A DNA stretch of 64,000 nt from Agromyces sp. 3263 (GTDB lineage Bacteria > Actinomycetota > Actinomycetes > Actinomycetales > Microbacteriaceae): contig NZ_JAVDUV010000001.1 in assembly GCF_031456545.1 (NCBI RefSeq), positions 1,240,001-1,304,000 of the forward strand, in the 5' to 3' direction. The notes under the pieces were generated by a model that was given only the letters and a program-made list of their open reading frames with translations, made no database searches and was not told where the DNA came from. Shown in pieces: positions 1 through 64,000 of this stretch. How positions within the stretch are numbered: position 1 is the first letter of the stretch; every line of letters begins with the position of its first letter. A program made the position numbers and the translations under genes.

Positions 1-2
1 GC

Positions 3-1418
3 ATCAGCGACGGCGCGTTCGCGTTCTTCCTGCTGTTCGCGTGGCTGGCCCTCATGGGCGGTCTCATGAGCACGTTCCTCGCGGTGCGCCACACCCGGCA
101 GGAGGAGGAGCAGGGCCGCGCCGAGTCGATCGCGGCGACGCCCGCGGGCCGCATCCGGCCCACGACCGCCACGGTCGTGCACGGCGTGCTCGCCAACGTC
201 GTGCTCGGCCTGTTCATCGCCCTGGCGCTCATGGCGAACGGCCTCGAGCCGGTCGGTTCGTTCGTGTGGGGCGCGGCCATCGCCGTGTCGGGCTTCGCGT
301 TCCTCGCATTCGGGCTGTTCGCCGCCCAGCTGTTCCGCACGTCGCGCGGCGCGAACGGGATCTCGGTCGCCTTCGTGCTCGTGGCCTACCTGCTGCGTGG
401 CATCGGGGATGCGGCGGGCACGCCGTCGGAGGACCTGCTGCATGTGACCCCGGCCTGGCCGAGCTGGCTCTCTCCCATGGGCTACGGCCAGTTCACGGGC
501 GCCTACGTCGAGAACGACCTGACCCCGCTGCTCATCCCGCTCGCCTTCGCGGCGGTGCTGATCGGCGTCGTCTACGGCCTGCAGTCCGTGCGGGACCAGG
601 GCGCGAGCCTCCTCGCCGGACGCGCCGGCCGCGCGACTGCGGGCCCGGTGCTCTCGAGCTCGTTCGGGCTCGCCTGGCGGCTCAACACGTCCATCCTCCT
701 CTCGTGGACGGCCGGCGCGGTGGCGACGGGGCTGCTCGCGACGTCGCTCTCGTCGGTGATCAACCAGGCTGCGACCGACACCCCCGCGGTGCTCGAGACG
801 CTCCGCCGCGCGATCGGCAGCGACGCCTCGATCGAGGAGGCGTTCGTCGCCGTGTTCTACGGCATCGTCGGCGTGCTGGCCGCGTGCTGTGCCGTCCAGG
901 TGGGCATCCGGGCGCGGCAGGAGGAGGCCCACGGCACCGCCGAGCTCATCCTCGGCACGCCCGTGCCGCGCGTCCGCTGGCTGCTCGAGTACTGGATCGT
1001 CGGCACGATCGTCATCGTCATCGTGCTGGCTGCGGCGGCCCTCGCGGGCATCGCCGGCGCCGGCGCGGCATCCGATCCCGAGTCGCTCGTGCCGAACGTG
1101 CTCGAAGCGGCGGCGGCGCAACTTCCGGCCTGCCTCGTGTTCCTCGGGCTCACCCTGCTCGTGTTCGCGTTCCTGCCGCGCGCGACGATCTCGGTGGGCT
1201 GGATCACGGTCGGCGTGGCGGCGATCCTCGGCACCTTCGGCCCGATCCTGCAGTTCCCCGAGTGGGCCGTCGACCTCTCGCCGTTCGCCCATTCGCCGGT
1301 TCCGGCAGGCGGGGAGACCGACTGGTCGGGTGGCATCTGGATGCTGGCGATCGGGCTGGCCGCCGGTGCGGTCGCCGTGCTCGCCATGCGCCGCCGCGAG
1401 CTCGCGAGCGGCGGATGA
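3..1418 (+). CDS. ABC-2 type exporter permease, 5' truncated
   Basis: Membrane subunit of an ABC exporter of the kind annotated as exporter of polyketide antibiotics. The frame is open from base 3, so the start codon and probably the partner ATPase gene lie before the window. At least 471 codons are visible, with many hydrophobic segments. The protein shows an internal duplication: RQEEEQGRAESIAATP near the left end and RQEEAHGTAELILGTP in the second half are clearly homologous, so each half carries the same cytoplasmic loop. It ends 12 bases before a GbsR/MarR-type regulator on the same strand, which suggests local control of drug or lipid export. Substrate unknown. Confidence 0.85.
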   Translation: MSDGAFAFFLLFAWLALMGGLMSTFLAVRHTRQEEEQGRAESIAATPAGRIRPTTATVVHGVLANVVLGLFIALALMANGLEPVGSFVWGAAIAVSGFAFLAFGLFAAQLFRTSRGANGISVAFVLVAYLLRGIGDAAGTPSEDLLHVTPAWPSWLSPMGYGQFTGAYVENDLTPLLIPLAFAAVLIGVVYGLQSVRDQGASLLAGRAGRATAGPVLSSSFGLAWRLNTSILLSWTAGAVATGLLATSLSSVINQAATDTPAVLETLRRAIGSDASIEEAFVAVFYGIVGVLAACCAVQVGIRARQEEAHGTAELILGTPVPRVRWLLEYWIVGTIVIVIVLAAAALAGIAGAGAASDPESLVPNVLEAAAAQLPACLVFLGLTLLVFAFLPRATISVGWITVGVAAILGTFGPILQFPEWAVDLSPFAHSPVPAGGETDWSGGIWMLAIGLAAGAVAVLAMRRRELASGG

Positions 1419-1430
1419 GAGACTGAGCGG

Positions 1431-1916
1431 ATGCCACGCGACGAGCAGGGCCTGAAGGCCGCGGTCGACCAGTCGGCCGCGGTCCTCACCGCGGCGGGCT
1501 TCCCCCGGATGCCGGCCCGCGTGCTCATGGCGCTCGTGGTCGCCGACCGCGGCGGCCTGACCGCGAGCGAGCTGGGCGAGCAGCTCGGCGTGAGCGCGGC
1601 CGCGATCTCGGGCGCCGTCCGGTACCTCGAGCAGATCGGCATCCTCCACCGGCTTCCCCAGCCCGGCAGCCGGCGCGACAAGTGGGAGTTCCTCGACGAC
1701 GCCTGGTACACGGCGCTCATGGCGAAGAGCCCGATCTACGGCGTGATCGCCGACCTCGGCGACCGCGCCGCCGACGCCATCGGCGACGAGACGGCCGCCG
1801 GTGCCGTGCGCGCCCGCGAGATGGCGCGGTTCTACCGCTTCGTCGACACGCGCATGCCCGACCTCATGCGCGAGTGGGAGACGCTGCGCGGGGAGCCCGC
1901 GGCGGAATCAGGATGA
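1431..1916 (+). CDS. GbsR/MarR-family winged-helix regulator
   Basis: 161-residue DNA-binding protein. A winged helix-turn-helix is visible at about residues 40-75 (LTASELGEQLGVSAAAISGA, then a wing containing GSRRDKWEF), as in the GbsR/MarR group. The rest is helical and probably mediates dimerisation. It lies 12 bases after the exporter permease and probably forms one transcript with it, the usual arrangement for a local repressor of an efflux system. It ends 6 bases from the convergent gene on the other strand. The ligand cannot be predicted. Confidence 0.85.
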   Translation: MPRDEQGLKAAVDQSAAVLTAAGFPRMPARVLMALVVADRGGLTASELGEQLGVSAAAISGAVRYLEQIGILHRLPQPGSRRDKWEFLDDAWYTALMAKSPIYGVIADLGDRAADAIGDETAAGAVRAREMARFYRFVDTRMPDLMREWETLRGEPAAESG

Positions 1917-1922
1917 GGACGC

Positions 1923-2318
1923 TCAGCCGGCGAGCATGAGCACGAGGTTCACGAGCCCGGCGACCGAGGCGATCGCGAGCAGGACGAACCCGAGCCAGCG
2001 CGTCACCCGCCGGCCCACCGGCGGCTCATGGAGGCGGAGCCGGTCGGGCTCCCGCTCGCGATAGTAGGCGGGCTCCTCTTCGACGTTCCGGACGTGCACG
2101 CGCTCCTCGTCGCTCAGGCGGCGCTGGTGGAAGGCGCCCTCCGCGAACCATCGCACGGTCGACCCGTGCTCCTGGTCGATGACGACCGCGTCGGTGCGCA
2201 GCCACCTGCCATCGGCGAGCCGGATGAGCAGGGCCAGCAGGAGGCACACCAGCGCGCCCGCGAGGGCGATCCACCCGATCACCTCGGTGACGACCGAGAT
2301 GACCTCCGATGCTTCCAT
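1923..2318 (-). CDS. Small membrane protein with two predicted TM segments
   Basis: 131 residues of unknown function. There is one hydrophobic segment near the N terminus (about residues 8-33) and one at the C terminus (about 108-130). A charged middle holds an Arg/Glu-rich stretch (YYREREPDRLRLHEPP). The start is the ATG reading MEASEVISVV; the same frame stays open further upstream but without protein-like sequence. It is convergent with the regulator gene and transcribed in the same direction as the amino-acid permease upstream. No family recognised. Confidence 0.65.
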   Translation of the reverse strand: MEASEVISVVTEVIGWIALAGALVCLLLALLIRLADGRWLRTDAVVIDQEHGSTVRWFAEGAFHQRRLSDEERVHVRNVEEEPAYYREREPDRLRLHEPPVGRRVTRWLGFVLLAIASVAGLVNLVLMLAG

Positions 2319-2383
2319 GCGATCACGGTATCGGACCGCGGGAGCCCCGACCGACCGGGCCTCCCGCCCCGGCCCTCCCCGCC

Positions 2384-3844
2384 CTACGCCTGGAAGTCCT
2401 CGGGCACGTCGAGCGGACGACGCGTGTAGTACGCACGCGCCTTCCGGTAGAAGAGCACGAGCGGCACGAGCCCGACCACGATGAGCCCGACGCCGAGGAT
2501 GTTCACGATGGGGTCGTTGTTCGGGATCGAGCTGAAGAAGATGAAGATCATGAAGACGGCCCCGATCGCCGGCCACAGGCCGATGAGGAGGAAGTTCTTC
2601 ACGGACTTGAAGATCACCTTGCGGAAGCCGACCACCACGGCGAGCCCGGCCAGCGCGTAGTAGAACGCGATCTGCAGGCCGATCGAGCTGATCGCATTCG
2701 ACAGGATGTCGCCGACGCTGCCGAGGAAGTTCGAGCCGACGAAGAGCACCACCGAGACGCCGACCACGACGAGGGTGGCGAACACCGGCGTCTTCCACCG
2801 ACGGTTGATCCGGCCGAAGGCGAACGGAATGGTGCGGTCCCGGCCCATCGCGAAGAGCGTGCGCGTGACCTGGATGAGCGTCGTCTCGAGCGTGGCGATC
2901 GTCGAGAGCGCGACCGCGACGATGAGGATCTTGCCGCCGATGCCCGGCCAGACGACGTCGCCGAGCACCGAGAGGATGTTCGCGCTGTTGTCCTCGATCG
3001 TCTCGGTGGGCAGCATGACGAGCGTCGCGATCGTGAAGACCTCGAAGAGCAGGAAGACGATGATGACGCCGATGATGCCCGCGGACCCGGCCGACTTGTG
3101 GCCGTCCTTCGTCTCCTCGTTGAGGTTGGCCGCGACATCCCAGCCCCAGTAGTAGAAGGCGGCGATGAGGGCGGATGCCACGAAGACGCCCGCTCCCGAC
3201 AGGTGGGTGAATCCCAGCCAGTCCCACGAGAAGTTCGGGCCGGCGTGCTCGCTCGTGGAGGCGCGGAAGATCGCCACGGCGGCGAACACCACGAGGATCC
3301 CGACCTCGACGACCGACATGATCCACTGCGCACGGGCCGTGACGGTCACGCCGAAGATCACGCAGGCGGCCATGACGAGGAACCAGAGTGCGCCGACCGC
3401 CGTGATGAGCGGCACGTTGTCGGCCTGCGCGGGGTCGAAGAGCGACACGGTCATGGCGCCGGCGGGCAGCGCGCCGGCCACCATGAAGATGGTCGCCGAG
3501 ATCACGAGCGCCCAGCCCGAGAGGAAACCGAGGATCGGGTGAAGGCCGCGAGCGACCCACGAGTAGGAGGCGCCCGCGTGCACGTCGACCCGGCCGAGGT
3601 AGAGGAACGCCCAGGCGATGCCGAGCATCGGGAGCCCGCACCAGAGGAGGGCGCCGGGCGCGCCCAGGCCGGCGACGCCGACGAGCGTCGCGGTGGTGGC
3701 CGCGATCGAATAGGCGGGGGCACTGCCGGCCACGGCCATCACGATCGAGCCGGCCGGGCTCACGCCGTCGGCCTTCAACTGGTGCTGCTCGTACTCGACC
3801 GCCCGGATGTGGGAGGTCTCAGTCTCGAGATCGGGCTGCGTCAT
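2384..3844 (-). CDS. APC-family amino-acid permease
   Basis: 486-residue secondary transporter of the amino acid-polyamine-organocation superfamily. About 12 hydrophobic segments are visible. The first contains the glycine-rich unwound helix expected of APC proteins (GSIVMAVAGSAPAYS), and the amphipathic loop around TQVTRTLFAMGRDRTIPFAFG-type sequence between TM7 and TM8 is typical. The start ATG (MTQPDLETE) is preceded by an AGGAG ribosome-binding site. Substrate could be an amino acid, a polyamine or another amine; the sequence does not decide. It stands alone as a transcription unit. Confidence 0.87.
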   Translation of the reverse strand: MTQPDLETETSHIRAVEYEQHQLKADGVSPAGSIVMAVAGSAPAYSIAATTATLVGVAGLGAPGALLWCGLPMLGIAWAFLYLGRVDVHAGASYSWVARGLHPILGFLSGWALVISATIFMVAGALPAGAMTVSLFDPAQADNVPLITAVGALWFLVMAACVIFGVTVTARAQWIMSVVEVGILVVFAAVAIFRASTSEHAGPNFSWDWLGFTHLSGAGVFVASALIAAFYYWGWDVAANLNEETKDGHKSAGSAGIIGVIIVFLLFEVFTIATLVMLPTETIEDNSANILSVLGDVVWPGIGGKILIVAVALSTIATLETTLIQVTRTLFAMGRDRTIPFAFGRINRRWKTPVFATLVVVGVSVVLFVGSNFLGSVGDILSNAISSIGLQIAFYYALAGLAVVVGFRKVIFKSVKNFLLIGLWPAIGAVFMIFIFFSSIPNNDPIVNILGVGLIVVGLVPLVLFYRKARAYYTRRPLDVPEDFQA

Positions 3845-3990
3845 TGCATCGCTCCTGTGCGTCCGTAAGGGGGAAGGACAGGGGGACGCTAGCACAATGA
3901 CGATGAATCCACATACGGATTTCGTTGAACGACACCGTCCGCGCAGTCGGATACGTCGCCCACCCGCGTTTGCGGCGCGGATTCCGAAGG
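3845..3990. promoter_or_regulatory. AT-richer spacer carrying the permease promoter
   Basis: The 146 bases upstream of the permease are less GC-rich than the surroundings. They hold a TAGCGT-like -10 on the minus strand (complement of 3886-3891). No clear -35 or operator palindrome was found. The same spacer must also separate the permease from the hexosaminidase, whose stop is at 3991. Confidence 0.4.
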
Positions 3991-5292
3991 TCAGGCGGGA
4001 TCCGCGAGGTCCGCCGTGAGGCGCGCCAGCTGAGCGATCCGATCGGCACGCCGGCGCGGCACCCCGGGCACCCCCGGCCGCTGCTGGTCGGGACGCGGAC
4101 CGCCCAGCGGGCGGAAGTCGACGCCCTGCGCCTCGAGCCAGGCCAGGTATCCGGGCAATCGCGAGCCGAATTCCGCCCAGTCCAGCGGACCGCCGTTCCA
4201 CGCGACCTCCGCGAAGGCGCCGAGGCGCGGGAACACGGCGTAGTCCAGCCGCTCCCGGCTGTCGAGGTGCTCGGTCCAGACGTTCGCCTGCACGCCGACG
4301 ACCCGGTCGCGCAGCGCTGCGGGGGCGTCGTCGGGCACCGGGTCGAACGAGGCCGCGTCTCGGAGGGAGAGCACGGTGCCGACGGGGATCGGCTCCTCGG
4401 GGTCATCCGACTGCCGGTAGTCGAGGTACGTCCACAGGTCGGGGCAGAGCACGACGTCGTGGCCGAGCCGAGCGGCGAGGCCGGCACCGACCGACCCCCG
4501 CCACGACGCGACCACGGCGTCGGGGGCGGGACGGCGCCCCTCGAGCATCTCGTCCCAGCCGACCACCCGCCGGCCGCGCTCGGCGAGGTGCGACGCGATC
4601 CGACCGAGGAACCAGGCCTGCAGCTCCGCCTCGTCGGCGAGCCCGCGCTCGGCCAGGAGGTCCTGCGTGCGGGGGTCTTCGTGCCACCGGCGCTTCTGCG
4701 CCTCGTCACCGCCGATGCCGACGACCTCGGAGTCGAACACGTCGCACACCTCGTCGAACACGTCGCAGACGAAGCGCACCGTCTCCTCCTCGACGTTCAG
4801 CACCTCGTCCGAGATCCCGAAGCGGGTCCACGGCTCGGGCACCCGCGCCCGTACGGCCTCGACCTCGCCGACGCCGTACTCGGGATAGGCCGCGAGCACG
4901 GCACAGGCATGACCGGGCACATCGATCTCGGGCACGATCCGGATGCCGCGGGCCGCCGCGTACTGCACGAGCTCGCGCAACTCGCGCTGGGTGTACCAGC
5001 CCTCGTGCGGCACGCCGTCGCCCGTCGCCGACGGCCCGTGGCCCAGCTGCGACTCGCTGCGTCGCCCGCCCGCCTCGGTGAGCCGCGGGTATCGCCGCAC
5101 CTCGAACCGCCAGCCCTGGTCGTCGGTGAGGTGGAGCTGCAGCACGTTGAGGCCGTGCGCGGCGAGGAGGTCGACGAAGCGCAGGAGGTCGGGCATCGGA
5201 CGGAACCGCCGCGCGACGTCGAGCATGACGCCGCGCCAGGCGAACCGCGGCTCGCCGTCGAGCTCGAGGGGGGCGCGGTCGATGCTGCTCAC
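3991..5292 (-). CDS. Beta-N-acetylhexosaminidase, GH20 catalytic domain
   Basis: 433-residue glycoside hydrolase that removes terminal GlcNAc or GalNAc. The protein starts almost directly with the GH20 barrel: LHLTDDQGWRFE near residue 50, EIDVPGHA near 130, and the catalytic Asp-Glu pair in VGIGGDEAQ. It has no signal peptide and lacks the usual N-terminal GH20b domain, so it is probably cytoplasmic and acts on imported chitooligosaccharides or muropeptide fragments. The GTG start (VSSIDRAPL) overlaps the proC stop by 4 bases (GTGA), implying coupling to proC. The link with proline synthesis looks like operon convenience rather than pathway. Confidence 0.85.
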   Translation of the reverse strand: MSSIDRAPLELDGEPRFAWRGVMLDVARRFRPMPDLLRFVDLLAAHGLNVLQLHLTDDQGWRFEVRRYPRLTEAGGRRSESQLGHGPSATGDGVPHEGWYTQRELRELVQYAAARGIRIVPEIDVPGHACAVLAAYPEYGVGEVEAVRARVPEPWTRFGISDEVLNVEEETVRFVCDVFDEVCDVFDSEVVGIGGDEAQKRRWHEDPRTQDLLAERGLADEAELQAWFLGRIASHLAERGRRVVGWDEMLEGRRPAPDAVVASWRGSVGAGLAARLGHDVVLCPDLWTYLDYRQSDDPEEPIPVGTVLSLRDAASFDPVPDDAPAALRDRVVGVQANVWTEHLDSRERLDYAVFPRLGAFAEVAWNGGPLDWAEFGSRLPGYLAWLEAQGVDFRPLGGPRPDQQRPGVPGVPRRRADRIAQLARLTADLADPA

Positions 5293-6140
5293 GCGCCCGC
5301 GGCGAGCTCGCGGGCGCGGGCGAGCGCGGCATCCGTCGCCCGGTCGAAGACCTCGGAGAGGCGCGCGTCCTCGAGCACGGCGACCGCCCGCTCGGTCGTG
5401 CCCTTGGGACTCGTGACGCGGCGACGGAGCTCGGCCGGGCCGACGTCGGATGCCGCGAGCAGCTCGGACGCCCCGCGGAAGGTCCCCTGCACCATCCGCG
5501 CCGCCTGCTCGGGCGTGAACCCCTTGTGGATCGCCGCCGCCGTGAGCTGCTCGATCAGGTAGAAGACGTACGCGGGCCCCGAACCCGAGATCGTGGAGAG
5601 CGCGTCGATCTGCTCCTCTGGCACGACGATCACGTCGCCCACGGTCTCGAAGAGGCGCACGGCGAGCGCGAGGTCGTCGTCGCTCGACCGGGTGCCGGCC
5701 GACACGCCTGTGACGGCGCGCCCCACGACGGCCGGTGTGTTCGGCATCGAGCGGATCACCGCCACCGACGTCGGCAGCAGCGACTCGAACGTCGCCACGG
5801 TCACGCCGGCAGCGACCGACACGACGATCGCGTCGGGTTCGAGCGCATCCGCGATCTCGCGCAGCAGGTCGGGCACCATCGCGGGCTTCACCGCGACGAC
5901 CACGAGCTTCGCGCCGGTCACCGCCGTGCGGTTGGCCGCGGCATCCGTCTCGGTGGCGTACGACGTGACCCCCGGCAGGCCGTCGAGCTCGGCCGCGCGC
6001 TCCGCCGAGCGGTTCGTCGCGCGGATGCCGCCGTCGACCTCGATGCCCGGCTGCAGCAGCCCCGACAGGATCGCCCTGGCCATCGACCCGGCCCCGAGGA
6101 AGGCGATCGCGGGCAGGTGCACGGGGGCTTCGGCGCTCAT
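5289..6140 (-). CDS. proC: Pyrroline-5-carboxylate reductase
   Basis: 283-residue enzyme for the last step of proline synthesis, reducing pyrroline-5-carboxylate with NAD(P)H. The N-terminal Rossmann motif GAGSMARAI is visible, followed by VVVAVKP. The C-terminal dimerisation and catalytic part contains SGSGPAYVFYL and SPKGTTERAV, close to the family signature. Length is normal. It is the first gene of a two-gene unit with the hexosaminidase (4-base overlap) and is divergent from the cation efflux gene, with only 23 bases between starts, so the two promoters must overlap. Confidence 0.95.
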   Translation of the reverse strand: MSAEAPVHLPAIAFLGAGSMARAILSGLLQPGIEVDGGIRATNRSAERAAELDGLPGVTSYATETDAAANRTAVTGAKLVVVAVKPAMVPDLLREIADALEPDAIVVSVAAGVTVATFESLLPTSVAVIRSMPNTPAVVGRAVTGVSAGTRSSDDDLALAVRLFETVGDVIVVPEEQIDALSTISGSGPAYVFYLIEQLTAAAIHKGFTPEQAARMVQGTFRGASELLAASDVGPAELRRRVTSPKGTTERAVAVLEDARLSEVFDRATDAALARARELAAGA

Positions 6141-6163
6141 GCGACCATCCTAGGATTGACGCC

Positions 6164-7126
6164 ATGAGCGCATCGGGCGGCACCAGGGCCATCATCGCGG
6201 CATTTCTCGCCAACCTCGGCATCGCGATCACGAAGTTCATCGCGTGGTTCTTCTCGGGGTCGTCGGCGATGCTGGCCGAGGGCGTGCACTCCCTCGCCGA
6301 CTCGGGCAACCAGCTGCTGCTCATCTTCGGCGGCCGCCAGGCGAAGAAGCAGGCCGACAAGGAGCATCCGTTCGGCTACGGCCGCGAGCGCTACGTGTAC
6401 GCCTTCGTCGTCTCGATCATCCTGTTCTCGGTCGGCGGCGTGTTCTCGATCTACGAGGGCATCGAGAAGCTGAACCACCCCGAGCCGCTCGAGGTGCCCT
6501 GGCTGCCGATGCTGGTGCTCACGATCGCGATCATCCTCGAGTCCATCTCGCTGCGCACCGCCGTGAAGGAGTCCAACCACGTGCGCGGCAAGCTGAGCTG
6601 GGTGCAGTTCGTGCGCCGCGCGAAGGCGCCCGAGCTGCCCGTGGTGCTCCTCGAGGACGTCGCCGCGCTCATCGGCCTGGTCTTCGCGTTCATCGGCGTC
6701 GGGCTCACGTGGCTCACGGGCAACCCGGTCTTCGATTCCATCGGCACCCTGTTCATCGGCGCGCTGCTCATCCTCGTCGCCATCGTGCTCGGCATGGAGA
6801 CGAAGAGCCTGCTCGTCGGCGAGGGCGCGAACGACGACGATCTCCAGAGGATCGAGCGCGCCATCCTCGCGGGCCCTGAGGCCGAGCGCATCATCCACAT
6901 GAAGACCCTCTACGTCGGACCCGATGAGCTGCTCGTCGCCGCGAAGGTCGGCTTCCACGGCGACCAGTCCCTCCTCGAGGTGTCGACCGCGACCAACATC
7001 ATCGAACGGCGGGTGCGCGAAGCGGTGCCCGCGGCGCGGATCATCTACATCGAGCCCGACATCTACGTCGACCCGAACCTCGCGGCGCCGCCCACCGACA
7101 CGATCGTCATCAAGGGCCTCGAATGA
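6164..7126 (+). CDS. Cation diffusion facilitator family transporter
   Basis: 320-residue CDF efflux protein, probably exporting Zn, Mn, Co or Fe by proton antiport. Five to six TM segments are followed by a cytoplasmic C-terminal domain. The TM2 metal-site motif is present as HSLAD within EGVHSLADSGNQ; the TM5 site reads LEDVAALIG, so its first ligand departs from the common HxxxD or DxxxD. The C-terminal domain has the usual ferredoxin-like pattern ending in IYIEPDIYVD. Its stop overlaps the next start by 4 bases (ATGA). Confidence 0.88.
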   Translation: MSASGGTRAIIAAFLANLGIAITKFIAWFFSGSSAMLAEGVHSLADSGNQLLLIFGGRQAKKQADKEHPFGYGRERYVYAFVVSIILFSVGGVFSIYEGIEKLNHPEPLEVPWLPMLVLTIAIILESISLRTAVKESNHVRGKLSWVQFVRRAKAPELPVVLLEDVAALIGLVFAFIGVGLTWLTGNPVFDSIGTLFIGALLILVAIVLGMETKSLLVGEGANDDDLQRIERAILAGPEAERIIHMKTLYVGPDELLVAAKVGFHGDQSLLEVSTATNIIERRVREAVPAARIIYIEPDIYVDPNLAAPPTDTIVIKGLE

Positions 7127-7896
7127 CGGATGCCGCGACGGATGCCGCGCGCCACGCGGCATCCGCTCGACGCACCGCCCTCGTGCTGCGGCACGACTCG
7201 GCGATCGGGCTCGGCAACCTGCGCCCGACGCTGGAGGCGCACGGGTACGAGATCGTGACCGTCGACACGCCTCACCACGACCTGGGCGCGCTCGATCCGC
7301 TCGCCGCCGACCTCGTCGTCGTGCTCGGCGGAGAGGAGGGGGCGTACGAGGCCGATCGCTTCCCGTACCTCGCCGACGAGGTGCGCCTGCTCGCCGCCCG
7401 CGTCGACGCCGAGGCGCCAGTCTTCGGCGTGTGCCTCGGCGCACAGCTGCTCGCGAAGACCCTCGGCGCCGAGGTGCGCAAGGGCCCGCGCAAGGAGGTC
7501 GGCTGGCTCGAGGTCGAGCTCACCGACGCCGGCGCGGTCTCCCCCGTGCGGCACTTCGCCGGCGTGCCGACGGTGCAGTGGCACGGCGACACGTTCGACC
7601 TGCCCGAGGGAGTCGAGCGCCTCGCGTCGTCGGAGCAGTACGAGAACCAGGCGTTCGCCCGAGGCGACTGGCTGCTCGCGGTGCAGTTCCATCCCGAGGT
7701 CGACGACGCGATCCACGAGGAGTGGCTGCGCCTCTGGGGCCACGAACTGCCCGAGTACGGCCGCAGCGCCGAGCAGCTGCGCGCGGAGCGTGCCTGGCAC
7801 GGGCCGCGCGCGAACGCGGCATCCGCTGCCCTGCTCTCGGAGTACCTCGACGGGCTCGAGGTGCGCGAGCGCGTGCTGCGCGAGCGCGCGAGCTAG
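7123..7896 (+). CDS. Class I glutamine amidotransferase-like protein
   Basis: 257 residues. The nucleophile elbow GVCLGAQ and the His-Glu pair in VQFHPEV complete the catalytic triad of a class I GATase. Similar stand-alone proteins are annotated as GMP synthase-like or YfeJ-like amidotransferases; no synthetase domain is attached, so the amide acceptor is unknown. The 4-base overlap with the CDF gene indicates co-translation. The N terminus is a low-complexity Ala/Asp stretch encoded by two adjacent GGATGCCGC motifs plus an inverted copy, so the true start might lie slightly downstream. It converges on tadA with 3 bases between stops. Confidence 0.8.
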   Translation: MTDAATDAARHAASARRTALVLRHDSAIGLGNLRPTLEAHGYEIVTVDTPHHDLGALDPLAADLVVVLGGEEGAYEADRFPYLADEVRLLAARVDAEAPVFGVCLGAQLLAKTLGAEVRKGPRKEVGWLEVELTDAGAVSPVRHFAGVPTVQWHGDTFDLPEGVERLASSEQYENQAFARGDWLLAVQFHPEVDDAIHEEWLRLWGHELPEYGRSAEQLRAERAWHGPRANAASAALLSEYLDGLEVRERVLRERAS

Positions 7897-7899
7897 CGG

Positions 7900-8382
7900 C
7901 TACTCGAGTTCGGTCGGCGGACGGCGCAGCGGGTCGTCGAAGAAGGCGAGCAGCAGGCGAGCGGATGCCTCGGCCTCGACGCCGGGGAACACCTCGACCC
8001 GGTGGTTGAGCCGCCGGTCGCGGAGCACGTCGTAGAGCGATCCGGCGGCGCCGGCGCGCTCGTCCCAGGCGCCGAACACCACGGTCGGCACGCGCGCGGC
8101 GAGGATCGCACCCGCGCACATGACGCAGGGCTCGAGCGTCACCACGAGCGTGCAGTCGGTGAGCCGCCAGTCGCCGATCGACTCCGCCGCCGCGCGAAGC
8201 GCGAGCACCTCGGCGTGCGCCGTCGGGTCGCCCACGAGCTCGCGCTCGTTGCGGCTCGCCGCGATGACGATGCCGTTGCCGTTCACGACGACCGCGCCCA
8301 CTGGCACGTCGCGCGTGGCCGGCGCCTGCTCGGCCTCGGCGAGGGCGAGGCGCATCCACTCGCGGTGGATCGGCAGCTCCAC
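7900..8382 (-). CDS. tadA: tRNA-specific adenosine-34 deaminase
   Basis: 160-residue zinc deaminase that converts the wobble adenosine of tRNA-Arg(ACG) to inosine. The HAEV motif (catalytic Glu and zinc His) and PCVMCAGAI (two zinc cysteines) are both present. I chose the GTG at the right end ([12 protein letters not shown]) because it follows a GGGAGGGG ribosome-binding site; MRLALAEAE is nine residues further in. The matching substrate, a tRNA-Arg with an ACG anticodon, is encoded at 15609-15681 in this window. Transcribed divergently from upp, whose start is 45 bases away. Confidence 0.92.
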
Positions 8383-8414
8383 GAGCCCCTCCCGTCCGCG
8401 GGATCCCCCGCAAC

Positions 8415-8420
8415 TAGACT
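8415..8420 (+). promoter_or_regulatory. -10 box TAGACT for upp, probable leaderless or near-leaderless start
   Basis: TAGACT fits the actinobacterial -10 consensus and ends only 7 bases before the upp ATG. There is no ribosome-binding site in the gap, so the transcript should begin at or within a base or two of the start codon. The 45-base gap also has to hold the tadA promoter on the other strand. Confidence 0.5.
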
Positions 8421-8427
8421 CGAGCCT

Positions 8428-9060
8428 ATGCGAGTCCACGTTGCCGATCACCCGCTCATCACCCACAAGCTGACGGTGCTCCGCGACGTGAACACGCCGT
8501 CGCCGATCTTCCGCGCGCTGGTCGAGGAGCTGATGACGCTGCTCGCCTACGAGGGCACCCGTGGGGTACGCGTCGAACCGGTCGACATCGTCACCCCGGT
8601 GGCCCCCACGACGGGCGTGCGCATCGCCGACCCCAAGCCGCTCATCGTGCCGATCCTCCGCGCGGGCCTCGGCATGCTCGACGGCATGGTGAAGCTGCTG
8701 CCGAGCGCCGAGGTCGGCTTCCTCGGCATGGCGCGCAATGAGGAGACGCTCGAGCCGGCCACCTACGCCGAGCGCCTGCCCGACGACCTCAGCGACCGCC
8801 AGTGCTTCGTGCTCGATCCGATGCTGGCCACCGGCGGGTCGCTCACCGCGGCGATCGAATTCCTGCTCGCCCGCGGTGCGACGGACGTCACGGCGATCTG
8901 CATCCTCGCCGCGCCCGAGGGCCTGAAGGCCGTCGAGGAGGCACTGCACGGCCGCGAGGTCACCGTCGTGCTCGGCGCCGTCGACGAGCGCCTCAACGAG
9001 CACGGCTACATCGTGCCGGGCCTCGGCGACGCCGGCGACCGCCTCTACGGCACGGTCTGA
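8428..9060 (+). CDS. upp: Uracil phosphoribosyltransferase
   Basis: 210-residue salvage enzyme making UMP from uracil and PRPP. The PRPP-binding loop is seen as DPMLATGGS and the uracil-binding C-terminal region as [13 protein letters not shown]. Length matches the family. The start is the ATG reading [10 protein letters not shown]; the same frame is open upstream but there is no protein-like sequence there. Single-gene unit, divergent from tadA. Confidence 0.97.
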
Positions 9061-9272
9061 CGACAGCTACACTCTGCGGGCTTGCGCCCTCGCACCGAAG
9101 GATCTTCACGCTGACCGCCGCGCTGACGAGGTGGAACTGCGGAAGATTTTTCTGAACGGCCTTTTCTCGCAGATCCTTTTGCACGCAGCATCCGCCCACC
9201 CGATCCTCCCGGATGCCGCACCGCGACGCGCACCGTCTGCGCCGTCACACCGCGTCATCCCCCCGTCATGAA
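9061..9272. other. Gene-free stretch downstream of upp
   Basis: First 212 bases of a 508-base stretch without a conventional gene. It contains a TACACT hexamer at 9067-9072, an AT-richer patch near 9150-9180 and an inverted pair built from GCATCCG (from 9188) and CGGATGC (to 9216), which may be a weak terminator for upp. No open frame with protein character was found. Confidence 0.5.
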
Positions 9273-9301
9273 TTGACACACGCTCCGACCTCGGATTGAC
9301 T
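9273..9301 (+). promoter_or_regulatory. Promoter placing the transcript start at the leader ATG
   Basis: A perfect -35 TTGACA (9273-9278) is followed after 17 bases by TTGACT (9296-9301) at the -10 position. The -10 is poor against TATAAT but has the first and last T and the fourth A. It ends 6 bases before the ATG at 9308, the spacing expected when a transcript starts on the start codon itself. Confidence 0.45.
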
Positions 9302-9307
9302 CTCCCC

Positions 9308-9409
9308 ATGACCGACACCGCACGCACCCTGACCGCCCCCGAGGCTCTCAGGACGACCGGCATGATGATGCCGGCGCGCGCGTCCATGTGTTGTCGAATG
9401 TGCCGCTGA
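9308..9409 (+). CDS. Putative Cys-rich leader peptide (33 aa)
   Basis: A 33-codon frame, too short for ordinary gene calling, reads MTDTARTLTAP at its start and ends MCCRMCR before TGA. Two adjacent Cys codons (TGT TGT at 9389-9394) and a third (TGC) lie within seven codons of the stop. Mycobacteria are known to use leaderless Cys-rich mini-genes (NCBI names such as Ms4533A-family leader peptide) as cysteine-sensing attenuators. The same layout is seen here: probable leaderless promoter, Cys run just before the stop, then about 160 untranslated bases before the next gene. Three consecutive ATG codons at 9362-9370 offer an alternative 15-residue start. Function is inferred; there is no direct evidence of translation. 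Confidence 0.55.
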   Translation: MTDTARTLTAPEALRTTGMMMPARASMCCRMCR

Positions 9410-9568
9410 CCGCGACCCGACCGCCGAGTCCCGCAGCCGATCCGCACCCCGATCGACCGCGACTCCACTGAACCAGCCGCACCGGCGGTTCGCCAGGCCG
9501 AACGGCCATTCGCATCGACCCCGTCTCGAGGGGTCCATCGCCGCACCTTCTTCGCACAAGGAATCGTC
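9410..9568 (+). promoter_or_regulatory. Candidate attenuator region between leader peptide and regulator gene
   Basis: 159 bases between the Cys-rich mini-gene and the winged-helix gene. Small hairpins are visible: an imperfect AACC/GGTT-ended stem at 9471-9490, GGCC-GAAC-GGCC at 9496-9507, and GACCCC/GGGGTC around a 7-base loop at 9517-9535. None is followed by a U run, so any termination would be Rho-dependent. The GACCCC stem leaves the downstream AAGGA ribosome-binding site free. Confidence 0.35.
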
Positions 9569-10357
9569 ATGTCACTCGCTCTCGCACCCGTCCGCACCGC
9601 CGCCGTCCGCACCGCCCCGTCGCTGCCCGACGTGCCGGCCCGCCCCGTCTCGATCGCGCCGCGCCCCGCAGAGGCGCCGACCACGCAGGCCGCTCCGGCC
9701 GAGTCGGCGCCCGCTGCCCGCGCCGCCGCTCCCCGCGTCCGCGCCGTGCCCGAGGGCACCGAGGCGCGCGGCTTCGTGCTCTACGTCGGCATCGACGAGG
9801 CGAAGGCCATCGCCGACGGCACGACGCTGCACCGCATCGTCGAGGCGCTCCGCACCCTCACCGCCGAGGTCGCCCCGTCGGCCGAGACCTACGCGGCCGT
9901 CGCCTTGGCCCCCGAGGGCTCGGGCGGCCGCGACGTCGACGTCGTGCGCCTCGCCCTCCAGGACCCGGCCGCGCTCGCGAAGCAGCGCGAGGGCCAGGGC
10001 ACGCGCGACGACGCCGACCGCCACCCGAACGGCGTCATCATCGACATCTCGCGCAAGCGCGTGCTGCTCGACGGCGAGGCAGCCGGGCTCACCTACAAGG
10101 AGTTCGAGCTCCTGCAGTACCTCGTGCTCCGTGAGGGCCGCACGATCGACCGGCACGAGCTCATCGACAGCCTGTGGGACGCCGACGACGAGGCACCGAG
10201 CGAGCGCACCATCGACGTGCACGTGCGCCGGCTACGCTCGAAGCTCGCCCACTACCAGGACATCGTCCGCACCGTGCGCGGCGTCGGCTACCGGTTCGAC
10301 CGCCACGCCGACGTCTCGATCCGCCAGGCCTCGACGCCGTCGCCCGACCTGTACTGA
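9569..10357 (+). CDS. Orphan winged-helix (OmpR/PhoB-type) transcriptional regulator
   Basis: 262 residues. The C-terminal third is a full Trans_reg_C DNA-binding domain: LTYKEFELLQYLVLREGRTI, then SERTIDVHVRRLRSKL and VRTVRGVGYRF. There is no phospho-receiver domain. In its place are an Ala/Pro-rich N terminus (about 65 residues) and a roughly 100-residue segment beginning RGFVLYVGIDEAKA that I do not recognise, which could be a ligand or partner domain. The start ATG has an AAGGA site 8 bases upstream. The gene follows the putative Cys-rich leader, so its expression may respond to cysteine supply. Target genes unknown; no kinase nearby. Confidence 0.85.
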   Translation: MSLALAPVRTAAVRTAPSLPDVPARPVSIAPRPAEAPTTQAAPAESAPAARAAAPRVRAVPEGTEARGFVLYVGIDEAKAIADGTTLHRIVEALRTLTAEVAPSAETYAAVALAPEGSGGRDVDVVRLALQDPAALAKQREGQGTRDDADRHPNGVIIDISRKRVLLDGEAAGLTYKEFELLQYLVLREGRTIDRHELIDSLWDADDEAPSERTIDVHVRRLRSKLAHYQDIVRTVRGVGYRFDRHADVSIRQASTPSPDLY

Positions 10358-10376
10358 ATTCGGAAAAATCACAGAA

Positions 10377-10398
10377 CGATAACTAGCGCCCGTTATCG
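10377..10398. promoter_or_regulatory. CGATAAC/GTTATCG inverted repeat, candidate MarR operator
   Basis: A perfect 7-bp inverted repeat with an 8-base spacer sits in a markedly AT-rich patch (10358-10430) that also has GTTATATATTCATTACGC. The patch lies between the winged-helix gene and the MarR-family gene and is the only plausible promoter for the latter. MarR dimers typically bind palindromes of about this size. Confidence 0.4.
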
Positions 10399-10599
10399 AT
10401 CCGTTATATATTCATTACGCATCCACTGTTTGCTGTGGCGGTGGATGCGGAATGTGATTGCAGGACACTCTTGGTGCAAGGGCGAGGGTCGGTCGTCAGC
10501 CTCTACGACCGGCCCTCACCCGTTCCCGCCCCGGTTTCCCTATCCTTGGATGAGTCCGGGTCGGAAGACCCGGCGTCGACACGTCGAGGGGAGCCCAAG

Positions 10600-11082
10600 G
10601 TGGCGGAGCGCGCGATCACGGTGGCCGCATGGGAGTCGCTCTTCCGCGCCCAGGTCACGATCATGCGGGCACTCGCCGCCGAGTTCCCGAGCGACGTCAT
10701 CTCGCTCAACGAGTACGACGTGCTCTTCAACATCACGCGCGCGCCTGGCCGCCGCCTGCGACTGAAGGACCTCAACCGCTCAGTGCTCATCACCCAGCCG
10801 AGCGTCAGCCGGCTCGTCGACCGTCTCGCCTCGCGCGGGCTCGTGACCAAGATGCACGACCCCGACGACGGTCGCGGCACCATCGTCGGCATCACCGAGG
10901 AGGGATTCGCCCTCTTCCGCCGCGTCGCATTCCGGCACATGGACACCATCGACCGCCACGTCGGCTCGGCCCTCGACGAAGCCGAGCTCCGCGAGCTCAT
11001 CGCGCTGTGCGACCGGCTCCGCGAGTCGGTCGGGGAACGGCCCGCCTCCCAGCTCGACGCCGACGCGGCGTCCGGCAGCTGA
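10600..11082 (+). CDS. MarR-family transcriptional regulator
   Basis: 160 residues with the MarR architecture: N-terminal helix (SLFRAQVTIMRALAAEF), winged helix with LLITQPSVSRLVDRLASRGL-type recognition helix near residue 65 and a wing containing DPDDGRGTIVGIT, then a C-terminal dimerisation helix. The frame is open back to a GTG at 10435, but the GTG at 10600 has a GGGAG site 7 bases upstream and starts at the conserved first helix, so I prefer it. The 5' untranslated region would then be about 150 bases. Regulated genes unknown. Confidence 0.82.
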   Translation: MAERAITVAAWESLFRAQVTIMRALAAEFPSDVISLNEYDVLFNITRAPGRRLRLKDLNRSVLITQPSVSRLVDRLASRGLVTKMHDPDDGRGTIVGITEEGFALFRRVAFRHMDTIDRHVGSALDEAELRELIALCDRLRESVGERPASQLDADAASGS

Positions 11083-11136
11083 ACCGCGCCCGTCAACCCG
11101 TCGCCCCCGTCCCGCGGTCGGGTGTAGACCGGAGCG

Positions 11137-11814
11137 ATGGGATCCTCCGCCACGCGCACCGTGCTGTTCGACGTCGACGGCACGCTCGTCGACTCGAACC
11201 TGCTGCACGTCGACGCCTGGCAGCGGGCGTTCGCGCGGTGCGGCGTCGAGGTCGACAGCTGGCGCATCCACCGCGCGATCGGACAGGACTCGGCGCTGCT
11301 CGTCGAGTCGCTCGCGGGTGACCGCGATCCCGCGTGGGTCGACGAGGTGAAGCGCCTGCACGCCGAGTACTACGGCGAGCTCGCGCCGCGGCTGCGCAGG
11401 TTCGACGGTGTTCGGCAGCTCCTCGCGGCGCTCGACGACCGCGGCATCCGGGTCGTGCTCGCGACCTCGGCACCACAGGATGAGCTGCGACTGCTGCGTG
11501 AGGCGATCGACGCGGATGCCGCCATCCACGCCGCGACGTCGGCCGACGACGTCGACACCGCCAAGCCCGCACCCACCCTCATCGAGGTGGCGCTCGAGCG
11601 AGCGGGAGCGGAAGCGCCCGAGGCCCTGTTCGTCGGCGACTCCACCTGGGACATGATCGCCGCGGGACGCGCCGGCGTCAGGGCCTACGGCCTGCGCTCG
11701 GGGGGCATCTCCGACGGGGAACTGCGGGAAGCGGGTGCGCAGCGGGTGTTCGACGACCCCGGCGACCTGCTCGCGCACCTCGAGGCGCTGGTCGACGGGC
11801 CACGCCCGGCCTGA
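11137..11814 (+). CDS. HAD-superfamily hydrolase, phosphoglycolate-phosphatase/beta-phosphoglucomutase-like
   Basis: 225 residues. Motif I FDVDGTLVDSN supplies the nucleophile Asp and acid/base Asp. Motif II is VVLATSAP, motif III the Lys in DTAKPAP, and motif IV FVGDSTWDM. A helical cap lies between motifs I and II, as in phosphoglycolate phosphatase and beta-phosphoglucomutase. The substrate is a small phosphorylated metabolite that cannot be specified. Stand-alone gene on the plus strand. Confidence 0.85.
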   Translation: MGSSATRTVLFDVDGTLVDSNLLHVDAWQRAFARCGVEVDSWRIHRAIGQDSALLVESLAGDRDPAWVDEVKRLHAEYYGELAPRLRRFDGVRQLLAALDDRGIRVVLATSAPQDELRLLREAIDADAAIHAATSADDVDTAKPAPTLIEVALERAGAEAPEALFVGDSTWDMIAAGRAGVRAYGLRSGGISDGELREAGAQRVFDDPGDLLAHLEALVDGPRPA

Positions 11815-11901
11815 CCGGCCCACGCGCAGCCCGCGCTACGACGACACGGCTGCGACCGCAACCCCATCGACGCGCGGATGCCGATGTGCGAGGTTCGAGC
11901 C

Positions 11902-12195
11902 ATGAACCATCTCACCCACGAGGTTCAGGTCCGGCTCGGCATCGAGATCGAAGACGAGTCCGTCCTGCTCGGCAACATGCCCGACCCTGCCGACGCCGAG
12001 GACATCGAACGTGCGATCGTCTGGACGTTGACGACCGCGCTGGACACGCGCGCGGTGCGCGACGTGCTCTCGTCCTACGGGCTCGCCATCCGTCGCGGCG
12101 AGGTGCGTGCCTTCGCCCCGTCGGTCGCCACCGTCATGCCCGGGTCAGGGCTCGATCACACGGTCGCGCAGGCGGCCGACCCCCTCTTGATGTGA
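11902..12195 (+). CDS. Hypothetical small acidic protein upstream of tal
   Basis: 97 residues (MNHLTHEVQV start) of unknown function, acidic in the first half. An alternative ATG 24 bases upstream is in frame, but the residues it adds look random and it lacks a ribosome-binding site. Only 6 bases separate its stop from the transaldolase ATG, so the two are very probably co-transcribed and may be coupled. No family recognised. Confidence 0.6.
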   Translation: MNHLTHEVQVRLGIEIEDESVLLGNMPDPADAEDIERAIVWTLTTALDTRAVRDVLSSYGLAIRRGEVRAFAPSVATVMPGSGLDHTVAQAADPLLM

Positions 12196-12201
12196 GCTCC
12201 C

Positions 12202-13314
12202 ATGAGCACGAACACCCCCACCGCCGCGTTGTCACGAGCCGGCGTCAGCATCTGGCTGGACGACCTGTCCAGGAAGCGGATCACCACCGGTGAGCTCGAG
12301 CGGCTCATCGGCGAACGCGATGTCGTCGGCGTGACGACGAACCCGACCATCTTCGCCACGGCCTTCGCCGACGGAGCGTCGTACACCGAGGCCATCCACG
12401 CTCTCGCCGCCGAGGGGGCCGACGTGGAGCGCGCGATCTTCGACATCACGACCCACGACGTGCGCGACGCCGCGGATCACCTGCGAGCGGTGTACGACCG
12501 CACTGACGGATACGACGGTCGCGTGTCGATCGAAGTCCAGCCCGGGGTCGCGCACGACGCCGAGCGCACCATCGAGCAGGCGCATGCGTTGTGGGAGAAG
12601 GTGGACCGGCCGAACGTGATGATCAAGATCCCGGCGACGGTCGAGGGACTCGGGGCGATCACCGCGGCGATCGGCGCGGGCATCAGCGTGAACGTGACGC
12701 TGATCTTCAGCCTGGACCGGTACCGGCAGGTCATCGACGCGTACCTGACCGGCCTGGAGCAGGCGAAGGCCGCGGGCATCGACCTGGCCACGATCCACTC
12801 GGTCGCGTCGTTCTTCGTGTCCCGCGTCGACACCGAGATCGACAAGCGCCTCGCGCAGATCGGCACCGACGAGGCCCTCGGCCTGAAGAGCAAGGCGGGC
12901 ATCGCGAACGCCCGGCTCGCGTACCAGCTGTACGAGGAGGTGTTCGGCGGGGAGCGGGCCACCGCGCTGCTGCAGGCCGGCGCGAACCGGCAGCGTCCGC
13001 TCTGGGCGTCGACCGGGGTCAAGGACCCGGCGCTGCCCGACACCCTCTACGTCACCGAGCTCGTCGCGACCGGCGTGGTGAACACCATGCCCGAGAAGAC
13101 CCTCGAGGCGACCTTCGACCACGGCGAGATCGTCGGCGACACCGTGACCGGCGCGTACGCCGACGCCGGCGCCGTGCTCGACGCGCTCGCCCGGGTCGGC
13201 GTCGACTACGACGACGTCACCGCGGTCCTCGAACGCGAAGGCGTCGAGAAGTTCATCGTCTCCTGGAACGAACTCCTCGACACCGTCCGCGGCGCACTGG
13301 AGGCAGCACGCTAG
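12202..13314 (+). CDS. tal: Transaldolase
   Basis: 370-residue pentose-phosphate enzyme transferring a dihydroxyacetone unit between sedoheptulose-7-phosphate and glyceraldehyde-3-phosphate. The Schiff-base Lys is in NVMIKIPAT, followed by [11 protein letters not shown] and the conserved Ser/Arg segment [15 protein letters not shown]. The length fits the long actinobacterial class of transaldolase. In many actinobacteria tal sits beside tkt and zwf; here it is alone with a small hypothetical gene upstream and a strong hairpin downstream. Confidence 0.95.
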
Positions 13315-13356
13315 CGGTTCGCGAACAGGGGCCCGCGGAGTCCTGCTCCGCCGGGA

Positions 13357-13390
13357 CGGTGGGGTGGGAACCCTACCTCCCACCCCACCG
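13357..13390 (+). terminator. Terminator of tal
   Basis: A perfect 13-bp stem (CGGTGGGGTGGGA with its complement) around an 8-base loop, 42 bases after the tal stop. A second hairpin, GGTCTCC with GGAGACC, follows immediately at about 13391-13410. There is no U tract, as is usual for actinobacterial terminators. Confidence 0.75.
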
Positions 13391-13631
13391 CGGTCTCCAG
13401 GGGAGACCTCTCCCGCCGAGCGACCCGAACTGAGCTCGGCGAGCAGGATCCCGAGCAAACATCTGTCGACGGTCGCAGGTCGTCATGGCATGACGGAACT
13501 GTCGGGTATCGGGCCGACTCGGGCTTCCTCGAATCTAATCGCGCGTGGCGAATCCCACAGGGCCCCGAATGAGGGTCAAAACGACCCGGGAGCCGAGGCC
13601 TGGGCGGTGCCGGCCGTCGCCGGCTCAGTGG
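13391..13631. other. Gene-free remainder of a 317-base spacer
   Basis: Together with the tal terminator this fills 13315-13631. Beyond the GGTCTCC hairpin at its left edge I see nothing structured: no convincing frame, repeat or promoter. It separates two convergent transcription units. Confidence 0.5.
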
Positions 13632-13925
13632 TCACGCCGGCCAGTCGACGGATGCCTCGTACCCGGGGTGCTCGCGCAGGTACGCCGCGATGAACGGGCA
13701 GCGCGGCACGATGCGGTCGCCGCGCGCGACCGCGTCATCGAGCACGAACTTCGCGAGGCGGCTCCCGAGGCCCTGGCCCTCGTGCTCGGGTTCCACGACG
13801 GTATGCGTGAAGACGATGCGGCCCGGCGTCGCGTGATACTGCGCGAAGCCCACGCGCTCCCCGTCCAGGGTGAGCTCATAGCGCTCCGCCGCGTCGTTGC
13901 GCTCGATCTTCACGGTGTCCTGCAT
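13632..13925 (-). CDS. NATD1-type (GNAT-related) N-acetyltransferase
   Basis: 97 residues from the ATG at the right end (MQDTVKIERND), which has a strong GGAGG site 5 bases upstream. The compact GNAT-like fold of the NATD1/YjdJ group is seen in RYELTLDGERVGFAQYH, then VVEPEHEGQGLGSRLAKFVL with the acetyl-CoA pyrophosphate loop, and the terminal RCPFIAAYLREHPGY typical of this group. Acceptor unknown. The same frame runs back without a stop through an upstream membrane protein (see 13632-15281), so it may be made alone, as a fusion, or both. Confidence 0.72.
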   Translation of the reverse strand: MQDTVKIERNDAAERYELTLDGERVGFAQYHATPGRIVFTHTVVEPEHEGQGLGSRLAKFVLDDAVARGDRIVPRCPFIAAYLREHPGYEASVDWPA

Positions 13926-15281
13926 GCGTTCCTCCATCGCGAGACCGGGCCATCGCCGGATGCCCCGTGCGACCCGCCCGCTCATCACAACGCGTTCATC
14001 GCCCCACCGCATTCCTGCGCCGGCCGGAGATGGCGCATCGACGAGGCCCGATGACGGCATCCCGACGGGCACCGGCGGTCGGTCGCGCCGGTCGGGTCGC
14101 CGAGGAGCCGGGCGGGTAGCGGGCGGCCTCGGAACCGGGCGCGACGCGGGACCCACTCCGGCACCCGGGTGGGCGACGGTCGCGATCCGGCGGCGCCCGC
14201 CGTGAGCGGGCACGTGGGACCCGCCCGGACGCCGTGCGGCGAGATGCGGAGCCGCCGCGGCATCCGTCGCCACCGGGCTCGCGTGCGTGATCGCGACGAG
14301 GGCGATGAGCCACGCGAAGACGAGCGTGAACGCGACGATCTCGAACACGGTGAGGTTGAAGACGCCGAGCCCGTCGTAGGCCACCATCGCCGCGACCTCG
14401 ACGACGATGGACGCGTAGGACGCGACCACGAGTGTGCGCGGAAGGCGTCGCGCCCAGAGCTGCACGCCCATGGCCAGCACGGCGAACGACACGGCCGCGC
14501 CGAGGGCGGCGGCGTTGTGGATGGTGCTGTCACCGTCGATCGGGAAGAGCCCGACGCCCATGAGGCTGACCCCGATGAGCACGATGAGCACGCGCATGGT
14601 CGTGAGTCCACCGCGCCGCACGCCGAAGCGCACGTCGGCGACCGCGCGGGTCAGTCCCCCGGACATCGCCGCCATGCCGGCGCCCGACACCACGATCGCG
14701 ATGTTGAAGCACGCGGCCGCGACATCGTCCGACGTGCCGAGGGTGCTGAAGTTGTGGGTCCACCACGCGCCCGTCGGGGTCAGGCTCATGCTGGCGAGGC
14801 TGCCGGCCGCGAGGAGCATGGCGATGAGGTTGAACGTGCGGTAGGCCTCATGCTCGATGGCGACGCGATGCAGCCTGGCCGTTCCGAGGCACAGCACGAC
14901 GCCCAGGCCGATGGCGGCCACGGTGTGCCCGCCCGGCACCACGTCGAACGCGGCGCCGGTGAAGTGCACGCCGAGCATCGCGATCGCCCCCCAGGCGAGC
15001 CCGTTCGCGCGGGCGCGGGCGTCGGCGCCGAGCCCGGGAAGCCCGAACCGCTCGAGCATGGCGATGCCCGCCTGCGACGCGGAGGCCACGACGAGCGACA
15101 CGCCGACGCCGATCCCGACCGCGATCGCCGGTGCCGCCCACACGAGGTCTGCGCTGTGCAGCTCGGGGATGAGCCCGGGACCGCCGCCGTGCGTGTGGTC
15201 GTGGGTGAAGAGCGAGGTCAGCTCGTGGAACACCACCAGGGTGATCGCCGCTCCGATCAGCAGCGCGTATCCCCGACGCAT
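13632..15281 (-). CDS. DUF998-like integral membrane protein, reading frame continuous with NATD1 domain
   Basis: From MRRGYALLIG the frame encodes a hydrophobic protein with about ten TM segments over roughly 330 residues. The family-like features WWTHNFSTLGTS and GLFPIDGDSTIHNAAALGAA occur twice as a HN..(A/S)LG repeat, suggesting an internal duplication. No stop follows the last TM segment. About 115 Pro/Arg/Gly-rich residues lead straight into the NATD1 domain, giving about 549 residues. The linker looks like translated non-coding DNA, so a lost stop or a sequence error is as likely as a true fusion. An alternative GTG start lies at 15333-15335. Confidence 0.5.
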   Translation of the reverse strand: MRRGYALLIGAAITLVVFHELTSLFTHDHTHGGGPGLIPELHSADLVWAAPAIAVGIGVGVSLVVASASQAGIAMLERFGLPGLGADARARANGLAWGAIAMLGVHFTGAAFDVVPGGHTVAAIGLGVVLCLGTARLHRVAIEHEAYRTFNLIAMLLAAGSLASMSLTPTGAWWTHNFSTLGTSDDVAAACFNIAIVVSGAGMAAMSGGLTRAVADVRFGVRRGGLTTMRVLIVLIGVSLMGVGLFPIDGDSTIHNAAALGAAVSFAVLAMGVQLWARRLPRTLVVASYASIVVEVAAMVAYDGLGVFNLTVFEIVAFTLVFAWLIALVAITHASPVATDAAAAPHLAARRPGGSHVPAHGGRRRIATVAHPGAGVGPASRPVPRPPATRPAPRRPDRRDRPPVPVGMPSSGLVDAPSPAGAGMRWGDERVVMSGRVARGIRRWPGLAMEERMQDTVKIERNDAAERYELTLDGERVGFAQYHATPGRIVFTHTVVEPEHEGQGLGSRLAKFVLDDAVARGDRIVPRCPFIAAYLREHPGYEASVDWPA

Positions 15282-15608
15282 GAGGCTGGTGACTCGCCCG
15301 ACGTCGTGGCGTCCCTCCCGATTCGACGAGACCACGGTCCCCCCGTTTCGCGCACCCCGCATATCCCGACTTCCATCACCGGAATCAGATCTGAGCCGAG
15401 CATAGCCGGGACGCAAAGCATCGAGCATGACTGCGTCGGGCCGCACGCGCCGATGTTCGGCGGATTCTCAGCATCACATCTGCACGGCGCCGAAAATACC
15501 CCCCGACCGGGGGTCAGGGCCGCAGGAAGTGCCGAATGCACGACAACGCGCCGGAACGACAGAAGCGGCCCGCATTCGCGAACCGCTTCTCTACTGTCTC
15601 AACCAGTG
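15282..15608. other. Gene-free spacer between DUF998 gene and tRNA-Arg
   Basis: 327 bases. The left part must hold the promoter of the membrane-protein gene (minus strand). The right part has a CCCCCGACCGGGGG hairpin near 15500 and the tRNA terminator described separately. A short frame extends the membrane protein leftwards (GTG at 15333-15335). No other gene seen. Confidence 0.5.
15561..15590 (-). terminator. Terminator-like hairpin after tRNA-Arg
   Basis: AGAAGCGG and CCGCTTCT form a perfect 8-bp stem with a 14-base loop, 18 bases beyond the 3' end of the tRNA on the minus strand. There is no U tract. Confidence 0.55.
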
Positions 15609-15681
15609 TGCGCCCGGAGGGATTCGAACCCCCAACCTTCTGATCCGTAGTCAGATGCTCTATCCGTTGAGCTACGGGCGC
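15609..15681 (-). tRNA. tRNA-Arg (anticodon ACG)
   Basis: 73 bases folding as a complete cloverleaf: acceptor GCGCCCG/CGGGCGC, D arm GCTC...GAGC, anticodon stem TCTGA/TCAGA around the loop CTACGGA (anticodon ACG), and a T arm with TTCGAAT. The 3' CCA is not encoded. It decodes CGN codons after TadA converts A34 to inosine. Confidence 0.96.
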
Positions 15682-15689
15682 GTTGGTCG

Positions 15690-16169
15690 TCACCTTCGCT
15701 TCCGCGCGATCAGGCAACCACGCAACTCTAACGTACGAGTTGCGATGATGCCAATCGAGCGGCGGTGCCGTCGGCCGTCCGCGTGCTCGGGCCGAAGGGC
15801 GTCGAGCGCGAGGAGCTGGCGGCGGTTCGCGACCTGTCGGTACGACGTCTCGATGACCTCGGCGAGCATCTCCCAATCGGTGTCGGGGTCGTCGAGGCCG
15901 ACCGCGAGCCAGCGGTTCCGGTCGTAGTAGGGCGCCCCGAAGAACCGGCCGTCCTGCACGAGCGCGAGGTGCTCCTCGGGGTCGGTCTTCACGATGATCG
16001 AGAAGGGAGTGTCGGCGGTCGCGGCCACGTGCACGAAGATCGGCTTCGCCGCGCGGAACGTGGGCCGGCCCCAGGCTTCGACCTCGACGACCTCGGGCAG
16101 GGCGACGCAGATCCGGCGCACGCGATCGATGAGCGGATGGGCCGGGTCGACGACGCGCGGATGCTCCAC
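15690..16169 (-). CDS. MmcQ/YjbR-family protein
   Basis: 159 residues. The YjbR fold is recognisable from VRRICVALPEVVEVEAWGRP, then KPIFVHVAA and DGRFFGAPYYDRNRWLAVGL. These small proteins are often labelled DNA-binding, without a proven function. The last 30 residues are Arg-rich, unlike the family, and end 8 bases from the tRNA, so the native stop may have been lost and the tail may be read-through of the tRNA promoter region. A CGCAACTC/GAGTTGCG inverted repeat at 15721-15744 sits in that tail. Confidence 0.8.
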   Translation of the reverse strand: MEHPRVVDPAHPLIDRVRRICVALPEVVEVEAWGRPTFRAAKPIFVHVAATADTPFSIIVKTDPEEHLALVQDGRFFGAPYYDRNRWLAVGLDDPDTDWEMLAEVIETSYRQVANRRQLLALDALRPEHADGRRHRRSIGIIATRTLELRGCLIARKRR

Positions 16170-16191
16170 GGCGCCAGCCTACGCCGACGGC

Positions 16192-16244
16192 GACGGATGC
16201 CGCGGGGCTCCCGTGCGGCTGCCGTGGCCGCCGCGGCATCCGTC
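16192..16244 (-). terminator. Terminator of the alpha-glucoside ABC operon
   Basis: Perfect 14-bp stem GACGGATGCCGCGG (16192-16205) with CCGCGGCATCCGTC (16231-16244) and a 25-base loop, overlapping the permease stop codon. Both arms carry the window-wide GGATGCCGC motif in opposite orientation. Confidence 0.6.
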
Positions 16245-17232
16245 ACCCCTTGACCGCGCCGCCGAGCCCGGCCGAGCGCAGGAACACCCCCTGGAACAGG
16301 AGGAACATCACGACGGGGATGAGCGTCGAGATCGCGAGCGCTGCGAGGAACACGTCGAGCTCGATCGACTGCTGCACCGCGGGCAGGCGCACCGACAGCG
16401 GCTGCACCGCCGGATCGGGCAGGACGAGCATCGGCCAGAGGAAGTCCTTCCACGCGGCGATGATCGCGAAGACCGACACCACCCCCAGGATCGGCTTCGA
16501 CATCGGCAGCACCACCGACCAGAACAGGCGGAACGGGCCTGCGCCGTCGGTCTTCGCCGCCTCGAACACCTCGCGCGGCAGCGCGTCGAAGAAGCGCTTC
16601 ACGAGCAGGATGTTGAAGGCGTTCGCCGCGGCCGGCAGCCACACCGCCAGGTAGTTGTTGAGCAGCGACACGTCGCCGAGCAGCGGCGGGTTCACGATCG
16701 TGAGGTACAGCGGCACGAGCAGCACCACCGCGGGGATGAACATCGTCGCGAGGATCGCGCCGTTCAGGATCGGGCCGTACTTCGGACGCAGGACGGACAG
16801 CGCATAGCCCGCCGTCGTCGCGATGAGCAGCTGGAAGAACCACGACCCGGCCGCGATCACGATCGTGTTCCAGAAGTACTGGTCGATGTGCACGTCGTTC
16901 CACGCCTGCGGGAGGTTCGCCCAGTCGATCCCGTTCGGCCAGAGCGCGAGCGGTTGGCGCAGCGTGTCCTGGGTGGGCGTCACGGCCGACTTCGCGAGCC
17001 ACAGCAGCGGACCGAGTCCCGCCACGACCAGCCCCGCGAAGAGGAAGAGGTGCACGCCGCCCATCCCGAGCCTGACGCCGCGCTTCTTGCGGTCGAAGCC
17101 CGAGACGATGCCGCGGTCGCCCTGCTCGTCGCTGCGGCGATCGGCCCGGCGGCGGCCGATGACGCCGCGCAGGCCGGTCGCCGCGTGCGGGGCGTCGACC
17201 TCTTCGAAGACCGGGGGCGGGGTCGTCGTCAT
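16243..17232 (-). CDS. Carbohydrate ABC transporter permease (MalG-like)
   Basis: 329-residue inner-membrane subunit of a CUT1-type sugar importer. Six TM segments follow an N-terminal cytoplasmic extension of about 50 charged residues. The cytoplasmic EAA loop reads EVFEAAKTDGAGPFRLFWSV, which contacts the ATPase. ATG overlaps the MalF-like stop by 4 bases (ATGA). The ATPase is absent from the locus; in actinobacteria CUT1 importers commonly share one MsmK/MsiK-type ATPase encoded elsewhere. Confidence 0.9.
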   Translation of the reverse strand: MTTTPPPVFEEVDAPHAATGLRGVIGRRRADRRSDEQGDRGIVSGFDRKKRGVRLGMGGVHLFLFAGLVVAGLGPLLWLAKSAVTPTQDTLRQPLALWPNGIDWANLPQAWNDVHIDQYFWNTIVIAAGSWFFQLLIATTAGYALSVLRPKYGPILNGAILATMFIPAVVLLVPLYLTIVNPPLLGDVSLLNNYLAVWLPAAANAFNILLVKRFFDALPREVFEAAKTDGAGPFRLFWSVVLPMSKPILGVVSVFAIIAAWKDFLWPMLVLPDPAVQPLSVRLPAVQQSIELDVFLAALAISTLIPVVMFLLFQGVFLRSAGLGGAVKG

Positions 17233-18209
17233 GAGGTGCTCCAACGTTCGGTGAGCTTGAAGTACAGCCAACTGAGCAGGGCCAGCACGATCGCGAGCAT
17301 CACGCTCAGCGCGGTCGCCTCGCCGTAGTCGCCGCCGAGGCTGTTCTGGAAGGCGTAGCGGTAGATGAGGAGCAGGATCGTGACCGTCGCGTTGTTCGGC
17401 CCGCCGCCCGTGAAGAGGTAGGGCTCGAGGAACACCTGCGCCGTGGCGATCACCTGCAGGATGAGCATGATGAAGAGGATGCCGCGCAGCTGCGGCAGCG
17501 TGACGTTCCACACCTTCTGCCAGATGGTGGCGCCGTCCACCTCGGCGGCGTCGTAGAGCTCGGGCGGCACGCTCAGGAGCGCCGCGAGGTAGATGATGAT
17601 CGCCCCGCCGGCCGCAGCCCAGGTGGCCTCGAGCACGAGCGACGGCATCGCTGTGGCCGACGACTGCAGCCAGGGCTGGGGCGGGATGCCGACCCAGCCG
17701 AGGATGGTGTTGAACAGGCCGGTCGGGCTCGCGTCGTAGAAGACCTTCCAGAGCAGCACGGCCACGACCGGCGGCACCACCACGGGCAGGTACGCGAGCG
17801 CCGAGTAGAAGCCCTTCGCGCGACGCACCTCGCTCATCAGCACCGCCACGAAGATGGGCAGCGGGAACCCGAACAGCAGCGCCAGCAGCGCGAAGTAGAC
17901 CGTGTTGACGACGGCGGTGCCGAGCAGCGGGTCGTTCAGCACGTGCACGAAGTTGTCGAGCCCCACCCAGGTCGGCGGGTCGAGCAGGTTCGTCTTCTGC
18001 AGGCTCATGATCATCGACTGCACGATCGGCGACCAGCTGAACACCGTGAAGACGATGAGCATCGGGGCGAGGAAGACGAGCGTCGACAGCCCGCCGCCGC
18101 GCACCCAGCTGCGGATGCCGCGGCGTCGTCGCGGTGGGGCGGATGCCGCGGGCGGCACGTCGTCACCGCCCGAGGGTGGCGCGGCGGGCGGCTTGGCGGT
18201 GAGGGTCAT
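17229..18209 (-). CDS. Carbohydrate ABC transporter permease (MalF-like)
   Basis: 326 residues with six TM segments after a Pro/Arg-rich cytoplasmic N terminus. EAA loop ELYDAAEVDGATIWQKVWNV. It pairs with the MalG-like subunit downstream (4-base overlap) and with the binding protein upstream. A 108-base gap holding a strong hairpin separates it from the binding-protein gene, so permease levels are probably lower than binding-protein levels. The start ATG (MTLTAKPPA) is followed by a low-complexity Pro/Ala segment. Confidence 0.9.
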   Translation of the reverse strand: MTLTAKPPAAPPSGGDDVPPAASAPPRRRRGIRSWVRGGGLSTLVFLAPMLIVFTVFSWSPIVQSMIMSLQKTNLLDPPTWVGLDNFVHVLNDPLLGTAVVNTVYFALLALLFGFPLPIFVAVLMSEVRRAKGFYSALAYLPVVVPPVVAVLLWKVFYDASPTGLFNTILGWVGIPPQPWLQSSATAMPSLVLEATWAAAGGAIIIYLAALLSVPPELYDAAEVDGATIWQKVWNVTLPQLRGILFIMLILQVIATAQVFLEPYLFTGGGPNNATVTILLLIYRYAFQNSLGGDYGEATALSVMLAIVLALLSWLYFKLTERWSTS

Positions 18210-18260
18210 CGGTGATCCTTCGTGGGCGCCGGTGGGGCAGACGGGTCGGGGGTGCGGGTG

Positions 18261-18310
18261 GCGGATGCCGCGAGCCGCCCCAGGGAGGAGGTTCGGCTCG
18301 CGGCATCCGC
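18261..18310 (-). terminator. Intercistronic hairpin between binding-protein and permease genes
   Basis: Perfect 17-bp stem, 18261-18277 with 18294-18310, and a 16-base loop, starting just after the binding-protein stop. It is made of two inverted GGATGCCGC motifs. Inside an operon such a hairpin can stop part of the transcription or protect the upstream message, which suits an excess of binding protein. Confidence 0.65.
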
Positions 18311-18317
18311 TCGGCTC

Positions 18318-19676
18318 CTACTCGTCGAGCAGGGCCTGGGCGTCGGCGTCGGCCTGCTCGAGGAGCGCATCGATGTCGGCGTTCTCCTCGGTGAGCACGG
18401 CCTGCACCACGGTGTCGAGCAGCGCGTAGATCTCCTGCGTCTTGCCCTTCGGCTCCCCCACGGGGGTCTGGTCCCAGACGCCCTCGATGAACGGCGTCAT
18501 CTGGTCGCGCGGCACGTTGATGTACGGCTCGATCCAGGTGAGGGACTCCTCGTAGGTCTCGCGGTCGAGCACCGGCAGCACCGGCGTGCCGACGGCCTGG
18601 TCGCTCTCGGCGAGGGTCTTGGCGTCGAGCACGGCGGCGTCCTCGTCGAGGAGCTTCTGCATGTAGTACCAGTCGATCCACGTGACTGCCGCGGCCTTGG
18701 TCTCGTCGTCGACCGTCGGGCTGACGACCGCGATGTCACCACCGCCGAGCGTGCCGCCGCCGTCCTCGACGGGCACGACGGTGAGGCCGTAGTCGTCGGG
18801 GTTCAGCGAGAAGTCGCGCACGAGCGCCGTGTAGACATCGGAGCCCGAGGAGTACATGCCGATGTTCCCGGCGGCGAACTCCTGGTTGATGGTCCCCCAG
18901 TCGAGCAGGAAGTTCGACCCGAGCGAGTTGTCCTCCCAGCGCAGGTCGTGCAGGTACTGCAGGTGCGCCTTCGTCGCGTCGTTGGCGATCGTCGACGTGT
19001 ACGTGCCGTCGCCGTTGTCCTCCTGGATGCTGCCGCCGCGGGCCGCGGTGGCCGCGGTGAGCTGCCAGCCGCCCGTGTTGTTCTGCGTCATCTCCATGAA
19101 TCCGGCCTTGCCGGTCTTCTCCGAGATGGTCTTCGCGGCCTCGCGGATCTCGTCCCACGTCGTCGGCGGGGTGTCGGGGTCGAGTCCGGCCTGCTCGAAC
19201 AGGGTGCGGTTGTAGTGCAGGCCCATCGCGTAGGCCTGGCGCGGGAACCCGTAGATGCGGTCGCCGTCCTTCACGGCGTCGAGGATGATCGGGTTGAACT
19301 TGTCGGTGTAGCCGAGCTCGTCGATCTCGTCCGTCACGTCCATCAGCTGGCCGTTCTCGAGCAGCGTCTTCGAGTCGGTGAACGGCACCGTGAAGACGTC
19401 GGGCAGGCTTCCGCCGGCCAGCTGCACGGCGAAGGTGGGCCCCTCCCACTCGTATTCGACACCGATGATGTCGATGTCGGGGTGCTCCTTCTCGAACTGC
19501 TTCTCCTGCTCGGCGAAGGCGGTGTAGGCCGCCTCGTCGGCGCCGGGCGGGAAGGTCGCCACGCGCAGCTCGGTCTTGCCGCTGTCGCTGGCGCCTCCTG
19601 CGCTGCAGGCGGCGAGGGCGCCCACCATCGCGAACGCGGCGAGGCCGGCGATCGCGACTGTTCTCGGTGACTTCAT
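18318..19676 (-). CDS. Sugar-binding lipoprotein of the ABC importer
   Basis: 452 residues. A lipoprotein signal peptide (MKSPRTVAIAG, lipobox LAAC near residue 24) anchors it outside the membrane. The mature part is a family 1 extracellular solute-binding protein: FAEQEKQFEKEHPDIDIIGV, then QLAGGSLPDVF, and NGQLMDVTDEI. Located immediately downstream of the GH13 alpha-glucosidase and upstream of both permeases, so an alpha-glucoside such as maltose, trehalose, sucrose or isomaltose is the likely cargo. An AGGAC ribosome-binding site precedes the ATG. Confidence 0.9.
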   Translation of the reverse strand: MKSPRTVAIAGLAAFAMVGALAACSAGGASDSGKTELRVATFPPGADEAAYTAFAEQEKQFEKEHPDIDIIGVEYEWEGPTFAVQLAGGSLPDVFTVPFTDSKTLLENGQLMDVTDEIDELGYTDKFNPIILDAVKDGDRIYGFPRQAYAMGLHYNRTLFEQAGLDPDTPPTTWDEIREAAKTISEKTGKAGFMEMTQNNTGGWQLTAATAARGGSIQEDNGDGTYTSTIANDATKAHLQYLHDLRWEDNSLGSNFLLDWGTINQEFAAGNIGMYSSGSDVYTALVRDFSLNPDDYGLTVVPVEDGGGTLGGGDIAVVSPTVDDETKAAAVTWIDWYYMQKLLDEDAAVLDAKTLAESDQAVGTPVLPVLDRETYEESLTWIEPYINVPRDQMTPFIEGVWDQTPVGEPKGKTQEIYALLDTVVQAVLTEENADIDALLEQADADAQALLDE

Positions 19677-19699
19677 TGTCCAGTCCTTTCGGTGCTGTG

Positions 19700-19738
19700 T
19701 GGTGCGGATGTGGTGCGGAAGCGCCGCGGCGTGGTGCG
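19700..19738. repeat. Three TGGTGCG direct repeats upstream of the binding-protein gene
   Basis: TGGTGCG starts at 19700, 19711 and 19732, spacings of 11 and 21 bases, close to one and two helical turns. The array fills the 79-base gap between the GH13 and binding-protein genes. Its core TGGTGC also occurs as one half of the candidate LacI operator at 21537-21554. Confidence 0.4.
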
Positions 19739-19755
19739 AGCCGCGGCCTCGACGG

Positions 19756-21441
19756 TCAGGCGAGTCGGTGGAGCCAGGCCGTGGAGTCTGGGGGCAGCAT
19801 CCCGTCGACGAGTGGGGCGCTCGCGAGGAGGATGCGGTCGTGGTCGGGCAGCGCCAACGGCGCGGGGCCGAGGTTGGTCACGTTGACGAGGTCGTCGCCG
19901 CGCTGGAAGACGAGCGCGGTCGGTTCGCTCGGGAGCCACGTCATCGGGCCGTCGCCGAGCGCCTGCTCACGCTTGCGGATGCGGAGGGCCTGCCGGTAGA
20001 GCCAGAGCATCGACGACGGGTCGGCCTCCTGCGCCTGCACGGTCAGGGCCGCCCACTCGGCGGGCTGGGGCAGCCACGGTGCGGCAGCAGTGACGCCGGC
20101 GGCGGGGTCGGCCGGGCTGAAGCCGAAGGGCGGCTCGGCGCCGCGCCAGGGCAGCGGCACGCGGCATCCGTCACGGCCCGGGTCGACCCCGCCCGACCGG
20201 AAGTGCATCGGGTCCTCGAGCACCTCGCGGGGCAACTCGACCTCGGGCAGGCCGAGCTCGTCGCCCTGGTAGAGGTAGAGCGAACCGGGCAGCGCCGCGG
20301 TGAGGAGCGCGGCGGCGCGGGCCCGCCGGCGGCCGAGGTCGAGGTCGGTCGGCGTGCCGAACCGCTTCGTCGCGAAGGCGAAGCTCGAGTCCTCACGGCC
20401 GTATCTGGTCACGGGGCGCGTCACGTCGTGGTTCGAGAGCACCCAGGTGCTGGGGGCGCCGACGGGCGCGTGCGCCGCGAGCATCAGGTCGATCGAGGTG
20501 CGCAGCGCCGCGGCATCCCACGGCCGCGACATGAAGTCGAAGTTGAACGCAGTGTGCATCTCGTCGGGGCGGAGGTAGGCCGCGAACCGCTCGGCGTCGG
20601 GGACCCACACCTCGCCGACGAGCACGCGGGTGCCCTCGTACGAGTCGGCGATGCGCCGCCACGAACGGTAGACGTCGTGCACCTCGTCGCGGTCCTCGGT
20701 GGGGTGCTGCCCCGGCGCCACGACCTCGGGCACCTCGGAGAGCTCGGGATCCTTGATCAGCAGGCCGGCTGAGTCGATGCGCACGCCCGCGACGCCGCGA
20801 TCGAACCAGAAGCGAAGGATGTCCTCGTGCTCTGCCCGCACGTCGGGGTGGTTCCAGTTGAGGTCGGGCTGCTCGGGGGTGAACAGATGCAGGTACCACT
20901 CCCCCGGGGTGCCGTCGGCGTTCCTCGTGCGGGTCCACGTGTCGCCCTGGAAGTTCGAGACCCAGCCCGTGGGCATCTCGTCGCCGTTCGGGCCCTTGCC
21001 GGGGTGGAACCAGAAGCGCTCGCGCTCGGGGCTGCCCGGGCCGGCCGCGAGGGCCTCCTGGAACCACGCGTGTTCGCTCGAGACGTGGTTCGGGACGATG
21101 TCGATGATGGTGCGGATGCCGAGCTGCGCCGCCTCGCTGATGAGCAGCTCGGCGTCCTCGAGCGTGCCGAAGGCCGGGTGGATGTCACGGTAGTCGGCCA
21201 CGTCGTAGCCGCCGTCGGCGAACGGCGACGGATACCACGGGTTGAACCAGAGGGCGTCGATGCCGAGTTCCCTGAGGTAGCCGAGGCGGCTGCGCACCCC
21301 GCGCAGGTCGCCGGTGCCGTCGCCGTCGGAGTCGGCGAAGCTGCGCACGTACACCTGGTAGATCACGGCGCTTCGCCACCACGTCGCGTCGTCGGCGAGG
21401 GCGGTGGGAACCGTGCCTGGTTCGGTGAGTGGCATGGTCAC
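19756..21441 (-). CDS. GH13 alpha-glucosidase
   Basis: 561-residue retaining glycoside hydrolase acting on alpha-glucosides. Conserved regions in order: YQVYVRSFADSDGDGTGDL, DIVPNHVS (region I), GVAGVRIDSAG with the nucleophile Asp (region II; the usual form is GFRIDVAH), LVGEVW with the acid Glu (region III), and SNHDVTR with the stabilising Asp (region IV). I took the GTG three codons region upstream of MPLTEPG because a GGAGGAG site lies 9 bases before it. No signal peptide, so it acts in the cytoplasm on imported sugar. Part of the LacI-controlled locus. Confidence 0.92.
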   Translation of the reverse strand: MTMPLTEPGTVPTALADDATWWRSAVIYQVYVRSFADSDGDGTGDLRGVRSRLGYLRELGIDALWFNPWYPSPFADGGYDVADYRDIHPAFGTLEDAELLISEAAQLGIRTIIDIVPNHVSSEHAWFQEALAAGPGSPERERFWFHPGKGPNGDEMPTGWVSNFQGDTWTRTRNADGTPGEWYLHLFTPEQPDLNWNHPDVRAEHEDILRFWFDRGVAGVRIDSAGLLIKDPELSEVPEVVAPGQHPTEDRDEVHDVYRSWRRIADSYEGTRVLVGEVWVPDAERFAAYLRPDEMHTAFNFDFMSRPWDAAALRTSIDLMLAAHAPVGAPSTWVLSNHDVTRPVTRYGREDSSFAFATKRFGTPTDLDLGRRRARAAALLTAALPGSLYLYQGDELGLPEVELPREVLEDPMHFRSGGVDPGRDGCRVPLPWRGAEPPFGFSPADPAAGVTAAAPWLPQPAEWAALTVQAQEADPSSMLWLYRQALRIRKREQALGDGPMTWLPSEPTALVFQRGDDLVNVTNLGPAPLALPDHDRILLASAPLVDGMLPPDSTAWLHRLA

Positions 21442-21536
21442 GCGGTCGGTCTCCTCCGTGCGGGCGGGCGGGCGGCGCGCCGGTCCGATCGGAGACGGCG
21501 GCGTCGATACCCCGAAACGTAATGACAGCAACAGAT

Positions 21537-21554
21537 TGGTGCAACTTTTCAACA
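21537..21554. promoter_or_regulatory. Candidate LacI-type operator and promoter of the GH13 gene
   Basis: TGGTGCAACTTTTCAACA has 12 of 18 palindromic positions (TGnTGnAAnnTTnCAnCA), the look of a LacI-family site. On the minus strand it contains TTGCAC, followed after 17 bases by TACGTT, a plausible -35/-10 pair for the glucosidase. The operator would overlap the -35, consistent with repression. Confidence 0.45.
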
Positions 21555-21663
21555 ATTAGGCATCCACTTGCTCTCAGTTACATGAAGTTGCGAGAGCGGC
21601 TTGCTCACTTCCGCGCATTCGGCGGGGCGGTTGGCCATCGTCGCGTCGTCGCCGTGCCGCCCT

Positions 21664-21706
<43 letters not shown>

Positions 21707-21823
21707 CTGGAGGAAGCAGCGGACGCCGCGCCGGCTGTGGCCGGCCGACACGCCGCCGCGCGCCCGGAAGTTCCTACATTTCGTCGGGGGGCGGCAGGGG
21801 GCGGGAGCGCAGAGCGGCGGCGG

Positions 21824-22831
21824 TCAGCGCGGCGCGGGTGCCGTCGACGCCCGCACGACGAGCTCGGGCGCGAAGAACACCTCGTCGCCGATGGCCGCCT
21901 CGCTCGACATCTGCCGCATGAGCAGCTCGATCACCATGCGGCCCATGGCCTCGATCGGCTGGCGCACGGTCGTGAGGGGCGGCTCGGTGCAGTTCATGAG
22001 CGCGGAGTCGTCGTAGCCGATGACCGACACGTCGTCGGGCACGCGCAGACCGGCGCGGCGCACCGCACGGATCGCGCCGAGCGCCATCGGGTCGCTCGCG
22101 CACACGATGCCCGTGACCCCCGCCGCGAGCAGCTTCGTGGCCGCCGTCTGCCCCGACTCGAGCGAGTACAGCGAGTGCACGATGCGGTCGGGGCCCAGCT
22201 CGAGGCCGTGCCGCTCGGCCATGCGCACCGCGGCGGCGTGCTTGCGCTGGGAGGGCACGTGGTCGCGTGGTCCGAGCAGGATGCCGATGCGCTCGTGCCC
22301 GAGCTGCAGCAGGTGCCCGAGCGCCTGCTCCATCGACGTCGCGTCGTCGCACGAGACCGTGGCGAACCCGAGCCCGTCGATCGGCGCGTTCACGAGTACC
22401 GTCGGCAGCTTCAGCTCGACGAGTCGGTCGTAGTGGTCGTGGTTCACATCGGCCTGGGCGTACGCCCCGCCCGCGAAGATCACGCCCGACACCTGTTGGT
22501 GGAGCAGCAGCTCCACATAGTCGGACTCGGAGATGCCGCCGGCGGTCTGGATGCAGAGCACCGGCGTGTAGCCGTTCTGGGCGAGGCCGCCGCCGATCGC
22601 CTCGGCGAGCGCGGGGAAGATGGGATTCTGCAGCTCGGGCATCACGAGGCCCACGAGGCGGGCGCGCTCGCCGCGCAGCTTGGTCGGCCGCTCGTAGCCG
22701 AGCACGTCGAGGGCGGTGAGCACCGCGTCGCGCGTGGACGCCGAGACCCCGGGCTTGCCGTTCAGCACGCGGCTGACGGTGGCCTCGCTCACCCCCACCT
22801 TTCGCGCGACATCCGCGAGTCTTCTCGACAT
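21824..22831 (-). CDS. LacI-family transcriptional regulator
   Basis: 335 residues. The N-terminal HTH is textbook: RRLADVARKVGVSEATVSRV, then LNGKPGVSASTRDAVL with the hinge. The periplasmic-binding-like sugar domain follows, with FPALAEAIGGGLAQNGY, IGYDDSALM and LTTVRQPIEAMGRM. The gene heads the alpha-glucoside locus (glucosidase, binding protein, permeases, all on the minus strand) and is most likely its repressor, released by the sugar. Its own promoter region has an 11-bp inverted repeat that may be an autoregulatory site. Confidence 0.93.
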   Translation of the reverse strand: MSRRLADVARKVGVSEATVSRVLNGKPGVSASTRDAVLTALDVLGYERPTKLRGERARLVGLVMPELQNPIFPALAEAIGGGLAQNGYTPVLCIQTAGGISESDYVELLLHQQVSGVIFAGGAYAQADVNHDHYDRLVELKLPTVLVNAPIDGLGFATVSCDDATSMEQALGHLLQLGHERIGILLGPRDHVPSQRKHAAAVRMAERHGLELGPDRIVHSLYSLESGQTAATKLLAAGVTGIVCASDPMALGAIRAVRRAGLRVPDDVSVIGYDDSALMNCTEPPLTTVRQPIEAMGRMVIELLMRQMSSEAAIGDEVFFAPELVVRASTAPAPR

Positions 22832-22858
22832 GCGGCCATGCTACGTCAGCGTTCGCAA

Positions 22859-22913
22859 GAACTCGACAACCACATGTACGGCGAGAACCGCTTGTCAAGG
22901 CCTTGTCGAGTTC
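22859..22913. promoter_or_regulatory. Inverted repeat GAACTCGACAA/TTGTCGAGTTC around the lacI-type promoter
   Basis: Two perfect 11-bp arms (22859-22869 and 22903-22913) 33 bases apart. A TTGACA on the minus strand (complement of 22893-22898) lies between the arms and can serve as -35 for the LacI-family gene. The spacing is too wide for one LacI dimer half-site pair, so it may be two sites or a looped structure. The 107-base gap also serves the divergent lipoprotein operon. Confidence 0.4.
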
Positions 22914-22938
22914 CGCGCGATCGGGCCACCATCTCCCC

Positions 22939-23412
22939 ATGGGATGGGCGAGCGGATCCGCGCGCTGCCGGCCCGCACGGCGCCATCGGGGGCCGTCCGG
23001 CCCCGTGGCATCCGGATGCCTCGTGCTCGCCGCCGCGCTGCTGCTCACCGGCTGCACGAGCGCCTCCGCCACGATGGAGCAGGCCGTCGGCCAGGGCATC
23101 GCCGCGGTCGAGACCGCGCGGCTCGTGGTGCAGCAGGAGCTCGACGACCGCACGTTCACCACGACCGCCACGGCGACGCTCGGTGACGCGCGGCGCGAGC
23201 TCGTCAGTGCTGCGACGACCGTGTCCCAGACCGACGTCACCGGCGAGGCGGATGCCGCCTACCGCGACGAGGTGCTGACCGCACTCGGCGACGGGCTCGA
23301 CGCCGTGAACGACGCCCGCGACGCGCTCGGCGGCGTGGGCTCGCTCGAGGCCACGGTGCCGCAACTGGAGGATGCCGCCGACGGACTGGAGGACGTGGAG
23401 GGCGGGCCGTGA
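22939..23412 (+). CDS. Small lipoprotein leading the Nramp-like operon
   Basis: 157 residues, starting MGWASGSARC. A long Arg-rich n-region precedes a hydrophobic stretch and the lipobox LLTGC, so the mature protein starts at Cys near residue 36. The exported part is helical and acidic (EQAVGQGIAAVETARLVVQ). No family recognised. Its stop overlaps the Nramp-like GTG start by 4 bases (GTGA), so the two are translationally coupled and the lipoprotein may be an accessory of the transporter. Confidence 0.7.
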   Translation: MGWASGSARCRPARRHRGPSGPVASGCLVLAAALLLTGCTSASATMEQAVGQGIAAVETARLVVQQELDDRTFTTTATATLGDARRELVSAATTVSQTDVTGEADAAYRDEVLTALGDGLDAVNDARDALGGVGSLEATVPQLEDAADGLEDVEGGP

Positions 23413-24638
23413 AGAACATCTTCGCCGTCGCCCTCGGGGTGCTCACCGCGATCGGCGGGTTCGTCGACATCGGCGACCTGGTGACGAACGCCGTCGTGGG
23501 GTCGCGGTTCGGGCTCGGCCTCGCCTGGGTGGTCCTGGTCGGCGTCGTGGGCATCTGCGTGTACGCGCAGATGTCGGGCCGGGTCGCCGCGGTGAGCGGC
23601 CGGGCGACGTTCGAGATCATCCGGGAGCGCCTCGGCCCCCGCGCGGGGCTCGCGAACCTCGCCGCGTCGTTCCTCATCAACCTGCTCACGGTCACCGCGG
23701 AAGTCGGCGGCGTCGCCCTCGCGTTGCAGTTGGCGACGAGCGTGGACCCCGGCTGGTGGGTCCCGGTCGCGGCGTTCGGCGTCTGGATCGTGATCTGGCG
23801 GGCGCGCTTCGAGCTGCTCGAGAACGTGACGGGGCTGCTCGGGCTCACCCTCATCGTCTTCGCCGTGGCCCTGTTCATGCTCTCACCCGACTGGGGCGAG
23901 CTCGCCGGCCAGGCACTGCAGCCGGGTCCACCGGCCGACGAGCCCGTCGCGACGTACTGGTTCTACGCGGTCGCCCTGTTCGGCGCGGCGATGACCCCCT
24001 ACGAGGTGTTCTTCTTCTCCTCGGGCGCGATCGAGGAGAAGTGGACGGAGAAGGACCTCGCGAAGTCACGGCTGAACGTGCTCGTCGGCTTCCCCCTCGG
24101 CGGGCTGCTCTCGATCGCCATCGCCGGCTGCGCCGCCGTGGTGCTGCTGCCCGCGGCGATCGACGTGACGAGCCTCAGCCAGGTCGTGCTGCCCGTCGCC
24201 GAGGCCGGTGGCAAGATCGCCCTGTCGTTCGTCATCGTCGGCATCCTGGCCGCCACGTTCGGCGCCGCGCTCGAGACCACCCTGTCGAGCGGCTACACGC
24301 TGGCGCAGTACTTCGGCTGGTCGTGGGGCAAGTTCCGCAAGCCGGCGAAGGCGGCGCGGTTCCACCTCTCGATGATCGTGTGCCTCCTCATCGCGGTGGC
24401 GATCCTGGCAACCGGGGTCGATCCGATCCTCGTCACGGAGTACTCGGTCGTGTTCTCGGCGGTCGCACTGCCGCTCACCTACCTGCCGATCCTCGTCATC
24501 GCCAACGACCGCGAGTACATGGGCGACCGCGTCAACGGCCGCGGCATGAACTTCGTGGGCCAGGTGTACCTGGTCATCATCCTGGCGGCCGCCCTGGCCG
24601 CGATCCCCCTGCTCATCATCACGGGAGCCGGCGCATGA
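23409..24638 (+). CDS. Nramp/SLC11-related transporter lacking the canonical metal motifs
   Basis: 409 residues with about 11 TM segments in the Nramp arrangement. The TM1 motif that is DPGN in true Nramps reads DIGD here (GGFVDIGDL), and the TM6 MPH motif reads MTPYEVFFFSSG. These are the residues that bind Mn/Fe, so the substrate probably differs. Known Nramp-related magnesium transporters (NRMT) also depart at these positions, but I cannot say this protein is one. Coupled by 4-base overlaps to a lipoprotein upstream and a PRC-barrel-like protein downstream. Confidence 0.82.
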   Translation: MKNIFAVALGVLTAIGGFVDIGDLVTNAVVGSRFGLGLAWVVLVGVVGICVYAQMSGRVAAVSGRATFEIIRERLGPRAGLANLAASFLINLLTVTAEVGGVALALQLATSVDPGWWVPVAAFGVWIVIWRARFELLENVTGLLGLTLIVFAVALFMLSPDWGELAGQALQPGPPADEPVATYWFYAVALFGAAMTPYEVFFFSSGAIEEKWTEKDLAKSRLNVLVGFPLGGLLSIAIAGCAAVVLLPAAIDVTSLSQVVLPVAEAGGKIALSFVIVGILAATFGAALETTLSSGYTLAQYFGWSWGKFRKPAKAARFHLSMIVCLLIAVAILATGVDPILVTEYSVVFSAVALPLTYLPILVIANDREYMGDRVNGRGMNFVGQVYLVIILAAALAAIPLLIITGAGA

Positions 24639-25096
24639 ACGACGAGCACGAGCACGACGCACGCGACGACCGCGACCACGACCGCGTCGAGGGGCGACGG
24701 ATGCCGCGGCGCGACCCGCGCGCACCCCGCGGGCGCGTGCTCGACGCGCACCTGCACCTCCTCGACCGCCAGGTGCTCGACCGCGAGGGCGTTCCCGTGA
24801 CGACGGTCGACGACCTCGAGCTGGACGGCATCGAGCTCGGTGTGCGCATCGAGCCCGGCTCCCCGCCGCCCACGCTCGCCGCCATCCTCACCGGGCCCCA
24901 ACTGCTCATGCGCCTCTTCGGCGGCCACGCGCCGGCGGCGCGGCGCATCGCGATCCCGTGGAAGCTCGTCTCGGCAGTGGGGACGACCGTGCGGCTCGGG
25001 GTCGACGCCGACTCGCTCGACGCGTCGTGGGTCGAGCGCTGGGTCAGCCGCCACCTCATCGGCCGGATCCCCGGGGGCCGTCATGATCCTGAGTGA
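24635..25096 (+). CDS. PRC-barrel-like protein, first of two
   Basis: 153 residues. The first 35 are very His/Asp/Arg-rich (NDEHEHDARDDRDHDR), a possible metal-binding tail. From about residue 38 there is a PRC-barrel-like beta pattern (LHLLDRQVLDREGVPVTTVD, then LELDGIELGVRI) and a membrane-adjacent helix TGPQLLMRLFG. The ATGA overlap with the transporter gene and 14-base overlap with the next gene argue for one operon and a shared complex. The family assignment is by pattern and should be treated as tentative. Confidence 0.6.
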   Translation: MNDEHEHDARDDRDHDRVEGRRMPRRDPRAPRGRVLDAHLHLLDRQVLDREGVPVTTVDDLELDGIELGVRIEPGSPPPTLAAILTGPQLLMRLFGGHAPAARRIAIPWKLVSAVGTTVRLGVDADSLDASWVERWVSRHLIGRIPGGRHDPE

Positions 25097-25433
25097 CCTG
25101 CTCGGCAGCGACGCGTTCGACGCCGACGGCCGCCGGCTCGGCGCGGTCCTCGACGTGCGGCTCGAGATCTCGGGCGCCCCCGCACAGCTGCTCGCCGAGA
25201 CCGTCGTCACGGGCGTGCTCGTGAGCTCGCACAGCCGCTTCTCGACGTGGGGGTACGAGCGTCGCGGCGAGGACGGTCCGTTCCTCATCGCGTGGCTGCA
25301 GCGCCGACTGCATCGCGGGTCGTTCCTCGTGGCGTGGGACGACGTGGAGCTCGTCGACGTCGGGCGAGTCGTGTTCCGCGCCGGGTACGAACAACTCGAC
25401 CCGATGCTGCCGCAGGCGCCGCGAGAAGCCTGA
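25083..25433 (+). CDS. PRC-barrel-like protein, second of two
   Basis: 116 residues starting MILSDLLGSDAFDADG. DADGRRLGAVLDVRLEISG resembles a PRC-barrel strand pair, followed by TGVLVSSHSRFSTWGYER. It overlaps the previous gene by 14 bases in another frame and ends the operon of lipoprotein, Nramp-like transporter and two barrel proteins. PRC-barrels sense or scaffold in several pathways; a regulatory role on the transporter is a guess. Confidence 0.62.
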   Translation: MILSDLLGSDAFDADGRRLGAVLDVRLEISGAPAQLLAETVVTGVLVSSHSRFSTWGYERRGEDGPFLIAWLQRRLHRGSFLVAWDDVELVDVGRVVFRAGYEQLDPMLPQAPREA

Positions 25434-25567
25434 GACCCGACGAACCGGCCAGTCCGGTTACTCGCCGCATTCGGTGGCGTCAAGGCCTCGCCGCGCTTCG
25501 ACCACGCGCGTAGCGTCCGGAGAAGCGGACGCCCCGAAGCATCCGCTCGCACGGAAGGAGCGACACC

Positions 25568-25849
25568 ATGGAACAGTCGATCGGTCGGGACACCGAACCG
25601 ACGACCCGGCCGGACGCGCCCGACGCCCGGCAGCCCGACGACGCCGAGCCCACCGGCGCGTCAGCCCACTCCCCCGAAGTCGACGCCGACATCCAGCGCC
25701 GCCTGCGCGACCTGCCACCCTCGAGGTACCGCGACGACACCGGCATCACCGACCTCGACGAGCTGCAACGCCACATCGACCCACTCGATCCGCGCAGACC
25801 GCGTCGCCTCACCGACGACCCGCTCGACCCCGAGCGCGACGCGCGCTGA
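25568..25849 (+). CDS. Small acidic hypothetical protein
   Basis: 93 residues, rich in Asp, Pro and Arg, without hydrophobic core, probably disordered (TDLDELQRHIDPLDPRRPRR). A clear GGAAGGAG site stands 8 bases before ATG. Upstream, TAGCGT at 25511-25516 with TCAAGG 31 bases earlier is an arrangement also seen before the SDR and the 40226 gene. Similar to the small acidic proteins at 40.2-40.8 kb in style only. Unknown function. Confidence 0.6.
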   Translation: MEQSIGRDTEPTTRPDAPDARQPDDAEPTGASAHSPEVDADIQRRLRDLPPSRYRDDTGITDLDELQRHIDPLDPRRPRRLTDDPLDPERDAR

Positions 25850-25851
25850 TC

Positions 25852-25892
25852 GCGGACGGGCGGCCCCGGCCCTTCGGCCCGCAGCCGTCCGC
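25852..25892. terminator. Bidirectional hairpin between convergent genes
   Basis: GCGGACGG and CCGTCCGC form an 8-bp stem enclosing further GC-rich self-complementary sequence, 2 bases after the small acidic gene and 13 bases from the convergent permease stop. Confidence 0.55.
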
Positions 25893-25896
25893 CCGC

Positions 25897-25920
25897 TTCA
25901 GCCCTTCAGCCCTTCAGCCC
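25897..25920. repeat. TTCAGCCC tandem repeat (x3) at the permease stop
   Basis: Three perfect 8-base units at 25897, 25905 and 25913. The permease TGA (complement of 25906-25908) lies in the middle unit. Because the unit is not a multiple of 3, gain or loss of a unit would change the last residues of the permease. Confidence 0.7.
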
Positions 25921-26871
25921 TGACGACGCGACGCCGTCGATGATCTGCCGCTGCGCGATGAAGAACACGATGATCATCGGGATCGTGGTGATCACGCTCG
26001 CCGTGACGATGATCTCCCAATGCCACTCGCCGCCGAACCCGAAGGCGTCGACGAGCGACTTCAGCCCGCGGGGCACGGTGAACGTCGCCGAGTCCCGCAG
26101 GTAGATGAGCGCCCGCATCAGGTCGGTCCACACGGCCTGCACCTCGAACACGAGCACGACGGCGAGCGCCGGCTTGCAGAGCGGCAGGGCGATGCGCCAG
26201 AACACCCCGAACTGGGATGCCCCGTCGATGCGTGCCGCCTCGAAGAGGTCGCGCGGCAGCCCGAGGAAGAACTGTCGCAGCAGGAAGATGTAGAACGCGC
26301 TGCCGAAGAGGTTGCCGGCCCACAGCGGGGTCAGCGTGCCCACTTGGCCCAGCCCGTTCCAGATCAGGAACGTCGGGATCATCGTGACGGCGCCGGGCAG
26401 CATCATCGTCGCGAGCACCAGTGCGAACAGCGCGCCTCGCCCGCGGAACCGGAAGTAGGCGAACCCCCACGCGACCATGGCGCTCGAGAACGTCACCGTC
26501 ACCGCGGCCAGCACCGTGACGATGACCGTGTTCATCAGCCACAGCCCGAGCGGCGCCTGCTGCCAGACCGTCACGTAGTTGTCGAGCGTGAACGTGTCGG
26601 GGATGAGCTTGTTGTCGAAGACCTCGGTGCGCGGCTTGAACGACGCGCTGACGAGCCACACGAACGGGTAGACGAAGATCACGCCGAGCAGCGTGAGCGC
26701 GATCCACGCGAAGACGCGGCTCGCGCGCGTGCGCGGGCGTCGTCCGCCGTCACGCAGCGCAGTGGCATCCGTCGGCGGCACGGTGGTCGCGGCCGCGGCC
26801 ACCGCAGCATCGCGCCTGGGGGCGGGAGCGGCGGCGCCCCCGACGGGCAGGTCGACATCGACGCCGGTCAT
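25906..26871 (-). CDS. Carbohydrate ABC transporter permease (MalG-like), second locus
   Basis: 321 residues with six TM segments and EAA loop DLFEAARIDGASQFGVFWRI. The cytoplasmic N terminus (about 50 residues) is Ala/Pro-rich. Its ATG overlaps the upstream permease stop by 4 bases (ATGA). Third gene of a binding protein-permease-permease operon. No ATPase in the locus, as in the first sugar operon. Confidence 0.9.
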   Translation of the reverse strand: MTGVDVDLPVGGAAAPAPRRDAAVAAAATTVPPTDATALRDGGRRPRTRASRVFAWIALTLLGVIFVYPFVWLVSASFKPRTEVFDNKLIPDTFTLDNYVTVWQQAPLGLWLMNTVIVTVLAAVTVTFSSAMVAWGFAYFRFRGRGALFALVLATMMLPGAVTMIPTFLIWNGLGQVGTLTPLWAGNLFGSAFYIFLLRQFFLGLPRDLFEAARIDGASQFGVFWRIALPLCKPALAVVLVFEVQAVWTDLMRALIYLRDSATFTVPRGLKSLVDAFGFGGEWHWEIIVTASVITTIPMIIVFFIAQRQIIDGVASSGLKG

Positions 26872-27842
26872 CGGTCCCCCTCGTAGTAGACGAATCGGCG
26901 AGACACGATCAGCTGGATCGCCGTCACGATCATGATGACGACGAAGAGCCCCCACGCCATCGCCGATGCGTAGCCCATGTTCAGGAACTCGAACGCCTGC
27001 TGGAACAGGTAGATCGAGTAGAAGAGCGCGGCGTCATTGCTGTACGTCGTGTTGCCGGCGCCGAAGAAGGCCGTATACGCCTCGTCGAACGTCTGCAGGG
27101 CCGCAATGGTGTTCACGATGATGACGAAGAACAGCGCCGGGCTGATCATCGGCAGCGTGATGCTGAACGACGTGCGCCAGAAGCCGGCGCCGTCGAGCTT
27201 CGCCGACTCGTAGAGCTCGGTCGGCACGTTCCGCAGGGCGGCCAGCAGGATGATGATGGACGCACCGACGGTCCACAGCGACATCAGGATCAAGCCCGGC
27301 TTCACCCACGCGGGGTCCGTCGTCCATGCCGGCCCGTTGATGCCGAACCAGCCGAGCACCGTGTTCAGGAGCCCGTTCTGGCCGTTGAACAGCAGCAGGA
27401 AGAGCACGCCGACCGCCACGGGAGGGGTCATCTTCGGGAGGAAGAACACCGTGCGGAAGAATCCCGACGCCCGTCCCGCGCGATCGAGCAGCAGCGCGAG
27501 CGTGAGCGAGACGATGACGTAGAGCGGCACCTGCAGCAGCGTGAAGAACACCGTGTTGCCGAGGGCCAGCAGGATCTTCGGGTCGGACCCCATCTCGACG
27601 TAGTTCTGGAACCCGACGAAGTTCGGGTCGTTGATCACGTCGTAGTCGGTGAGCGACAGGTAGCCGCTGTAGATCATCGGCCACGCCGTGAAGACGACGA
27701 ACCCGATCATCCATGGGCTGAGGAAGAGCAGCGCCGACAGCACGTTGCGCCGGCGAGCCCGACGGCGGCCCCGCTCGCGCTCGCCCGGGGCGGCGGAGTG
27801 CTCCTGCACTCGGCCGCCCGGGCGGGCCGGTGCGATGGTCAC
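26868..27842 (-). CDS. Carbohydrate ABC transporter permease (MalF-like), second locus
   Basis: 324 residues, GTG start, six TM segments after a very Arg-rich N terminus (GERERGRRRARRRN). EAA loop ELYESAKLDGAGFWRTSFSI. It overlaps both neighbours by 4 bases, unlike the first sugar operon, where a hairpin-bearing gap separates the binding protein. Substrate depends on the binding protein. Confidence 0.9.
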   Translation of the reverse strand: MTIAPARPGGRVQEHSAAPGERERGRRRARRRNVLSALLFLSPWMIGFVVFTAWPMIYSGYLSLTDYDVINDPNFVGFQNYVEMGSDPKILLALGNTVFFTLLQVPLYVIVSLTLALLLDRAGRASGFFRTVFFLPKMTPPVAVGVLFLLLFNGQNGLLNTVLGWFGINGPAWTTDPAWVKPGLILMSLWTVGASIIILLAALRNVPTELYESAKLDGAGFWRTSFSITLPMISPALFFVIIVNTIAALQTFDEAYTAFFGAGNTTYSNDAALFYSIYLFQQAFEFLNMGYASAMAWGLFVVIMIVTAIQLIVSRRFVYYEGDR

Positions 27843-29221
27843 TGGTCACCGCCGTCCTCGAGCTTCTTCCAGCCCTCGTCGAGGGCCTTCTGCGCGGTCT
27901 CCTGCGCCTTGCCGAGCGCCTCCTCGGGGGTGGCCTGGCCGTTCAGCACGCTGTTCACCGCGTCCTGCATCGCCTGCTCGAACTCGGCGTCGGCGGGGTT
28001 GGCCGGCAGCGACACCGTGTGGTCGTTCGCCTCGTACATGGCCTCGATGCCCGAGTCCCACGGCTCCCCGCCCGACGTCACCATCTCGCGGATCTGCTCG
28101 TCGGCGGTGGTGTTGCCGGTCAGGATGCCGGTGAACGGCTTGCCCTCGGCCTCACGAGCGCTGATGCGAGCCTCCGCGGCGGCCTTCCACGCGTCCACCG
28201 AGGTCATGGCCTTGGCCCAGCGGCACGCCGCCGCGGCGTTCTTCGTGCCGGACGGGATGGCCCACGCCGAACCGCCGGCGAAGGCGATGGGGTCGCCCGA
28301 CGTCGTGCGCACGGTGTCGAACGCCATCGGGGCATCCGGCGACACCTCGTTCAGCACGTTGATGTACCACTGCTCCATCGGCATGGCGCCGAGCACGTTC
28401 GTGGCGAACTGGTTGCCCTCACCGAAGAAGTCGGCGGAGTCGCGGAACGCCTTCACGGCGCTGAAGCCGCCCTGGTCGTCGTAGATGCCGACCGCCCAGG
28501 TGAGCGAGTCGATCGCTTCCTGCGAGTCGAGGCTCGCCGTCTTGCCGTCCTCGGAGAGCAGGGACCCGCCGGCGGCGGCGACCCAGAGCGGCAGGAACTC
28601 GGGCAGCTTGGAGTCCACGCCGATGACGCTGAGCGAGCCGCCGTCGGACTTCGTGAGCGCCTTGTTCGCGGCGGTCATCGCCTCGCGATCGGAGCCGTTC
28701 ACGTCCTCGATCGTGAGCCCGGCGGCCGACAGGAGGTCGGCGTTCGCCATGGTGACCTGCACCTGGTTGAACTCGGGGATGCCGTAGACCTTGCCGTCGA
28801 GCGTGACCTGGTCGACGGCGGACTCGCGGAACTGCTCCATCTCGATGCCCTCGCCGTCGATGCAGCGGTCCAGCGGGATGATCGCGCCGCGGGCCGCGAG
28901 CGAGCCGACCTGGTCGCGGTCGGCGTAGAGCAGCTCCGGCGGCTCACCGGATGCCACGGCCGAGAGGAACTGCTGGATGTCGAGGTCGCCCTCGATGAGC
29001 TTCACTTTCACGTCGCCGAGCTCGCCCTTGGCGTAGTCGACGCGGGAGGTGGCGACCTCGTCGACGCCGGAGAAGCCCATGACCGAGAGGTCGCCGCTGA
29101 GCTCGGCATCGGGGTCGTAGTCCGCATCGTCCGAGGCTGCGCCGCCCGTCCCCACCGCGCACCCGCTGAGCGCCAGGGCGGTCGCCGCCGCGAGCGCCAA
29201 TCCGATTCGAGCACGATGCAT
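27839..29221 (-). CDS. Sugar-binding lipoprotein, second locus
   Basis: 460 residues. Signal peptide MHRARIGLALAAATALALSG with the lipobox ending at Cys21. The family 1 solute-binding fold is seen in IQQFLSAVASGEPPELLYAD and GKVYGIPEFNQVQVTMAN. It heads an operon with two permeases. The promoter region contains two LacI-type palindromes (29278-29293 and 29307-29318). No glycosidase or regulator lies beside it, so the sugar cannot be guessed. Confidence 0.9.
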   Translation of the reverse strand: MHRARIGLALAAATALALSGCAVGTGGAASDDADYDPDAELSGDLSVMGFSGVDEVATSRVDYAKGELGDVKVKLIEGDLDIQQFLSAVASGEPPELLYADRDQVGSLAARGAIIPLDRCIDGEGIEMEQFRESAVDQVTLDGKVYGIPEFNQVQVTMANADLLSAAGLTIEDVNGSDREAMTAANKALTKSDGGSLSVIGVDSKLPEFLPLWVAAAGGSLLSEDGKTASLDSQEAIDSLTWAVGIYDDQGGFSAVKAFRDSADFFGEGNQFATNVLGAMPMEQWYINVLNEVSPDAPMAFDTVRTTSGDPIAFAGGSAWAIPSGTKNAAAACRWAKAMTSVDAWKAAAEARISAREAEGKPFTGILTGNTTADEQIREMVTSGGEPWDSGIEAMYEANDHTVSLPANPADAEFEQAMQDAVNSVLNGQATPEEALGKAQETAQKALDEGWKKLEDGGDQ

Positions 29222-29277
29222 GGTGAGCCTCCGTTTCGGGCACCGGCTGGTGGCCGGTTCACCGTCACGGTAGGTAC

Positions 29278-29293
29278 CGAGAAGCGCTTCTCG
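29278..29293. promoter_or_regulatory. LacI-type operator, perfect 16-bp palindrome
   Basis: CGAGAAGCGCTTCTCG is a perfect palindrome with the central CpG and AAGCGCTT core typical of LacI/CcpA-like sites. It lies 57 bases upstream of the binding-protein ATG. Its centre is 27 bases from that of a second copy, allowing co-operative binding of two dimers. Confidence 0.7.
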
Positions 29294-29306
29294 TCAGGGG
29301 CTTGAC

Positions 29307-29318
29307 AGAAGCGCTTCT
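29307..29318. promoter_or_regulatory. Second LacI-type operator AGAAGCGCTTCT
   Basis: Perfect 12-bp palindrome sharing the AGAAGCGCTTCT core of the site at 29278-29293. It lies 18 bases from the end of the alcohol dehydrogenase gene (stop at 29337), so it serves the sugar operon. No LacI-family gene lies within 6 kb, and the window's single LacI gene is associated with a different candidate site. Confidence 0.65.
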
Positions 29319-29336
29319 CCAAGAAATGACGCTCGA

Positions 29337-30512
29337 TCAGGGCTTCAGGATGACTTTGATGCAGCCGTCCTCCTTGTCGCGGAACTTCTCGTACATCTCG
29401 GGCGCCTGCTCGAGCGGCACGCGGTGCGTGGCGAGGTCCTCGAGTCCCAACGGATCCGCCGGGTCCTCGGCGAGCGGCAGCAGCTCGGGAAGCCAGTGAT
29501 GCACGTTGCACTGGCCGAACCGCATGGTGAGCTGCTTGTCGAAGATCGTCATGAGCGGCATCGGGTCGAGCGAGCCCGCGTACACGCCGCTCACCGACAC
29601 GGTGCCACCGCGCCGCACGAGGTCGATGGCCAGGTCGATGGCGGCGAGGCGGTCGAGCCCGGCGTTGATCATGAGGGGCTTCGCCAGGCCGTCGGGCAGC
29701 ACCCCGACCGCGGCCTGGGCGAAGGCGGTGGCCGGGTTGCCGTGCGCCTCCAGGCCGACGGCGTCCACCACGCCGTCGGGCCCGCGGCCCTCGGTCGCAT
29801 CGCGGATGACGGATGCCAGGTCGTCGTCGAGGTCGTGCACGATCGCGCCGTGGCGCTCCGCCATGAGCCGCCGCTCGGGCACCGGGTCGACGGCGTGCAC
29901 CGTGACGTCGTGGTGGCGTGCGATCCGCGCCACGAGCTGCCCCACCGGGCCCAGGCCGAGCACGGTGAGGGTTCCCCCTGGCACCACGCCCGCGTAGCGG
30001 AACCCCTGCCATGCCGTGGGCAGGATGTCACTGAGGAAGAGGTAGCGCTCATCCGGCAGGTCGCGTCCGACCACCTGCGCGTTGGCATCTGCCCGACGCA
30101 CACGCAGGTACTCCGCCTGCCCGCCCGGCACGGACCCGTACAGCTCGGTGTAGCCGTAGAGCTCGGCCCCGGTGCCCTGGTCTCGGTTCTGGGTCGTCTC
30201 GCACTGCGTCGTCAGGCCTCGGGCGCACATGAAGCAGTGCCCGCACGAGATCACGAACGGCACGACCACCCGGTCGCCGACGGCCACCCGGCGCACCTCC
30301 GCGCCGACCGCCTCGACGACGCCCATCGTCTCGTGCCCGAGGATGTCGCCGCGGTGCAGGAACGGCCCGAACAGGTCGTAGAGGTGCAGGTCGGAGCCGC
30401 AGATCGCGGTGGAGGTCACTCGCACGACCGCGTCGGTGGGATCGAGGATGGTCGCGTCGGGAACGTCGACGACCCGGACGTCCTTGGTGGCATGCCAGGT
30501 GAGCGCTTTCAT
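29337..30512 (-). CDS. Zinc-dependent alcohol dehydrogenase (formaldehyde dehydrogenase-like)
   Basis: 391-residue MDR-superfamily oxidoreductase. Catalytic zinc ligands: Cys in STAICGSDLH and the His-Glu of LGHETMG. Structural zinc: a short cluster CGHCFMCARGLTTQCE. NAD(P) fold: VLGLGPVGQLV. The long insert after the zinc cluster and the C-terminal MPLMTIFDKQLTMRFGQCNVH match the glutathione-independent formaldehyde dehydrogenase/threonine dehydrogenase-like branch. Substrate is probably an alcohol or aldehyde. Starts at MKALTWHATK. Same strand as, but separate from, the sugar operon. Confidence 0.88.
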   Translation of the reverse strand: MKALTWHATKDVRVVDVPDATILDPTDAVVRVTSTAICGSDLHLYDLFGPFLHRGDILGHETMGVVEAVGAEVRRVAVGDRVVVPFVISCGHCFMCARGLTTQCETTQNRDQGTGAELYGYTELYGSVPGGQAEYLRVRRADANAQVVGRDLPDERYLFLSDILPTAWQGFRYAGVVPGGTLTVLGLGPVGQLVARIARHHDVTVHAVDPVPERRLMAERHGAIVHDLDDDLASVIRDATEGRGPDGVVDAVGLEAHGNPATAFAQAAVGVLPDGLAKPLMINAGLDRLAAIDLAIDLVRRGGTVSVSGVYAGSLDPMPLMTIFDKQLTMRFGQCNVHHWLPELLPLAEDPADPLGLEDLATHRVPLEQAPEMYEKFRDKEDGCIKVILKP

Positions 30513-30633
30513 GCCCTCGTTCCTACGCGGCGACCCTCGCCCGTGGCAGGGGGTTGACGCCACCGCGGCTCCATCCCCGGCCCGCCGGCCGCGCCCGTAT
30601 CGACGGGGCTCGGGCGGCGACTAGAGTCTCGGC

Positions 30634-30957
30634 ATGGGCAAGTTCATCTACAACTCGTCAGCGCGCGAGATCGACATCGACGACCGCACCCTGGCCCACC
30701 TGCGCGTCGCGATCCTCAACAAGCTGCGGCGTTCCGAGAGCTTCTCGATGACGTGGGAGCACGGCGTCGAGAACGGCAGCGGCCGCACGACGATCTGGCT
30801 GCACGAGTCCATTCCCCTGCAGTTCGTCTTCAGCGGCAACCGCACGCCCAAGCTCAACAAGCTGTGGATCGAGCAGCTGCTGCTCTCGGCGAACAGCACG
30901 TCGGGCCTCCAGTTCGTGCCCGAGCCCGCCGAGAACGAGCCGATCGACGCCGACTGA
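30634..30957 (+). CDS. Small conserved Microbacteriaceae protein (DUF7882-like), paralogue 1
   Basis: 107 residues (MGKFIYNSSA). Shares with paralogues at 31902-32294 and 34995-35339 the pattern DRxLAHLxxAIxxKLRR, ESF, GRxTxWLHxSIPL, FVF and WIEEL..SANSTxG. From memory this family is catalogued as DUF7882 and is often mislabelled ATP-dependent DNA ligase; no ligase motif is present. Function unknown. All three copies surround the ligD/ku and topoisomerase genes. A TAGAGT -10 lies shortly upstream. Confidence 0.75.
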   Translation: MGKFIYNSSAREIDIDDRTLAHLRVAILNKLRRSESFSMTWEHGVENGSGRTTIWLHESIPLQFVFSGNRTPKLNKLWIEQLLLSANSTSGLQFVPEPAENEPIDAD

Positions 30958-31084
30958 CCCGCCCGAGCACCTCCCCGACCGGGTAGCAGGAGCCCGCGGA
31001 AGCGGCAAGCCCCTCGTGACCGAACGCGGGCCTTCCTAACGTGGTTCGGGGCGCATCACCGTGCCCGGAACGGAGGACCGCATC

Positions 31085-31579
31085 ATGAGCACGACCCTGA
31101 CCGCGTCGACCGAGGTGGACGTTCCTGTTCGCGTGGCGTACGACCAGTGGACCCAGTTCGAGTCGTTCCCCGAGTTCCTCGGCGGCGTCGACCGCGTGAC
31201 CCAGCTGAGCTCGACGATGACCCACTGGGTCGTGTCGATCGGCGGCGTGAAGCGCGAGTTCGACGCCGAGATCGTCGACCAGGTGCCCGACCGGCACGTG
31301 GCCTGGCGCAGCGTGAACGAGGAGGTGCTGCACCGCGGAAGCGTGAGCTTCACTGAGCTCGACGCCGACCGCACCCGCATCGACCTCGAGATCGAGTGGG
31401 AGCCGGAGGGCTTCGTCGAGCAGGCCGGTGCGGCACTGCAACTCGACGACCTGCAGGTCAAGAGCGACCTCAAGCGCTTCAAGGAGTTCATCGAGCGTCG
31501 CGGCGCCGAGACCGGCGCCTGGCGCGGCGAGGTGCACGAGGGCGAGCGGACGGACCGCTCGGGCAGCGGCGTCGTCTGA
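31085..31579 (+). CDS. SRPBCC-family protein (cyclase/dehydrase-like)
   Basis: 164 residues. Starts MSTTLTASTEVDVPVRVAYDQ and continues QFESFPEFLGGVDRVTQL, the hallmark of the polyketide cyclase/dehydrase (START-like) fold, which forms a hydrophobic pocket. The C-terminal third is charged and ends in RTDRSGSGVV. Stand-alone versions like this are common in stress-linked actinobacterial loci; ligand unknown. A GGAGG site lies 8 bases before the ATG; an upstream in-frame ATG (31061) adds only 8 residues and is less likely. It is followed by a strong bidirectional terminator. Confidence 0.83.
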   Translation: MSTTLTASTEVDVPVRVAYDQWTQFESFPEFLGGVDRVTQLSSTMTHWVVSIGGVKREFDAEIVDQVPDRHVAWRSVNEEVLHRGSVSFTELDADRTRIDLEIEWEPEGFVEQAGAALQLDDLQVKSDLKRFKEFIERRGAETGAWRGEVHEGERTDRSGSGVV

Positions 31580-31603
31580 CGCGACGGATCGAACGGATGA
31601 CGG

Positions 31604-31628
31604 GACGCAGCCCCGCACGGGCTGCGTC
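31604..31628. terminator. Bidirectional terminator
   Basis: GACGCAGCCC with GGGCTGCGTC, a perfect 10-bp stem with a 5-base loop, placed exactly between the SRPBCC stop and the convergent 72-residue gene. Confidence 0.75.
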
Positions 31629-31638
31629 TCGTCGTGCG

Positions 31639-31857
31639 TCAGTCGACCGCCTCGATCTGGGTGATCACGAACTGCCGCTCGGCGAGTGACAGCCGATCGG
31701 GTGCCGTGCCGCCGGTGAGCGACATGATCTCCGCGACGGTCTCGGCGTCGAGGTCCGCCTCCAACCGAGCCAGCAGCCGATGCTTCGCCTCGATCGAGAG
31801 GTGCGGCCACCAGCGTTCGATCTCCGCGCGAGCCGCGGCATCCTGAGCGTTGTCCAT
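31639..31857 (-). CDS. Small hypothetical helical protein
   Basis: 72 residues starting MDNAQDAAARAEIE; almost wholly helical and acidic (HLSIEAKHRLLARLEADLDA). No family recognised. It lies 44 bases downstream of paralogue 2 of the small conserved family on the same strand, so the two probably share a transcript that ends at the terminator 31604-31628. Confidence 0.6.
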   Translation of the reverse strand: MDNAQDAAARAEIERWWPHLSIEAKHRLLARLEADLDAETVAEIMSLTGGTAPDRLSLAERQFVITQIEAVD

Positions 31858-31901
31858 CTGTGCTCCTCCTCCGGCGCTCCGCCGCGGCCGAGCTCGCTCG
31901 A

Positions 31902-32294
31902 CTACGCGGGCTGCGTCTCGCTGTCGACGTCGACCTGCTGCACATCGACGCCGACCTGCACCGGCTGACCCGGCACGGAAGTGATCGGATCGGTGTCGAG
32001 CTGCTCGGGAACCAGGCGGATGCCGCCCGTGCTGTTCGCCGATCGCATCAGCTCTTCGATCCAACTGCGACTCAGCTCGGGTGCGACGGGCTCGTCGAAG
32101 ACGAAGCGCAGCGGGATCGACGGGTGCAGCCAGAGCGTGCTGCGGCCACGCGGCTGGTCTTCGGCGTGCTGCCACGACAGGGTGAAGCTCTCGCCTCGGC
32201 GCAGCTTCGTCGTGATGGCGATCTTCAGGTGCGCGAGTGCCCGGTCCTCGATGCCGATCGGGGTGCCGGAGTCGCCGTAGTACAGGGTTCCCAC
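31902..32294 (-). CDS. Small conserved Microbacteriaceae protein (DUF7882-like), paralogue 2
   Basis: 130 residues, GTG start (MGTLYYGDSG). Closer to paralogue 3 than to paralogue 1: both read LYYG...PIGIEDRALAHLK, ITTKLRRGES, FVFDEP and WxEELMRSANSTGGI. The C-terminal 30 residues are a variable acidic/Gln tail. Function unknown. Followed on the same strand by the 72-residue gene. Confidence 0.75.
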   Translation of the reverse strand: MGTLYYGDSGTPIGIEDRALAHLKIAITTKLRRGESFTLSWQHAEDQPRGRSTLWLHPSIPLRFVFDEPVAPELSRSWIEELMRSANSTGGIRLVPEQLDTDPITSVPGQPVQVGVDVQQVDVDSETQPA

Positions 32295-32343
32295 CGCCTC
32301 AGCATACGTCCCGACGGCGGTTCCGGCACATATGGAAACGATC

Positions 32344-32373
32344 GGAGCGGGCGGCCCGAAGGCCGCCCGCTCC
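32344..32373 (-). terminator. Terminator of the 54-residue membrane protein gene
   Basis: GGAGCGGGCGGCC with its perfect complement, 13-bp stem and a CGAA tetraloop, 22 bases beyond the stop at 32395 on the minus strand. Confidence 0.8.
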
Positions 32374-32394
32374 CGTGTGAGGTCTCGCGATGGA

Positions 32395-32559
32395 TCAGAC
32401 CGTGCGGCGACCGCTGAGGTAGCGCACGAGGAACACGATGGCCGCGATGACCAGCAGCACGATTCCGACCCACAGCAGGAAGTTCAGCGTGGGCACGACG
32501 CCGCCCGTGATGAGCAGGATGATCGCGATGACGGCGAGGATGGCGACGAGGATGTTCAT
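32395..32559 (-). CDS. Very small two-TM membrane protein
   Basis: 54 residues, MNILVAILAVIAIILLITGG then FLLWVGIVLLVIAAIVFLVRYL and a basic RRTV tail: two TM helices with almost no soluble part. A GGAGA site lies 4 bases before ATG, and a terminator follows, so it is a genuine monocistronic gene. Similar tiny hydrophobic proteins are found in stress regulons of actinobacteria; no named family recognised. Confidence 0.75.
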   Translation of the reverse strand: MNILVAILAVIAIILLITGGVVPTLNFLLWVGIVLLVIAAIVFLVRYLSGRRTV

Positions 32560-32779
32560 GATCTCTCCTTCGTGTGATCCGCCCCCGTGATCGACGGGGT
32601 ACGGATTCCGGTGCCGCCGTTGCGGGCGGCGCCTCGGGACGCGGGTACGTCCATTCCATGAAGGTAGGGCCGCTGGAGGTGCGCCGCACAGGGGTTGACC
32701 GCTCTTCGCGCGGAGTGCTAATCGCGGTGGGAAAGCGCGGAAACCCGGGCTTCGCGGCATCCGATCGCCTGTCAACCCC

Positions 32780-32808
32780 CTGACTCGCGCGGAGGCCGCG
32801 CGTAGCGT
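32780..32808 (+). promoter_or_regulatory. Promoter of the SDR gene
   Basis: CTGACT (32780-32785), 17 bases, TAGCGT (32803-32808), 27 bases upstream of the ATG. TCAACC begins exactly 31 bases before TAGCGT, the same distance as in front of the 25568 gene. Confidence 0.45.
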
Positions 32809-32835
32809 GACTGCGGTCGAAGGGGGCGAACAACC

Positions 32836-33720
32836 ATGCTCGATGAGCAGCTCATCGATCCCACCACGAAGCACACGACCGACCCGTTCCCACGGCAGGA
32901 ACAGGAGCCGCCCGGGCTGACCGAGGCGATGGCCCCCCTTCCCGACCACGGCGAGCAGAGCTATCGGGGCAGCGGCCGCCTGGTGGGGCGGCGCGCCCTC
33001 ATCACGGGCGGCGACTCGGGCATCGGCCGCGCCGTCGCCATCGCGTTCGCACGCGAAGGCGCCCGCGTCGCGATCTCGTATCTGCCGAGCGAGCAGCGCG
33101 ATGCGGACGAGACCCGCGAGTGGATCGCCGACGCCGGCGGCGACCCGCTGCTGTTGCCCGGCGACCTGCGCAGTGAACAGCACTGCATGGACCTCGTCGA
33201 CCACACCGAACAGGCGTTCGGGGGCCTCGACCTGCTCGTGCTGAACGCCGCGCACCAGCGGAACCGCAGCGGCATCGCCGAGCTGCCCACCGATGACTTC
33301 GAGGCCGTCATGCGCGTCAACCTGTTCGCGCCGGTGTTCCTGGCCAGGGCTGCCGTGCCGCTCATGGACGCCGGATCGAGCATCATCACCACCACCTCGA
33401 TCCAGGGCTTCGATCCGTCGAGCGCCCTGGTCGACTACGCCATGACGAAGGCCGCGCTCGTGGCGTTCACGACGGCGCTCGCGGAGGAGCTCGGGCCACG
33501 CGGCATCCGGGTGAACGCGGTGGCCCCCGGGCCGATCTGGACGCCGCTGATCCCGTCGACGGGCTGGCCCGACAAGCTCGCCGGCTTCGGGCGGGACACT
33601 CCGCTCGGCCGGGCCGGCCAGCCGGCGGAGCTGGCGGGCGCCTACGTGTACCTCGCGTCGGACGACGCGTCGTACGTCTCGGGAGCCGTGCTGCCCGTCA
33701 CCGGCGGCCGAGGGCTCTGA
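32836..33720 (+). CDS. Short-chain dehydrogenase/reductase, stress type
   Basis: 294-residue NAD(P)-dependent oxidoreductase. The Rossmann motif is TGGDSGIGRAV, followed by the NAA motif (LNAAHQ), catalytic Ser in TTTSIQG, and YAMTK for Tyr-Lys. The 45-residue N-terminal extension with PP and GEQSYRGSGRLVGR is characteristic of the YghA/YhxD-like SDR group, several members of which are induced by general stress in Bacillus. Substrate unknown. Lies in the stress/DNA-repair island. Confidence 0.88.
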   Translation: MLDEQLIDPTTKHTTDPFPRQEQEPPGLTEAMAPLPDHGEQSYRGSGRLVGRRALITGGDSGIGRAVAIAFAREGARVAISYLPSEQRDADETREWIADAGGDPLLLPGDLRSEQHCMDLVDHTEQAFGGLDLLVLNAAHQRNRSGIAELPTDDFEAVMRVNLFAPVFLARAAVPLMDAGSSIITTTSIQGFDPSSALVDYAMTKAALVAFTTALAEELGPRGIRVNAVAPGPIWTPLIPSTGWPDKLAGFGRDTPLGRAGQPAELAGAYVYLASDDASYVSGAVLPVTGGRGL

Positions 33721-33745
33721 GGCCGCAGAGGAAGGAGAGGGAACC

Positions 33746-34012
33746 ATGCCCGGACGCAAGAACTCGTCGCTGAAGGACCCGGAGCTCTACGAGAAGCTCC
33801 GCGACGACGGCGCCTCGAAGGAGAAGGCCGCCCGCATCTCGAACGCGGCTGCCAACCAGGGACGCAGCGCCGTCGGACGCAAGGGCGGCAGGAGCGGCGA
33901 CTACGACGACTGGACCGTCGAGGAGCTGAAGAAGCGGGCCAAGGAGATCGGCCTCACGGGGTACAGCAGCAAGCGCAAGGCCGAACTGATCTCGGCACTG
34001 CGCAACCACTGA
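33746..34012 (+). CDS. Rho-N/SAP-like DNA-binding small protein (DUF7218-like)
   Basis: 88 residues. The first half, KNSSLKDPELYEKLRDDGAS followed by KEKAARISNAAAN, is a conserved small domain I know as DUF7218 (from memory). The second half, DWTVEELKKRAKEIGLTGYS followed by SKRKAELISALRNH, is a Rho-N/SAP/HeH-type helix-extended-helix that usually binds nucleic acid. Strong AGGAGAGG site before ATG. Its stop is 7 bases before topoisomerase IB, so the two are co-transcribed; a chromatin or DNA-repair role fits the context. Confidence 0.82.
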   Translation: MPGRKNSSLKDPELYEKLRDDGASKEKAARISNAAANQGRSAVGRKGGRSGDYDDWTVEELKKRAKEIGLTGYSSKRKAELISALRNH

Positions 34013-34019
34013 GCCTCGG

Positions 34020-34991
34020 ATGCCGCGCCTCAAACGGGTGACGCCCTACGTCTCCCCGGGATTCGCCCGGGTGAGGCGCGGCCGTGGGTTCGCCTACGTG
34101 CACAGCGACGGAGGGGTGGCGGGTCGTGCCGAACGTGCTCGCATCGCCGACCTCGCCATCCCGCCGGCGTGGAAGGACGTGTGGATCGCGGAGGCGGCCA
34201 ACGCGCACATCCTCGCCGTGGGGGTGGATGCCGCGGGACGGCGGCAGTACCTCTACCACCCCGTGTGGCGCGAGCAGCAGGACCAGGAGAAGTTCCTGCG
34301 GATGACCGCCCTGGCCGGGGTGCTGCCCGATGCCCGACGCTCCGCACTCCGCGACCTCGCGCTGGACGCCCTGCCGCGGGAGCGGGTGCTGGCCGCGGCG
34401 TTCCGCACGCTCGACCTCGGCGCGATCCGGATCGGCTCGGAGGAGTCGCTCGCCGGCTTCCGCAACCGCGGGCTGACGACGCTGCTCGTGCGCAACGCCG
34501 CCCTCGACCCGCCCGAGACCGTGCGGTTCCGGTTCCGGGCCAAGGGCGGCATCACGCAGAACCTCCGGGTGCACGACGCCGCGCTCGCGACGTTCGTGGA
34601 GCACAACTCCCAGCGGTCGCCCGCGTCGCGCCTCTACGCGTGGACCGACGGGCGACGCATGCGGGCCGCGATCGCGACCGACGTCAACGACGACATCCGC
34701 GCACGCACCGGGGGCGACTTCACCGCGAAGGACTTCCGCACCCTGCGCGGCACGATCGAGGCGGCGGACCGGCTCGCGCAGCTCGGCGTGGAGGGCACCG
34801 CCCGCGCGAGAGGCCGGGCCATCCGGGAGGCGATCGTGCACGCGAGCGAGGTGCTCGGGAACACGCCGACGATCGCGAAGGCGAGCTACGTCGACCCGCG
34901 CGTGCTCGACGCCTACGAGCACGGCCGCACCGTCAGCCTGCGCGGCGCGCGCGAGACCGCGCTGCTCGCACTGCTCGTCGACGACGCGTGA
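34020..34991 (+). CDS. DNA topoisomerase IB (poxvirus-like)
   Basis: 323-residue enzyme relaxing supercoils through a 3'-phosphotyrosine link. N-terminal domain with IPPAWKDVWIA; catalytic domain with LGAIRIGSEE, FRFRAKGG, FTAKDFRTLRGT (catalytic Arg/Lys region) and the nucleophile Tyr in AKASYVDPRVLDAYE. The length is that of bacterial TopIB. Co-transcribed with the SAP-like protein, and only 3 bases from the convergent small gene that follows ligD. Often found near ligD/ku in bacteria. Confidence 0.93.
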   Translation: MPRLKRVTPYVSPGFARVRRGRGFAYVHSDGGVAGRAERARIADLAIPPAWKDVWIAEAANAHILAVGVDAAGRRQYLYHPVWREQQDQEKFLRMTALAGVLPDARRSALRDLALDALPRERVLAAAFRTLDLGAIRIGSEESLAGFRNRGLTTLLVRNAALDPPETVRFRFRAKGGITQNLRVHDAALATFVEHNSQRSPASRLYAWTDGRRMRAAIATDVNDDIRARTGGDFTAKDFRTLRGTIEAADRLAQLGVEGTARARGRAIREAIVHASEVLGNTPTIAKASYVDPRVLDAYEHGRTVSLRGARETALLALLVDDA

Positions 34992-34994
34992 CGG

Positions 34995-35339
34995 TCAGGC
35001 GGCGGCGAACGGCTGGGTGACCGGTTCGGGCACCGCCGTGTCGATGTGCTCCTGGACGAGCGTGATGCCGCCGGTGCTGTTGGCCGACCGCATCAACTCC
35101 TCGACCCAGTCGCGGCTGAGGTCGGGCGCCTCGGGCTCGTCGAAGACAAACCGCATGGGGATCGTGGGATGCACCCAGATCGTGCTTCGCCCGCCGGGCT
35201 GGCCGTCGGGGTGGATCCACGACAGGGTCAGGCTCTCGCCCCGGCGGAGCTTGGTCGTGATCGCGACCTTGAGGTGCGCGAGCGCGCGGTCCTCGATGCC
35301 GATGGGAGCAGCCGCCTGCCCGTAGTAGAGAGTGCCCAC
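34995..35339 (-). CDS. Small conserved Microbacteriaceae protein (DUF7882-like), paralogue 3, downstream of ligD
   Basis: 114 residues, GTG start (MGTLYYGQAA). Same conserved blocks as paralogues 1 and 2. Only 32 bases separate it from the ligD stop on the same strand, without a terminator, so it is very likely co-transcribed with ligD. The repeated proximity to NHEJ genes may be why the family is mislabelled ligase. No catalytic motif seen. Confidence 0.75.
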   Translation of the reverse strand: MGTLYYGQAAAPIGIEDRALAHLKVAITTKLRRGESLTLSWIHPDGQPGGRSTIWVHPTIPMRFVFDEPEAPDLSRDWVEELMRSANSTGGITLVQEHIDTAVPEPVTQPFAAA

Positions 35340-35371
35340 GGTCGAAGCGTACCCCGAACGGGGGTGACGGA

Positions 35372-37939
35372 TCACGCTTCCCGAACGACTTCGTCGGGCG
35401 ACTTGTCGGGTCGCAGTCCACGCCACCTCGGATGCCGCGCCACGCCCGTGCTGGTCCACTCGCCGAACTCGATCTCGCCGACCACCTCGGGTCGCACCCA
35501 GACCGCGTCGGCCGCATCCAGGGGCGGTACCGCCACGAAGGGCGGGGTCGACTGCGCCAGCCCGTCGAGCCGCGCCAGCAGGCGGTCGAGCTCGACCTCC
35601 CGGAATCCGCTGCCCACCCGACCGGCGTACTCCAGGCCGTGCTCGCCCGGAATGCCGACCAGCAGCGACCTGATGCGGCCGAGGCGAGTGCCGCTGCCCT
35701 TGCGGTAGCCGCCGATCACCACCTCCTGGGTGCGCGTGAGCTTCAGCTTCAGCCAGGCCTCGGTGCGCACGCCCGGCTGGTAGGTCGAGTCGGTGCGCTT
35801 GGCGACGAGCCCCTCGAGGCCGAGTCGCCGGCTCTCGGCGAACGCCTCCTCAGGGGTTCCGGATGCCGCGGCGGGCAGCTCGACCGGCACGCCCCGGCGC
35901 GGTCGGACGAGGCGTTCGAGGAGCTCCCGTCGACGGTGGTAGGCAAGGTCGGTGACGGAGGAGCCGGCGATCTCGAGCACATCGAAGAGCAGGAGCCGCA
36001 CGGGCACGGCCGCCATCACGCGTTCGACCTCCCGCGGACGGGCGAGGTTCATGCGCTGCTGGATCCGCTCGAAGCTGGGCCTGCCATGGTCGTCGAGGGC
36101 GACGATCTCCCCGTCGACGAGAGCGTCGCCACGGAGGACCCGCGGCAGCCCGGCCAGCTCCGGATACGTCGCGGTGACGTCATTGCCGCGCCGGCTCAGC
36201 AGGCGGATGCCGCCGCCGTCGGCGCGCGCCAGCACCCGGATGCCGTCCCACTTCCACTCGAGCGCCCAGTCGCCGTGCGCCACCTGCCCGAGGGTGCCCG
36301 ACGTCGCGAGCATCGGGCGCACGAGGATCGGCTCGACCTCGTGCGGGCCGTCGTCGGGCTCATGGGGCTCAGCGGGCGCGAGCGGGTCCGCTGCAAGCGC
36401 GGCGGGCTGAGTGGGCTCGGCGGGCTGGGCGGGCTCAGCGGGATGCGGCGGCTCGGTCGCCTCCGCCGCGCCTGCGGCATCCGTCACCGTCTCGGAGGAC
36501 GTCTCGCTCGCGTGCCGCGCCTTCGACGACGGGCTCCAATGCCCCGGCCGCTGGTCTTTCATGCGATGCGCCAGCCAGTTGCTCTTCTCGCCCGAGCCCT
36601 CGGTGCGGATGAGCGCGAGCCGGACGTGACCGCCCAGCGGTCCGCCGGGCCGCCCCTCGAGGTCGACGATCACCTCGTCGTCCCGCCACTTCTCGGTCTC
36701 GTAGGTGCCGGTGTCCCAGACCGTCATGCTGCCGGCGCCGTACTGCCCGGAGGGGATCGTGCCCTCGAACACGAGGTACTCCATCGGGTGGTCCTCGGTC
36801 TGCACCGCGAGGTTGTTCCTGCCCGTGGTCTCGGGCACGCCCTTCGGCACCGCCCAGCTCTTCAGCACGCCGTCGCGCTCGAGGCGCAGGTCGAAGTGCA
36901 GGCGGCGGGCGTGGTGCTCCTGGATCACGAAGCGCGGAGGCCCGTCACCCTCCGCCCCCCAGGTCGACGACGGCATCGGCTCGGGCGTCGCGCCGGCGTC
37001 GCGCATGGAGAGGTACGTGGCCAACGGGCCGGATGCGCCCGCCGCGGCGAGCGGGGCGATCGGGTCGATCCCCTCGGCGACGCGGGCGAGCACCTCGTGT
37101 GCATCGAGGTGGCGCAGGCCGGGATCGTCGAGCTCCTCCCACGTGCGCGGCGCCGCGACCGTCGGCGTGGGACGGCCGCGCAGCGAGTACGGCGCGATCG
37201 TGGTCTTGTTCTGGTTGTTCTGGCTCCAGTCGATGAGCACCCGACCCTCGCGGAGCGTCTTGCGCATGCTCGACACGATGAGGTCGGGGTGATCGGCCTC
37301 GAGCGCCCTCGCGAGCTCGTGCGCGACCTCCGACACCTGCTGCGACGTCTGCGAGCCGTCGAGCGCCGCATACAGGTGGATGCCCTTGCTGCCGCTCGTC
37401 ACCGGGAACGCCTCGAGACCCATGCCGTCGAGGATCGCGCGCACGAGTCGAGCGACCTCGGCGCACTCGAGCAACCCCATGCCGGGGCCCGGATCCAGGT
37501 CGAACACCATGCGATCGGGATTGCCGCGCGAGCCGTCGGGCGCGAACCGCCACTGCGGCACGTGGATCTCGAGCGACGCCTGCTGCGCCAGCCACACGAG
37601 GGCGGCGCGGTGGTCGACGATCGGGTAGGTCTTCGGACCGTCGGAGTGCTCGATGACGCCGCGGCGCATCCAGTCGGGGGCGTGCTCGGCGAGGTTCTTC
37701 TCGAAGAACACCTGGCCCGGGGCATCCGTGGTGCCGACGCCCTGCACCCACCGCTTTCGCGTGACCGGGCGGCCGACGACGAGCGGCACCATGACCGGGG
37801 CGATCTCCGCGTAGTAGGAGATCACCTCGCCCTTGGTCATGCCCGTCTCGGGATACATGACCTTGTCGAGGTTCGTCAGCCGGAGTCTCCGGCCGTCGAC
37901 CTCCACGAGCTGGCGCGTACCCTCGGCCATGCTCACCAT
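35372..37939 (-). CDS. ligD: Multidomain ATP-dependent DNA ligase LigD
   Basis: 855-residue NHEJ enzyme. Order Pol-PE-Lig. The N-terminal primase-polymerase domain (about 1-300) contains MVFDLDPGPGMGL and GSKGIHLYAAL. The 3'-phosphoesterase domain (about 325-480) starts FVIQEHHARRLHFDLRLE. A Pro/Ala-rich linker of repeated PAEP follows, then the ligase domain with nucleotidyl Lys in EWKWDG and motif VAKRTDS. The start may be the ATG at 37937-37939 or the one at 37928-37930 (MAEGTRQ). Divergent from ku, so both components of bacterial NHEJ are adjacent. Confidence 0.95.
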   Translation of the reverse strand: MVSMAEGTRQLVEVDGRRLRLTNLDKVMYPETGMTKGEVISYYAEIAPVMVPLVVGRPVTRKRWVQGVGTTDAPGQVFFEKNLAEHAPDWMRRGVIEHSDGPKTYPIVDHRAALVWLAQQASLEIHVPQWRFAPDGSRGNPDRMVFDLDPGPGMGLLECAEVARLVRAILDGMGLEAFPVTSGSKGIHLYAALDGSQTSQQVSEVAHELARALEADHPDLIVSSMRKTLREGRVLIDWSQNNQNKTTIAPYSLRGRPTPTVAAPRTWEELDDPGLRHLDAHEVLARVAEGIDPIAPLAAAGASGPLATYLSMRDAGATPEPMPSSTWGAEGDGPPRFVIQEHHARRLHFDLRLERDGVLKSWAVPKGVPETTGRNNLAVQTEDHPMEYLVFEGTIPSGQYGAGSMTVWDTGTYETEKWRDDEVIVDLEGRPGGPLGGHVRLALIRTEGSGEKSNWLAHRMKDQRPGHWSPSSKARHASETSSETVTDAAGAAEATEPPHPAEPAQPAEPTQPAALAADPLAPAEPHEPDDGPHEVEPILVRPMLATSGTLGQVAHGDWALEWKWDGIRVLARADGGGIRLLSRRGNDVTATYPELAGLPRVLRGDALVDGEIVALDDHGRPSFERIQQRMNLARPREVERVMAAVPVRLLLFDVLEIAGSSVTDLAYHRRRELLERLVRPRRGVPVELPAAASGTPEEAFAESRRLGLEGLVAKRTDSTYQPGVRTEAWLKLKLTRTQEVVIGGYRKGSGTRLGRIRSLLVGIPGEHGLEYAGRVGSGFREVELDRLLARLDGLAQSTPPFVAVPPLDAADAVWVRPEVVGEIEFGEWTSTGVARHPRWRGLRPDKSPDEVVREA

Positions 37940-37961
37940 CTTGCCCGGTCCGCCCGCGAAG

Positions 37962-38008
37962 TGACGCGAATCGTCCGCCGAGGCGCCCCGGAAGGGCGAT
38001 TCGCGTCA
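37962..38008. promoter_or_regulatory. 12-bp inverted repeat in the ligD-ku divergent promoter
   Basis: TGACGCGAATCG (37962-37973) and its exact complement (37997-38008) are separated by 23 bases. A second palindrome, CTCGCGG-GG-CCGCGAG, follows at about 38010-38025. Because both genes start outward from here a terminator is not expected, so a regulator site or cruciform is more likely. Confidence 0.55.
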
Positions 38009-38085
38009 TCTCGCGGGGCCGCGAGGCCGCTCGCGAATGCCGCAGGGGCTACCGCGCGGCATCCGCTGGGGTGTGTACTGGTGTG

Positions 38086-39078
38086 ATGCGAGCCGTCTGG
38101 AAGGGGGCGGTCACATTCGGCCTGGTCAATGTGCCCGTCAAGTTGTACAGCGCCACCGAGGATCACGACGTGTCCCTGCACCAGGTGCACGACGCCGACG
38201 GCGGGCGCATCCGCTATCAACGCGTGTGCGAGATCGACGGCAAGGTCGTCGACTACAAGAACATCGACAAGGCCTACGACGACGGCGAGCGCACGGTGAT
38301 CATCACCGACGAGGACCTGAAGTCGCTGCCCGCCGAGCGCAGCCGCGAGATCGAGGTCGTCGAGTTCGTGCCCACCGAGCAGGTGGACCCGATCATGTTC
38401 GACAAGAGCTACTACCTCGAGCCCGACTCGGCGTCGAACAAGGCCTACGTGCTGCTGCGCCGCACGCTCGAGTCCACCGACAAGACGGCGATCGTGCGCA
38501 TGGCCCTGCGCCAGAAGACCCGCCTGGCCGCGCTCCGCGTCCACGGCGACGTGCTCATGGTGCAGACGCTGCTCTGGAGCGACGAGGTGCGCGAGGCGAA
38601 GTTCCCGTCGCTCGATGAGCCGGTGAAGATCTCCGACAAGGAGCTCGACCTGTCGAAGCAGCTCGTCGAGAGCCTCGTGTCCGACTTCGAGCCCGACCAG
38701 TTCGTCGACGAGTACCAGGCCGAGCTGCGCACGCTCATCCAAGCGAAGCTCGAGCAGGGCGACGCCGTCGACACGGCCGCGACGTTCGGCGAGGAGCCCG
38801 AGGAGGAGGGCGGCGAGGTCATCGACCTCATGGAGGCCCTGCGCCAGTCGATCGCGTCCAAGCGCGGCGGGTCGGATGCCGCGAAGGGCGGCGGGGCGAA
38901 GGGCGGCGGCAGCGGCGGCAGGGCCGGGTCGGGTTCGGGCGCGTCGAAGTCGTCGTCCGCCGGCGCGAAGTCATCGGACACGTCGAAGGCCGGCTCGAGC
39001 CGCTCGAAGGCCGCGACGTCATCGGGCGACGGCACGAAGAAGAAGGCGCCGGCGGCCAAGAAGAAGGCGGCGTCGTGA
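38086..39078 (+). CDS. ku: DNA end-binding protein Ku
   Basis: 330 residues. The Ku core is complete: MRAVWKGAVTFGLVNVPVKL, HQVHDADGGRIRYQRVCEID, PIMFDKSYYLEPD and ALRVHGDVLMVQTLLW. It binds broken DNA ends as a homodimer and recruits LigD. The last 70 residues are a Gly/Ser/Lys/Ala-rich tail ending in KKKAPAAKKKAAS, a basic extension that in other bacterial Ku proteins adds DNA binding. A TGTACT box lies 6 bases before the ATG, so the transcript may be leaderless. Confidence 0.95.
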   Translation: MRAVWKGAVTFGLVNVPVKLYSATEDHDVSLHQVHDADGGRIRYQRVCEIDGKVVDYKNIDKAYDDGERTVIITDEDLKSLPAERSREIEVVEFVPTEQVDPIMFDKSYYLEPDSASNKAYVLLRRTLESTDKTAIVRMALRQKTRLAALRVHGDVLMVQTLLWSDEVREAKFPSLDEPVKISDKELDLSKQLVESLVSDFEPDQFVDEYQAELRTLIQAKLEQGDAVDTAATFGEEPEEEGGEVIDLMEALRQSIASKRGGSDAAKGGGAKGGGSGGRAGSGSGASKSSSAGAKSSDTSKAGSSRSKAATSSGDGTKKKAPAAKKKAAS

Positions 39079-39112
39079 CGCCGGCGCGCGGCATCCGCTG
39101 ATCGCGGGCGGC

Positions 39113-39544
39113 TCAGTCGTCGGTGCAGGTCTCGCCGACGGCGTCCGCCGCGTCCTGGATCGCGGCCTGGTGCTCGGCGACCGCGTCGGCGTCGACCTCG
39201 GCGTCGGGATCGCTCGGCAGGGTGCCCGCGAACTCGGCGGCGTCCTGGATGCTCGCGTCGAGCTCGTCGAGCGCGTCGGAGAGCTGGGTGTCGTCGCCGC
39301 CGGTGCGGTCGATCGCCATGATGCGCTCGCTGTAGCCCTCGAGCGTCGCCTGCGTCTCGCTCGGGTCGCCTCCGGCGGCGAGCGCGTTCTGCGCGCCGTT
39401 CGAGATGTCGCGGACTTCGGACTCGACGGCGGTGCAGGCGTCGACGCTCGAACCGGCGCCCTCGCCGCCACCGCCGGCGGCGCAGCCGGAGAGGAGCAGT
39501 GCACTCGCGAAGACGAGTGCCGCGGAAGTGGTGATTCGTTGCAT
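39113..39544 (-). CDS. Hypothetical lipoprotein, copy 1 of a tandem pair
   Basis: 143 residues. Signal peptide MQRITTSAALVFASALLLSG with lipobox ending at Cys. The mature part is helical and acidic and shares DISNGAQN.LAAGGDP, LEGYS.R, and TLPSDPDAEVD.DAVAEHQ with copy 2 at 39687-40106. The family is unknown. Two Cys residues near the ends of the mature chain (ACTAV and GETC) could form a disulfide. Convergent with ku. Confidence 0.7.
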   Translation of the reverse strand: MQRITTSAALVFASALLLSGCAAGGGGEGAGSSVDACTAVESEVRDISNGAQNALAAGGDPSETQATLEGYSERIMAIDRTGGDDTQLSDALDELDASIQDAAEFAGTLPSDPDAEVDADAVAEHQAAIQDAADAVGETCTDD

Positions 39545-39630
39545 GGGTGCAGCCTAAGGATCGGCGCTTCGACGCGGACGGGGGTTGCGTTTCGCCGGTT
39601 CAGGGGATCGAGCCGCCGGACGGACGACGA

Positions 39631-39667
39631 CGGGGCGCGGCATCCGCTGATCGGATGCCGCGCCCCG
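39631..39667 (-). terminator. Terminator of lipoprotein copy 2
   Basis: CGGGGCGCGGCATCCG (39631-39646) and its exact complement (39652-39667) give a perfect 16-bp stem with a 5-base loop, 20 bases beyond the stop at 39687 on the minus strand. Each arm contains the window-wide GGATGCCGC motif. Confidence 0.8.
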
Positions 39668-39686
39668 CGCTCGTGCCGGTGCCTCG

Positions 39687-40106
39687 CTAGTCGGCGCTGC
39701 AGGCGTCGTTGACGCCCGACGCTGCGTCCTGGATCGCGGTCTGGTGCTCGGCGACCGCGTCGGAATCGACCTCGGCGTCGGGATCGGAGGGCAGCGTTGC
39801 GGCGAACTCGGCCGCATCGTCGAGCGCCTCGGCGAGCTTCTCGAGCTCATCGCTCACGGCGTCGGACGTGTCTTCGCCGAGCTGGTCGACGCGGTCGCTG
39901 TAGCCCTCGAGCGCGGACTGGATCTCGGCGGGGTCGCCGCCCGCGGCGAGCGTGTTCTGCGCGCCGTTCGAGATGTCGCGGACGTCGGACTTCACCGTGT
40001 CGCACTCGTCGGCGCTCGACGAGGCTCCGCTCCCGCCGGCCGCACATCCGGCGAGCAGCAGCGCGCCGGCGAAGACCAGCGCGGTGGACGTCATGATTCG
40101 TTGCAT
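39687..40106 (-). CDS. Hypothetical lipoprotein, copy 2 of a tandem pair
   Basis: 139 residues, MQRIMTSTALVFAGALLLAG then Cys. Over most of its length it aligns without large gaps with copy 1 (39113-39544), including the conserved TLPSDPDAEVD.DAVAEHQ and paired terminal cysteines (ECDTV and DACSAD). A terminator between the copies means they are transcribed separately, so the duplication included the promoter. Function unknown. Confidence 0.7.
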   Translation of the reverse strand: MQRIMTSTALVFAGALLLAGCAAGGSGASSSADECDTVKSDVRDISNGAQNTLAAGGDPAEIQSALEGYSDRVDQLGEDTSDAVSDELEKLAEALDDAAEFAATLPSDPDAEVDSDAVAEHQTAIQDAASGVNDACSAD

Positions 40107-40225
40107 GGTGATGGTCCCCCTGATCGTGGTGGTGGTTCCCACCATAGCGAGCACCCTCCGACACTCGCCGCGTCCCCGTGTCAAGGGCCTGACGACCCGG
40201 CCGTGCGCGACCTAGGCTCGCCGGC

Positions 40226-40519
40226 ATGAGCACGCCAGACGAGTCGGGCGGGCGTCCGAATCCCGAGGCCGGGGGCGGGGCGGCCGGGCCGCTGAACGAT
40301 CCCGAGCAGACGCGCAAGGACGTGAGCTACAGCCCCGGCAGCGAGGCGGAGACTGCGGCCAAGCAGGCCGATCCGCTCCCCGACGGCATCGACGACGACA
40401 TCGACACGTCGCGGATCAGGGCGGTGCCGGGCACCGGCGGCCCCGACGACGTGGGCGACGTGGAGCTCGACCCCGAGGAGATCGGGGAGATCCGCGGCAT
40501 CCGTGGCATCCCCGAGTGA
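40226..40519 (+). CDS. Small acidic hypothetical protein
   Basis: 97 residues, Pro/Gly/Asp-rich and probably disordered (LPDGIDDDIDTSRIRAVPGT). The last residues, EIRGIRGIPE, are encoded by GCGGCATCCG followed by a truncated copy, an example of the window-wide motif shaping coding sequence. A TAGGCT -10 (40213-40218) lies 7 bases before ATG, so the start may be leaderless. Followed after 34 bases by another small acidic gene. Confidence 0.6.
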   Translation: MSTPDESGGRPNPEAGGGAAGPLNDPEQTRKDVSYSPGSEAETAAKQADPLPDGIDDDIDTSRIRAVPGTGGPDDVGDVELDPEEIGEIRGIRGIPE

Positions 40520-40553
40520 GCCGGACGAGAACCGACGAGAGGAGAGGACCCAC

Positions 40554-40751
40554 ATGACCGACTTCGTGGACCCGCTGGAGGAGCCGTTCGACGCGGATCG
40601 CGACCCGCGACCGCTCGATCCCGACGTCGACGACGCACGCGTGGACTCGTCGGAGGCCGACCGTCAGGCGGCCGAGGACGGCACCAAGGTCACCAGCGCG
40701 AGCGAGGGCGACCCGCTGGACGAGACGACCCCCGTCGACAACTGGGAGTGA
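40554..40751 (+). CDS. Small acidic hypothetical protein
   Basis: 65 residues (MTDFVDPLEEPFDADRD), strongly acidic, ending TTPVDNWE. A good GGAGAGGA site stands 6 bases before ATG; the frame is open upstream but the residues there look random. Probably co-transcribed with the 40226 gene. Convergent with the ABC ATPase gene. Unknown function. Confidence 0.62.
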   Translation: MTDFVDPLEEPFDADRDPRPLDPDVDDARVDSSEADRQAAEDGTKVTSASEGDPLDETTPVDNWE

Positions 40752-40772
40752 GCGTCCGGCCGGGGGCTGCGG

Positions 40773-42485
40773 TCATGCCGTGACCCCCGCGGCGCGCTCG
40801 GGTGCCGCGCGCGGGGCTCCGGCGTCGGACGCGGGCCCGTCGAGATCCCAGCCGGGCCTCGGCACCGAGTCCAGCAGGAGCCGGGTGTACGGATGCCGCG
40901 GCGCGGCCAGCAGGGCCGCCGTCTCACCGCGCTCCACGATCTCGCCCGCGCGCATCACCACCGTCTGCTCGCAGACCCGGCGCACCACGGCGAGGTCGTG
41001 GCTGATGAACAGCACCGTGAGCCCGCGCTCCCGGCGGATCGCCGCCACGAGGTCGAGCACCTGCGCCTGCACGGAGACGTCGAGCGCGCTCGTCGCCTCG
41101 TCCATGACGAGCACGTCGGGCTCGATCGCGAGCGCCCGGGCGATCGCCACGCGCTGCCGCTGACCGCCCGAGAGGGTACGAGGGCGGGCGGTGGCGTGCG
41201 TGGCGTCGAGGCCCACCTGCTCGAGCAGGTCGAGGACCCGGGTGCGCGCGTCACTCGTGGTGAGCGCGGCGTGCAGCCGGAGCGCGTCCTCGATCGCGCG
41301 TCCGGCCGGGATGCGCGGGTCGAGCGACAGGTACGGGTCCTGGAAGACCATCTGCACCGATCGGGAGTGCGCGAGCCGCTCCGCGCGCCGGCGCGGGACC
41401 CACGTGCGGATGGCACCCGCCACGACGATCTGCCCCTCGTCGACCGACTCGAGCCCGACGATCATGCGCGCGAGCGTGGACTTGCCCGACCCCGACTCCC
41501 CCACCACGGCGAGCGCACCGCCGCGCGGGATCGCCAGCGACGCGTCCACGACGGCTCGCACCCGGGCCGTGCCGTGCGCACGGTAGGTCTTCGAGACGGC
41601 TCGGACGTCGAGCATGGGGTCGGCGACGAGGGCCTGCCCCGCGGCATCCGGAACCGACGTGACGAGCGCCGGCCCCGCGGCCTCCGGAACCGCAACGGCG
41701 GGAGTCTCGGCGACCGCGATCGTCGGCGTCGCCGCCACCAGCCGCCGCGTGTACGGCGCCTGCGGCTGGAGGAACACCCGGCGGGCGTCGCCATGCTCCA
41801 CGACCCGGCCGGCGCTCATGACGTAGACGCGGTCGCAGATGGATGCCGCGAGGTTCAGGTCATGGGTGATGAAGAGCATGCCCATGCCCCTGGACGCACG
41901 TTGCTCGCCGAGCACCGCGATGATCTCGGCCTGCGTGGTGACGTCGAGGGCGGTGGTGGGCTCGTCGCAGATCAGCAGCCGCGGCGAGCTCGTGAGCGCA
42001 CCCGCGATCATGACCCGCTGCAGCATGCCGCCCGACAGTTCGTGCGGGTACTGGCGCAGGTGGTCCTCGGGGCGCGGCAGCCGCACGGCGCGCAGCAGCT
42101 CGATCGCCCGCGCGTCGGCGTCGGCGCGCGACCGGTCGTCGACCAGCCGGAGCGTCTCGGTGAGGTGGTCGCCGATGGTGCGCATCGGGTTGATGCCCGC
42201 ACGCGGGTCCTGGAAGACCATGCCCGCGCTCGACCGGCGCAGGGCGAGCAGCTCCCCGGTCCGGGCGCCCAGGACCTCGCGGTCGTCGATTCGCACGGAG
42301 CCGTCAGTTCTCGCGCCGCGGGGCTGCAGGCCGATCACCGAACGGGCGGTGAGCGACTTGCCCGAGCCGGATTCGCCGACGAGGCCGACCGTCTCCCCCT
42401 CCGCGACGCGCAGGGAGACCCCGTCGAGCAGGCGGGTGCCGCCCGGCAGGTCGAGCGTGTAGTCCGAGATGTCGAGCAGCGTCAT
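40773..42485 (-). CDS. Oligopeptide-type ABC ATPase with two nucleotide-binding domains (DppD-DppF fusion)
   Basis: 570 residues. Two complete ATPase domains in one chain. First: Walker A GESGSGKS, signature LSGGM, Walker B LLICDEPTTALD. Second: GESGSGKS, LSGGQRQR, LVMDEATSALD. Each domain has a C-terminal oligopeptide-transporter segment (APYTRRL and HPYTRLLLDS). The linker of about 35 residues is Ala/Pro-rich. ATG overlaps the permease stop by 4 bases. Powers the permease pair encoded just upstream. Confidence 0.93.
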   Translation of the reverse strand: MTLLDISDYTLDLPGGTRLLDGVSLRVAEGETVGLVGESGSGKSLTARSVIGLQPRGARTDGSVRIDDREVLGARTGELLALRRSSAGMVFQDPRAGINPMRTIGDHLTETLRLVDDRSRADADARAIELLRAVRLPRPEDHLRQYPHELSGGMLQRVMIAGALTSSPRLLICDEPTTALDVTTQAEIIAVLGEQRASRGMGMLFITHDLNLAASICDRVYVMSAGRVVEHGDARRVFLQPQAPYTRRLVAATPTIAVAETPAVAVPEAAGPALVTSVPDAAGQALVADPMLDVRAVSKTYRAHGTARVRAVVDASLAIPRGGALAVVGESGSGKSTLARMIVGLESVDEGQIVVAGAIRTWVPRRRAERLAHSRSVQMVFQDPYLSLDPRIPAGRAIEDALRLHAALTTSDARTRVLDLLEQVGLDATHATARPRTLSGGQRQRVAIARALAIEPDVLVMDEATSALDVSVQAQVLDLVAAIRRERGLTVLFISHDLAVVRRVCEQTVVMRAGEIVERGETAALLAAPRHPYTRLLLDSVPRPGWDLDGPASDAGAPRAAPERAAGVTA

Positions 42486-43342
42486 GCTGGGGTTCCTCCT
42501 CCGATGCGGTCGGAGAGTTCCTCGCCGATCACGTTCACGGCGACGACGGCGATGACGACGGCCACCGCCGGCACGATCGCCGGCAGGAAGTGCCCGCCGA
42601 GGAGCCCCGCCTGGGCCTCGTTGATCATGGCGCCCCAGTCGGCGGTGGGCGCCTGCACGCCGAGGCCGAGGAACGACAGGGCGGCCAACTCTGCGAGCAC
42701 GTACCCGAAGTTCAGCGTCGACTGGGCGCCGACGATCGGGGTCACGTTGGGCAGCACGCGACGGGTCGCGATCCAGCCGCCCGAGAAGCCCTGCACCCGG
42801 TAGGCCGAGACGTACGGGCGGCTCCGTTCGGAGGCCACGAGCGAGCGGGTGAGGCGGGCGACGAACGGTGCGTAGGCGATGCTCATGGCGATCACCGGGG
42901 CGACCAGGCCTTTGCCGAAGAGTGCGACCGCCATGATCGCGATGAGCAGCGACGGGAAGGCGAACACCACGTCGAAGATGCGACCGAGCACCGAGTCCAC
43001 CCACCCACCGCGCCACCCCGCCAGCAGCCCGAGCAGGAGGCCGATGACGGTCGAGGAGATCACCACGATCAGGGGTGCGAGCAGCGCGGTGCGGGCGCCG
43101 TACATCATGCGGCTCAGGATGTCGCGGCCGAGCGCGTCGGTGCCGAGCCAGTGGGCCGACGACGGGCTCGCATACACCGCGGCGAGGTCGACCTGGTCGG
43201 GATCGTAGGGCGCGACCCACGGCGCGAAGATCGCCGCGAAGGTCAGCACACCCAGCACGACGAGGCTGATGACGTAGGCCGTGTTCGCCGGGCGGGCACG
43301 CGGAGCGCGCAGCACCTCGAGCGCGAGGGTGGGGGTGGTCAT
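42482..43342 (-). CDS. Dipeptide/oligopeptide ABC permease (DppC-like)
   Basis: 286 residues with six TM segments. The N-terminal portion APYDPDQVDLAAVYASPSSA then HWLGTDALGRDILSRMMYGA is the typical DppC signature, and the EAA-like loop is in RPYVSAYRVQGFSGGWIATR. Overlaps both neighbours by 4 bases. Works with the DppB-like subunit, a family 5 binding protein and the fused ATPase. Confidence 0.93.
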   Translation of the reverse strand: MTTPTLALEVLRAPRARPANTAYVISLVVLGVLTFAAIFAPWVAPYDPDQVDLAAVYASPSSAHWLGTDALGRDILSRMMYGARTALLAPLIVVISSTVIGLLLGLLAGWRGGWVDSVLGRIFDVVFAFPSLLIAIMAVALFGKGLVAPVIAMSIAYAPFVARLTRSLVASERSRPYVSAYRVQGFSGGWIATRRVLPNVTPIVGAQSTLNFGYVLAELAALSFLGLGVQAPTADWGAMINEAQAGLLGGHFLPAIVPAVAVVIAVVAVNVIGEELSDRIGGGTPA

Positions 43343-44298
43343 CTGGCACCAGCTCCTGCGGCGGATCGGGGGTCGACCCAGGGTTCGAGGATGTCGATGA
43401 TCGCGTTCACCACGACGAAGGCGAACACGACGAGCAGCACGATCGCCTGCACGACCGGGAAGTCGAGACGGTCGACGGACTGCACGAGCAGCGAGCCGAT
43501 GCCCGCGAGGCCGAAGGCGGCCTCGACGATCGAGCTCGCGACGATGAGGCCGGCGACGAGCACGCCGCTGACCGTGAGGATCGGCCCGATCGCGTTGCGG
43601 AACACATGCCGCCGCACCACGGTGGCGCGGCCGAGTCCGCGGCTCGTGGCGACCTCGACGTGCTCGCGCCCGAGCTGGTCGACCATCGACGACCGGGTCA
43701 CCTTGCCCACGAGGACGACGAACACCACGGCCAAGGCGATGGACGGCAGCACCAGGTGGTACACCGTGTCGAGGAATCCGCCATCGCCCGAGCCGAACGA
43801 CGGGAACCAGCCGAGCTGCACCGCGAACACCGCGATGAGCACGATCGAGCCGACGAAGGACGGGATGGCGCCGAGCATCGTGAGGCCGATGAGCACCGTG
43901 CGATCGAGGATGCGGCCGCGGTTGAGGGCGGCCACGATGCCGCCGACGAGTCCGACCACGGCGATCATGAGGCCCGCCATCACCACGAGGCCGAGCGTCA
44001 CGGGCAGCCGCTCCCCGATCACCGCGGTGACGTCCTGCCGGTACTGCAGCGACCGCCCGAAGTCGCCCTGCAGCACGCCGCCGAGCCACTGCAGGTACTG
44101 CTGCCACGGTGGCAGGTCGAGCCCGTACTGGGCGCTCACCTGCGCGACCGCCTCGGGCGACGGCTTGCGCCCGCGGAGCAGGAAGCTCACCGGGTCGCCC
44201 GGCACCAGGAACCGCGAGAAGAAGACCAGCAGCGAGGCCAGGAACAGCGTGAGCAGCAGGCCGCCGAGCTTGCCGGCCACCCGGCGGGCGGCGGTCAC
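43339..44298 (-). CDS. Dipeptide/oligopeptide ABC permease (DppB-like)
   Basis: 319 residues, GTG start. FSRFLVPGDPVSFLLRGRKP near the N terminus, then GDFGRSLQYRQDVTAVIGER and the EAA-like loop HVEVATSRGLGRATVVRRHV are typical DppB features. Six TM segments. It starts 48 bases after the binding-protein gene and overlaps the DppC-like gene by 4 bases (ATGA). Confidence 0.93.
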   Translation of the reverse strand: MTAARRVAGKLGGLLLTLFLASLLVFFSRFLVPGDPVSFLLRGRKPSPEAVAQVSAQYGLDLPPWQQYLQWLGGVLQGDFGRSLQYRQDVTAVIGERLPVTLGLVVMAGLMIAVVGLVGGIVAALNRGRILDRTVLIGLTMLGAIPSFVGSIVLIAVFAVQLGWFPSFGSGDGGFLDTVYHLVLPSIALAVVFVVLVGKVTRSSMVDQLGREHVEVATSRGLGRATVVRRHVFRNAIGPILTVSGVLVAGLIVASSIVEAAFGLAGIGSLLVQSVDRLDFPVVQAIVLLVVFAFVVVNAIIDILEPWVDPRSAAGAGAR

Positions 44299-44346
44299 GG
44301 GACGACCACCGCTGCGCCGGGTCGGCTGCGATGCCGCCGGATGCCG

Positions 44347-46020
44347 CTACCGGGCGCCAATGGTCGCCGCCCACGGGTAGTACAGGAAGGCGATCGACGG
44401 CGCGACACCCGTGATGCGCTCCCCGAGGAACAGGGACATCGGACCGGTGTAGAGGGGCAGCCACGGCAGCTCCTCGTTGGCGATGCGCTGCGCCTCGGCG
44501 GTCTTCTCGGAGCGGGCGGCGGGGTCGTCGATGGCGATCGCCTCGTTCACGACCTGGTCGAACTCGGGGTCGGACCACTCGCCGTAGTTGCTGAACTCGC
44601 CGGTGCGCAGGACGCTGTACATCTCGAGCGGGTCGGGGCTCGACAGGTACCACGACGTGTAGAACAGGTCGACGCCCTCACGGGCGCTGGGGTCGGAGAA
44701 CAGCGCGGTGTAGGCGTTCGGCGTCACCGTCTGGATGGTGGCCTTCAGCCCGATCGACTCGGCCGCCGCCGCGGTCGCCTGGGCGATCACGGTGAAGTCG
44801 CTGCTGATGGGGGCGGTGACCAGCGTGATCTCCTCGCCGACGGCTCCCGCCTCCTCGACGAGCTGCTTCGCCGCATCGAGGTCGTACGGGTACTCGCTCA
44901 GGTCGTCGAACGCCGAGGCGAGCCCGGCCTCGCTCGCGCCCACCCACACCGACTCGGTCGTGAGCGCATCGGTGACCTCGCCGTAGCCCTTGGCCGCGGC
45001 CGAGACGATGCCCTCGCGATCGAGGGCCATGAGCAGCGCCCTGCGCACGTTCACGTCGCCGAGCGGGCCGTCGAGGTTCGACACGATGAGGCTCGAGACC
45101 GCCGTGCTCATGCCGAAGCGCAGGTCGCCGACGCTCGAGTTCTCGAGCTGCGGCGCCGCCTCGAGCGGCACCATCCAGCCGCCGTCGACCTCGCCGGAGG
45201 CCAGGGCGTTGACCCGGGCGTTCGCGTCGTTCATGAAGATGAAGTCGACCTCGCCCGACTTCGCGCGCAGCGACTCGTCCCAGTAGTCGTCGTAGCGAGT
45301 GAGGGTGATGCGCTCTCCGGACTTCCACTCGGTCAGGCTGAACGGCCCGGTGCAGTTCACGCCGCCGGTCGAGTTGCCGTAGTCGGCGCCGGCCTCGGCG
45401 AGCGTGGCCGCCGACTCGATGACCCCGGCGGAACCGCCCATCGCGAGGTTGAATTGCGAGTCGGCGGATGCCTCGGTCACCGTGACCTCGCGGTCGCCCG
45501 TCTGCTCGATCGAGGTGACGTTCTGGTACACCGAGTACCACGAGGATCCGACCGCCGGGTCGAGGTGGCGGCTCATCGACGCGACGACGTCGGCGGCGGT
45601 GAGCGGCGTGCCGTCGTGGAAGGTCACGCCGTCGCGGATCGTGTAGACCCAGGTCGTCGGGGTGGGGTGCGCGAACGACTCGGCGAGCGCGGGGGTCAGG
45701 GTGTAGTCGGGGTTCAGCCGCAGCAGCGACTCGCACACGTTCGAGAGCACCTGGTTGTCGGAGTAGTCGAACGCGTAGGCGTAGTCGAGGGAGTAGGGCT
45801 CGGCGTAGCTCACCCACGAGAAGGAGTCGATGTCGCCCGACGGGGCATCGGTCTGCGCGGTGAGCTCGTACTCGGGGTCGGCGGGCGCCTCGGTCGCGGG
45901 CGGGGTGCACCCGGTCAGGGCGAGCGCGGCGCCAAGGATGCCGGCGACGACGGCCGTGCCACGGCGCGAGACGCGGCGGACCCCGCGGTGGGTCGAGGTG
46001 CGGTGCTGGGGGTCGGACAT
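44347..46020 (-). CDS. Family 5 extracellular substrate-binding lipoprotein
   Basis: 557 residues. A long n-region with a twin Arg (VSRRGTAVVAG) precedes the hydrophobic core and lipobox LTGC near residue 38. SBP_bac_5 features: LSNVCESLLRLNPDYTLTPA, TWVYTIRDGVTFHDGTPLTA, GTGPFSLTEW-type segment and YDLDAAKQLVEEAG. These proteins bind peptides, nickel, opines or glycosides. Here the operon begins with an amidohydrolase, so an N-acylated or amide-containing compound is plausible. Confidence 0.92.
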   Translation of the reverse strand: MSDPQHRTSTHRGVRRVSRRGTAVVAGILGAALALTGCTPPATEAPADPEYELTAQTDAPSGDIDSFSWVSYAEPYSLDYAYAFDYSDNQVLSNVCESLLRLNPDYTLTPALAESFAHPTPTTWVYTIRDGVTFHDGTPLTAADVVASMSRHLDPAVGSSWYSVYQNVTSIEQTGDREVTVTEASADSQFNLAMGGSAGVIESAATLAEAGADYGNSTGGVNCTGPFSLTEWKSGERITLTRYDDYWDESLRAKSGEVDFIFMNDANARVNALASGEVDGGWMVPLEAAPQLENSSVGDLRFGMSTAVSSLIVSNLDGPLGDVNVRRALLMALDREGIVSAAAKGYGEVTDALTTESVWVGASEAGLASAFDDLSEYPYDLDAAKQLVEEAGAVGEEITLVTAPISSDFTVIAQATAAAAESIGLKATIQTVTPNAYTALFSDPSAREGVDLFYTSWYLSSPDPLEMYSVLRTGEFSNYGEWSDPEFDQVVNEAIAIDDPAARSEKTAEAQRIANEELPWLPLYTGPMSLFLGERITGVAPSIAFLYYPWAATIGAR

Positions 46021-46036
46021 CGTGCGCTCCTCGGAG

Positions 46037-47695
46037 TCAGTCGTTGCGGAGGTGGACGGGCTCGCCCTCGACCCACGTCGAGACCACCGTCGAACGGTGG
46101 ATCTCCTCGGCGGGCACCGAGAACGGGTCGGGGTCGAGCACCACGAGGTTCGCGAGGTAGCCCTCGCGGAGGTACCCGGTGTCGTGGTCGCGGTGGTTCA
46201 CGTAGGCCGTGCCCGAGGTGTAGGCGGCCATCGCGGTGGCCAGGTCGAGGCGCTGGTGGGCCCCGCCGAGCGGCTCGGCATCGATTCCGGGGGCGACCCG
46301 CGTGACCGCGATGTGGATCGCGTCCATCGGGTCGGCGCTCGAGACGGGCCAGTCGCTCCCGGCGGCGAGGCGCGCTCCGTGGCGCACGAGGTCGCCGAAC
46401 GGGTACTGGCGCGACTCGGCACCGTCCTGGAGGAACGGCAGAGTCAACTCGTCGATCTGGTCCTCGTGCGTGGCCCAGAGCGCCTGGATGTTCGCCACAG
46501 CGCCGAGCCCGGCGAAGCGGGCGGTCTCGGTCTCCTCCACGATCTGCAGGTGCGCGAGGTGATGGCGTCCATCGGTCACGCCATTGGCCGCCTTCGCCGC
46601 GTCGAGGGCATCCAGCGCCTCACGCACGGCGCGGTCGCCGAGTGCATGGAAATGCACCTGGAATCCGGCGGCGTCGAGGGCGGTGACATAGCCCTGCAGC
46701 AGCTCGGGGTCGACGAACGAGAGCCCGTGGTTGTGCGTGTCGTGGCCGTGCGCGTCGCGGTACGGCGTGAGCATCGCGGCGGTCTGGTTCTCGGCGACGC
46801 CGTCGACCATGATCTTCGTCGTGCCGAGCGAGAGGCGCTCCTCATGACCGAGCGCGGCGATGGCCTCGCGACGGGCGGCCATCTCGTCGACCTGTTCGAT
46901 GCCGCGGTCGCGGGCCCACCACTGGGCGCCGACCACGTGCACCACGAGCTCGCCGGCCTCGAGCGCGCGCCGGTAGGCGTCGAGCGGATCGGGGACGACC
47001 CCCGAGCCGCCGCCGACCATTGCGTCCTGCCACCCGGTGATGCCGAGCGCGAGGAGCTCGCGCTGCGCGCGCAGGAGACCCGCGTAGACCAGTTCGGGAT
47101 CGAGGGCCGGGCGCACGCCGTCGAACAGGTCGCCGGCACCCTCGTGGAAGGTGCCGGCCGGTGCGCCGTCGGCCTCCCGCTCGATGCGGCCGTCGGCCGG
47201 GTCGGGTGTCGACGCGTCGATCCCGGCGAGGCGGATGGCGGCCGTGTTCGCCCAGGTGCTGTGGTGATCGCGGCTGAGCAGCAGCACCGGGCGGTCGGGC
47301 ACGGCCGCGTCGAGCAGTGCACGCACCGGCGCACCGCCCGGGTAGTGGTCCATCGACCAACCGCCGCCGAGGATCCACGGCTCGTCGGGGTTCGCGTCGG
47401 CGTAGGCCCGCACGAGGGCGACCGTGTCCGCGGCATCCGTCGCCTCGGTGAGGTTGCACTGCAGGAGCTCGACGCCGCCGCCGACCGGGTGGATGTGCGC
47501 GTCCTGGAAGCCCGGGCTGAGGAGTGCCCCGTCGAGCTGCACCACACGGGTGTGCTCGCCGATGAGCGGGCCGGCGTCGGTTTCGGGGATGACCGCCGTG
47601 ATGCGGCCGTCGGTGACCGCGACGGCGTGGCCGGGCAGCGGGTCTCCGGCGCCCGTGAAGACGGGGCCTCCGGTGAAGAGCAGGTCTGCGGGCAC
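46037..47695 (-). CDS. YtcJ-like amidohydrolase
   Basis: 552-residue member of the metal-dependent amidohydrolase superfamily (amidohydrolase_3). N-terminal composite domain ends with GALLSPGFQDAHIHP, giving the first metal His pair. Barrel residues continue in TKIMVDGVAENQTAAML, FHALGDRAVREALD, HLAHLQIV and the final metal Asp in AAGSDWPVSS. GTG start with a GAGGG site. Probably hydrolyses the compound imported by the downstream ABC system. Divergent from a TetR regulator, with a shared operator. Confidence 0.9.
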   Translation of the reverse strand: MPADLLFTGGPVFTGAGDPLPGHAVAVTDGRITAVIPETDAGPLIGEHTRVVQLDGALLSPGFQDAHIHPVGGGVELLQCNLTEATDAADTVALVRAYADANPDEPWILGGGWSMDHYPGGAPVRALLDAAVPDRPVLLLSRDHHSTWANTAAIRLAGIDASTPDPADGRIEREADGAPAGTFHEGAGDLFDGVRPALDPELVYAGLLRAQRELLALGITGWQDAMVGGGSGVVPDPLDAYRRALEAGELVVHVVGAQWWARDRGIEQVDEMAARREAIAALGHEERLSLGTTKIMVDGVAENQTAAMLTPYRDAHGHDTHNHGLSFVDPELLQGYVTALDAAGFQVHFHALGDRAVREALDALDAAKAANGVTDGRHHLAHLQIVEETETARFAGLGAVANIQALWATHEDQIDELTLPFLQDGAESRQYPFGDLVRHGARLAAGSDWPVSSADPMDAIHIAVTRVAPGIDAEPLGGAHQRLDLATAMAAYTSGTAYVNHRDHDTGYLREGYLANLVVLDPDPFSVPAEEIHRSTVVSTWVEGEPVHLRND

Positions 47696-47734
47696 GTCGC
47701 CCTCGCTTCCTCGTCGAACGTGTGGGTTGCGGCG

Positions 47735-47800
47735 ACTGTAGTTGCGCCACGATCATCGTGTCAACACTGTTGACATCAGCGTTGATCAATTCGTTATGCT
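47735..47800. promoter_or_regulatory. Divergent promoters with palindromic TetR operator
   Basis: TGTCAACA-C-TGTTGACA (47759-47775) is a perfect palindrome. Each arm contains TTGACA: rightwards it leads to TATGCT at 47795-47800 (19-base spacer), and leftwards to TACAGT (18-base spacer, complement near 47735-47740). One bound TetR dimer would block both -35 boxes. TTGATCAA, a further small palindrome, follows at 47782-47789. Confidence 0.72.
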
Positions 47801-47886
47801 GAGACGTGCCCCGCGGTCGGCGGGCGACCGGCCAGAGGGGCCGCGGGCGTGGCAGCATGTCCTGAAACGAAGGAACACGGCAACCG

Positions 47887-48597
47887 ATGACGACAGCGAC
47901 GCGATCCGGCGGCGCCCCCGCACGCCGCGGGGGCAAGGCGCGCCTCGACCGCGACGCGATCGTGGCCGCCGGCCTCAGACTCGCCGCGCAGCCCGGCGTC
48001 GGCGCCGTCTCGGTGCGCGACCTCGGCGCCGAGCTCGGTGCCGACCCGACGGCGATCTATCGGCACTTCCGCGGCAAGGACGACCTCATGCGGTCGCTCC
48101 TCGACGAGGTCATCGGCATGAGCCTCGACCGGGTGGATGCCGCAGCCGACGACTGGCGCGCACGCCTCACGCAGCTGGCGGTCGCCACCCTCGACCTCTT
48201 CGCCACCTACCCCGCCATCGGCGTCGAGGCGACCGTGCTGACCACGAACGGGCCGCACGAGCTCGACATCATCGAGTTCATGCTCGACTCCTTCGCCCGT
48301 GCGGGGCTCGAGGGCGACGACCTCGTCAACCACTACGCGCTCATGGCGTCGCACGTGATCTCCAGCGCGGCCGGCATCGCCCGCAGCCGCGGCGAGCGCG
48401 GCACCGCGCCGTCGGCGCCCAGCCCGTGGATCGAGAGTCCGCTGCTGGTCGACCCGGCGAGGCATCCGCTCATCGCCTCGGTGGGCCCCCGACTTCGGGC
48501 TCTCGACGACCGCGACCTCTTCCTGCTCGGTGTCGAGTCGGTGCTCGACTCGGCCGAGCGAACGGCCGCTGGCGCCCGGGGCGCCGCGATGCCCTGA
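47887..48597 (+). CDS. TetR-family transcriptional regulator
   Basis: 236 residues. After an Arg/Gly-rich N terminus comes a standard HTH: LDRDAIVAAGLRLAAQPGVG, then VRDLGAELGADPTAIYRHFR with GKDDLM. The C-terminal ligand domain resembles TetR_C (LTQLAVATLDLFATYPAIGV). Divergent from the amidohydrolase/oligopeptide importer operon and sharing its palindromic operator, so it almost certainly represses that operon and itself, released by the imported compound or a product of it. Confidence 0.92.
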   Translation: MTTATRSGGAPARRGGKARLDRDAIVAAGLRLAAQPGVGAVSVRDLGAELGADPTAIYRHFRGKDDLMRSLLDEVIGMSLDRVDAAADDWRARLTQLAVATLDLFATYPAIGVEATVLTTNGPHELDIIEFMLDSFARAGLEGDDLVNHYALMASHVISSAAGIARSRGERGTAPSAPSPWIESPLLVDPARHPLIASVGPRLRALDDRDLFLLGVESVLDSAERTAAGARGAAMP

Positions 48598-48727
48598 CGC
48601 GCGAGCCGACCGCTCGGCGTCGCCTTTCATGCGATCTCGATGATGCCGCCACCGGGAGACCGGGGTGCAATGAGCCTGCAGCCTCGCTGCGCACAATCCG
48701 GTTCCACCAGTGGTGAAGGGATCCATC

Positions 48728-49090
48728 ATGTCCGATACGCCCGACGATGACGCGCCCGTGCTCGACCTGCTCGCGCGAATGACCGCCGACTCCCTCGACG
48801 CGTCCACCCTCGACCCCGAGACGCTGGTGCTCGTCCGCATCGCCGCACTGGTCGCGGTCGACGCGCCACCCGTCTCCTACGCGCTCAACCTCGAGGTCGG
48901 CGGCGAGGTCGGCCTCGACGCCGAGGACCTCAGAGGCGTGCTCACCGCGATCGCGCCGATCGTCGGGACCGCCCGGATCGCCTCGGCGACCGGCAACATC
49001 GTGAAGGCCCTCGCGGCCGAGATCGAGCTCGAGGACCTCGAGATCGCCCTCGAGGAGGAACTCGAGGACGAGGAGGACGGCCTCACCTGA
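48728..49090 (+). CDS. Carboxymuconolactone decarboxylase-like (CMD/AhpD fold) protein
   Basis: 120 residues. DPETLVLVRIAALVAVDAPP, then NLEVGGEVGLDAEDLRGVLT and GTARIASATGNIVKAL follow the CMD helical pattern. The CxxC pair of AhpD-type peroxidases is absent, so it is not a redox member. The C terminus is a run of Glu/Asp/Leu (EEELEDEEDG). Start at MSDTPDDDA with an AAGGGA site; an in-frame GTG 18 bases upstream is less likely. Role unknown. Convergent with the EamA gene. Confidence 0.72.
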   Translation: MSDTPDDDAPVLDLLARMTADSLDASTLDPETLVLVRIAALVAVDAPPVSYALNLEVGGEVGLDAEDLRGVLTAIAPIVGTARIASATGNIVKALAAEIELEDLEIALEEELEDEEDGLT

Positions 49091-49104
49091 CACGCATTCC
49101 GACG

Positions 49105-50082
49105 TCAGCCGGCCGGGGTCGCTCGCACTGAGCGGCCCCGGCCTGCGGCATCGCGCTCGCGGGCGGGACCGGACCTCCGGCGGCTCCAGGCAACGCCGAG
49201 GAGGCAGAGCGCCCCGCCGACGAGCCCGAGCAGCGTCGGCAGCTCGCCCAGCAGGAGCCACGAGAGCACGACGACGATCGCCGGCACCGCGAGGGTCGCG
49301 GAGGCCGTGGCACCCGCCGAGCTGCGCTGCAGCACGTACGCCCACAGCACGAACGCGACGGCTGAGGGGAAGACGCCGAGGTAGACCATCGCGAGCACCG
49401 CCGGGGCAGGCGCCGCCGCGACCTCGACGAGGGCCTGCGGCGCGAACGGCAACAGCACCGCCGCGCCGATCGCGCAGCCGACCCAGGTCGCACTGAGGGC
49501 GTCGGTGTGCCGCAGCGCGACCTTCTGCACGAGCACGCCCGACGCGTAGAGCACGGCGGCGAGGATGCCGAGGGCGATGCCGAGCGGGTCGCTGTGCACT
49601 CCCACCCCGCCCGTCGCGATGAGCACGACCCCGGCGAACGCGATGAGCATGCCGATCATGAGCGGGCGCGGGAAGCCCTCCTTGAGGAACGCGCCCGCGG
49701 CGACGGCGACGAGCAGCGGCGCGATGTTCACGAGCATCGCCGCGGTTCCCGCGTCGAGGTGGCGCTCGGCGAGGTTGAGCACGACCGTGTAGCCGGCGAA
49801 CCACAGCACGCCGTAGACGGCGACGAGCAGCAGCCCGCGACCGCGCGGCAGCGGTGGGCGACGCCACACGGCGAGCGCGACGAGCACGACGGTGCCCACG
49901 AGCTGCCGGCCGAAGGCGAGCGCGCCGGGCGAGAGGGCATCGCCGATGCCCCGGATGGCGATGAACGCCGACGCCCAGAGCACGAGCACCACGAGGGTCG
50001 CGGCGAGCACCTTCCAGTTCCTGGCGGCTGCCGGAGTAACGGCGGCGGCGGCGTCGAGGGGCCGGGTCGGGGAAAGTCGCAT
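49105..50082 (-). CDS. EamA/DMT-family transporter
   Basis: 325 residues with ten TM segments in two EamA repeats: LVVLVLWASAFIAIRGIGDA for the first, and LGIALGILAAVLYASGVLVQ for the second, whose last helices read VPAIVVVLSWLLLGELPTLL. Exporter of small metabolites, often amino acids or nucleotides. A GGAGGG site precedes the ATG. Divergent from a LysR gene 82 bases away, which probably controls it. The C terminus is Arg-rich. Confidence 0.88.
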   Translation of the reverse strand: MRLSPTRPLDAAAAVTPAAARNWKVLAATLVVLVLWASAFIAIRGIGDALSPGALAFGRQLVGTVVLVALAVWRRPPLPRGRGLLLVAVYGVLWFAGYTVVLNLAERHLDAGTAAMLVNIAPLLVAVAAGAFLKEGFPRPLMIGMLIAFAGVVLIATGGVGVHSDPLGIALGILAAVLYASGVLVQKVALRHTDALSATWVGCAIGAAVLLPFAPQALVEVAAAPAPAVLAMVYLGVFPSAVAFVLWAYVLQRSSAGATASATLAVPAIVVVLSWLLLGELPTLLGLVGGALCLLGVAWSRRRSGPARERDAAGRGRSVRATPAG

Positions 50083-50100
50083 CCCTCCACCTTCCCTGCG

Positions 50101-50159
50101 ACGATCACCTGAGCACAAGCGAACGATCCTTCCCATCCATTCAGTGCGACTGTACGATC
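50101..50159. promoter_or_regulatory. ACGATC repeats in the LysR-EamA divergent promoter
   Basis: ACGATC occurs at 50101, 50123 and 50154, 22 and 31 bases apart, near two and three helical turns. The last copy overlaps TACGAT (50153-50158), a -10 placed 6 bases before the LysR ATG, so the regulator start is probably leaderless. Confidence 0.4.
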
Positions 50160-50164
50160 GGCAC

Positions 50165-51076
50165 ATGGTCGATCCGCACCGCCTCCGCGTCTTCCGTGCC
50201 GTCGTGCAGACGGGCTCGATCAACCGGGCGGCGTCCCGGCTGGGTTACACGCCGTCGGCCGTCAGCCAGCACGTCAGTGCGCTGCAGCGCGAGACCGGCC
50301 TGACCCTGATCGAGAAGCGCGGCCGCGGCATCGTGCCCACCGCCTCGGGCATCGCGGTCGCCGACCGCGCCTCGCGGGTACTCGAGCAGCTCGCCGACTT
50401 CGATGCGATGGCCGACGACCTGCGTTCGGGTCGCAGCGGCACCCTGCACGTCGGAAGCTTCATGTCGGCCAATCGCGCGTGGATGCCCTCGGTCGTGGCC
50501 GCCCTCGTCGAGCAGTTCCCCACCCTGCGGCTCGAGCTGAGCCTCGCGGAACTGCGCGGCTCGCAGTCGACGGGCGACCTCGACGTCGAGCTGTACATCG
50601 CCGAGGCCGTGCGCGGCGACCGCGATCCCGCCGTGGCCGAGGGCGACACCGACGGATACGACATCGAGGAGCTGCGCACCGAGGGCTACGTGGCCGTCGT
50701 GCCCTCGCGGCATCCGCTCGCCCACCGCTCGTCGGTGGCCCTCTCGGAGCTCGCGGGCGAAGCCTGGATCGACAACGACCACGCACGCGGCCCGTGCCGT
50801 GAGATCGTGCTCACCGCCTGCCGGGAGCTGGGCTTCGCACCGCCGTTCCGCATCCAGGCGCCCGACTACACGAGCGCCCTCGACTACGTCGCCCAGGCCG
50901 TCGGCATCACCGTGCTCCCCCGGCTCGGGGCGCTCGCACTGCCCGATGGCGTCGCGATGCTGGCGATCGAGGATGCCGCGGCACGACGTCGCATCATGCT
51001 GCGGGTGAAGCGTTCGATGCGCACGCACCCCGCGGTCGCGCGCACCGCGGAACTGCTGCGCGCAGCCGCCGCCTGA
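50165..51076 (+). CDS. LysR-family transcriptional regulator
   Basis: 303 residues. N-terminal HTH: RLRVFRAVVQTGSINRAASR, then LGYTPSAVSQHVSALQRETG. The substrate-binding domain follows (GTLHVGSFMSANRAWMPSVV) with typical DYVAQAVGITVLP. Divergent from the EamA exporter, so likely its activator; the substrate exported is likely also its co-inducer. Probably a leaderless message. Confidence 0.92.
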   Translation: MVDPHRLRVFRAVVQTGSINRAASRLGYTPSAVSQHVSALQRETGLTLIEKRGRGIVPTASGIAVADRASRVLEQLADFDAMADDLRSGRSGTLHVGSFMSANRAWMPSVVAALVEQFPTLRLELSLAELRGSQSTGDLDVELYIAEAVRGDRDPAVAEGDTDGYDIEELRTEGYVAVVPSRHPLAHRSSVALSELAGEAWIDNDHARGPCREIVLTACRELGFAPPFRIQAPDYTSALDYVAQAVGITVLPRLGALALPDGVAMLAIEDAAARRRIMLRVKRSMRTHPAVARTAELLRAAAA

Positions 51077-51154
51077 GCGGCCACATGGCGGATCGGTTAT
51101 CGAGCGCCGTGCTACCGCCGGGCTTTTGGGTACGGCAGATCGGATGCCGTCGTG

Positions 51155-51940
51155 TCACACGGATGGGTCCCAGGCTGCGAGCTGGTCGAAGATACGACGG
51201 TCGCCTTTGAACTCGAGCGAACCCAGCGGTGTGCGGTCATAGAAGAACAGGACCAGGTCACTGGCCATGCCTCGGGCGGAGGCGTCTGCCGTGTCGGGGT
51301 CCTCGCCGGCCGCGGGCCCGAGGCGGGCGACCTGCGCGCCGTCGCGAGACAGCCGCAATCGCCAGGAGCGGCCCTCGATAGCGTGATAATCGACGATGGC
51401 GGGATCGTGTGGCCACGCCACCGTCGTCGCGCAGAGTGTGAACTGGCAGTCGTCGAAACCGTCGAGGGCGATCCTCTCCGGTATCGGCTGCGGGGCACCA
51501 CCCGTGAGCTGGACATCGTAGGTGTGCACCACGATCTCGTGGAGCTGGCGCCGCGCCCATGCCCCGGATGTCTGCGGTGACGGCGAGTCCCCCCACCACG
51601 TCCAGCAATCGCGATCGGGGCCCGCCTCGCGCAGCACACGATCGAGGTGCTCGATGGACTCGGCCCACCAGCCCAGGAGAGCCTCGCGCTCCCGGGGCGC
51701 ACCCGTGCCGCCTCCCCATGCGGACTCCTCCGGCGGACCGTCCGCGGGCCCGGCGGCGACGATGGCGGCTGCCTTGCGGCGACCCATGCCCACGTGCTGC
51801 ACGTGCTCGAACAGCGTCCGCGAGGGATGGGTCGCCATCTGAACGTCGAGGCCGGGTGCCGCGGCGACCGCAGCACCGAAGACAGCCGACCGTTCGTCGA
51901 TCAGCCGCAGCCGATCAGGGAACGTCAGGATCTCGTGCAT
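51155..51940 (-). CDS. Maleylpyruvate isomerase-family mycothiol-dependent protein
   Basis: 261 residues of the MDMPI/DinB-like group. The N-terminal part has HPSRTLFEHVQHVGMGRRKA with a potential metal His, and the centre WARRQLHEIVVHTYDVQLT with the His-x3-His-x-Tyr-Asp pattern of mycothiol-dependent enzymes. The C-terminal MDMPI_C-like domain ends FFYDRTPLGSLEFKGDRRIF. Mycothiol is the thiol of Actinobacteria, supporting the host assignment. Substrate unknown. Confidence 0.85.
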   Translation of the reverse strand: MHEILTFPDRLRLIDERSAVFGAAVAAAPGLDVQMATHPSRTLFEHVQHVGMGRRKAAAIVAAGPADGPPEESAWGGGTGAPREREALLGWWAESIEHLDRVLREAGPDRDCWTWWGDSPSPQTSGAWARRQLHEIVVHTYDVQLTGGAPQPIPERIALDGFDDCQFTLCATTVAWPHDPAIVDYHAIEGRSWRLRLSRDGAQVARLGPAAGEDPDTADASARGMASDLVLFFYDRTPLGSLEFKGDRRIFDQLAAWDPSV

Positions 51941-52140
51941 CCCGCCGTTCTACCATGTGCCCCGATGACCGCACAGCGATTTTCACAGCCGAAACGACCC
52001 TTCTCTTCCAGGATGTGTACGCGGACGGTCTGGGCAGCGGTCCCGCGGCTGCCGAGGCGGGCCCGCATCCGTACCGAGACGCTGGTGCGCGGCGGGTGGA
52101 GGTCGCTACGGTCGAGAACACGACACCAGGGGGAGACACC

Positions 52141-52362
52141 ATGGACCTGTTCGACATCGACGACACCCAGCGCATGAGCCGCGAGCAGGCGGCCGCCAAG
52201 CTCCGCACACTCGCCGACGCCCTGGCGAAGAACAACTCGGTCGAATTCCATCGCGCGGGACGGCAGATCACCGTGCACATCCCCGACCAGGTCAACCTCA
52301 AGGTGGAGGTGGAGCTCGGTGACGAGGGCGAGAACGAGCTCGAGGTCGAGCTCACCTGGTGA
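52141..52362 (+). CDS. Amphi-Trp domain protein
   Basis: 73 residues (MDLFDIDDTQRMSREQAAAK). LRTLADALAKNNSVEFHRAG then ITVHIPDQVNLKVEVELGD and the terminal ELEVELTW match the amphi-Trp domain (TIGR04354), a short strand-rich module of unknown function. Strong GGGGGAG site before ATG and a TACGGT -10 near 52110. Stand-alone. Confidence 0.8.
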   Translation: MDLFDIDDTQRMSREQAAAKLRTLADALAKNNSVEFHRAGRQITVHIPDQVNLKVEVELGDEGENELEVELTW

Positions 52363-52401
52363 CAGCCGGCAGGCCGGCGACGAGACCACGATCACCACGA
52401 A

Positions 52402-52432
52402 CGAAGGCCCCCGCTGCACGCGGAGGCCTTCG
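52402..52432. terminator. Bidirectional terminator
   Basis: CGAAGGCC and GGCCTTCG form an 8-bp stem with inner pairing, between the amphi-Trp gene (stop 52362) and the 3' end of the convergent tRNA-Ser. Confidence 0.65.
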
Positions 52433-52444
52433 ATGAAGCGAGAG

Positions 52445-52533
52445 CGGAGACGAGGGGATTTGAACCCCTGGTCCCCTTACGGGGACTCCACCTTAGCAGG
52501 GTGGTGCACTCGACCGGACTATGCGACGTCTCC
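52445..52533 (-). tRNA. tRNA-Ser (anticodon GCT)
   Basis: 89 bases with acceptor GGAGACG/CGTCTCC, anticodon stem CACCC.../GGGTG-type around the loop CTGCTAA (anticodon GCT, decoding AGY), a long serine-type variable arm (AGTCCCCGTAAGGGGAC) and T loop TTCAAAT. The 3' CCA is not encoded. One of two serine tRNAs within 1.6 kb, and serS is 4 kb away. Confidence 0.96.
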
Positions 52534-52619
52534 TCGCGAACCGCCATGGCGGACACGCGACAGCCATCATAACCCGCGGATGCCGCGGATGACGATTCGG
52601 CGCCGGGGCCCCGGCCTGC

Positions 52620-53921
52620 CTACTGGTCGTCGAGCGTGCGGCCCGCGGAGCAACGCACGTCGGCACCGGTCTGGCCGGCGACGTCCTCGGGCAGCGCCTC
52701 GGCCGTCGGAGCCGGAGCGGCCGGATCGGCGGGCGTCTCAGCGGGGGCTTCCTCGGCGGGAGCCTCCTCGGCCGGCGCCTCGGCGGGCGGCTGCGCGGCC
52801 GGGTCTGAGGCCGAGCCGAAGTCGTTGTTCTGCGCGTCGGGATCGAAGGTCACGGGGAGGTCGGCCTGCAGCGCCTGGTTGATGAGCTCCGCCGAGGCGT
52901 TGGGCGCCACGGCTCCACCACCCGCGACGTACGAGGTCGGGTACTGGATGAACGCGAGCTTCGCGAGGTCGATGTCCTTCATCGCCTTCGCGATGGAGAT
53001 CATGCGCGTGGGATCGGTGAGGCTGCTCGAGAGCTGCATGTTCGCGAGCGCGGCCTTGGCGATCGAGTAGAGCTTGACCGGATCGCCGAGGGTGCCGTCG
53101 GACTGCAGCTTGCGCGCGAGCGCCGAAAGGAAGACCTGCTGGTTCGAGATGCGGCCGAGGTCGGAGCCGTCGCCCACACCGTGCCGGGTGCGGAGGAACT
53201 GCAGCGCGGCCACTCCGCTCAGGGTGTGCGTGCCGGGGTCGAGGAACGTGCCGGTGTACTCGTCCTCGATGGGCTCGGCGACGCAGACGTCGACGCCGCC
53301 GACGGCCTCCGACAGGCCCGCGACGCCCATGAACTGCACGATGCCGGCGAACGGGATGGTGACGCCGGTGAGCGACTCGACCGTCTTCGCGACGCAGTCC
53401 ATGCCGCCGTAGGAGAGCACCGTGTTGATCTTCACGTCGGAGAGCTCGTCGAGCGTGCTGCTGGGATCCTCGGGGTCGGTGCAGGCGGGAACATCGACCA
53501 GCATGTCGCGCGGGAAGCTGACGACCGAGGCGTGCGAGTGGTCCTGCGCGATGTGCATGAGCATCGTCACGTCGTTGAGGACGGCGGTCTCCTCGTCGGG
53601 ATCGCCGAAGGCCTCGCCCTGGCCCTGGCGGCTGTCGCTGCCGATGAGCAGCAGGTTGACGCCACCCTCGATCGCGCCGACGTCGGGCACGCCCTCGAGC
53701 ACCTTCTCGCTCTCGAGCTTGACGGTGGGCTGCACGGTGCTCGCGAGATCCCAGGCGGCGTAGGCGGCGACGGCGGAGCCGGAGATGAGGGTCACGGCGA
53801 CGACGGATGCCGCGACCTTGGCCACGGTGGACCACGCACTGTGGGTCTTGAGCCGGCCGTGGCGGGCGACGGAGGGGTTCTTCGCCGCGCGACGCGAGCT
53901 GTGACGCAAGTCCTGGTTCAC
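52620..53921 (-). CDS. LytR-CpsA-Psr (LCP) family wall-polymer ligase, copy 1
   Basis: 433 residues. GTG start (VNQDLRHSS) with an AGAGG site, just downstream of a tRNA-Ser on the same strand. N-terminal cytoplasmic tail, one TM segment (about 35-60), then the extracellular LCP domain: NLLLIGSDSRQ, VVSFPRDMLVD, and FLRTRHGVGDGSDLGRIS. The motif usually RSDT reads LNDVTM, so the first conserved Arg is missing. The C terminus is a Pro/Ala/Glu linker with repeated APAEE, and ends with EDVAGQTGADVRC. LCP proteins attach polymers to peptidoglycan from undecaprenyl carriers. Confidence 0.9.
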   Translation of the reverse strand: MNQDLRHSSRRAAKNPSVARHGRLKTHSAWSTVAKVAASVVAVTLISGSAVAAYAAWDLASTVQPTVKLESEKVLEGVPDVGAIEGGVNLLLIGSDSRQGQGEAFGDPDEETAVLNDVTMLMHIAQDHSHASVVSFPRDMLVDVPACTDPEDPSSTLDELSDVKINTVLSYGGMDCVAKTVESLTGVTIPFAGIVQFMGVAGLSEAVGGVDVCVAEPIEDEYTGTFLDPGTHTLSGVAALQFLRTRHGVGDGSDLGRISNQQVFLSALARKLQSDGTLGDPVKLYSIAKAALANMQLSSSLTDPTRMISIAKAMKDIDLAKLAFIQYPTSYVAGGGAVAPNASAELINQALQADLPVTFDPDAQNNDFGSASDPAAQPPAEAPAEEAPAEEAPAETPADPAAPAPTAEALPEDVAGQTGADVRCSAGRTLDDQ

Positions 53922-53956
53922 CCGGTTCCTCTCGTTCCAGTCATGTCGGTCGTGTG

Positions 53957-54041
53957 CGGAGGGCGTGGGATTCGAACCCACGAGGCATTGCTGCCCACTG
54001 GTTTTCAAGACCAGCTCCATCGGCCGCTCGGACAGCCCTCC
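53957..54041 (-). tRNA. tRNA-Ser (anticodon TGA)
   Basis: 85 bases. Acceptor GGAGGGC/GCCCTCC, anticodon stem CTGGT/ACCAG around CTTGAAA (anticodon TGA, decoding UCN), long variable arm (GGGCAGCAATGCCT) and T loop TTCGAAT. No encoded CCA. Located between the two LCP genes, 36 bases upstream of copy 1 on the same strand. Confidence 0.96.
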
Positions 54042-54162
54042 TCGCCGGCACGCTGACGCCCCGTGAGGGGCGACGTCGCACGGCAGGCCCCGATTCTAGC
54101 CGAAGCGCAGTTCCGACGAGCCTCGCAGCACAGTCTGGGAAGGTCCTGAAGCGGATGCCGCG

Positions 54163-55455
54163 TCAGCCGGCGTTCGCGCTCGCGCAGCGGACCTCGGCGG
54201 CGTTCTGCCCGGTGACGTCCTCCGGCAGCACCTCGGGCGCCGGCGCAGCCGGGTCGGCCGGCGCGGACGGGTCACCGGTGGCGGCCGCCTCCCCCGTGGC
54301 CGGGGCATCGGCAGCGGGCGGTGCGGGAGCCGCGGCGTTCGGATCGGCGACGGTGCCGAACTCCGACTCCGCCGTCGCTGCCGGGTCGATCGCGACCGGT
54401 AGGTCGGCCTGCAGCGCGGCATTGACGATCTGCGCCGAGTCGCTCGGCACCACGCCGCTCTTGTCGTCGGTGTAGCCGGTCGGGTACTGCAGGAAGACGA
54501 CCTTCGACAGGTCGACGTCCTGGAGGGTCTTCGCGATCGAGATGAGCTGGGTGGGGTTCTGCAGCGCCGTCGACAGCGTCATGTTCGACAAGACGGCTTT
54601 CGCGATCGAGTAGAGCTTGACCGGGTCGCCGAGTGTGCCCGAGCTCTGCAGGGTCCGCATGAGCGAGGCGAGGAAGGTCTGCTGGCTGGAGATGCGGCCC
54701 AGGTCGCTGCCGTCGCCCACCCCGTGTCGGGTGCGCAGGAACGCCAGCGCATCCATGCCCGAGAGGGAATGCGTTCCCGGGTCGAGGAACAGCCCGGTGT
54801 ACGGGTCCTCGATGCGGTCGGTCACGCACACGTCGACGCCGCCGACGGCGGACGAGAGGGCGGCGACGCCGTAGAACTCGACGATGCCGCCGAGCGGGAT
54901 CGTCACGCCGGTGAGCTGCTCGAGCGTCGTCGCCACGCAGCCCAGCCCGCCGTAGGAGAGCACCTCGTTCATCTTCACCTGCGACATGGCCGACAGCTTC
55001 TCGCCCCCGGGATCGTTCGGATCCGTGCACTCGGGCACCGATACGTACATGTCGCGCGGGAAGCTCACCACCTCGACGTGCGAGTGGTCCTGCGAGATGT
55101 GCAGCAGCATGGTGACGTCGTTCAGGACCGCCGACTCCTCCTCGGGGTCGCCGAACGCGCCGTCCTCCGGTCGCTTGTCGCTCCCGACGAGCACGAACGT
55201 GAGTCCGCCCTCCATGGCGCCGATGTCGGGCACGTTCTCGAGGACCTTCTCGCTCTCGAGCTTCACGGGCGGCTTCACCGACTGCACGAGGTCGACCGCG
55301 GCGTAGGCACCGATGGCCGCGGCGCTCACCGCGAGCACGGCGACGACGGATGCCGCGATCTTCCCGTAGGTGGCCCAGGCGCTGTGACGCGGCAATCGCC
55401 CGTGTCGCGGCACGACTGGCGGCGACACTGGCTGCTGCCCGGTCCGACCGCTCAT
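54163..55455 (-). CDS. LytR-CpsA-Psr (LCP) family wall-polymer ligase, copy 2
   Basis: 430 residues from MSGRTGQQP, with a GGAGGGG site 7 bases upstream. Same layout as copy 1: cytoplasmic tail, one TM segment, FVLVGSDKR, LNDVTMLLHISQDHSH, VVSFPRDMYVS and FLRTRHGVGDGSDLGRIS. It also has LNDVT in place of RSDT. Pro/Ala tail ending PEDVTGQNAAEVRC, so both copies keep a terminal block with one Cys. The sequences are clearly a duplication separated by a tRNA gene. Confidence 0.9.
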   Translation of the reverse strand: MSGRTGQQPVSPPVVPRHGRLPRHSAWATYGKIAASVVAVLAVSAAAIGAYAAVDLVQSVKPPVKLESEKVLENVPDIGAMEGGLTFVLVGSDKRPEDGAFGDPEEESAVLNDVTMLLHISQDHSHVEVVSFPRDMYVSVPECTDPNDPGGEKLSAMSQVKMNEVLSYGGLGCVATTLEQLTGVTIPLGGIVEFYGVAALSSAVGGVDVCVTDRIEDPYTGLFLDPGTHSLSGMDALAFLRTRHGVGDGSDLGRISSQQTFLASLMRTLQSSGTLGDPVKLYSIAKAVLSNMTLSTALQNPTQLISIAKTLQDVDLSKVVFLQYPTGYTDDKSGVVPSDSAQIVNAALQADLPVAIDPAATAESEFGTVADPNAAAPAPPAADAPATGEAAATGDPSAPADPAAPAPEVLPEDVTGQNAAEVRCASANAG

Positions 55456-55562
55456 GCCGAGCCCCCTCCGACGCGCTGATCCTATCCGGCGCAACCGTGC
55501 GGCGGCAGGACCCTTGTCATTCCAGCGCGCCGGGGCTACTCAGCTCGAGGATGCGGCACAGC

Positions 55563-56393
55563 TCACGGCAGCGAGTCGAGCACCGCCGCGAGTCCGGCGT
55601 GGTCGACGTCGTCGGCCGTCTCGGATGCCGCGGCGATCACCTCGGCGGGCGCCTGGCCCATCGCGACCGAGCGGCCGGCGGCACCGGCCCAGGCGAACAT
55701 CTCGAGGTCGTTGCGGCCGTCGCCCACGGCGAGCACTCGCTCGGCGGGCACGTCGAGCCAGCCGCGCACGCGCTCGAGTGCGGTGGCCTTGCTCACGCCG
55801 TCGGGCGCGATGTCGAGCCAGGCGGTCCAGCCGATCGCGTAGCTGACCTGGTGCAGGCCCATCTCCTCGACGATGCGCAGGAAGTCCTCGAGCTCGTGGT
55901 CGGGCGACACCACGACCACGCGGGTGGCGCGCTGGTCGAGCAGCCCCTCGAACGTCACCTCGCGGGCGTTCTCGAGGTTCCAGTCGGTCATGCCCTCCGT
56001 GTAGAGGCGGTGGCCGTCGGGAAGTTCCACCATGAAGCGACCGCTCGGCAGGAAGGCGCGGATCCGCTCGAGCACGCGCGTGGGGTCGAAGGTCTCGACG
56101 TGCTCGCGCACATAGCCGTCGGATGCCGCGTCATCGCGCCGCATCGTGATCGCCCCGTTCGCGCACACCACGTACTCGGGCGCGAGCCCGAGTCGCTGCA
56201 GCACCGGTGCCGTGGTCGACCACGACCGCCCGGTCGCGAGCGTCACCTCGTGGCCGCGCTCACGCGCCGCGGCGATCGCGTCGGCGACGCGCTCGTCGAT
56301 CGACTCGTCCTCGTGCAGGATCGTGCCGTCGACGTCGAGCGCCACCAGCCAAGGCAGGCCGTCTGGGGCCGGCTGCGGCATCCGCTCGCTCAT
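55563..56393 (-). CDS. HAD-superfamily Cof-type phosphatase
   Basis: 276 residues, type IIB HAD. Motif [14 protein letters not shown], motif [10 protein letters not shown], and motif [20 protein letters not shown]; the cap domain lies between II and III. These act on sugar phosphates or similar. ATG overlaps the serS stop by 4 bases (ATGA), so it is the last gene of the serS transcript. Substrate unknown; a serS-HAD arrangement recurs in actinobacteria. Confidence 0.87.
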
Positions 56394-57658
56394 CGCGTGA
56401 CGGGCTCGAGCACCTCGAGGCCGCCGAGGTAGCCGCGCAGGGCCTCGGGCACTCTGACCGAGCCGTCGGCCTGCTGGTGGGTCTCGAGGATGGCGACGAT
56501 CCACCGTGTCGTCGCGAGGGTGCCGTTGAGCGTCGCGACGGGCGCCGTCTTGCCCGACTCCGTGCGGTGCCGGATGTCGAGGCGACGCGCCTGGAACGTC
56601 GTGCAGTTCGACGTGGACGTGAGCTCGCGGTAGGCGCCCTGCGTGGGCACCCACGCCTCGACGTCGAACTTGCGTGCCGCGCTCGACCCGAGGTCGCCGG
56701 CGGCCACGTCGATGACGCGGTAGCTGAGCCCGAGGGCCTGGAGCATCTCCTCCTGCCAGCCGAGCAGCCGCTCGTGCTCGGCCTCTGCGTCGGCCGGCTC
56801 GACGTAGCTGAACATCTCGAGCTTGTTGAACTGGTGCACCCTGATGATGCCGCGGGTGTCCTTGCCGTGGCTTCCCGCCTCACGGCGGTAGCAGGTCGAC
56901 CAGCCGGCGTACCGGAGCGGGCCGTTCGACAGGTCGACGATCTCATCGGAGTGGTACCCGGCGAGCGCGACCTCGCTCGTGCCGGTGAGGTAGAGCTCGT
57001 CGTCGGGGAGGTAGTAGATCTCCTCGGAGTGGGCGCCGAGGAATCCGGTCCCCTGCATGATCTCGGGTCGCACCAACGTGGGGGTGATGAGCGGCGTGAA
57101 GCCGTTGGCGAGCGCGCGGTCGAGGCCCATGTTCATGAGTGCGAGCTCGAGGCGGGCGCCGATGCCCTTGAGGAAGTGGAACCGCGCACCGGAGACCTTG
57201 GCCCCGCGGCCCATGTCGATGGCGTCGAGCAGCTCGCCGATCTCGAGGTGGTCGCGCGGCTCGAAGTCGAAGGTGGGCACCTCGCCGACCTCGCGCAGCA
57301 CGATGAAGTCGTCTTCGCCGCCTGCGGGCACCCCGTCGATGACGACGTTGCCGAGGCGCTGCACGGCAAGGAGGAACTCCGACTCGGCGTCGTTCGCCCG
57401 CTGGTTCGCGTCCTTCACTCGCGCCGCGAGCTCCTGGGCCTGCGCGACGAGCCAGGCCTTCTCCTCCTTCGGCGCCTTCGCGACCTGCTTGCCGAAGGCG
57501 TTCTGCTCGGCGCGGAGCGACTCGTACTCGGTGATCGAGGCCCGGCGCACGGCATCCGCTGCGACCGCCTCGTCGACGAAGGCGGATGACTCGCCGCGCA
57601 GCTCCTGGGAATGCTTGATCAGCTCGGGGTTCTCGCGAAGCAGCACGGGGTCGATCAC
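56390..57658 (-). CDS. serS: Seryl-tRNA synthetase
   Basis: 422 residues, class II synthetase. N-terminal coiled-coil arm ([20 protein letters not shown]), then the catalytic core with motif 2 [20 protein letters not shown] and motif 3 near [28 protein letters not shown] is the serine-site segment. GTG start ([10 protein letters not shown]). Charges the two serine tRNAs encoded 4 kb downstream. Overlaps the HAD gene by 4 bases. Divergent from the lipid kinase gene, 43 bases away. Confidence 0.97.
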
Positions 57659-57701
57659 GCGAGCCAGTCTAGCCCGGGGCACATGGCCTACCGTTGGCAG
57701 G

Positions 57702-58724
57702 GTGACGGCGGTCGGAACGGACGAGACGACGGATGCTGCTGCGGATGCCGCGGCCACGGCATTGCGCGCCGCGGTGATCTTCAACCCGACGAAGAGCGGC
57801 GTCGCCGAGCTGCGAGCCGCCGTGGCGCGAGCCGAGTCCCGACAGCACTTCGCACCGTCGGTGTGGATCGAGACCACCGAGGACGACCCCGGCAAGGGCA
57901 TGGCGAAGGCCGCGCTGCGGCAGGGAGTCGACCTCGTGATCGCGGCCGGCGGCGACGGCACCGTGCGGTCGGTGGCGGCGGGCCTGCGGGGCAGCGGCGT
58001 GCCGCTGGGACTCGTGCCGCTCGGCACGGGCAACCTCTTCGCGCGCAACCTCGGCATCCCCGTCAACGACCAGGGCGACGCCGTCGTGCTCGCCTTCTCG
58101 GGCATGGATCGCGCGGTGGACATGCTCATCGCCGAGGTCACCCGACCCGACGGCCGGCCCGAGTCGCACGTCTCGCTCGTGATGTCGGGCATCGGCATCG
58201 ACGCGACGATGATCGCCAACACGAATCCCGACCTGAAGAAGCGGGTGGGCTGGCTCGCCTATGTCGACGCCGGGCTGCGTGCCATCCCGGCGTCCAAGCC
58301 GTTCCGCGTGGTGCACCGGACCGACGCCGGCCGGTTGCACCGGTCACGCGTGTCGAGCATCCTCGTGGCCAACCTCGGCTACCTGCCTGGCAACATCGAG
58401 CTCATACCAGACGCCGAGATCGACGACGGCAAGCTCGACGTCGTCGTGCTGCAGCCGCGGAACGCGCTCGGCTGGCTGCTCGTGTGGCGACGCGTCACGT
58501 GGGAGAACCGGGTGCTGCGCAAGTCGGCGCTCGGCCGGCAGTTCATGGACCTCACGGGCGGGAGCCGCCGTCGCGAGATCGTCTACTCGCGCGGTCGGGC
58601 GGTCGACATCGAGATCGAGGCGGAGCCCGAGGAGTTCGAGATCGACGGCGACGAGTTCGGCACCGTCGTGGCGGCGCGGTTCCGCGTCGACCCCGCGTCG
58701 CTCGTCGTGCGCGTGCCGCGCTGA
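57702..58724 (+). CDS. Diacylglycerol kinase-like lipid kinase
   Basis: 340 residues. ATP-binding glycine motif [15 protein letters not shown] and [19 protein letters not shown] are diagnostic of the DAGK catalytic domain, with the C-terminal beta-rich half containing [20 protein letters not shown] and [10 protein letters not shown]. Probably phosphorylates diacylglycerol or another lipid in recycling. The GTG start is 7 bases after a TACCGT -10 (57689-57694), with no ribosome-binding site, so a leaderless transcript is likely. Its last 142 bases are overlapped on the other strand by a membrane protein gene. Confidence 0.9.
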
Positions 58725-58981
58725 CTCGGGGCGAGGCACCAGAACAGCACGAGGCCGAGGGCCGCCGCAGCGGAGGTCGCCGCCAGGATCGGGCCGAGCG
58801 TCCACGAGAGCTGGTTCATGGCCATCGCCATCACCTGCTCGTCACTCGGCTCGCCCTGCCACGAGAAGCCCATGGTCATGGTGCGCCGGGAGGCGTTGTA
58901 CAGCTCCGCCGCGATCAGCAGGGGCAGGACCATCAACGCGCCGAGGGCGATCACCGTCGGGTGGACCCGCCGGCGCCTCAC
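58583..58981 (-). CDS. Two-TM membrane protein, module B, copy 2
   Basis: 132 residues, GTG start (VRRRRVHPTVIALGAL), with GGGGGAGGA before it. Two TM segments around SWQGEPSDEQVMAMAMNQLS, then ALGLVLFWCL, matching copy 1 (59511-59810). The last 48 residues (about 142 bases) are read antisense to the end of the lipid kinase gene and are Ser/Arg-rich, so the native stop may have been lost. GTGA overlap with the preceding gene. Function unknown. Confidence 0.62.
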   Translation of the reverse strand: MRRRRVHPTVIALGALMVLPLLIAAELYNASRRTMTMGFSWQGEPSDEQVMAMAMNQLSWTLGPILAATSAAAALGLVLFWCLAPSQRGTRTTSDAGSTRNRAATTVPNSSPSISNSSGSASISMSTARPRE

Positions 58982-59514
58982 TCCTCCCCCTCGACGGCCG
59001 CCGTGGTCCGTGCGAGGACGGCCCAGACCACGAGCACCACGACGCAGCCCAGCGCACCCGCCTGGATGAACCCGGGCGCGACGGTGGACAGAAACTGGAT
59101 GGCATCGCCCTCGGAGCCGGTCGCGGTGCCGGTGTACACGGAACGATCGGTGGCGGCGTTCCACACCAGCGCGAGCCCCGCGATGACCAGCAGGAGACTC
59201 GCCGCGAGGCTCATCCAGAGGCGTCCCGTCGGTACCCGACGAGCACGTCCGACCTCCGACTCCTCATCGCGCAGGCCGACGGCGGGCATCGACTCCGGGA
59301 TCGTCATCGGGCGAGGATCGGACGCGTCACGGTGGGCGACGGGTGCACGGATGACGTCGGCCGGATCATCCTCCGGGCCTGGTCGTGGGGGCTGCGGAGG
59401 CTCGACGTCCGTCGAGGCCGTCCGTTCGGGTTGCGACTCGGCTTGCCCACCCGAATAGCCGCGCTGATACCGGGCATCGAACCTGGGGTCGATGCCCGCC
59501 GTACGTTCGTTCAC
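58978..59514 (-). CDS. Membrane protein with N-terminal GIDPRFD motif, module A, copy 2
   Basis: 178 residues, GTG start. The cytoplasmic N terminus carries GIDPRFDARYQRGYSGG and a long Pro/Glu/Asp-rich segment, then two TM segments (LWMSLAASLLLVIAGLALVW and IQAGALGCVVVLVVWAVLA). Homologous to 59807-60331 in both the N-terminal motif and TM parts. Overlaps both neighbours by 4 bases. No known family recognised; the motif may be a docking site. Confidence 0.65.
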   Translation of the reverse strand: MNERTAGIDPRFDARYQRGYSGGQAESQPERTASTDVEPPQPPRPGPEDDPADVIRAPVAHRDASDPRPMTIPESMPAVGLRDEESEVGRARRVPTGRLWMSLAASLLLVIAGLALVWNAATDRSVYTGTATGSEGDAIQFLSTVAPGFIQAGALGCVVVLVVWAVLARTTAAVEGEE

Positions 59515-59810
59515 TCCTGCTCCTCCACTGCATGAACCGGATGCCGCGCCCGGCGCAGCCGTGGCAGGCACCACACCAGCACGAGGCCGAGGGCGGATGC
59601 CGCGACGGCGAGCCCGAGCGAGGGCAGCGCCACCGAGTAGCCGAAGTTGAAGAACGCCCACGCCTGCACGACCTCGGCGGACGGCGAGTCGCCCGACCAC
59701 TGGAGCTTGCTCTCGATCGCCTGCATGCTGGTGATGACCCACCACAGCACCAGCAGCGCCACGGTCCCGAAGCCGGCCAGCGCGAGGGCGGCAGGATGCG
59801 GCCGCCTCAC
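59511..59810 (-). CDS. Two-TM membrane protein, module B, copy 1
   Basis: 99 residues, GTG start (VRRPHPAALALAGFG). Two TM segments flank LQWSGDSPSAEVVQAWAFFN; the second reads VAASALGLVLVWCL, nearly the same as in copy 2. C terminus RRARHPVHAVEEQE. Overlaps both neighbours by 4 bases (GTGA). Function unknown; always encoded directly after an A-type protein here. Confidence 0.65.
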   Translation of the reverse strand: MRRPHPAALALAGFGTVALLVLWWVITSMQAIESKLQWSGDSPSAEVVQAWAFFNFGYSVALPSLGLAVAASALGLVLVWCLPRLRRARHPVHAVEEQE

Positions 59811-60331
59811 CGCTGCTCCTCGGTGCTCGCCGCGCGGCGACCCGTGACCGCCCAGGTCACGAGCACCGCGACGATGCCGACGAGTCCCGCCTCGACCAGC
59901 GCGGGGGCCATCGCGTTGATGACGAGGCGGACGCTCTCGTCGAGGCCGGCGCGCACGCCGCCGATGTAGTTCGACGGGTCGGAGGCCTGCACCCAGAACG
60001 CGACGCAACCGACCACGACGAACGCGGCGCAGGCGGCGAGCGCGATCCACAGCCATCGCGTGGGGCTCAGGGACTGGTCGACGAGCGGGTCGTCGACGTC
60101 GACCGGCCCCGCCTCTGCCAGGACCGCGGCATCGGGCCCGTGTGCGGGGGGCTCGCTCGACGGCCTCCCGTCGAGGGAAGGATCCGCGGGTGCCGGGGAC
60201 GAGGAGGTGTCGGCCGGAGACGCGGAGGGAAGCAAGGAGGCAGCCGGCACAGCGGACGGGTCGTGCGTGTAGCCGCGCTGGAACCTCGGATCGAACCGCG
60301 GGTCGATCCCCGTCGCCGAACCCTCGCTCAC
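59807..60331 (-). CDS. Membrane protein with N-terminal GIDPRFD motif, module A, copy 1
   Basis: 174 residues starting GTG (MSEGSATGIDPRFD). The motif GIDPRFDPRFQRGYTH is followed by a Pro/Ser/Asp-rich disordered stretch and two TM segments (LWIALAACAAFVVVGCVAFW and VEAGLVGIVAVLVTWAVTG). First gene of the four-gene A-B-A-B operon. Both A proteins share AP..(V/I)(E/Q)AG..G.V.VLV.WAV. Function unknown. Confidence 0.68.
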   Translation of the reverse strand: MSEGSATGIDPRFDPRFQRGYTHDPSAVPAASLLPSASPADTSSSPAPADPSLDGRPSSEPPAHGPDAAVLAEAGPVDVDDPLVDQSLSPTRWLWIALAACAAFVVVGCVAFWVQASDPSNYIGGVRAGLDESVRLVINAMAPALVEAGLVGIVAVLVTWAVTGRRAASTEEQR

Positions 60332-60420
60332 TCGCAGCTCCTTCGCGGGCCGGGCCGCAGCGCCCGCACCGAACTCCAGAATAGGCCGCGGGGCCCCCGG
60401 CCGACCCAGGTTGCCAGGAC

Positions 60421-61374
60421 TCAGTCGGGCTCGCCGCTGAGGAGCCCGCGCAGCCAGTCGCGCGCCTCGATGAAGATCTCGTCGTCGAACTTCGAGTGGT
60501 ACTCGATCGCGCGCTGGTCGGCGCGGGGGTACGAGCCGAGGAAGATCACGTTGGGGCTGGTGCGCCGGAGGCCCAGCAGGGCGTCGGCGACCCGCTCGTC
60601 GCCGATGTGCCCGTCGAGGTCGACGACGAAGCGGTAGCGGCCGAGCTCATCGCCGATCGGCCGGGACTCCAGCAGCGACAGGTTCACGCCCCGCGTCGAG
60701 AACTGCTCGAGCATCGCGAGCAGCGATCCGGGCTCGTCGTCGGGCAGCTCGACGATGAGACTCGTCTTGTCGGCCCCGGTCGGCTCCGCGAGCACACGCG
60801 AGCGCGACACGAGCACGAAGCGCGTGACGGCCTTCGGATTGTCGCCGATGTCGCGGGCGAGCACGGCGAGGTCGAGGTGCTCGGTGATGCCGGGCGGAGC
60901 CACCGCGGCATCCGCCTGGCTGCCCTCGAAGAGGGATGCCGCGGCCTGCACGTTGCTCGTCGCCGGGATGTGGCCGTGGTCGGGCAGCTCGCGCTCGAGC
61001 CAGCCCCGCGACTGCGCGTAGGCGACCGGATGCGCATTCACGATGCGCACGTCGGCCAGTGTGGTGCCGGGCCGGGCGACGAGCACGAAGTTCACGGGAA
61101 CGAGGTACTCGCCGACGATGCGGAGCCCGGGCACGGTCGCGAGCGCGTCCTGCGTGGCCGACACCCCGCCCTCGACCGAGTTCTCGATCGCGATCATCGC
61201 GGCGGTCGAACGCCCGCTCGTGACATCCGCCAATGCCTCGCCGACGTTGTTCACCGACCGCCAGTGCTTGCCGGCCGCCTCGGGCACCTGCTTCAGCGCC
61301 GCCTCGGTGAAGGTGCCGGCCGGTCCGAGGTAGGAGTACGTCTGCTCGGGCGGCGTGGAGGCGGCATCCGTCAT
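60421..61374 (-). CDS. pheA: Prephenate dehydratase
   Basis: 317 residues. Catalytic domain: YSYLGPAGTFTEAALKQV at the N terminus, then ENSVEGGVSATQDAL, GLRIVGEYLVPVNFVLV-type strand and NVQAAASLFEGSQADAAV. The C-terminal ACT domain contains DEPGSLLAMLEQFSTRGVNL and ESRPIGDELGRYRFVVDLDG, giving feedback inhibition by phenylalanine. Converts prephenate to phenylpyruvate. No chorismate mutase domain, as usual in actinobacteria. Start MTDAASTPPE. Divergent from the DUF445 gene. Confidence 0.96.
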   Translation of the reverse strand: MTDAASTPPEQTYSYLGPAGTFTEAALKQVPEAAGKHWRSVNNVGEALADVTSGRSTAAMIAIENSVEGGVSATQDALATVPGLRIVGEYLVPVNFVLVARPGTTLADVRIVNAHPVAYAQSRGWLERELPDHGHIPATSNVQAAASLFEGSQADAAVAPPGITEHLDLAVLARDIGDNPKAVTRFVLVSRSRVLAEPTGADKTSLIVELPDDEPGSLLAMLEQFSTRGVNLSLLESRPIGDELGRYRFVVDLDGHIGDERVADALLGLRRTSPNVIFLGSYPRADQRAIEYHSKFDDEIFIEARDWLRGLLSGEPD

Positions 61375-61454
61375 GCACGCAAGCCTAGTGAGCGGGCGGG
61401 CGGCAGGCGCTAGCGTCGAAACGGACCGCAATCCCGACGCGAGGGGGCCGGCAG

Positions 61455-62747
61455 ATGACGGCGATCGACGAGCTCCGTGCCACGCCAGTGCGCACGACAC
61501 CCACCGATGAGGAGCGCCGGGTCGCGCTCCGCGGCATGAAACGGCTCGCGACGAGCCTGCTCCTCGTCGCGGCGGTCGTGTTCGCGGTGTCGTTCGCGCT
61601 GCAGGACCAGGTGCCGTGGCTCGCCTACGTGCGCGCGGCGGCCGAGGGCGCGATGGTCGGCGCGCTCGCCGACTGGTTCGCGGTCACGGCGCTGTTCCGC
61701 TACCCGCTCGGGCTGCGCATCCCCCACACGGCGATCATCCCGAACCGCAAGGACGAGATCGGCGCCACGCTCGGCGCCTTCGTGGAGGACGAGTTCCTCT
61801 CCGACGAGGTGGTCGTGGGCAAGCTGCGCTCGATCGGCATCTCGGCTCGGCTCGGCGAGTGGCTGTCGAGGCCCGAGAACGCCGAGCGGCTCACGGCCGA
61901 GGCATCCGTCGCCGCCCGCGGCGTGATGACCCTGCTCGGTGACGACGACGTCGAGGACGTGATCGAGAAGCTCGCGCGCCGCCACCTGTTCGAACCGGAG
62001 TGGGGGCCGGCGATCGGGCGCATGGGCGAGCGCCTGGTCGCCGCGAACCAGCAGCGCGCCGCCGTCGACGCCCTGTTCGAGAAGGCCGAGGAGTGGCTCG
62101 AAGCCCATCCCGAGTCCATCGGCGGCATCGTCTCCGGACGGATGCCGCGGTGGATGCCCGACTTCGTCGAGAAGTTCGTCGACGAGCGGGCGCACAAGGA
62201 GGTGCTCGCGTTCGTGCGCGCGGTGCGGGAGGACCCGGCGCACCCGATGCGCGAGACGATCGACCGCTACCTCGCCGACCTCGCGAACGACCTGCAGCAC
62301 GACCCGCTCATGATCGGCCGGCTCGAGCAGCTCAAGGTCGACCTCCTCGAGAGCCCGCGCGTGCGCGAGTTCGCGGGCGAGGTGTGGACGAGCGTCAAGG
62401 ACACCCTCGAGACGGCGCTCGACGATCCCGACAGCGAGCTGCGGCAGGGGTTCCGGTCGGCGGTCGTCGAGGTCGGCATCCGGCTCTCGACCGATGCGGA
62501 GCTGGCGGCGAAGGTCGACGAATGGGTGACGGATGCCGCGGCCTACGTGGTGCGCAACTACCGCCACGAGATCGCCGGGGTCATCACCGAGACCGTCGAG
62601 CGGTGGGACCCGAAGGAGACCACTGAGAAGCTCGAGCTGCAGGTCGGTCGCGACCTGCAGTTCATCCGCATCAACGGCACGGTCGTGGGCGCGCTGGCGG
62701 GGCTCGCGATCTACACGGTGGCCACCGGCATCCGCTCGCTCATGTGA
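61455..62747 (+). CDS. DUF445 family membrane protein
   Basis: 430 residues. One TM segment near residue 35 ([20 protein letters not shown]), then [20 protein letters not shown] with the conserved ADWFAV...[20 protein letters not shown] signature that defines DUF445 (shortened here), a long helical middle region, and a C-terminal TM segment ([20 protein letters not shown]). No biochemical role known. A TAGCGT -10 (61411-61416) and GAGGGGG site precede the ATG. Divergent from pheA. Confidence 0.9.
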
Positions 62748-62800
62748 CGCCGATGCGGCAAGGGGTGTCGGCGAGGGCCCTCCTTCGGCAGACTGGGCAG

Positions 62801-64000
62801 ATGCACGAGCGAGCGGGAACCCCGGCGACCGAATCCGACCTGATCGACGTCGAGGCCCTCGTGAGGGCCTACTACGAGCGGAAACCCGACGTCTCGATCG
62901 CCGAGCAGCGGGTGGCGTTCGGCACCTCGGGCCACCGGGGCTCGGCGTTCAACACGGCATTCAATGAGGACCACATCCTCGCCATCACCCAGGCCATCGT
63001 CGAGTACCGCGCGTCGCAGGGCATCACGGGCCCGCTGTTCATCGGCGCCGACACGCACGCGCTGAGCGCACCCGCGCAGACCACCGCGCTCGACGTGCTC
63101 GTCGCCAACGGCGTGCGCGTGCTCGCCGACGAGTTCGACGACTACGTGCCTACCCCGGCGCTGTCGCACGCGATCCTGAAGTGGAACAACGACCCGGCGA
63201 AGCGCGCCGAGGGCGAGGCCGACGGCATCGTGATCACCCCGAGCCACAACCCGCCGCAGGACGGCGGCTTCAAGTACAACCCGCCGCACGGCGGCCCGGC
63301 CGACTCCGACGCCACCAACTGGATCGCGAACCGGGCGAACGAACTCATCGCCGGCGGCCTCGCCGAGGTGAACCAGGCGGAGCCGAGCGGCGTCGAGACC
63401 TACGACTTCCGCGGCAACTACGTCGACGACCTCGCGAACATCATCGACTTCGACGCCATCCGCGAGGCCGGCCTGCACATCGGCGCCGACCCGCTGGGCG
63501 GGGCATCCGTGCACTACTGGGCCGCCATCCGCGACCGGTACGAGCTCGACCTCACGGTCGTCAACGAGCGCGTGGACCCCAGGTGGGCGTTCATGACGCT
63601 CGACTGGGACGGCAAGATCCGCATGGACCCCTCGTCGCCGAGCGCCATGGCGTCGGTGCTCGAGCACGGCGGCAGCTTCGACATCCTCACGGGCAACGAC
63701 GCCGACGCCGACCGGCACGGCATCGTCACGCCCGACGGCGGCCTCATGAACCCCAACCACTACCTCGCGGTCGCGATCGAGTACCTCTTCGCGCACCGCC
63801 CGAACTGGCGGGCGGATGCCGCGATCGGCAAGACGCTCGTCTCGAGCTCGATGATCGACCGGGTCGCCGAGTCCCTCGGCCGACGCCTCTGGGAGGTGCC
63901 GGTCGGATTCAAGTGGTTCGTGCCCGGCCTCGTCGACGGCTCGGTGGGCTTCGGCGGCGAGGAGAGCGCCGGCGCCTCGTTCCTGCGGTTCGACGGCACG
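62801..64000 (+). CDS. pgm: Phosphoglucomutase, alpha-D-glucose-specific (3' truncated)
   Basis: Open to the window end, 400 codons seen of an expected 545 or so. Interconverts glucose-1-phosphate and glucose-6-phosphate. FGTSGHRGS near residue 45, phosphoserine loop [13 protein letters not shown], metal loop [10 protein letters not shown], and sugar-binding GFGGEESAG at the window edge are all as expected for the long Pgm form. ATG ([10 protein letters not shown]) is 7 bases after a CAGACT -10-like hexamer, so the start may be leaderless. Feeds glycogen, trehalose and wall polymer synthesis. Confidence 0.93.

Follow-up and report, generated by a model that had tools for sequence, protein, structure and literature searches.

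A short reading frame rich in methionine and cysteine codons precedes the gene of a winged-helix regulator in Agromyces sp. 3263, and the locus raises the question of which signal such a frame would read and to which genes the regulator would pass it on. The locus lies in a 64,000-nucleotide stretch of DNA (hereafter the window), whose positions are used throughout. The initial annotation had described a leaderless, Cys-rich leader peptide in front of an orphan winged-helix gene, and its layout (both promoter hexamers, the 17-nt spacer, the ATG at 9308, a 33-codon frame ending in MCCRMCR and the 159-nt gap) was recovered when the sequence was re-read; to it we add that a Met run lies within a compensated hairpin, that GTCAY repeats occupy 9244-9269 and that the signal probably has a methionine side. 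From the sequence comparisons reported below, we consider it fairly probable that the upstream ORF (uORF) at 9308-9409 is a ribosome-sensed Met/Cys attenuator, which would set a sulfur regulator acting in trans. The elements of the locus are the following.

9244-9248, 9254-9258 and 9265-9269, plus strand: three GTCAY direct repeats, an operator candidate, 10-11 bp apart and just 5' of the -35 hexamer
9273-9278, plus strand: -35 hexamer TTGACA, followed by a 17-nt spacer
9296-9301, plus strand: -10 hexamer TTGACT, six bases 5' of the ATG at 9308-9310
9308-9409, plus strand: uORF of leaderless type, Met/Cys-rich, 33 codons and TGA, encoding MTDTARTLTAPEALRTTGMMMPARASMCCRMCR
9357-9374, plus strand: hairpin CCGGCAU-GAUG-AUGCCGG over the Met codons at 9362-9370 (97.0% of cells pair)
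9389-9409, plus strand: uORF tail TGT TGT CGA ATG TGC CGC TGA, that is Cys-Cys-Arg-Met-Cys-Arg-stop
9410-9568, plus strand: structured gap of 159 nt between uORF and gene, with the ribosome site AAGGA at 9558-9562
9426-9430/9461-9465 (with an inner hairpin), 9470-9474/9487-9491, 9496-9500/9503-9507 and 9517-9522/9530-9535, plus strand: helices of the gap
9569-10357, plus strand: winged-helix regulator gene, orphan OmpR/GlnR-type, 262 aa

Conservation of the upstream reading frame

A scan of species genomes returned 292 orthologous loci, the best 80 of which were retained with up to 1.5 kb of flank on each side. In a peptide search of these best 80 of 292, a frame with CCRM[C/S/H] lies 5' of the orthologous gene at 74 loci; four of the six others (L010, L027, L035 and L073) have next to no DNA upstream or none at all, and two (L038 and L080) carry the single-Cys form CRMC instead of CCRM. 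The uORF is present in all 76 of these loci having upstream DNA (74 CCRM, 2 CRMC). With the window, the 76 make up a set of 77 leaders, gathered with TGYCGAATG as the pattern and with the ATG picked by the analyst, the ATG, the second Cys and the CGA being partly given by this construction. Across the set, the uORF measures 29 to 34 codons, with differences in whole codons, and ends in TGA (40 leaders), TAA (30) or TAG (7). It holds two to four Cys codons, which cluster towards the stop, and three to six Met codons besides the start; Cys-Cys is found in 75 of the 77 (the second Cys partly by construction of the set) and the third Cys is replaced by Ser or His in nine, in some lineages. Eight more leaders of the same type were found in g23, a genus of the same family that is presumably Microbacterium. 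The comparison with relatives that the initial annotation had suggested thus finds both the frame and its Cys codons kept. A chance ORF is ruled out by the conserved CCRM frames, by stop codons that vary while the frame is kept and by the promoter geometry. No leader-peptide family of NCBIfam or Pfam was matched by the uORF peptide.

As for the promoter, a -10-like hexamer ends 6-7 nt 5' of the ATG in 76 of the 77 leaders, at least five of the six letters of TTGACA are found upstream in 75, and an SD-like motif before the uORF ATG is found in none. From this geometry the uORF is predicted to be leaderless, in agreement, at the level of the sequence, with what had been claimed for the window.

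The Arg codon after Cys-Cys is CGA in all of the 74 CCRM loci selected by peptide from the best 80 of 292, although the 112 Arg codons of five window genes are mostly CGC (73 CGC, 24 CGG, 6 CGA). The invariance is taken from the peptide search because the pattern that defines the 77 leaders itself contains CGA. A slow codon aiding a pause, or a contact of the RNA, would each fit. A second CCRMC frame, MTHCCRMCACVGAAR, lies elsewhere in the same genome (L114, G000:C1:1463056-1463070), where its TGA and the ATG of a membrane-protein gene overlap, with a hemA-like gene downstream; it may be a coupled leader or a product of chance.

Distant orthologues in three other families (f6, presumably Micrococcaceae, f7 and f12) have different ORFs upstream, which are again Met/Cys-rich. 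Frames ending in CCRM or CCRRM are found at five of nine loci in f6, where the leaders examined also use CGA, and all eight f7 loci have Met/Cys-rich frames such as MTSTTHSTRMCPAGMCMLCVRCR; among three f12 loci, MMCSMMMMCMMMRMMRR and MMMMMMQMMQ were found in the two genomes examined (one at G047). Families f7 and f12 keep the Met/Cys richness without the CCRM-type tail. The filter applied to ORFs of the distant families (at least three Met/Cys among the last 16 residues) also passes unrelated ORFs (L331, L335 and L337), and weak matches mean little; the Met runs at the f12 leader position are not a product of this filter. With the f6 protein as query at E 1e-25, matches were obtained in 27 of the 119 genomes of the order, all in f1, f6, f7 and f12, and none in the other 92.

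Structure of the leader RNA

In the hairpin that covers the Met codons, one G-C pair has become A-U in 7 of 29 Agromyces sequences. Counted over the 29 Agromyces leaders, seven helices pair in 92.3% of cells, against 26-51% for slid versions, and both partners differ in ten pairs, where shuffles give 3.6 (none of 500 as high); the structure behind these counts was derived from one of the 29 counted sequences, and relatedness can inflate counts of this kind. The leader has no Rfam match up to E 1. Between the uORF and the gene there is no intrinsic terminator, the sole terminator-like match of the plus strand (9367-9384) lying inside the uORF, and a classical terminator attenuator is thereby ruled out.

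Masking of the ribosome site by the uORF tail appears in single folds of Agromyces leaders; over the 29 leaders, this pairing does not rise above shuffles (mean z -0.53, none below -2) and was rejected as not above chance. When ribosome positions were simulated on 38 of the 77 leaders, SD opening was eased by about 1 kcal/mol in Agromyces, with wide scatter and not just where the ribosome sits at the Cys codons; no easing was obtained in the other groups.

Another pairing is offered by the element GCAUCAUC, which stands 23-32 nt 5' of the regulator start in 21 of the 77 leaders (20 from other genera, and L032) and is absent from 56. In most of the 21 it is complementary, over 8-10 nt, to AUGAUGAUGC of the uORF. 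The duplex z of -1.87 of these leaders is circular, because they were selected for that element; the evidence independent of the selection is its fixed place and the count of 22 out of 23 copies of the 8-mer within those 21 loci that fall in the leader. By complementarity, the Met codons of such leaders can pair beside the ribosome site of the regulator gene. The Met-codon hairpin and this long-range pairing share bases and are therefore mutually exclusive, which makes them a plausible switch. The 56 leaders without the element, the tail pairing in Agromyces that stays within the range of shuffles, and the small, scattered effect of simulated ribosomes speak against such a switch.

The regulator and the GTCAY repeats

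That the downstream gene encodes a winged-helix protein without a receiver domain, as had been stated from the letters, is borne out by Pfam: the C-terminal Trans_reg_C domain (PF00486; residues 170-243, E 7.8e-23, 80.8 bits against a cut-off of 26.2) is the only one above cut-off, no receiver domain is found in Pfam, and the N-terminal half matches no Pfam or NCBIfam family. The closest solved DNA-binding domains are those of GlnR structures (8hml, E 6e-22; 8hig, about 47% identity over 89 columns), and in the fold search the match is confined to the DNA-binding part. The AlphaFold model (mean pLDDT 65.4) is confident in this part alone and poor in the N-terminal part. Judged from these matches, the protein is an orphan winged-helix regulator of the GlnR/PhoB type. 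It is present in all 37 searched genomes of the genus of the window, and its own genome gives seven matches to the regulator query, mostly to the DNA-binding domain only. Between the regulator gene and a MarR gene (about 10400-10535, plus strand), an AT-rich promoter-like stretch with two strong hairpins (z -4.0) is likely to be a small RNA; it has no credible Rfam match, and its 28-mer GTGATTGCAGGACACTCTTGGTGCAAGG recurs at 54 of the 80 best loci (L003-L082, out of 292), 25 times on the same strand and 29 on the opposite one.

The GTCAY repeats have the spacing right for direct-repeat binding of the OmpR/PhoB type (about one helical turn), and such binding is predicted here. At the regulator promoters of Agromyces, the best match agrees in 13 or more of the 15 letters in 28 of 29 and in all 15 in 23 of 29; outside Agromyces the picture is patchy, with 10 of 47 at 14 or more and 14 of 47 below 12. 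A search of the genus for the perfect triple repeat returned 65 matches in 36 of 41 genomes, against 17 matches in 4 genomes for a reversed-repeat control, 12 of them in G003. By coordinates, at least 26 of the 41 genomes carry the perfect triple at the promoter of the regulator itself, often as the sole perfect match, and it is mainly because of this position that the regulator is predicted to bind the repeats, which would be a candidate operator both at its promoter and at sulfur genes. The 35 nt at 9210-9244, 5' of the repeats, occur a second time in the same genome (G000:C1:2092810-2092845, 89% identity).

Sixteen other match regions, chosen mainly for recurring sites (about 20 further matches lie outside this sample), were examined, and comprise six tkt/ctaB, four nirA, one metF-metE, two metY and three unrelated regions (L193, L194 and L198). 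The nirA promoters (28 of 30 fetched loci) reach 13 or more in 20 cases, 18 of which score 14 or more, with every site on one strand, and the site of the own genome reads GTCAT-GTCAT-GTCGC-GTCAC, in register. A score of at least 13 is reached by 13 of 28 metF-metE promoters (again from 30 fetched loci), while 20 of the 28, own genome included, have the core GTCAY-N5-GTCAY when the site strings are inspected by eye; by all five metY-1 loci, at exactly 13 in two including the own genome; and by five of eight nirA promoters of g23 (8 of 17 loci). Among the controls, it is reached by one of 25 promoters of the metY-2 paralogue and by none of 31 wHTH-MarR intergenic gaps, with shuffles passing the mark of 13 in 0.3-0.9% and that of 14 in no more than 0.13%. 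The triple GTCAY of the gap between tkt (transketolase) and ctaB (heme O synthase), found beside TATACT in six genomes of the genus (L183-L188), is next to genes that are not obvious sulfur genes.

In NCBIfam, metY passes its cut-off and metF, metE and nirA stay below theirs, nirA having ferredoxin-nitrite reductase as its best match. Despite this score, nirA was assigned to sulfate assimilation because its neighbours include PAPS-reductase-type genes: PAPS reductase and CbiX domains lie beside it at L189, and in the own genome the genes next after it on its strand are two of the PAPS-reductase family, one for an EF-Tu-like GTPase and one for an NMT1-like binding protein, which may be read as cysH, cysD (sulfurylase-type), cysN and part of a sulfonate-type transporter. 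The proposal that the regulator governs other genes gains independent support from the repeats common to nirA-cysHDN, metF-metE and a metY.

Signal, mechanism and known systems

The signal is probably the sulfur amino acids rather than cysteine alone, because the Met codons are equally conserved and dominate in f12, and because the tail resembles that of metL (see below). Of the cysteine switch first proposed, the conserved Cys codons and the frame stand, and cysteine as the sole signal is not supported. In the mechanism that we favour, ribosomes would begin at the 5' AUG and translate the Met run and then the Cys-Cys-Arg-Met-Cys tail; if charged Met- or Cys-tRNA were scarce, they would slow at the Met run or at the Cys tail, and their position would shift the folding of the leader, freeing the ribosome site of the winged-helix gene and raising the output of regulator, control being exerted, as we infer, at translation and not at termination. 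The regulator would then bind the GTCAY repeats at its own promoter, at nirA-cysH-cysD-cysN, at metF-metE and at one metY, and adjust them in trans. The observed parts on which this scheme is built are the conserved uORF, the promoter geometry, the Met/Cys bias in four families, the covarying helices and the shared repeats. Points that weigh against it are the Agromyces tail pairing and the simulated ribosomes, the Ser or His that some lineages have for the third Cys, the patchy repeats outside Agromyces, the tkt/ctaB and unrelated match regions, and the NCBIfam score of nirA. A wider version is held only tentatively: in several Micrococcales families one leaderless Met/Cys uORF would set a dedicated GlnR-like sulfur master regulator, with the ribosome as sensor of the regulon; in some lineages the Met codons would form the antisense arm to the ribosome site, and over evolution the codons that are read would alternate between Cys and Met under an unchanged logic.

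The alternatives differ in the part of the locus that they question. The regulator could be a target within the sulfur regulon and not its head, the GTCAY repeats being sites of another OmpR-family protein, a reading favoured by the seven matches to the regulator query in the own genome, the majority of which cover just the DNA-binding domain; we regard this as unlikely, given how often the regulator's own promoter carries the perfect triple, and carries the only one. A cysteine-only attenuator as in mycobacteria, with Met codons that merely serve the hairpin, would account for the near-constant Cys-Cys and for the overlap of the Met run with a conserved hairpin, and polycysteine leaderless ORFs are reported to act in this way in Mycobacterium smegmatis; the Met runs that dominate f12, the methionine genes among the predicted targets and the similar Streptomyces lividans metL leader, which precedes a methionine importer, speak against it and make it distinctly unlikely.

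Two further readings move the sensing away from the codons. If the peptide itself mattered, as a nascent chain or as a metal or thiol sensor acting through Met/Cys side chains (copper or thiol stress, for example), one would understand why the tail is nearly letter-for-letter constant in the family, Arg-Met included; such a sensor seems quite improbable, since f7 and f12 dispense with that tail and the shared GTCAY sites point to sulfur genes. A structured cis-RNA, such as a riboswitch of unknown type for which the reading frame is secondary, would agree with the covarying helices within and after the uORF and with the invariant CGA. It is very improbable all the same, as the ATG, the frame and the stop are kept while stop codons vary and lengths shift by whole codons, and as Rfam gives no match up to E 1.

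Among known regulators, GlnR is an orphan OmpR-family nitrogen regulator of actinobacteria. The DNA-binding domain of the present protein is closest to the solved GlnR structures; unlike GlnR, its N-terminal half belongs to no receiver family and its predicted targets are sulfur, not nitrogen, genes.

The leader itself recalls the polycysteine leaderless short-ORF attenuators of mycobacteria (Shell 2015, PMC4633059; Canestrari 2020, as described in citing papers), with which it shares a short ORF of predicted leaderless type, which would stand first in the transcript, a Cys cluster near the stop, conservation across species and a structured gap. Unlike in mycobacteria, the first gene is a transcription factor and not a cysteine-metabolic gene, and sulfur genes are linked to it through shared repeats only; moreover, Met codons are here a second conserved component, Cys codons number two to four only, and a CGA is conserved. 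It is set apart as a Met/Cys leader before a regulator because it does not lie directly before sulfur genes. The metL leader of S. lividans TK24, upstream of metNIQ, is reported (PMC8079986) to be leaderless, 29 aa long and without a clear terminator. Its tail, CMCRRMCAF, is close to the MCCRMCA of the uORFs, a putative relation that rests on a short motif; by the same source, metL controls a methionine importer, whereas the uORF precedes a regulator gene. Candidate leader peptides of cys operons in Mycobacterium, Propionibacterium and Bifidobacterium (Seliverstov 2005, PMC1262725) likewise carry Cys runs close to the stop without a terminator; they precede sulfur genes and involve no regulator, and for methionine operons that study reports no conserved structures. 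No such leader-regulator system is reported in the literature searched, which included work on the sulfur regulators of these genera and left most subscription journals outside its scope. If the proposed reading is true, an uncharacterised regulator would gain its signal, operator and regulon in one step, and codon-counting control would have moved from single operons, as in mycobacteria, to a transcription factor.
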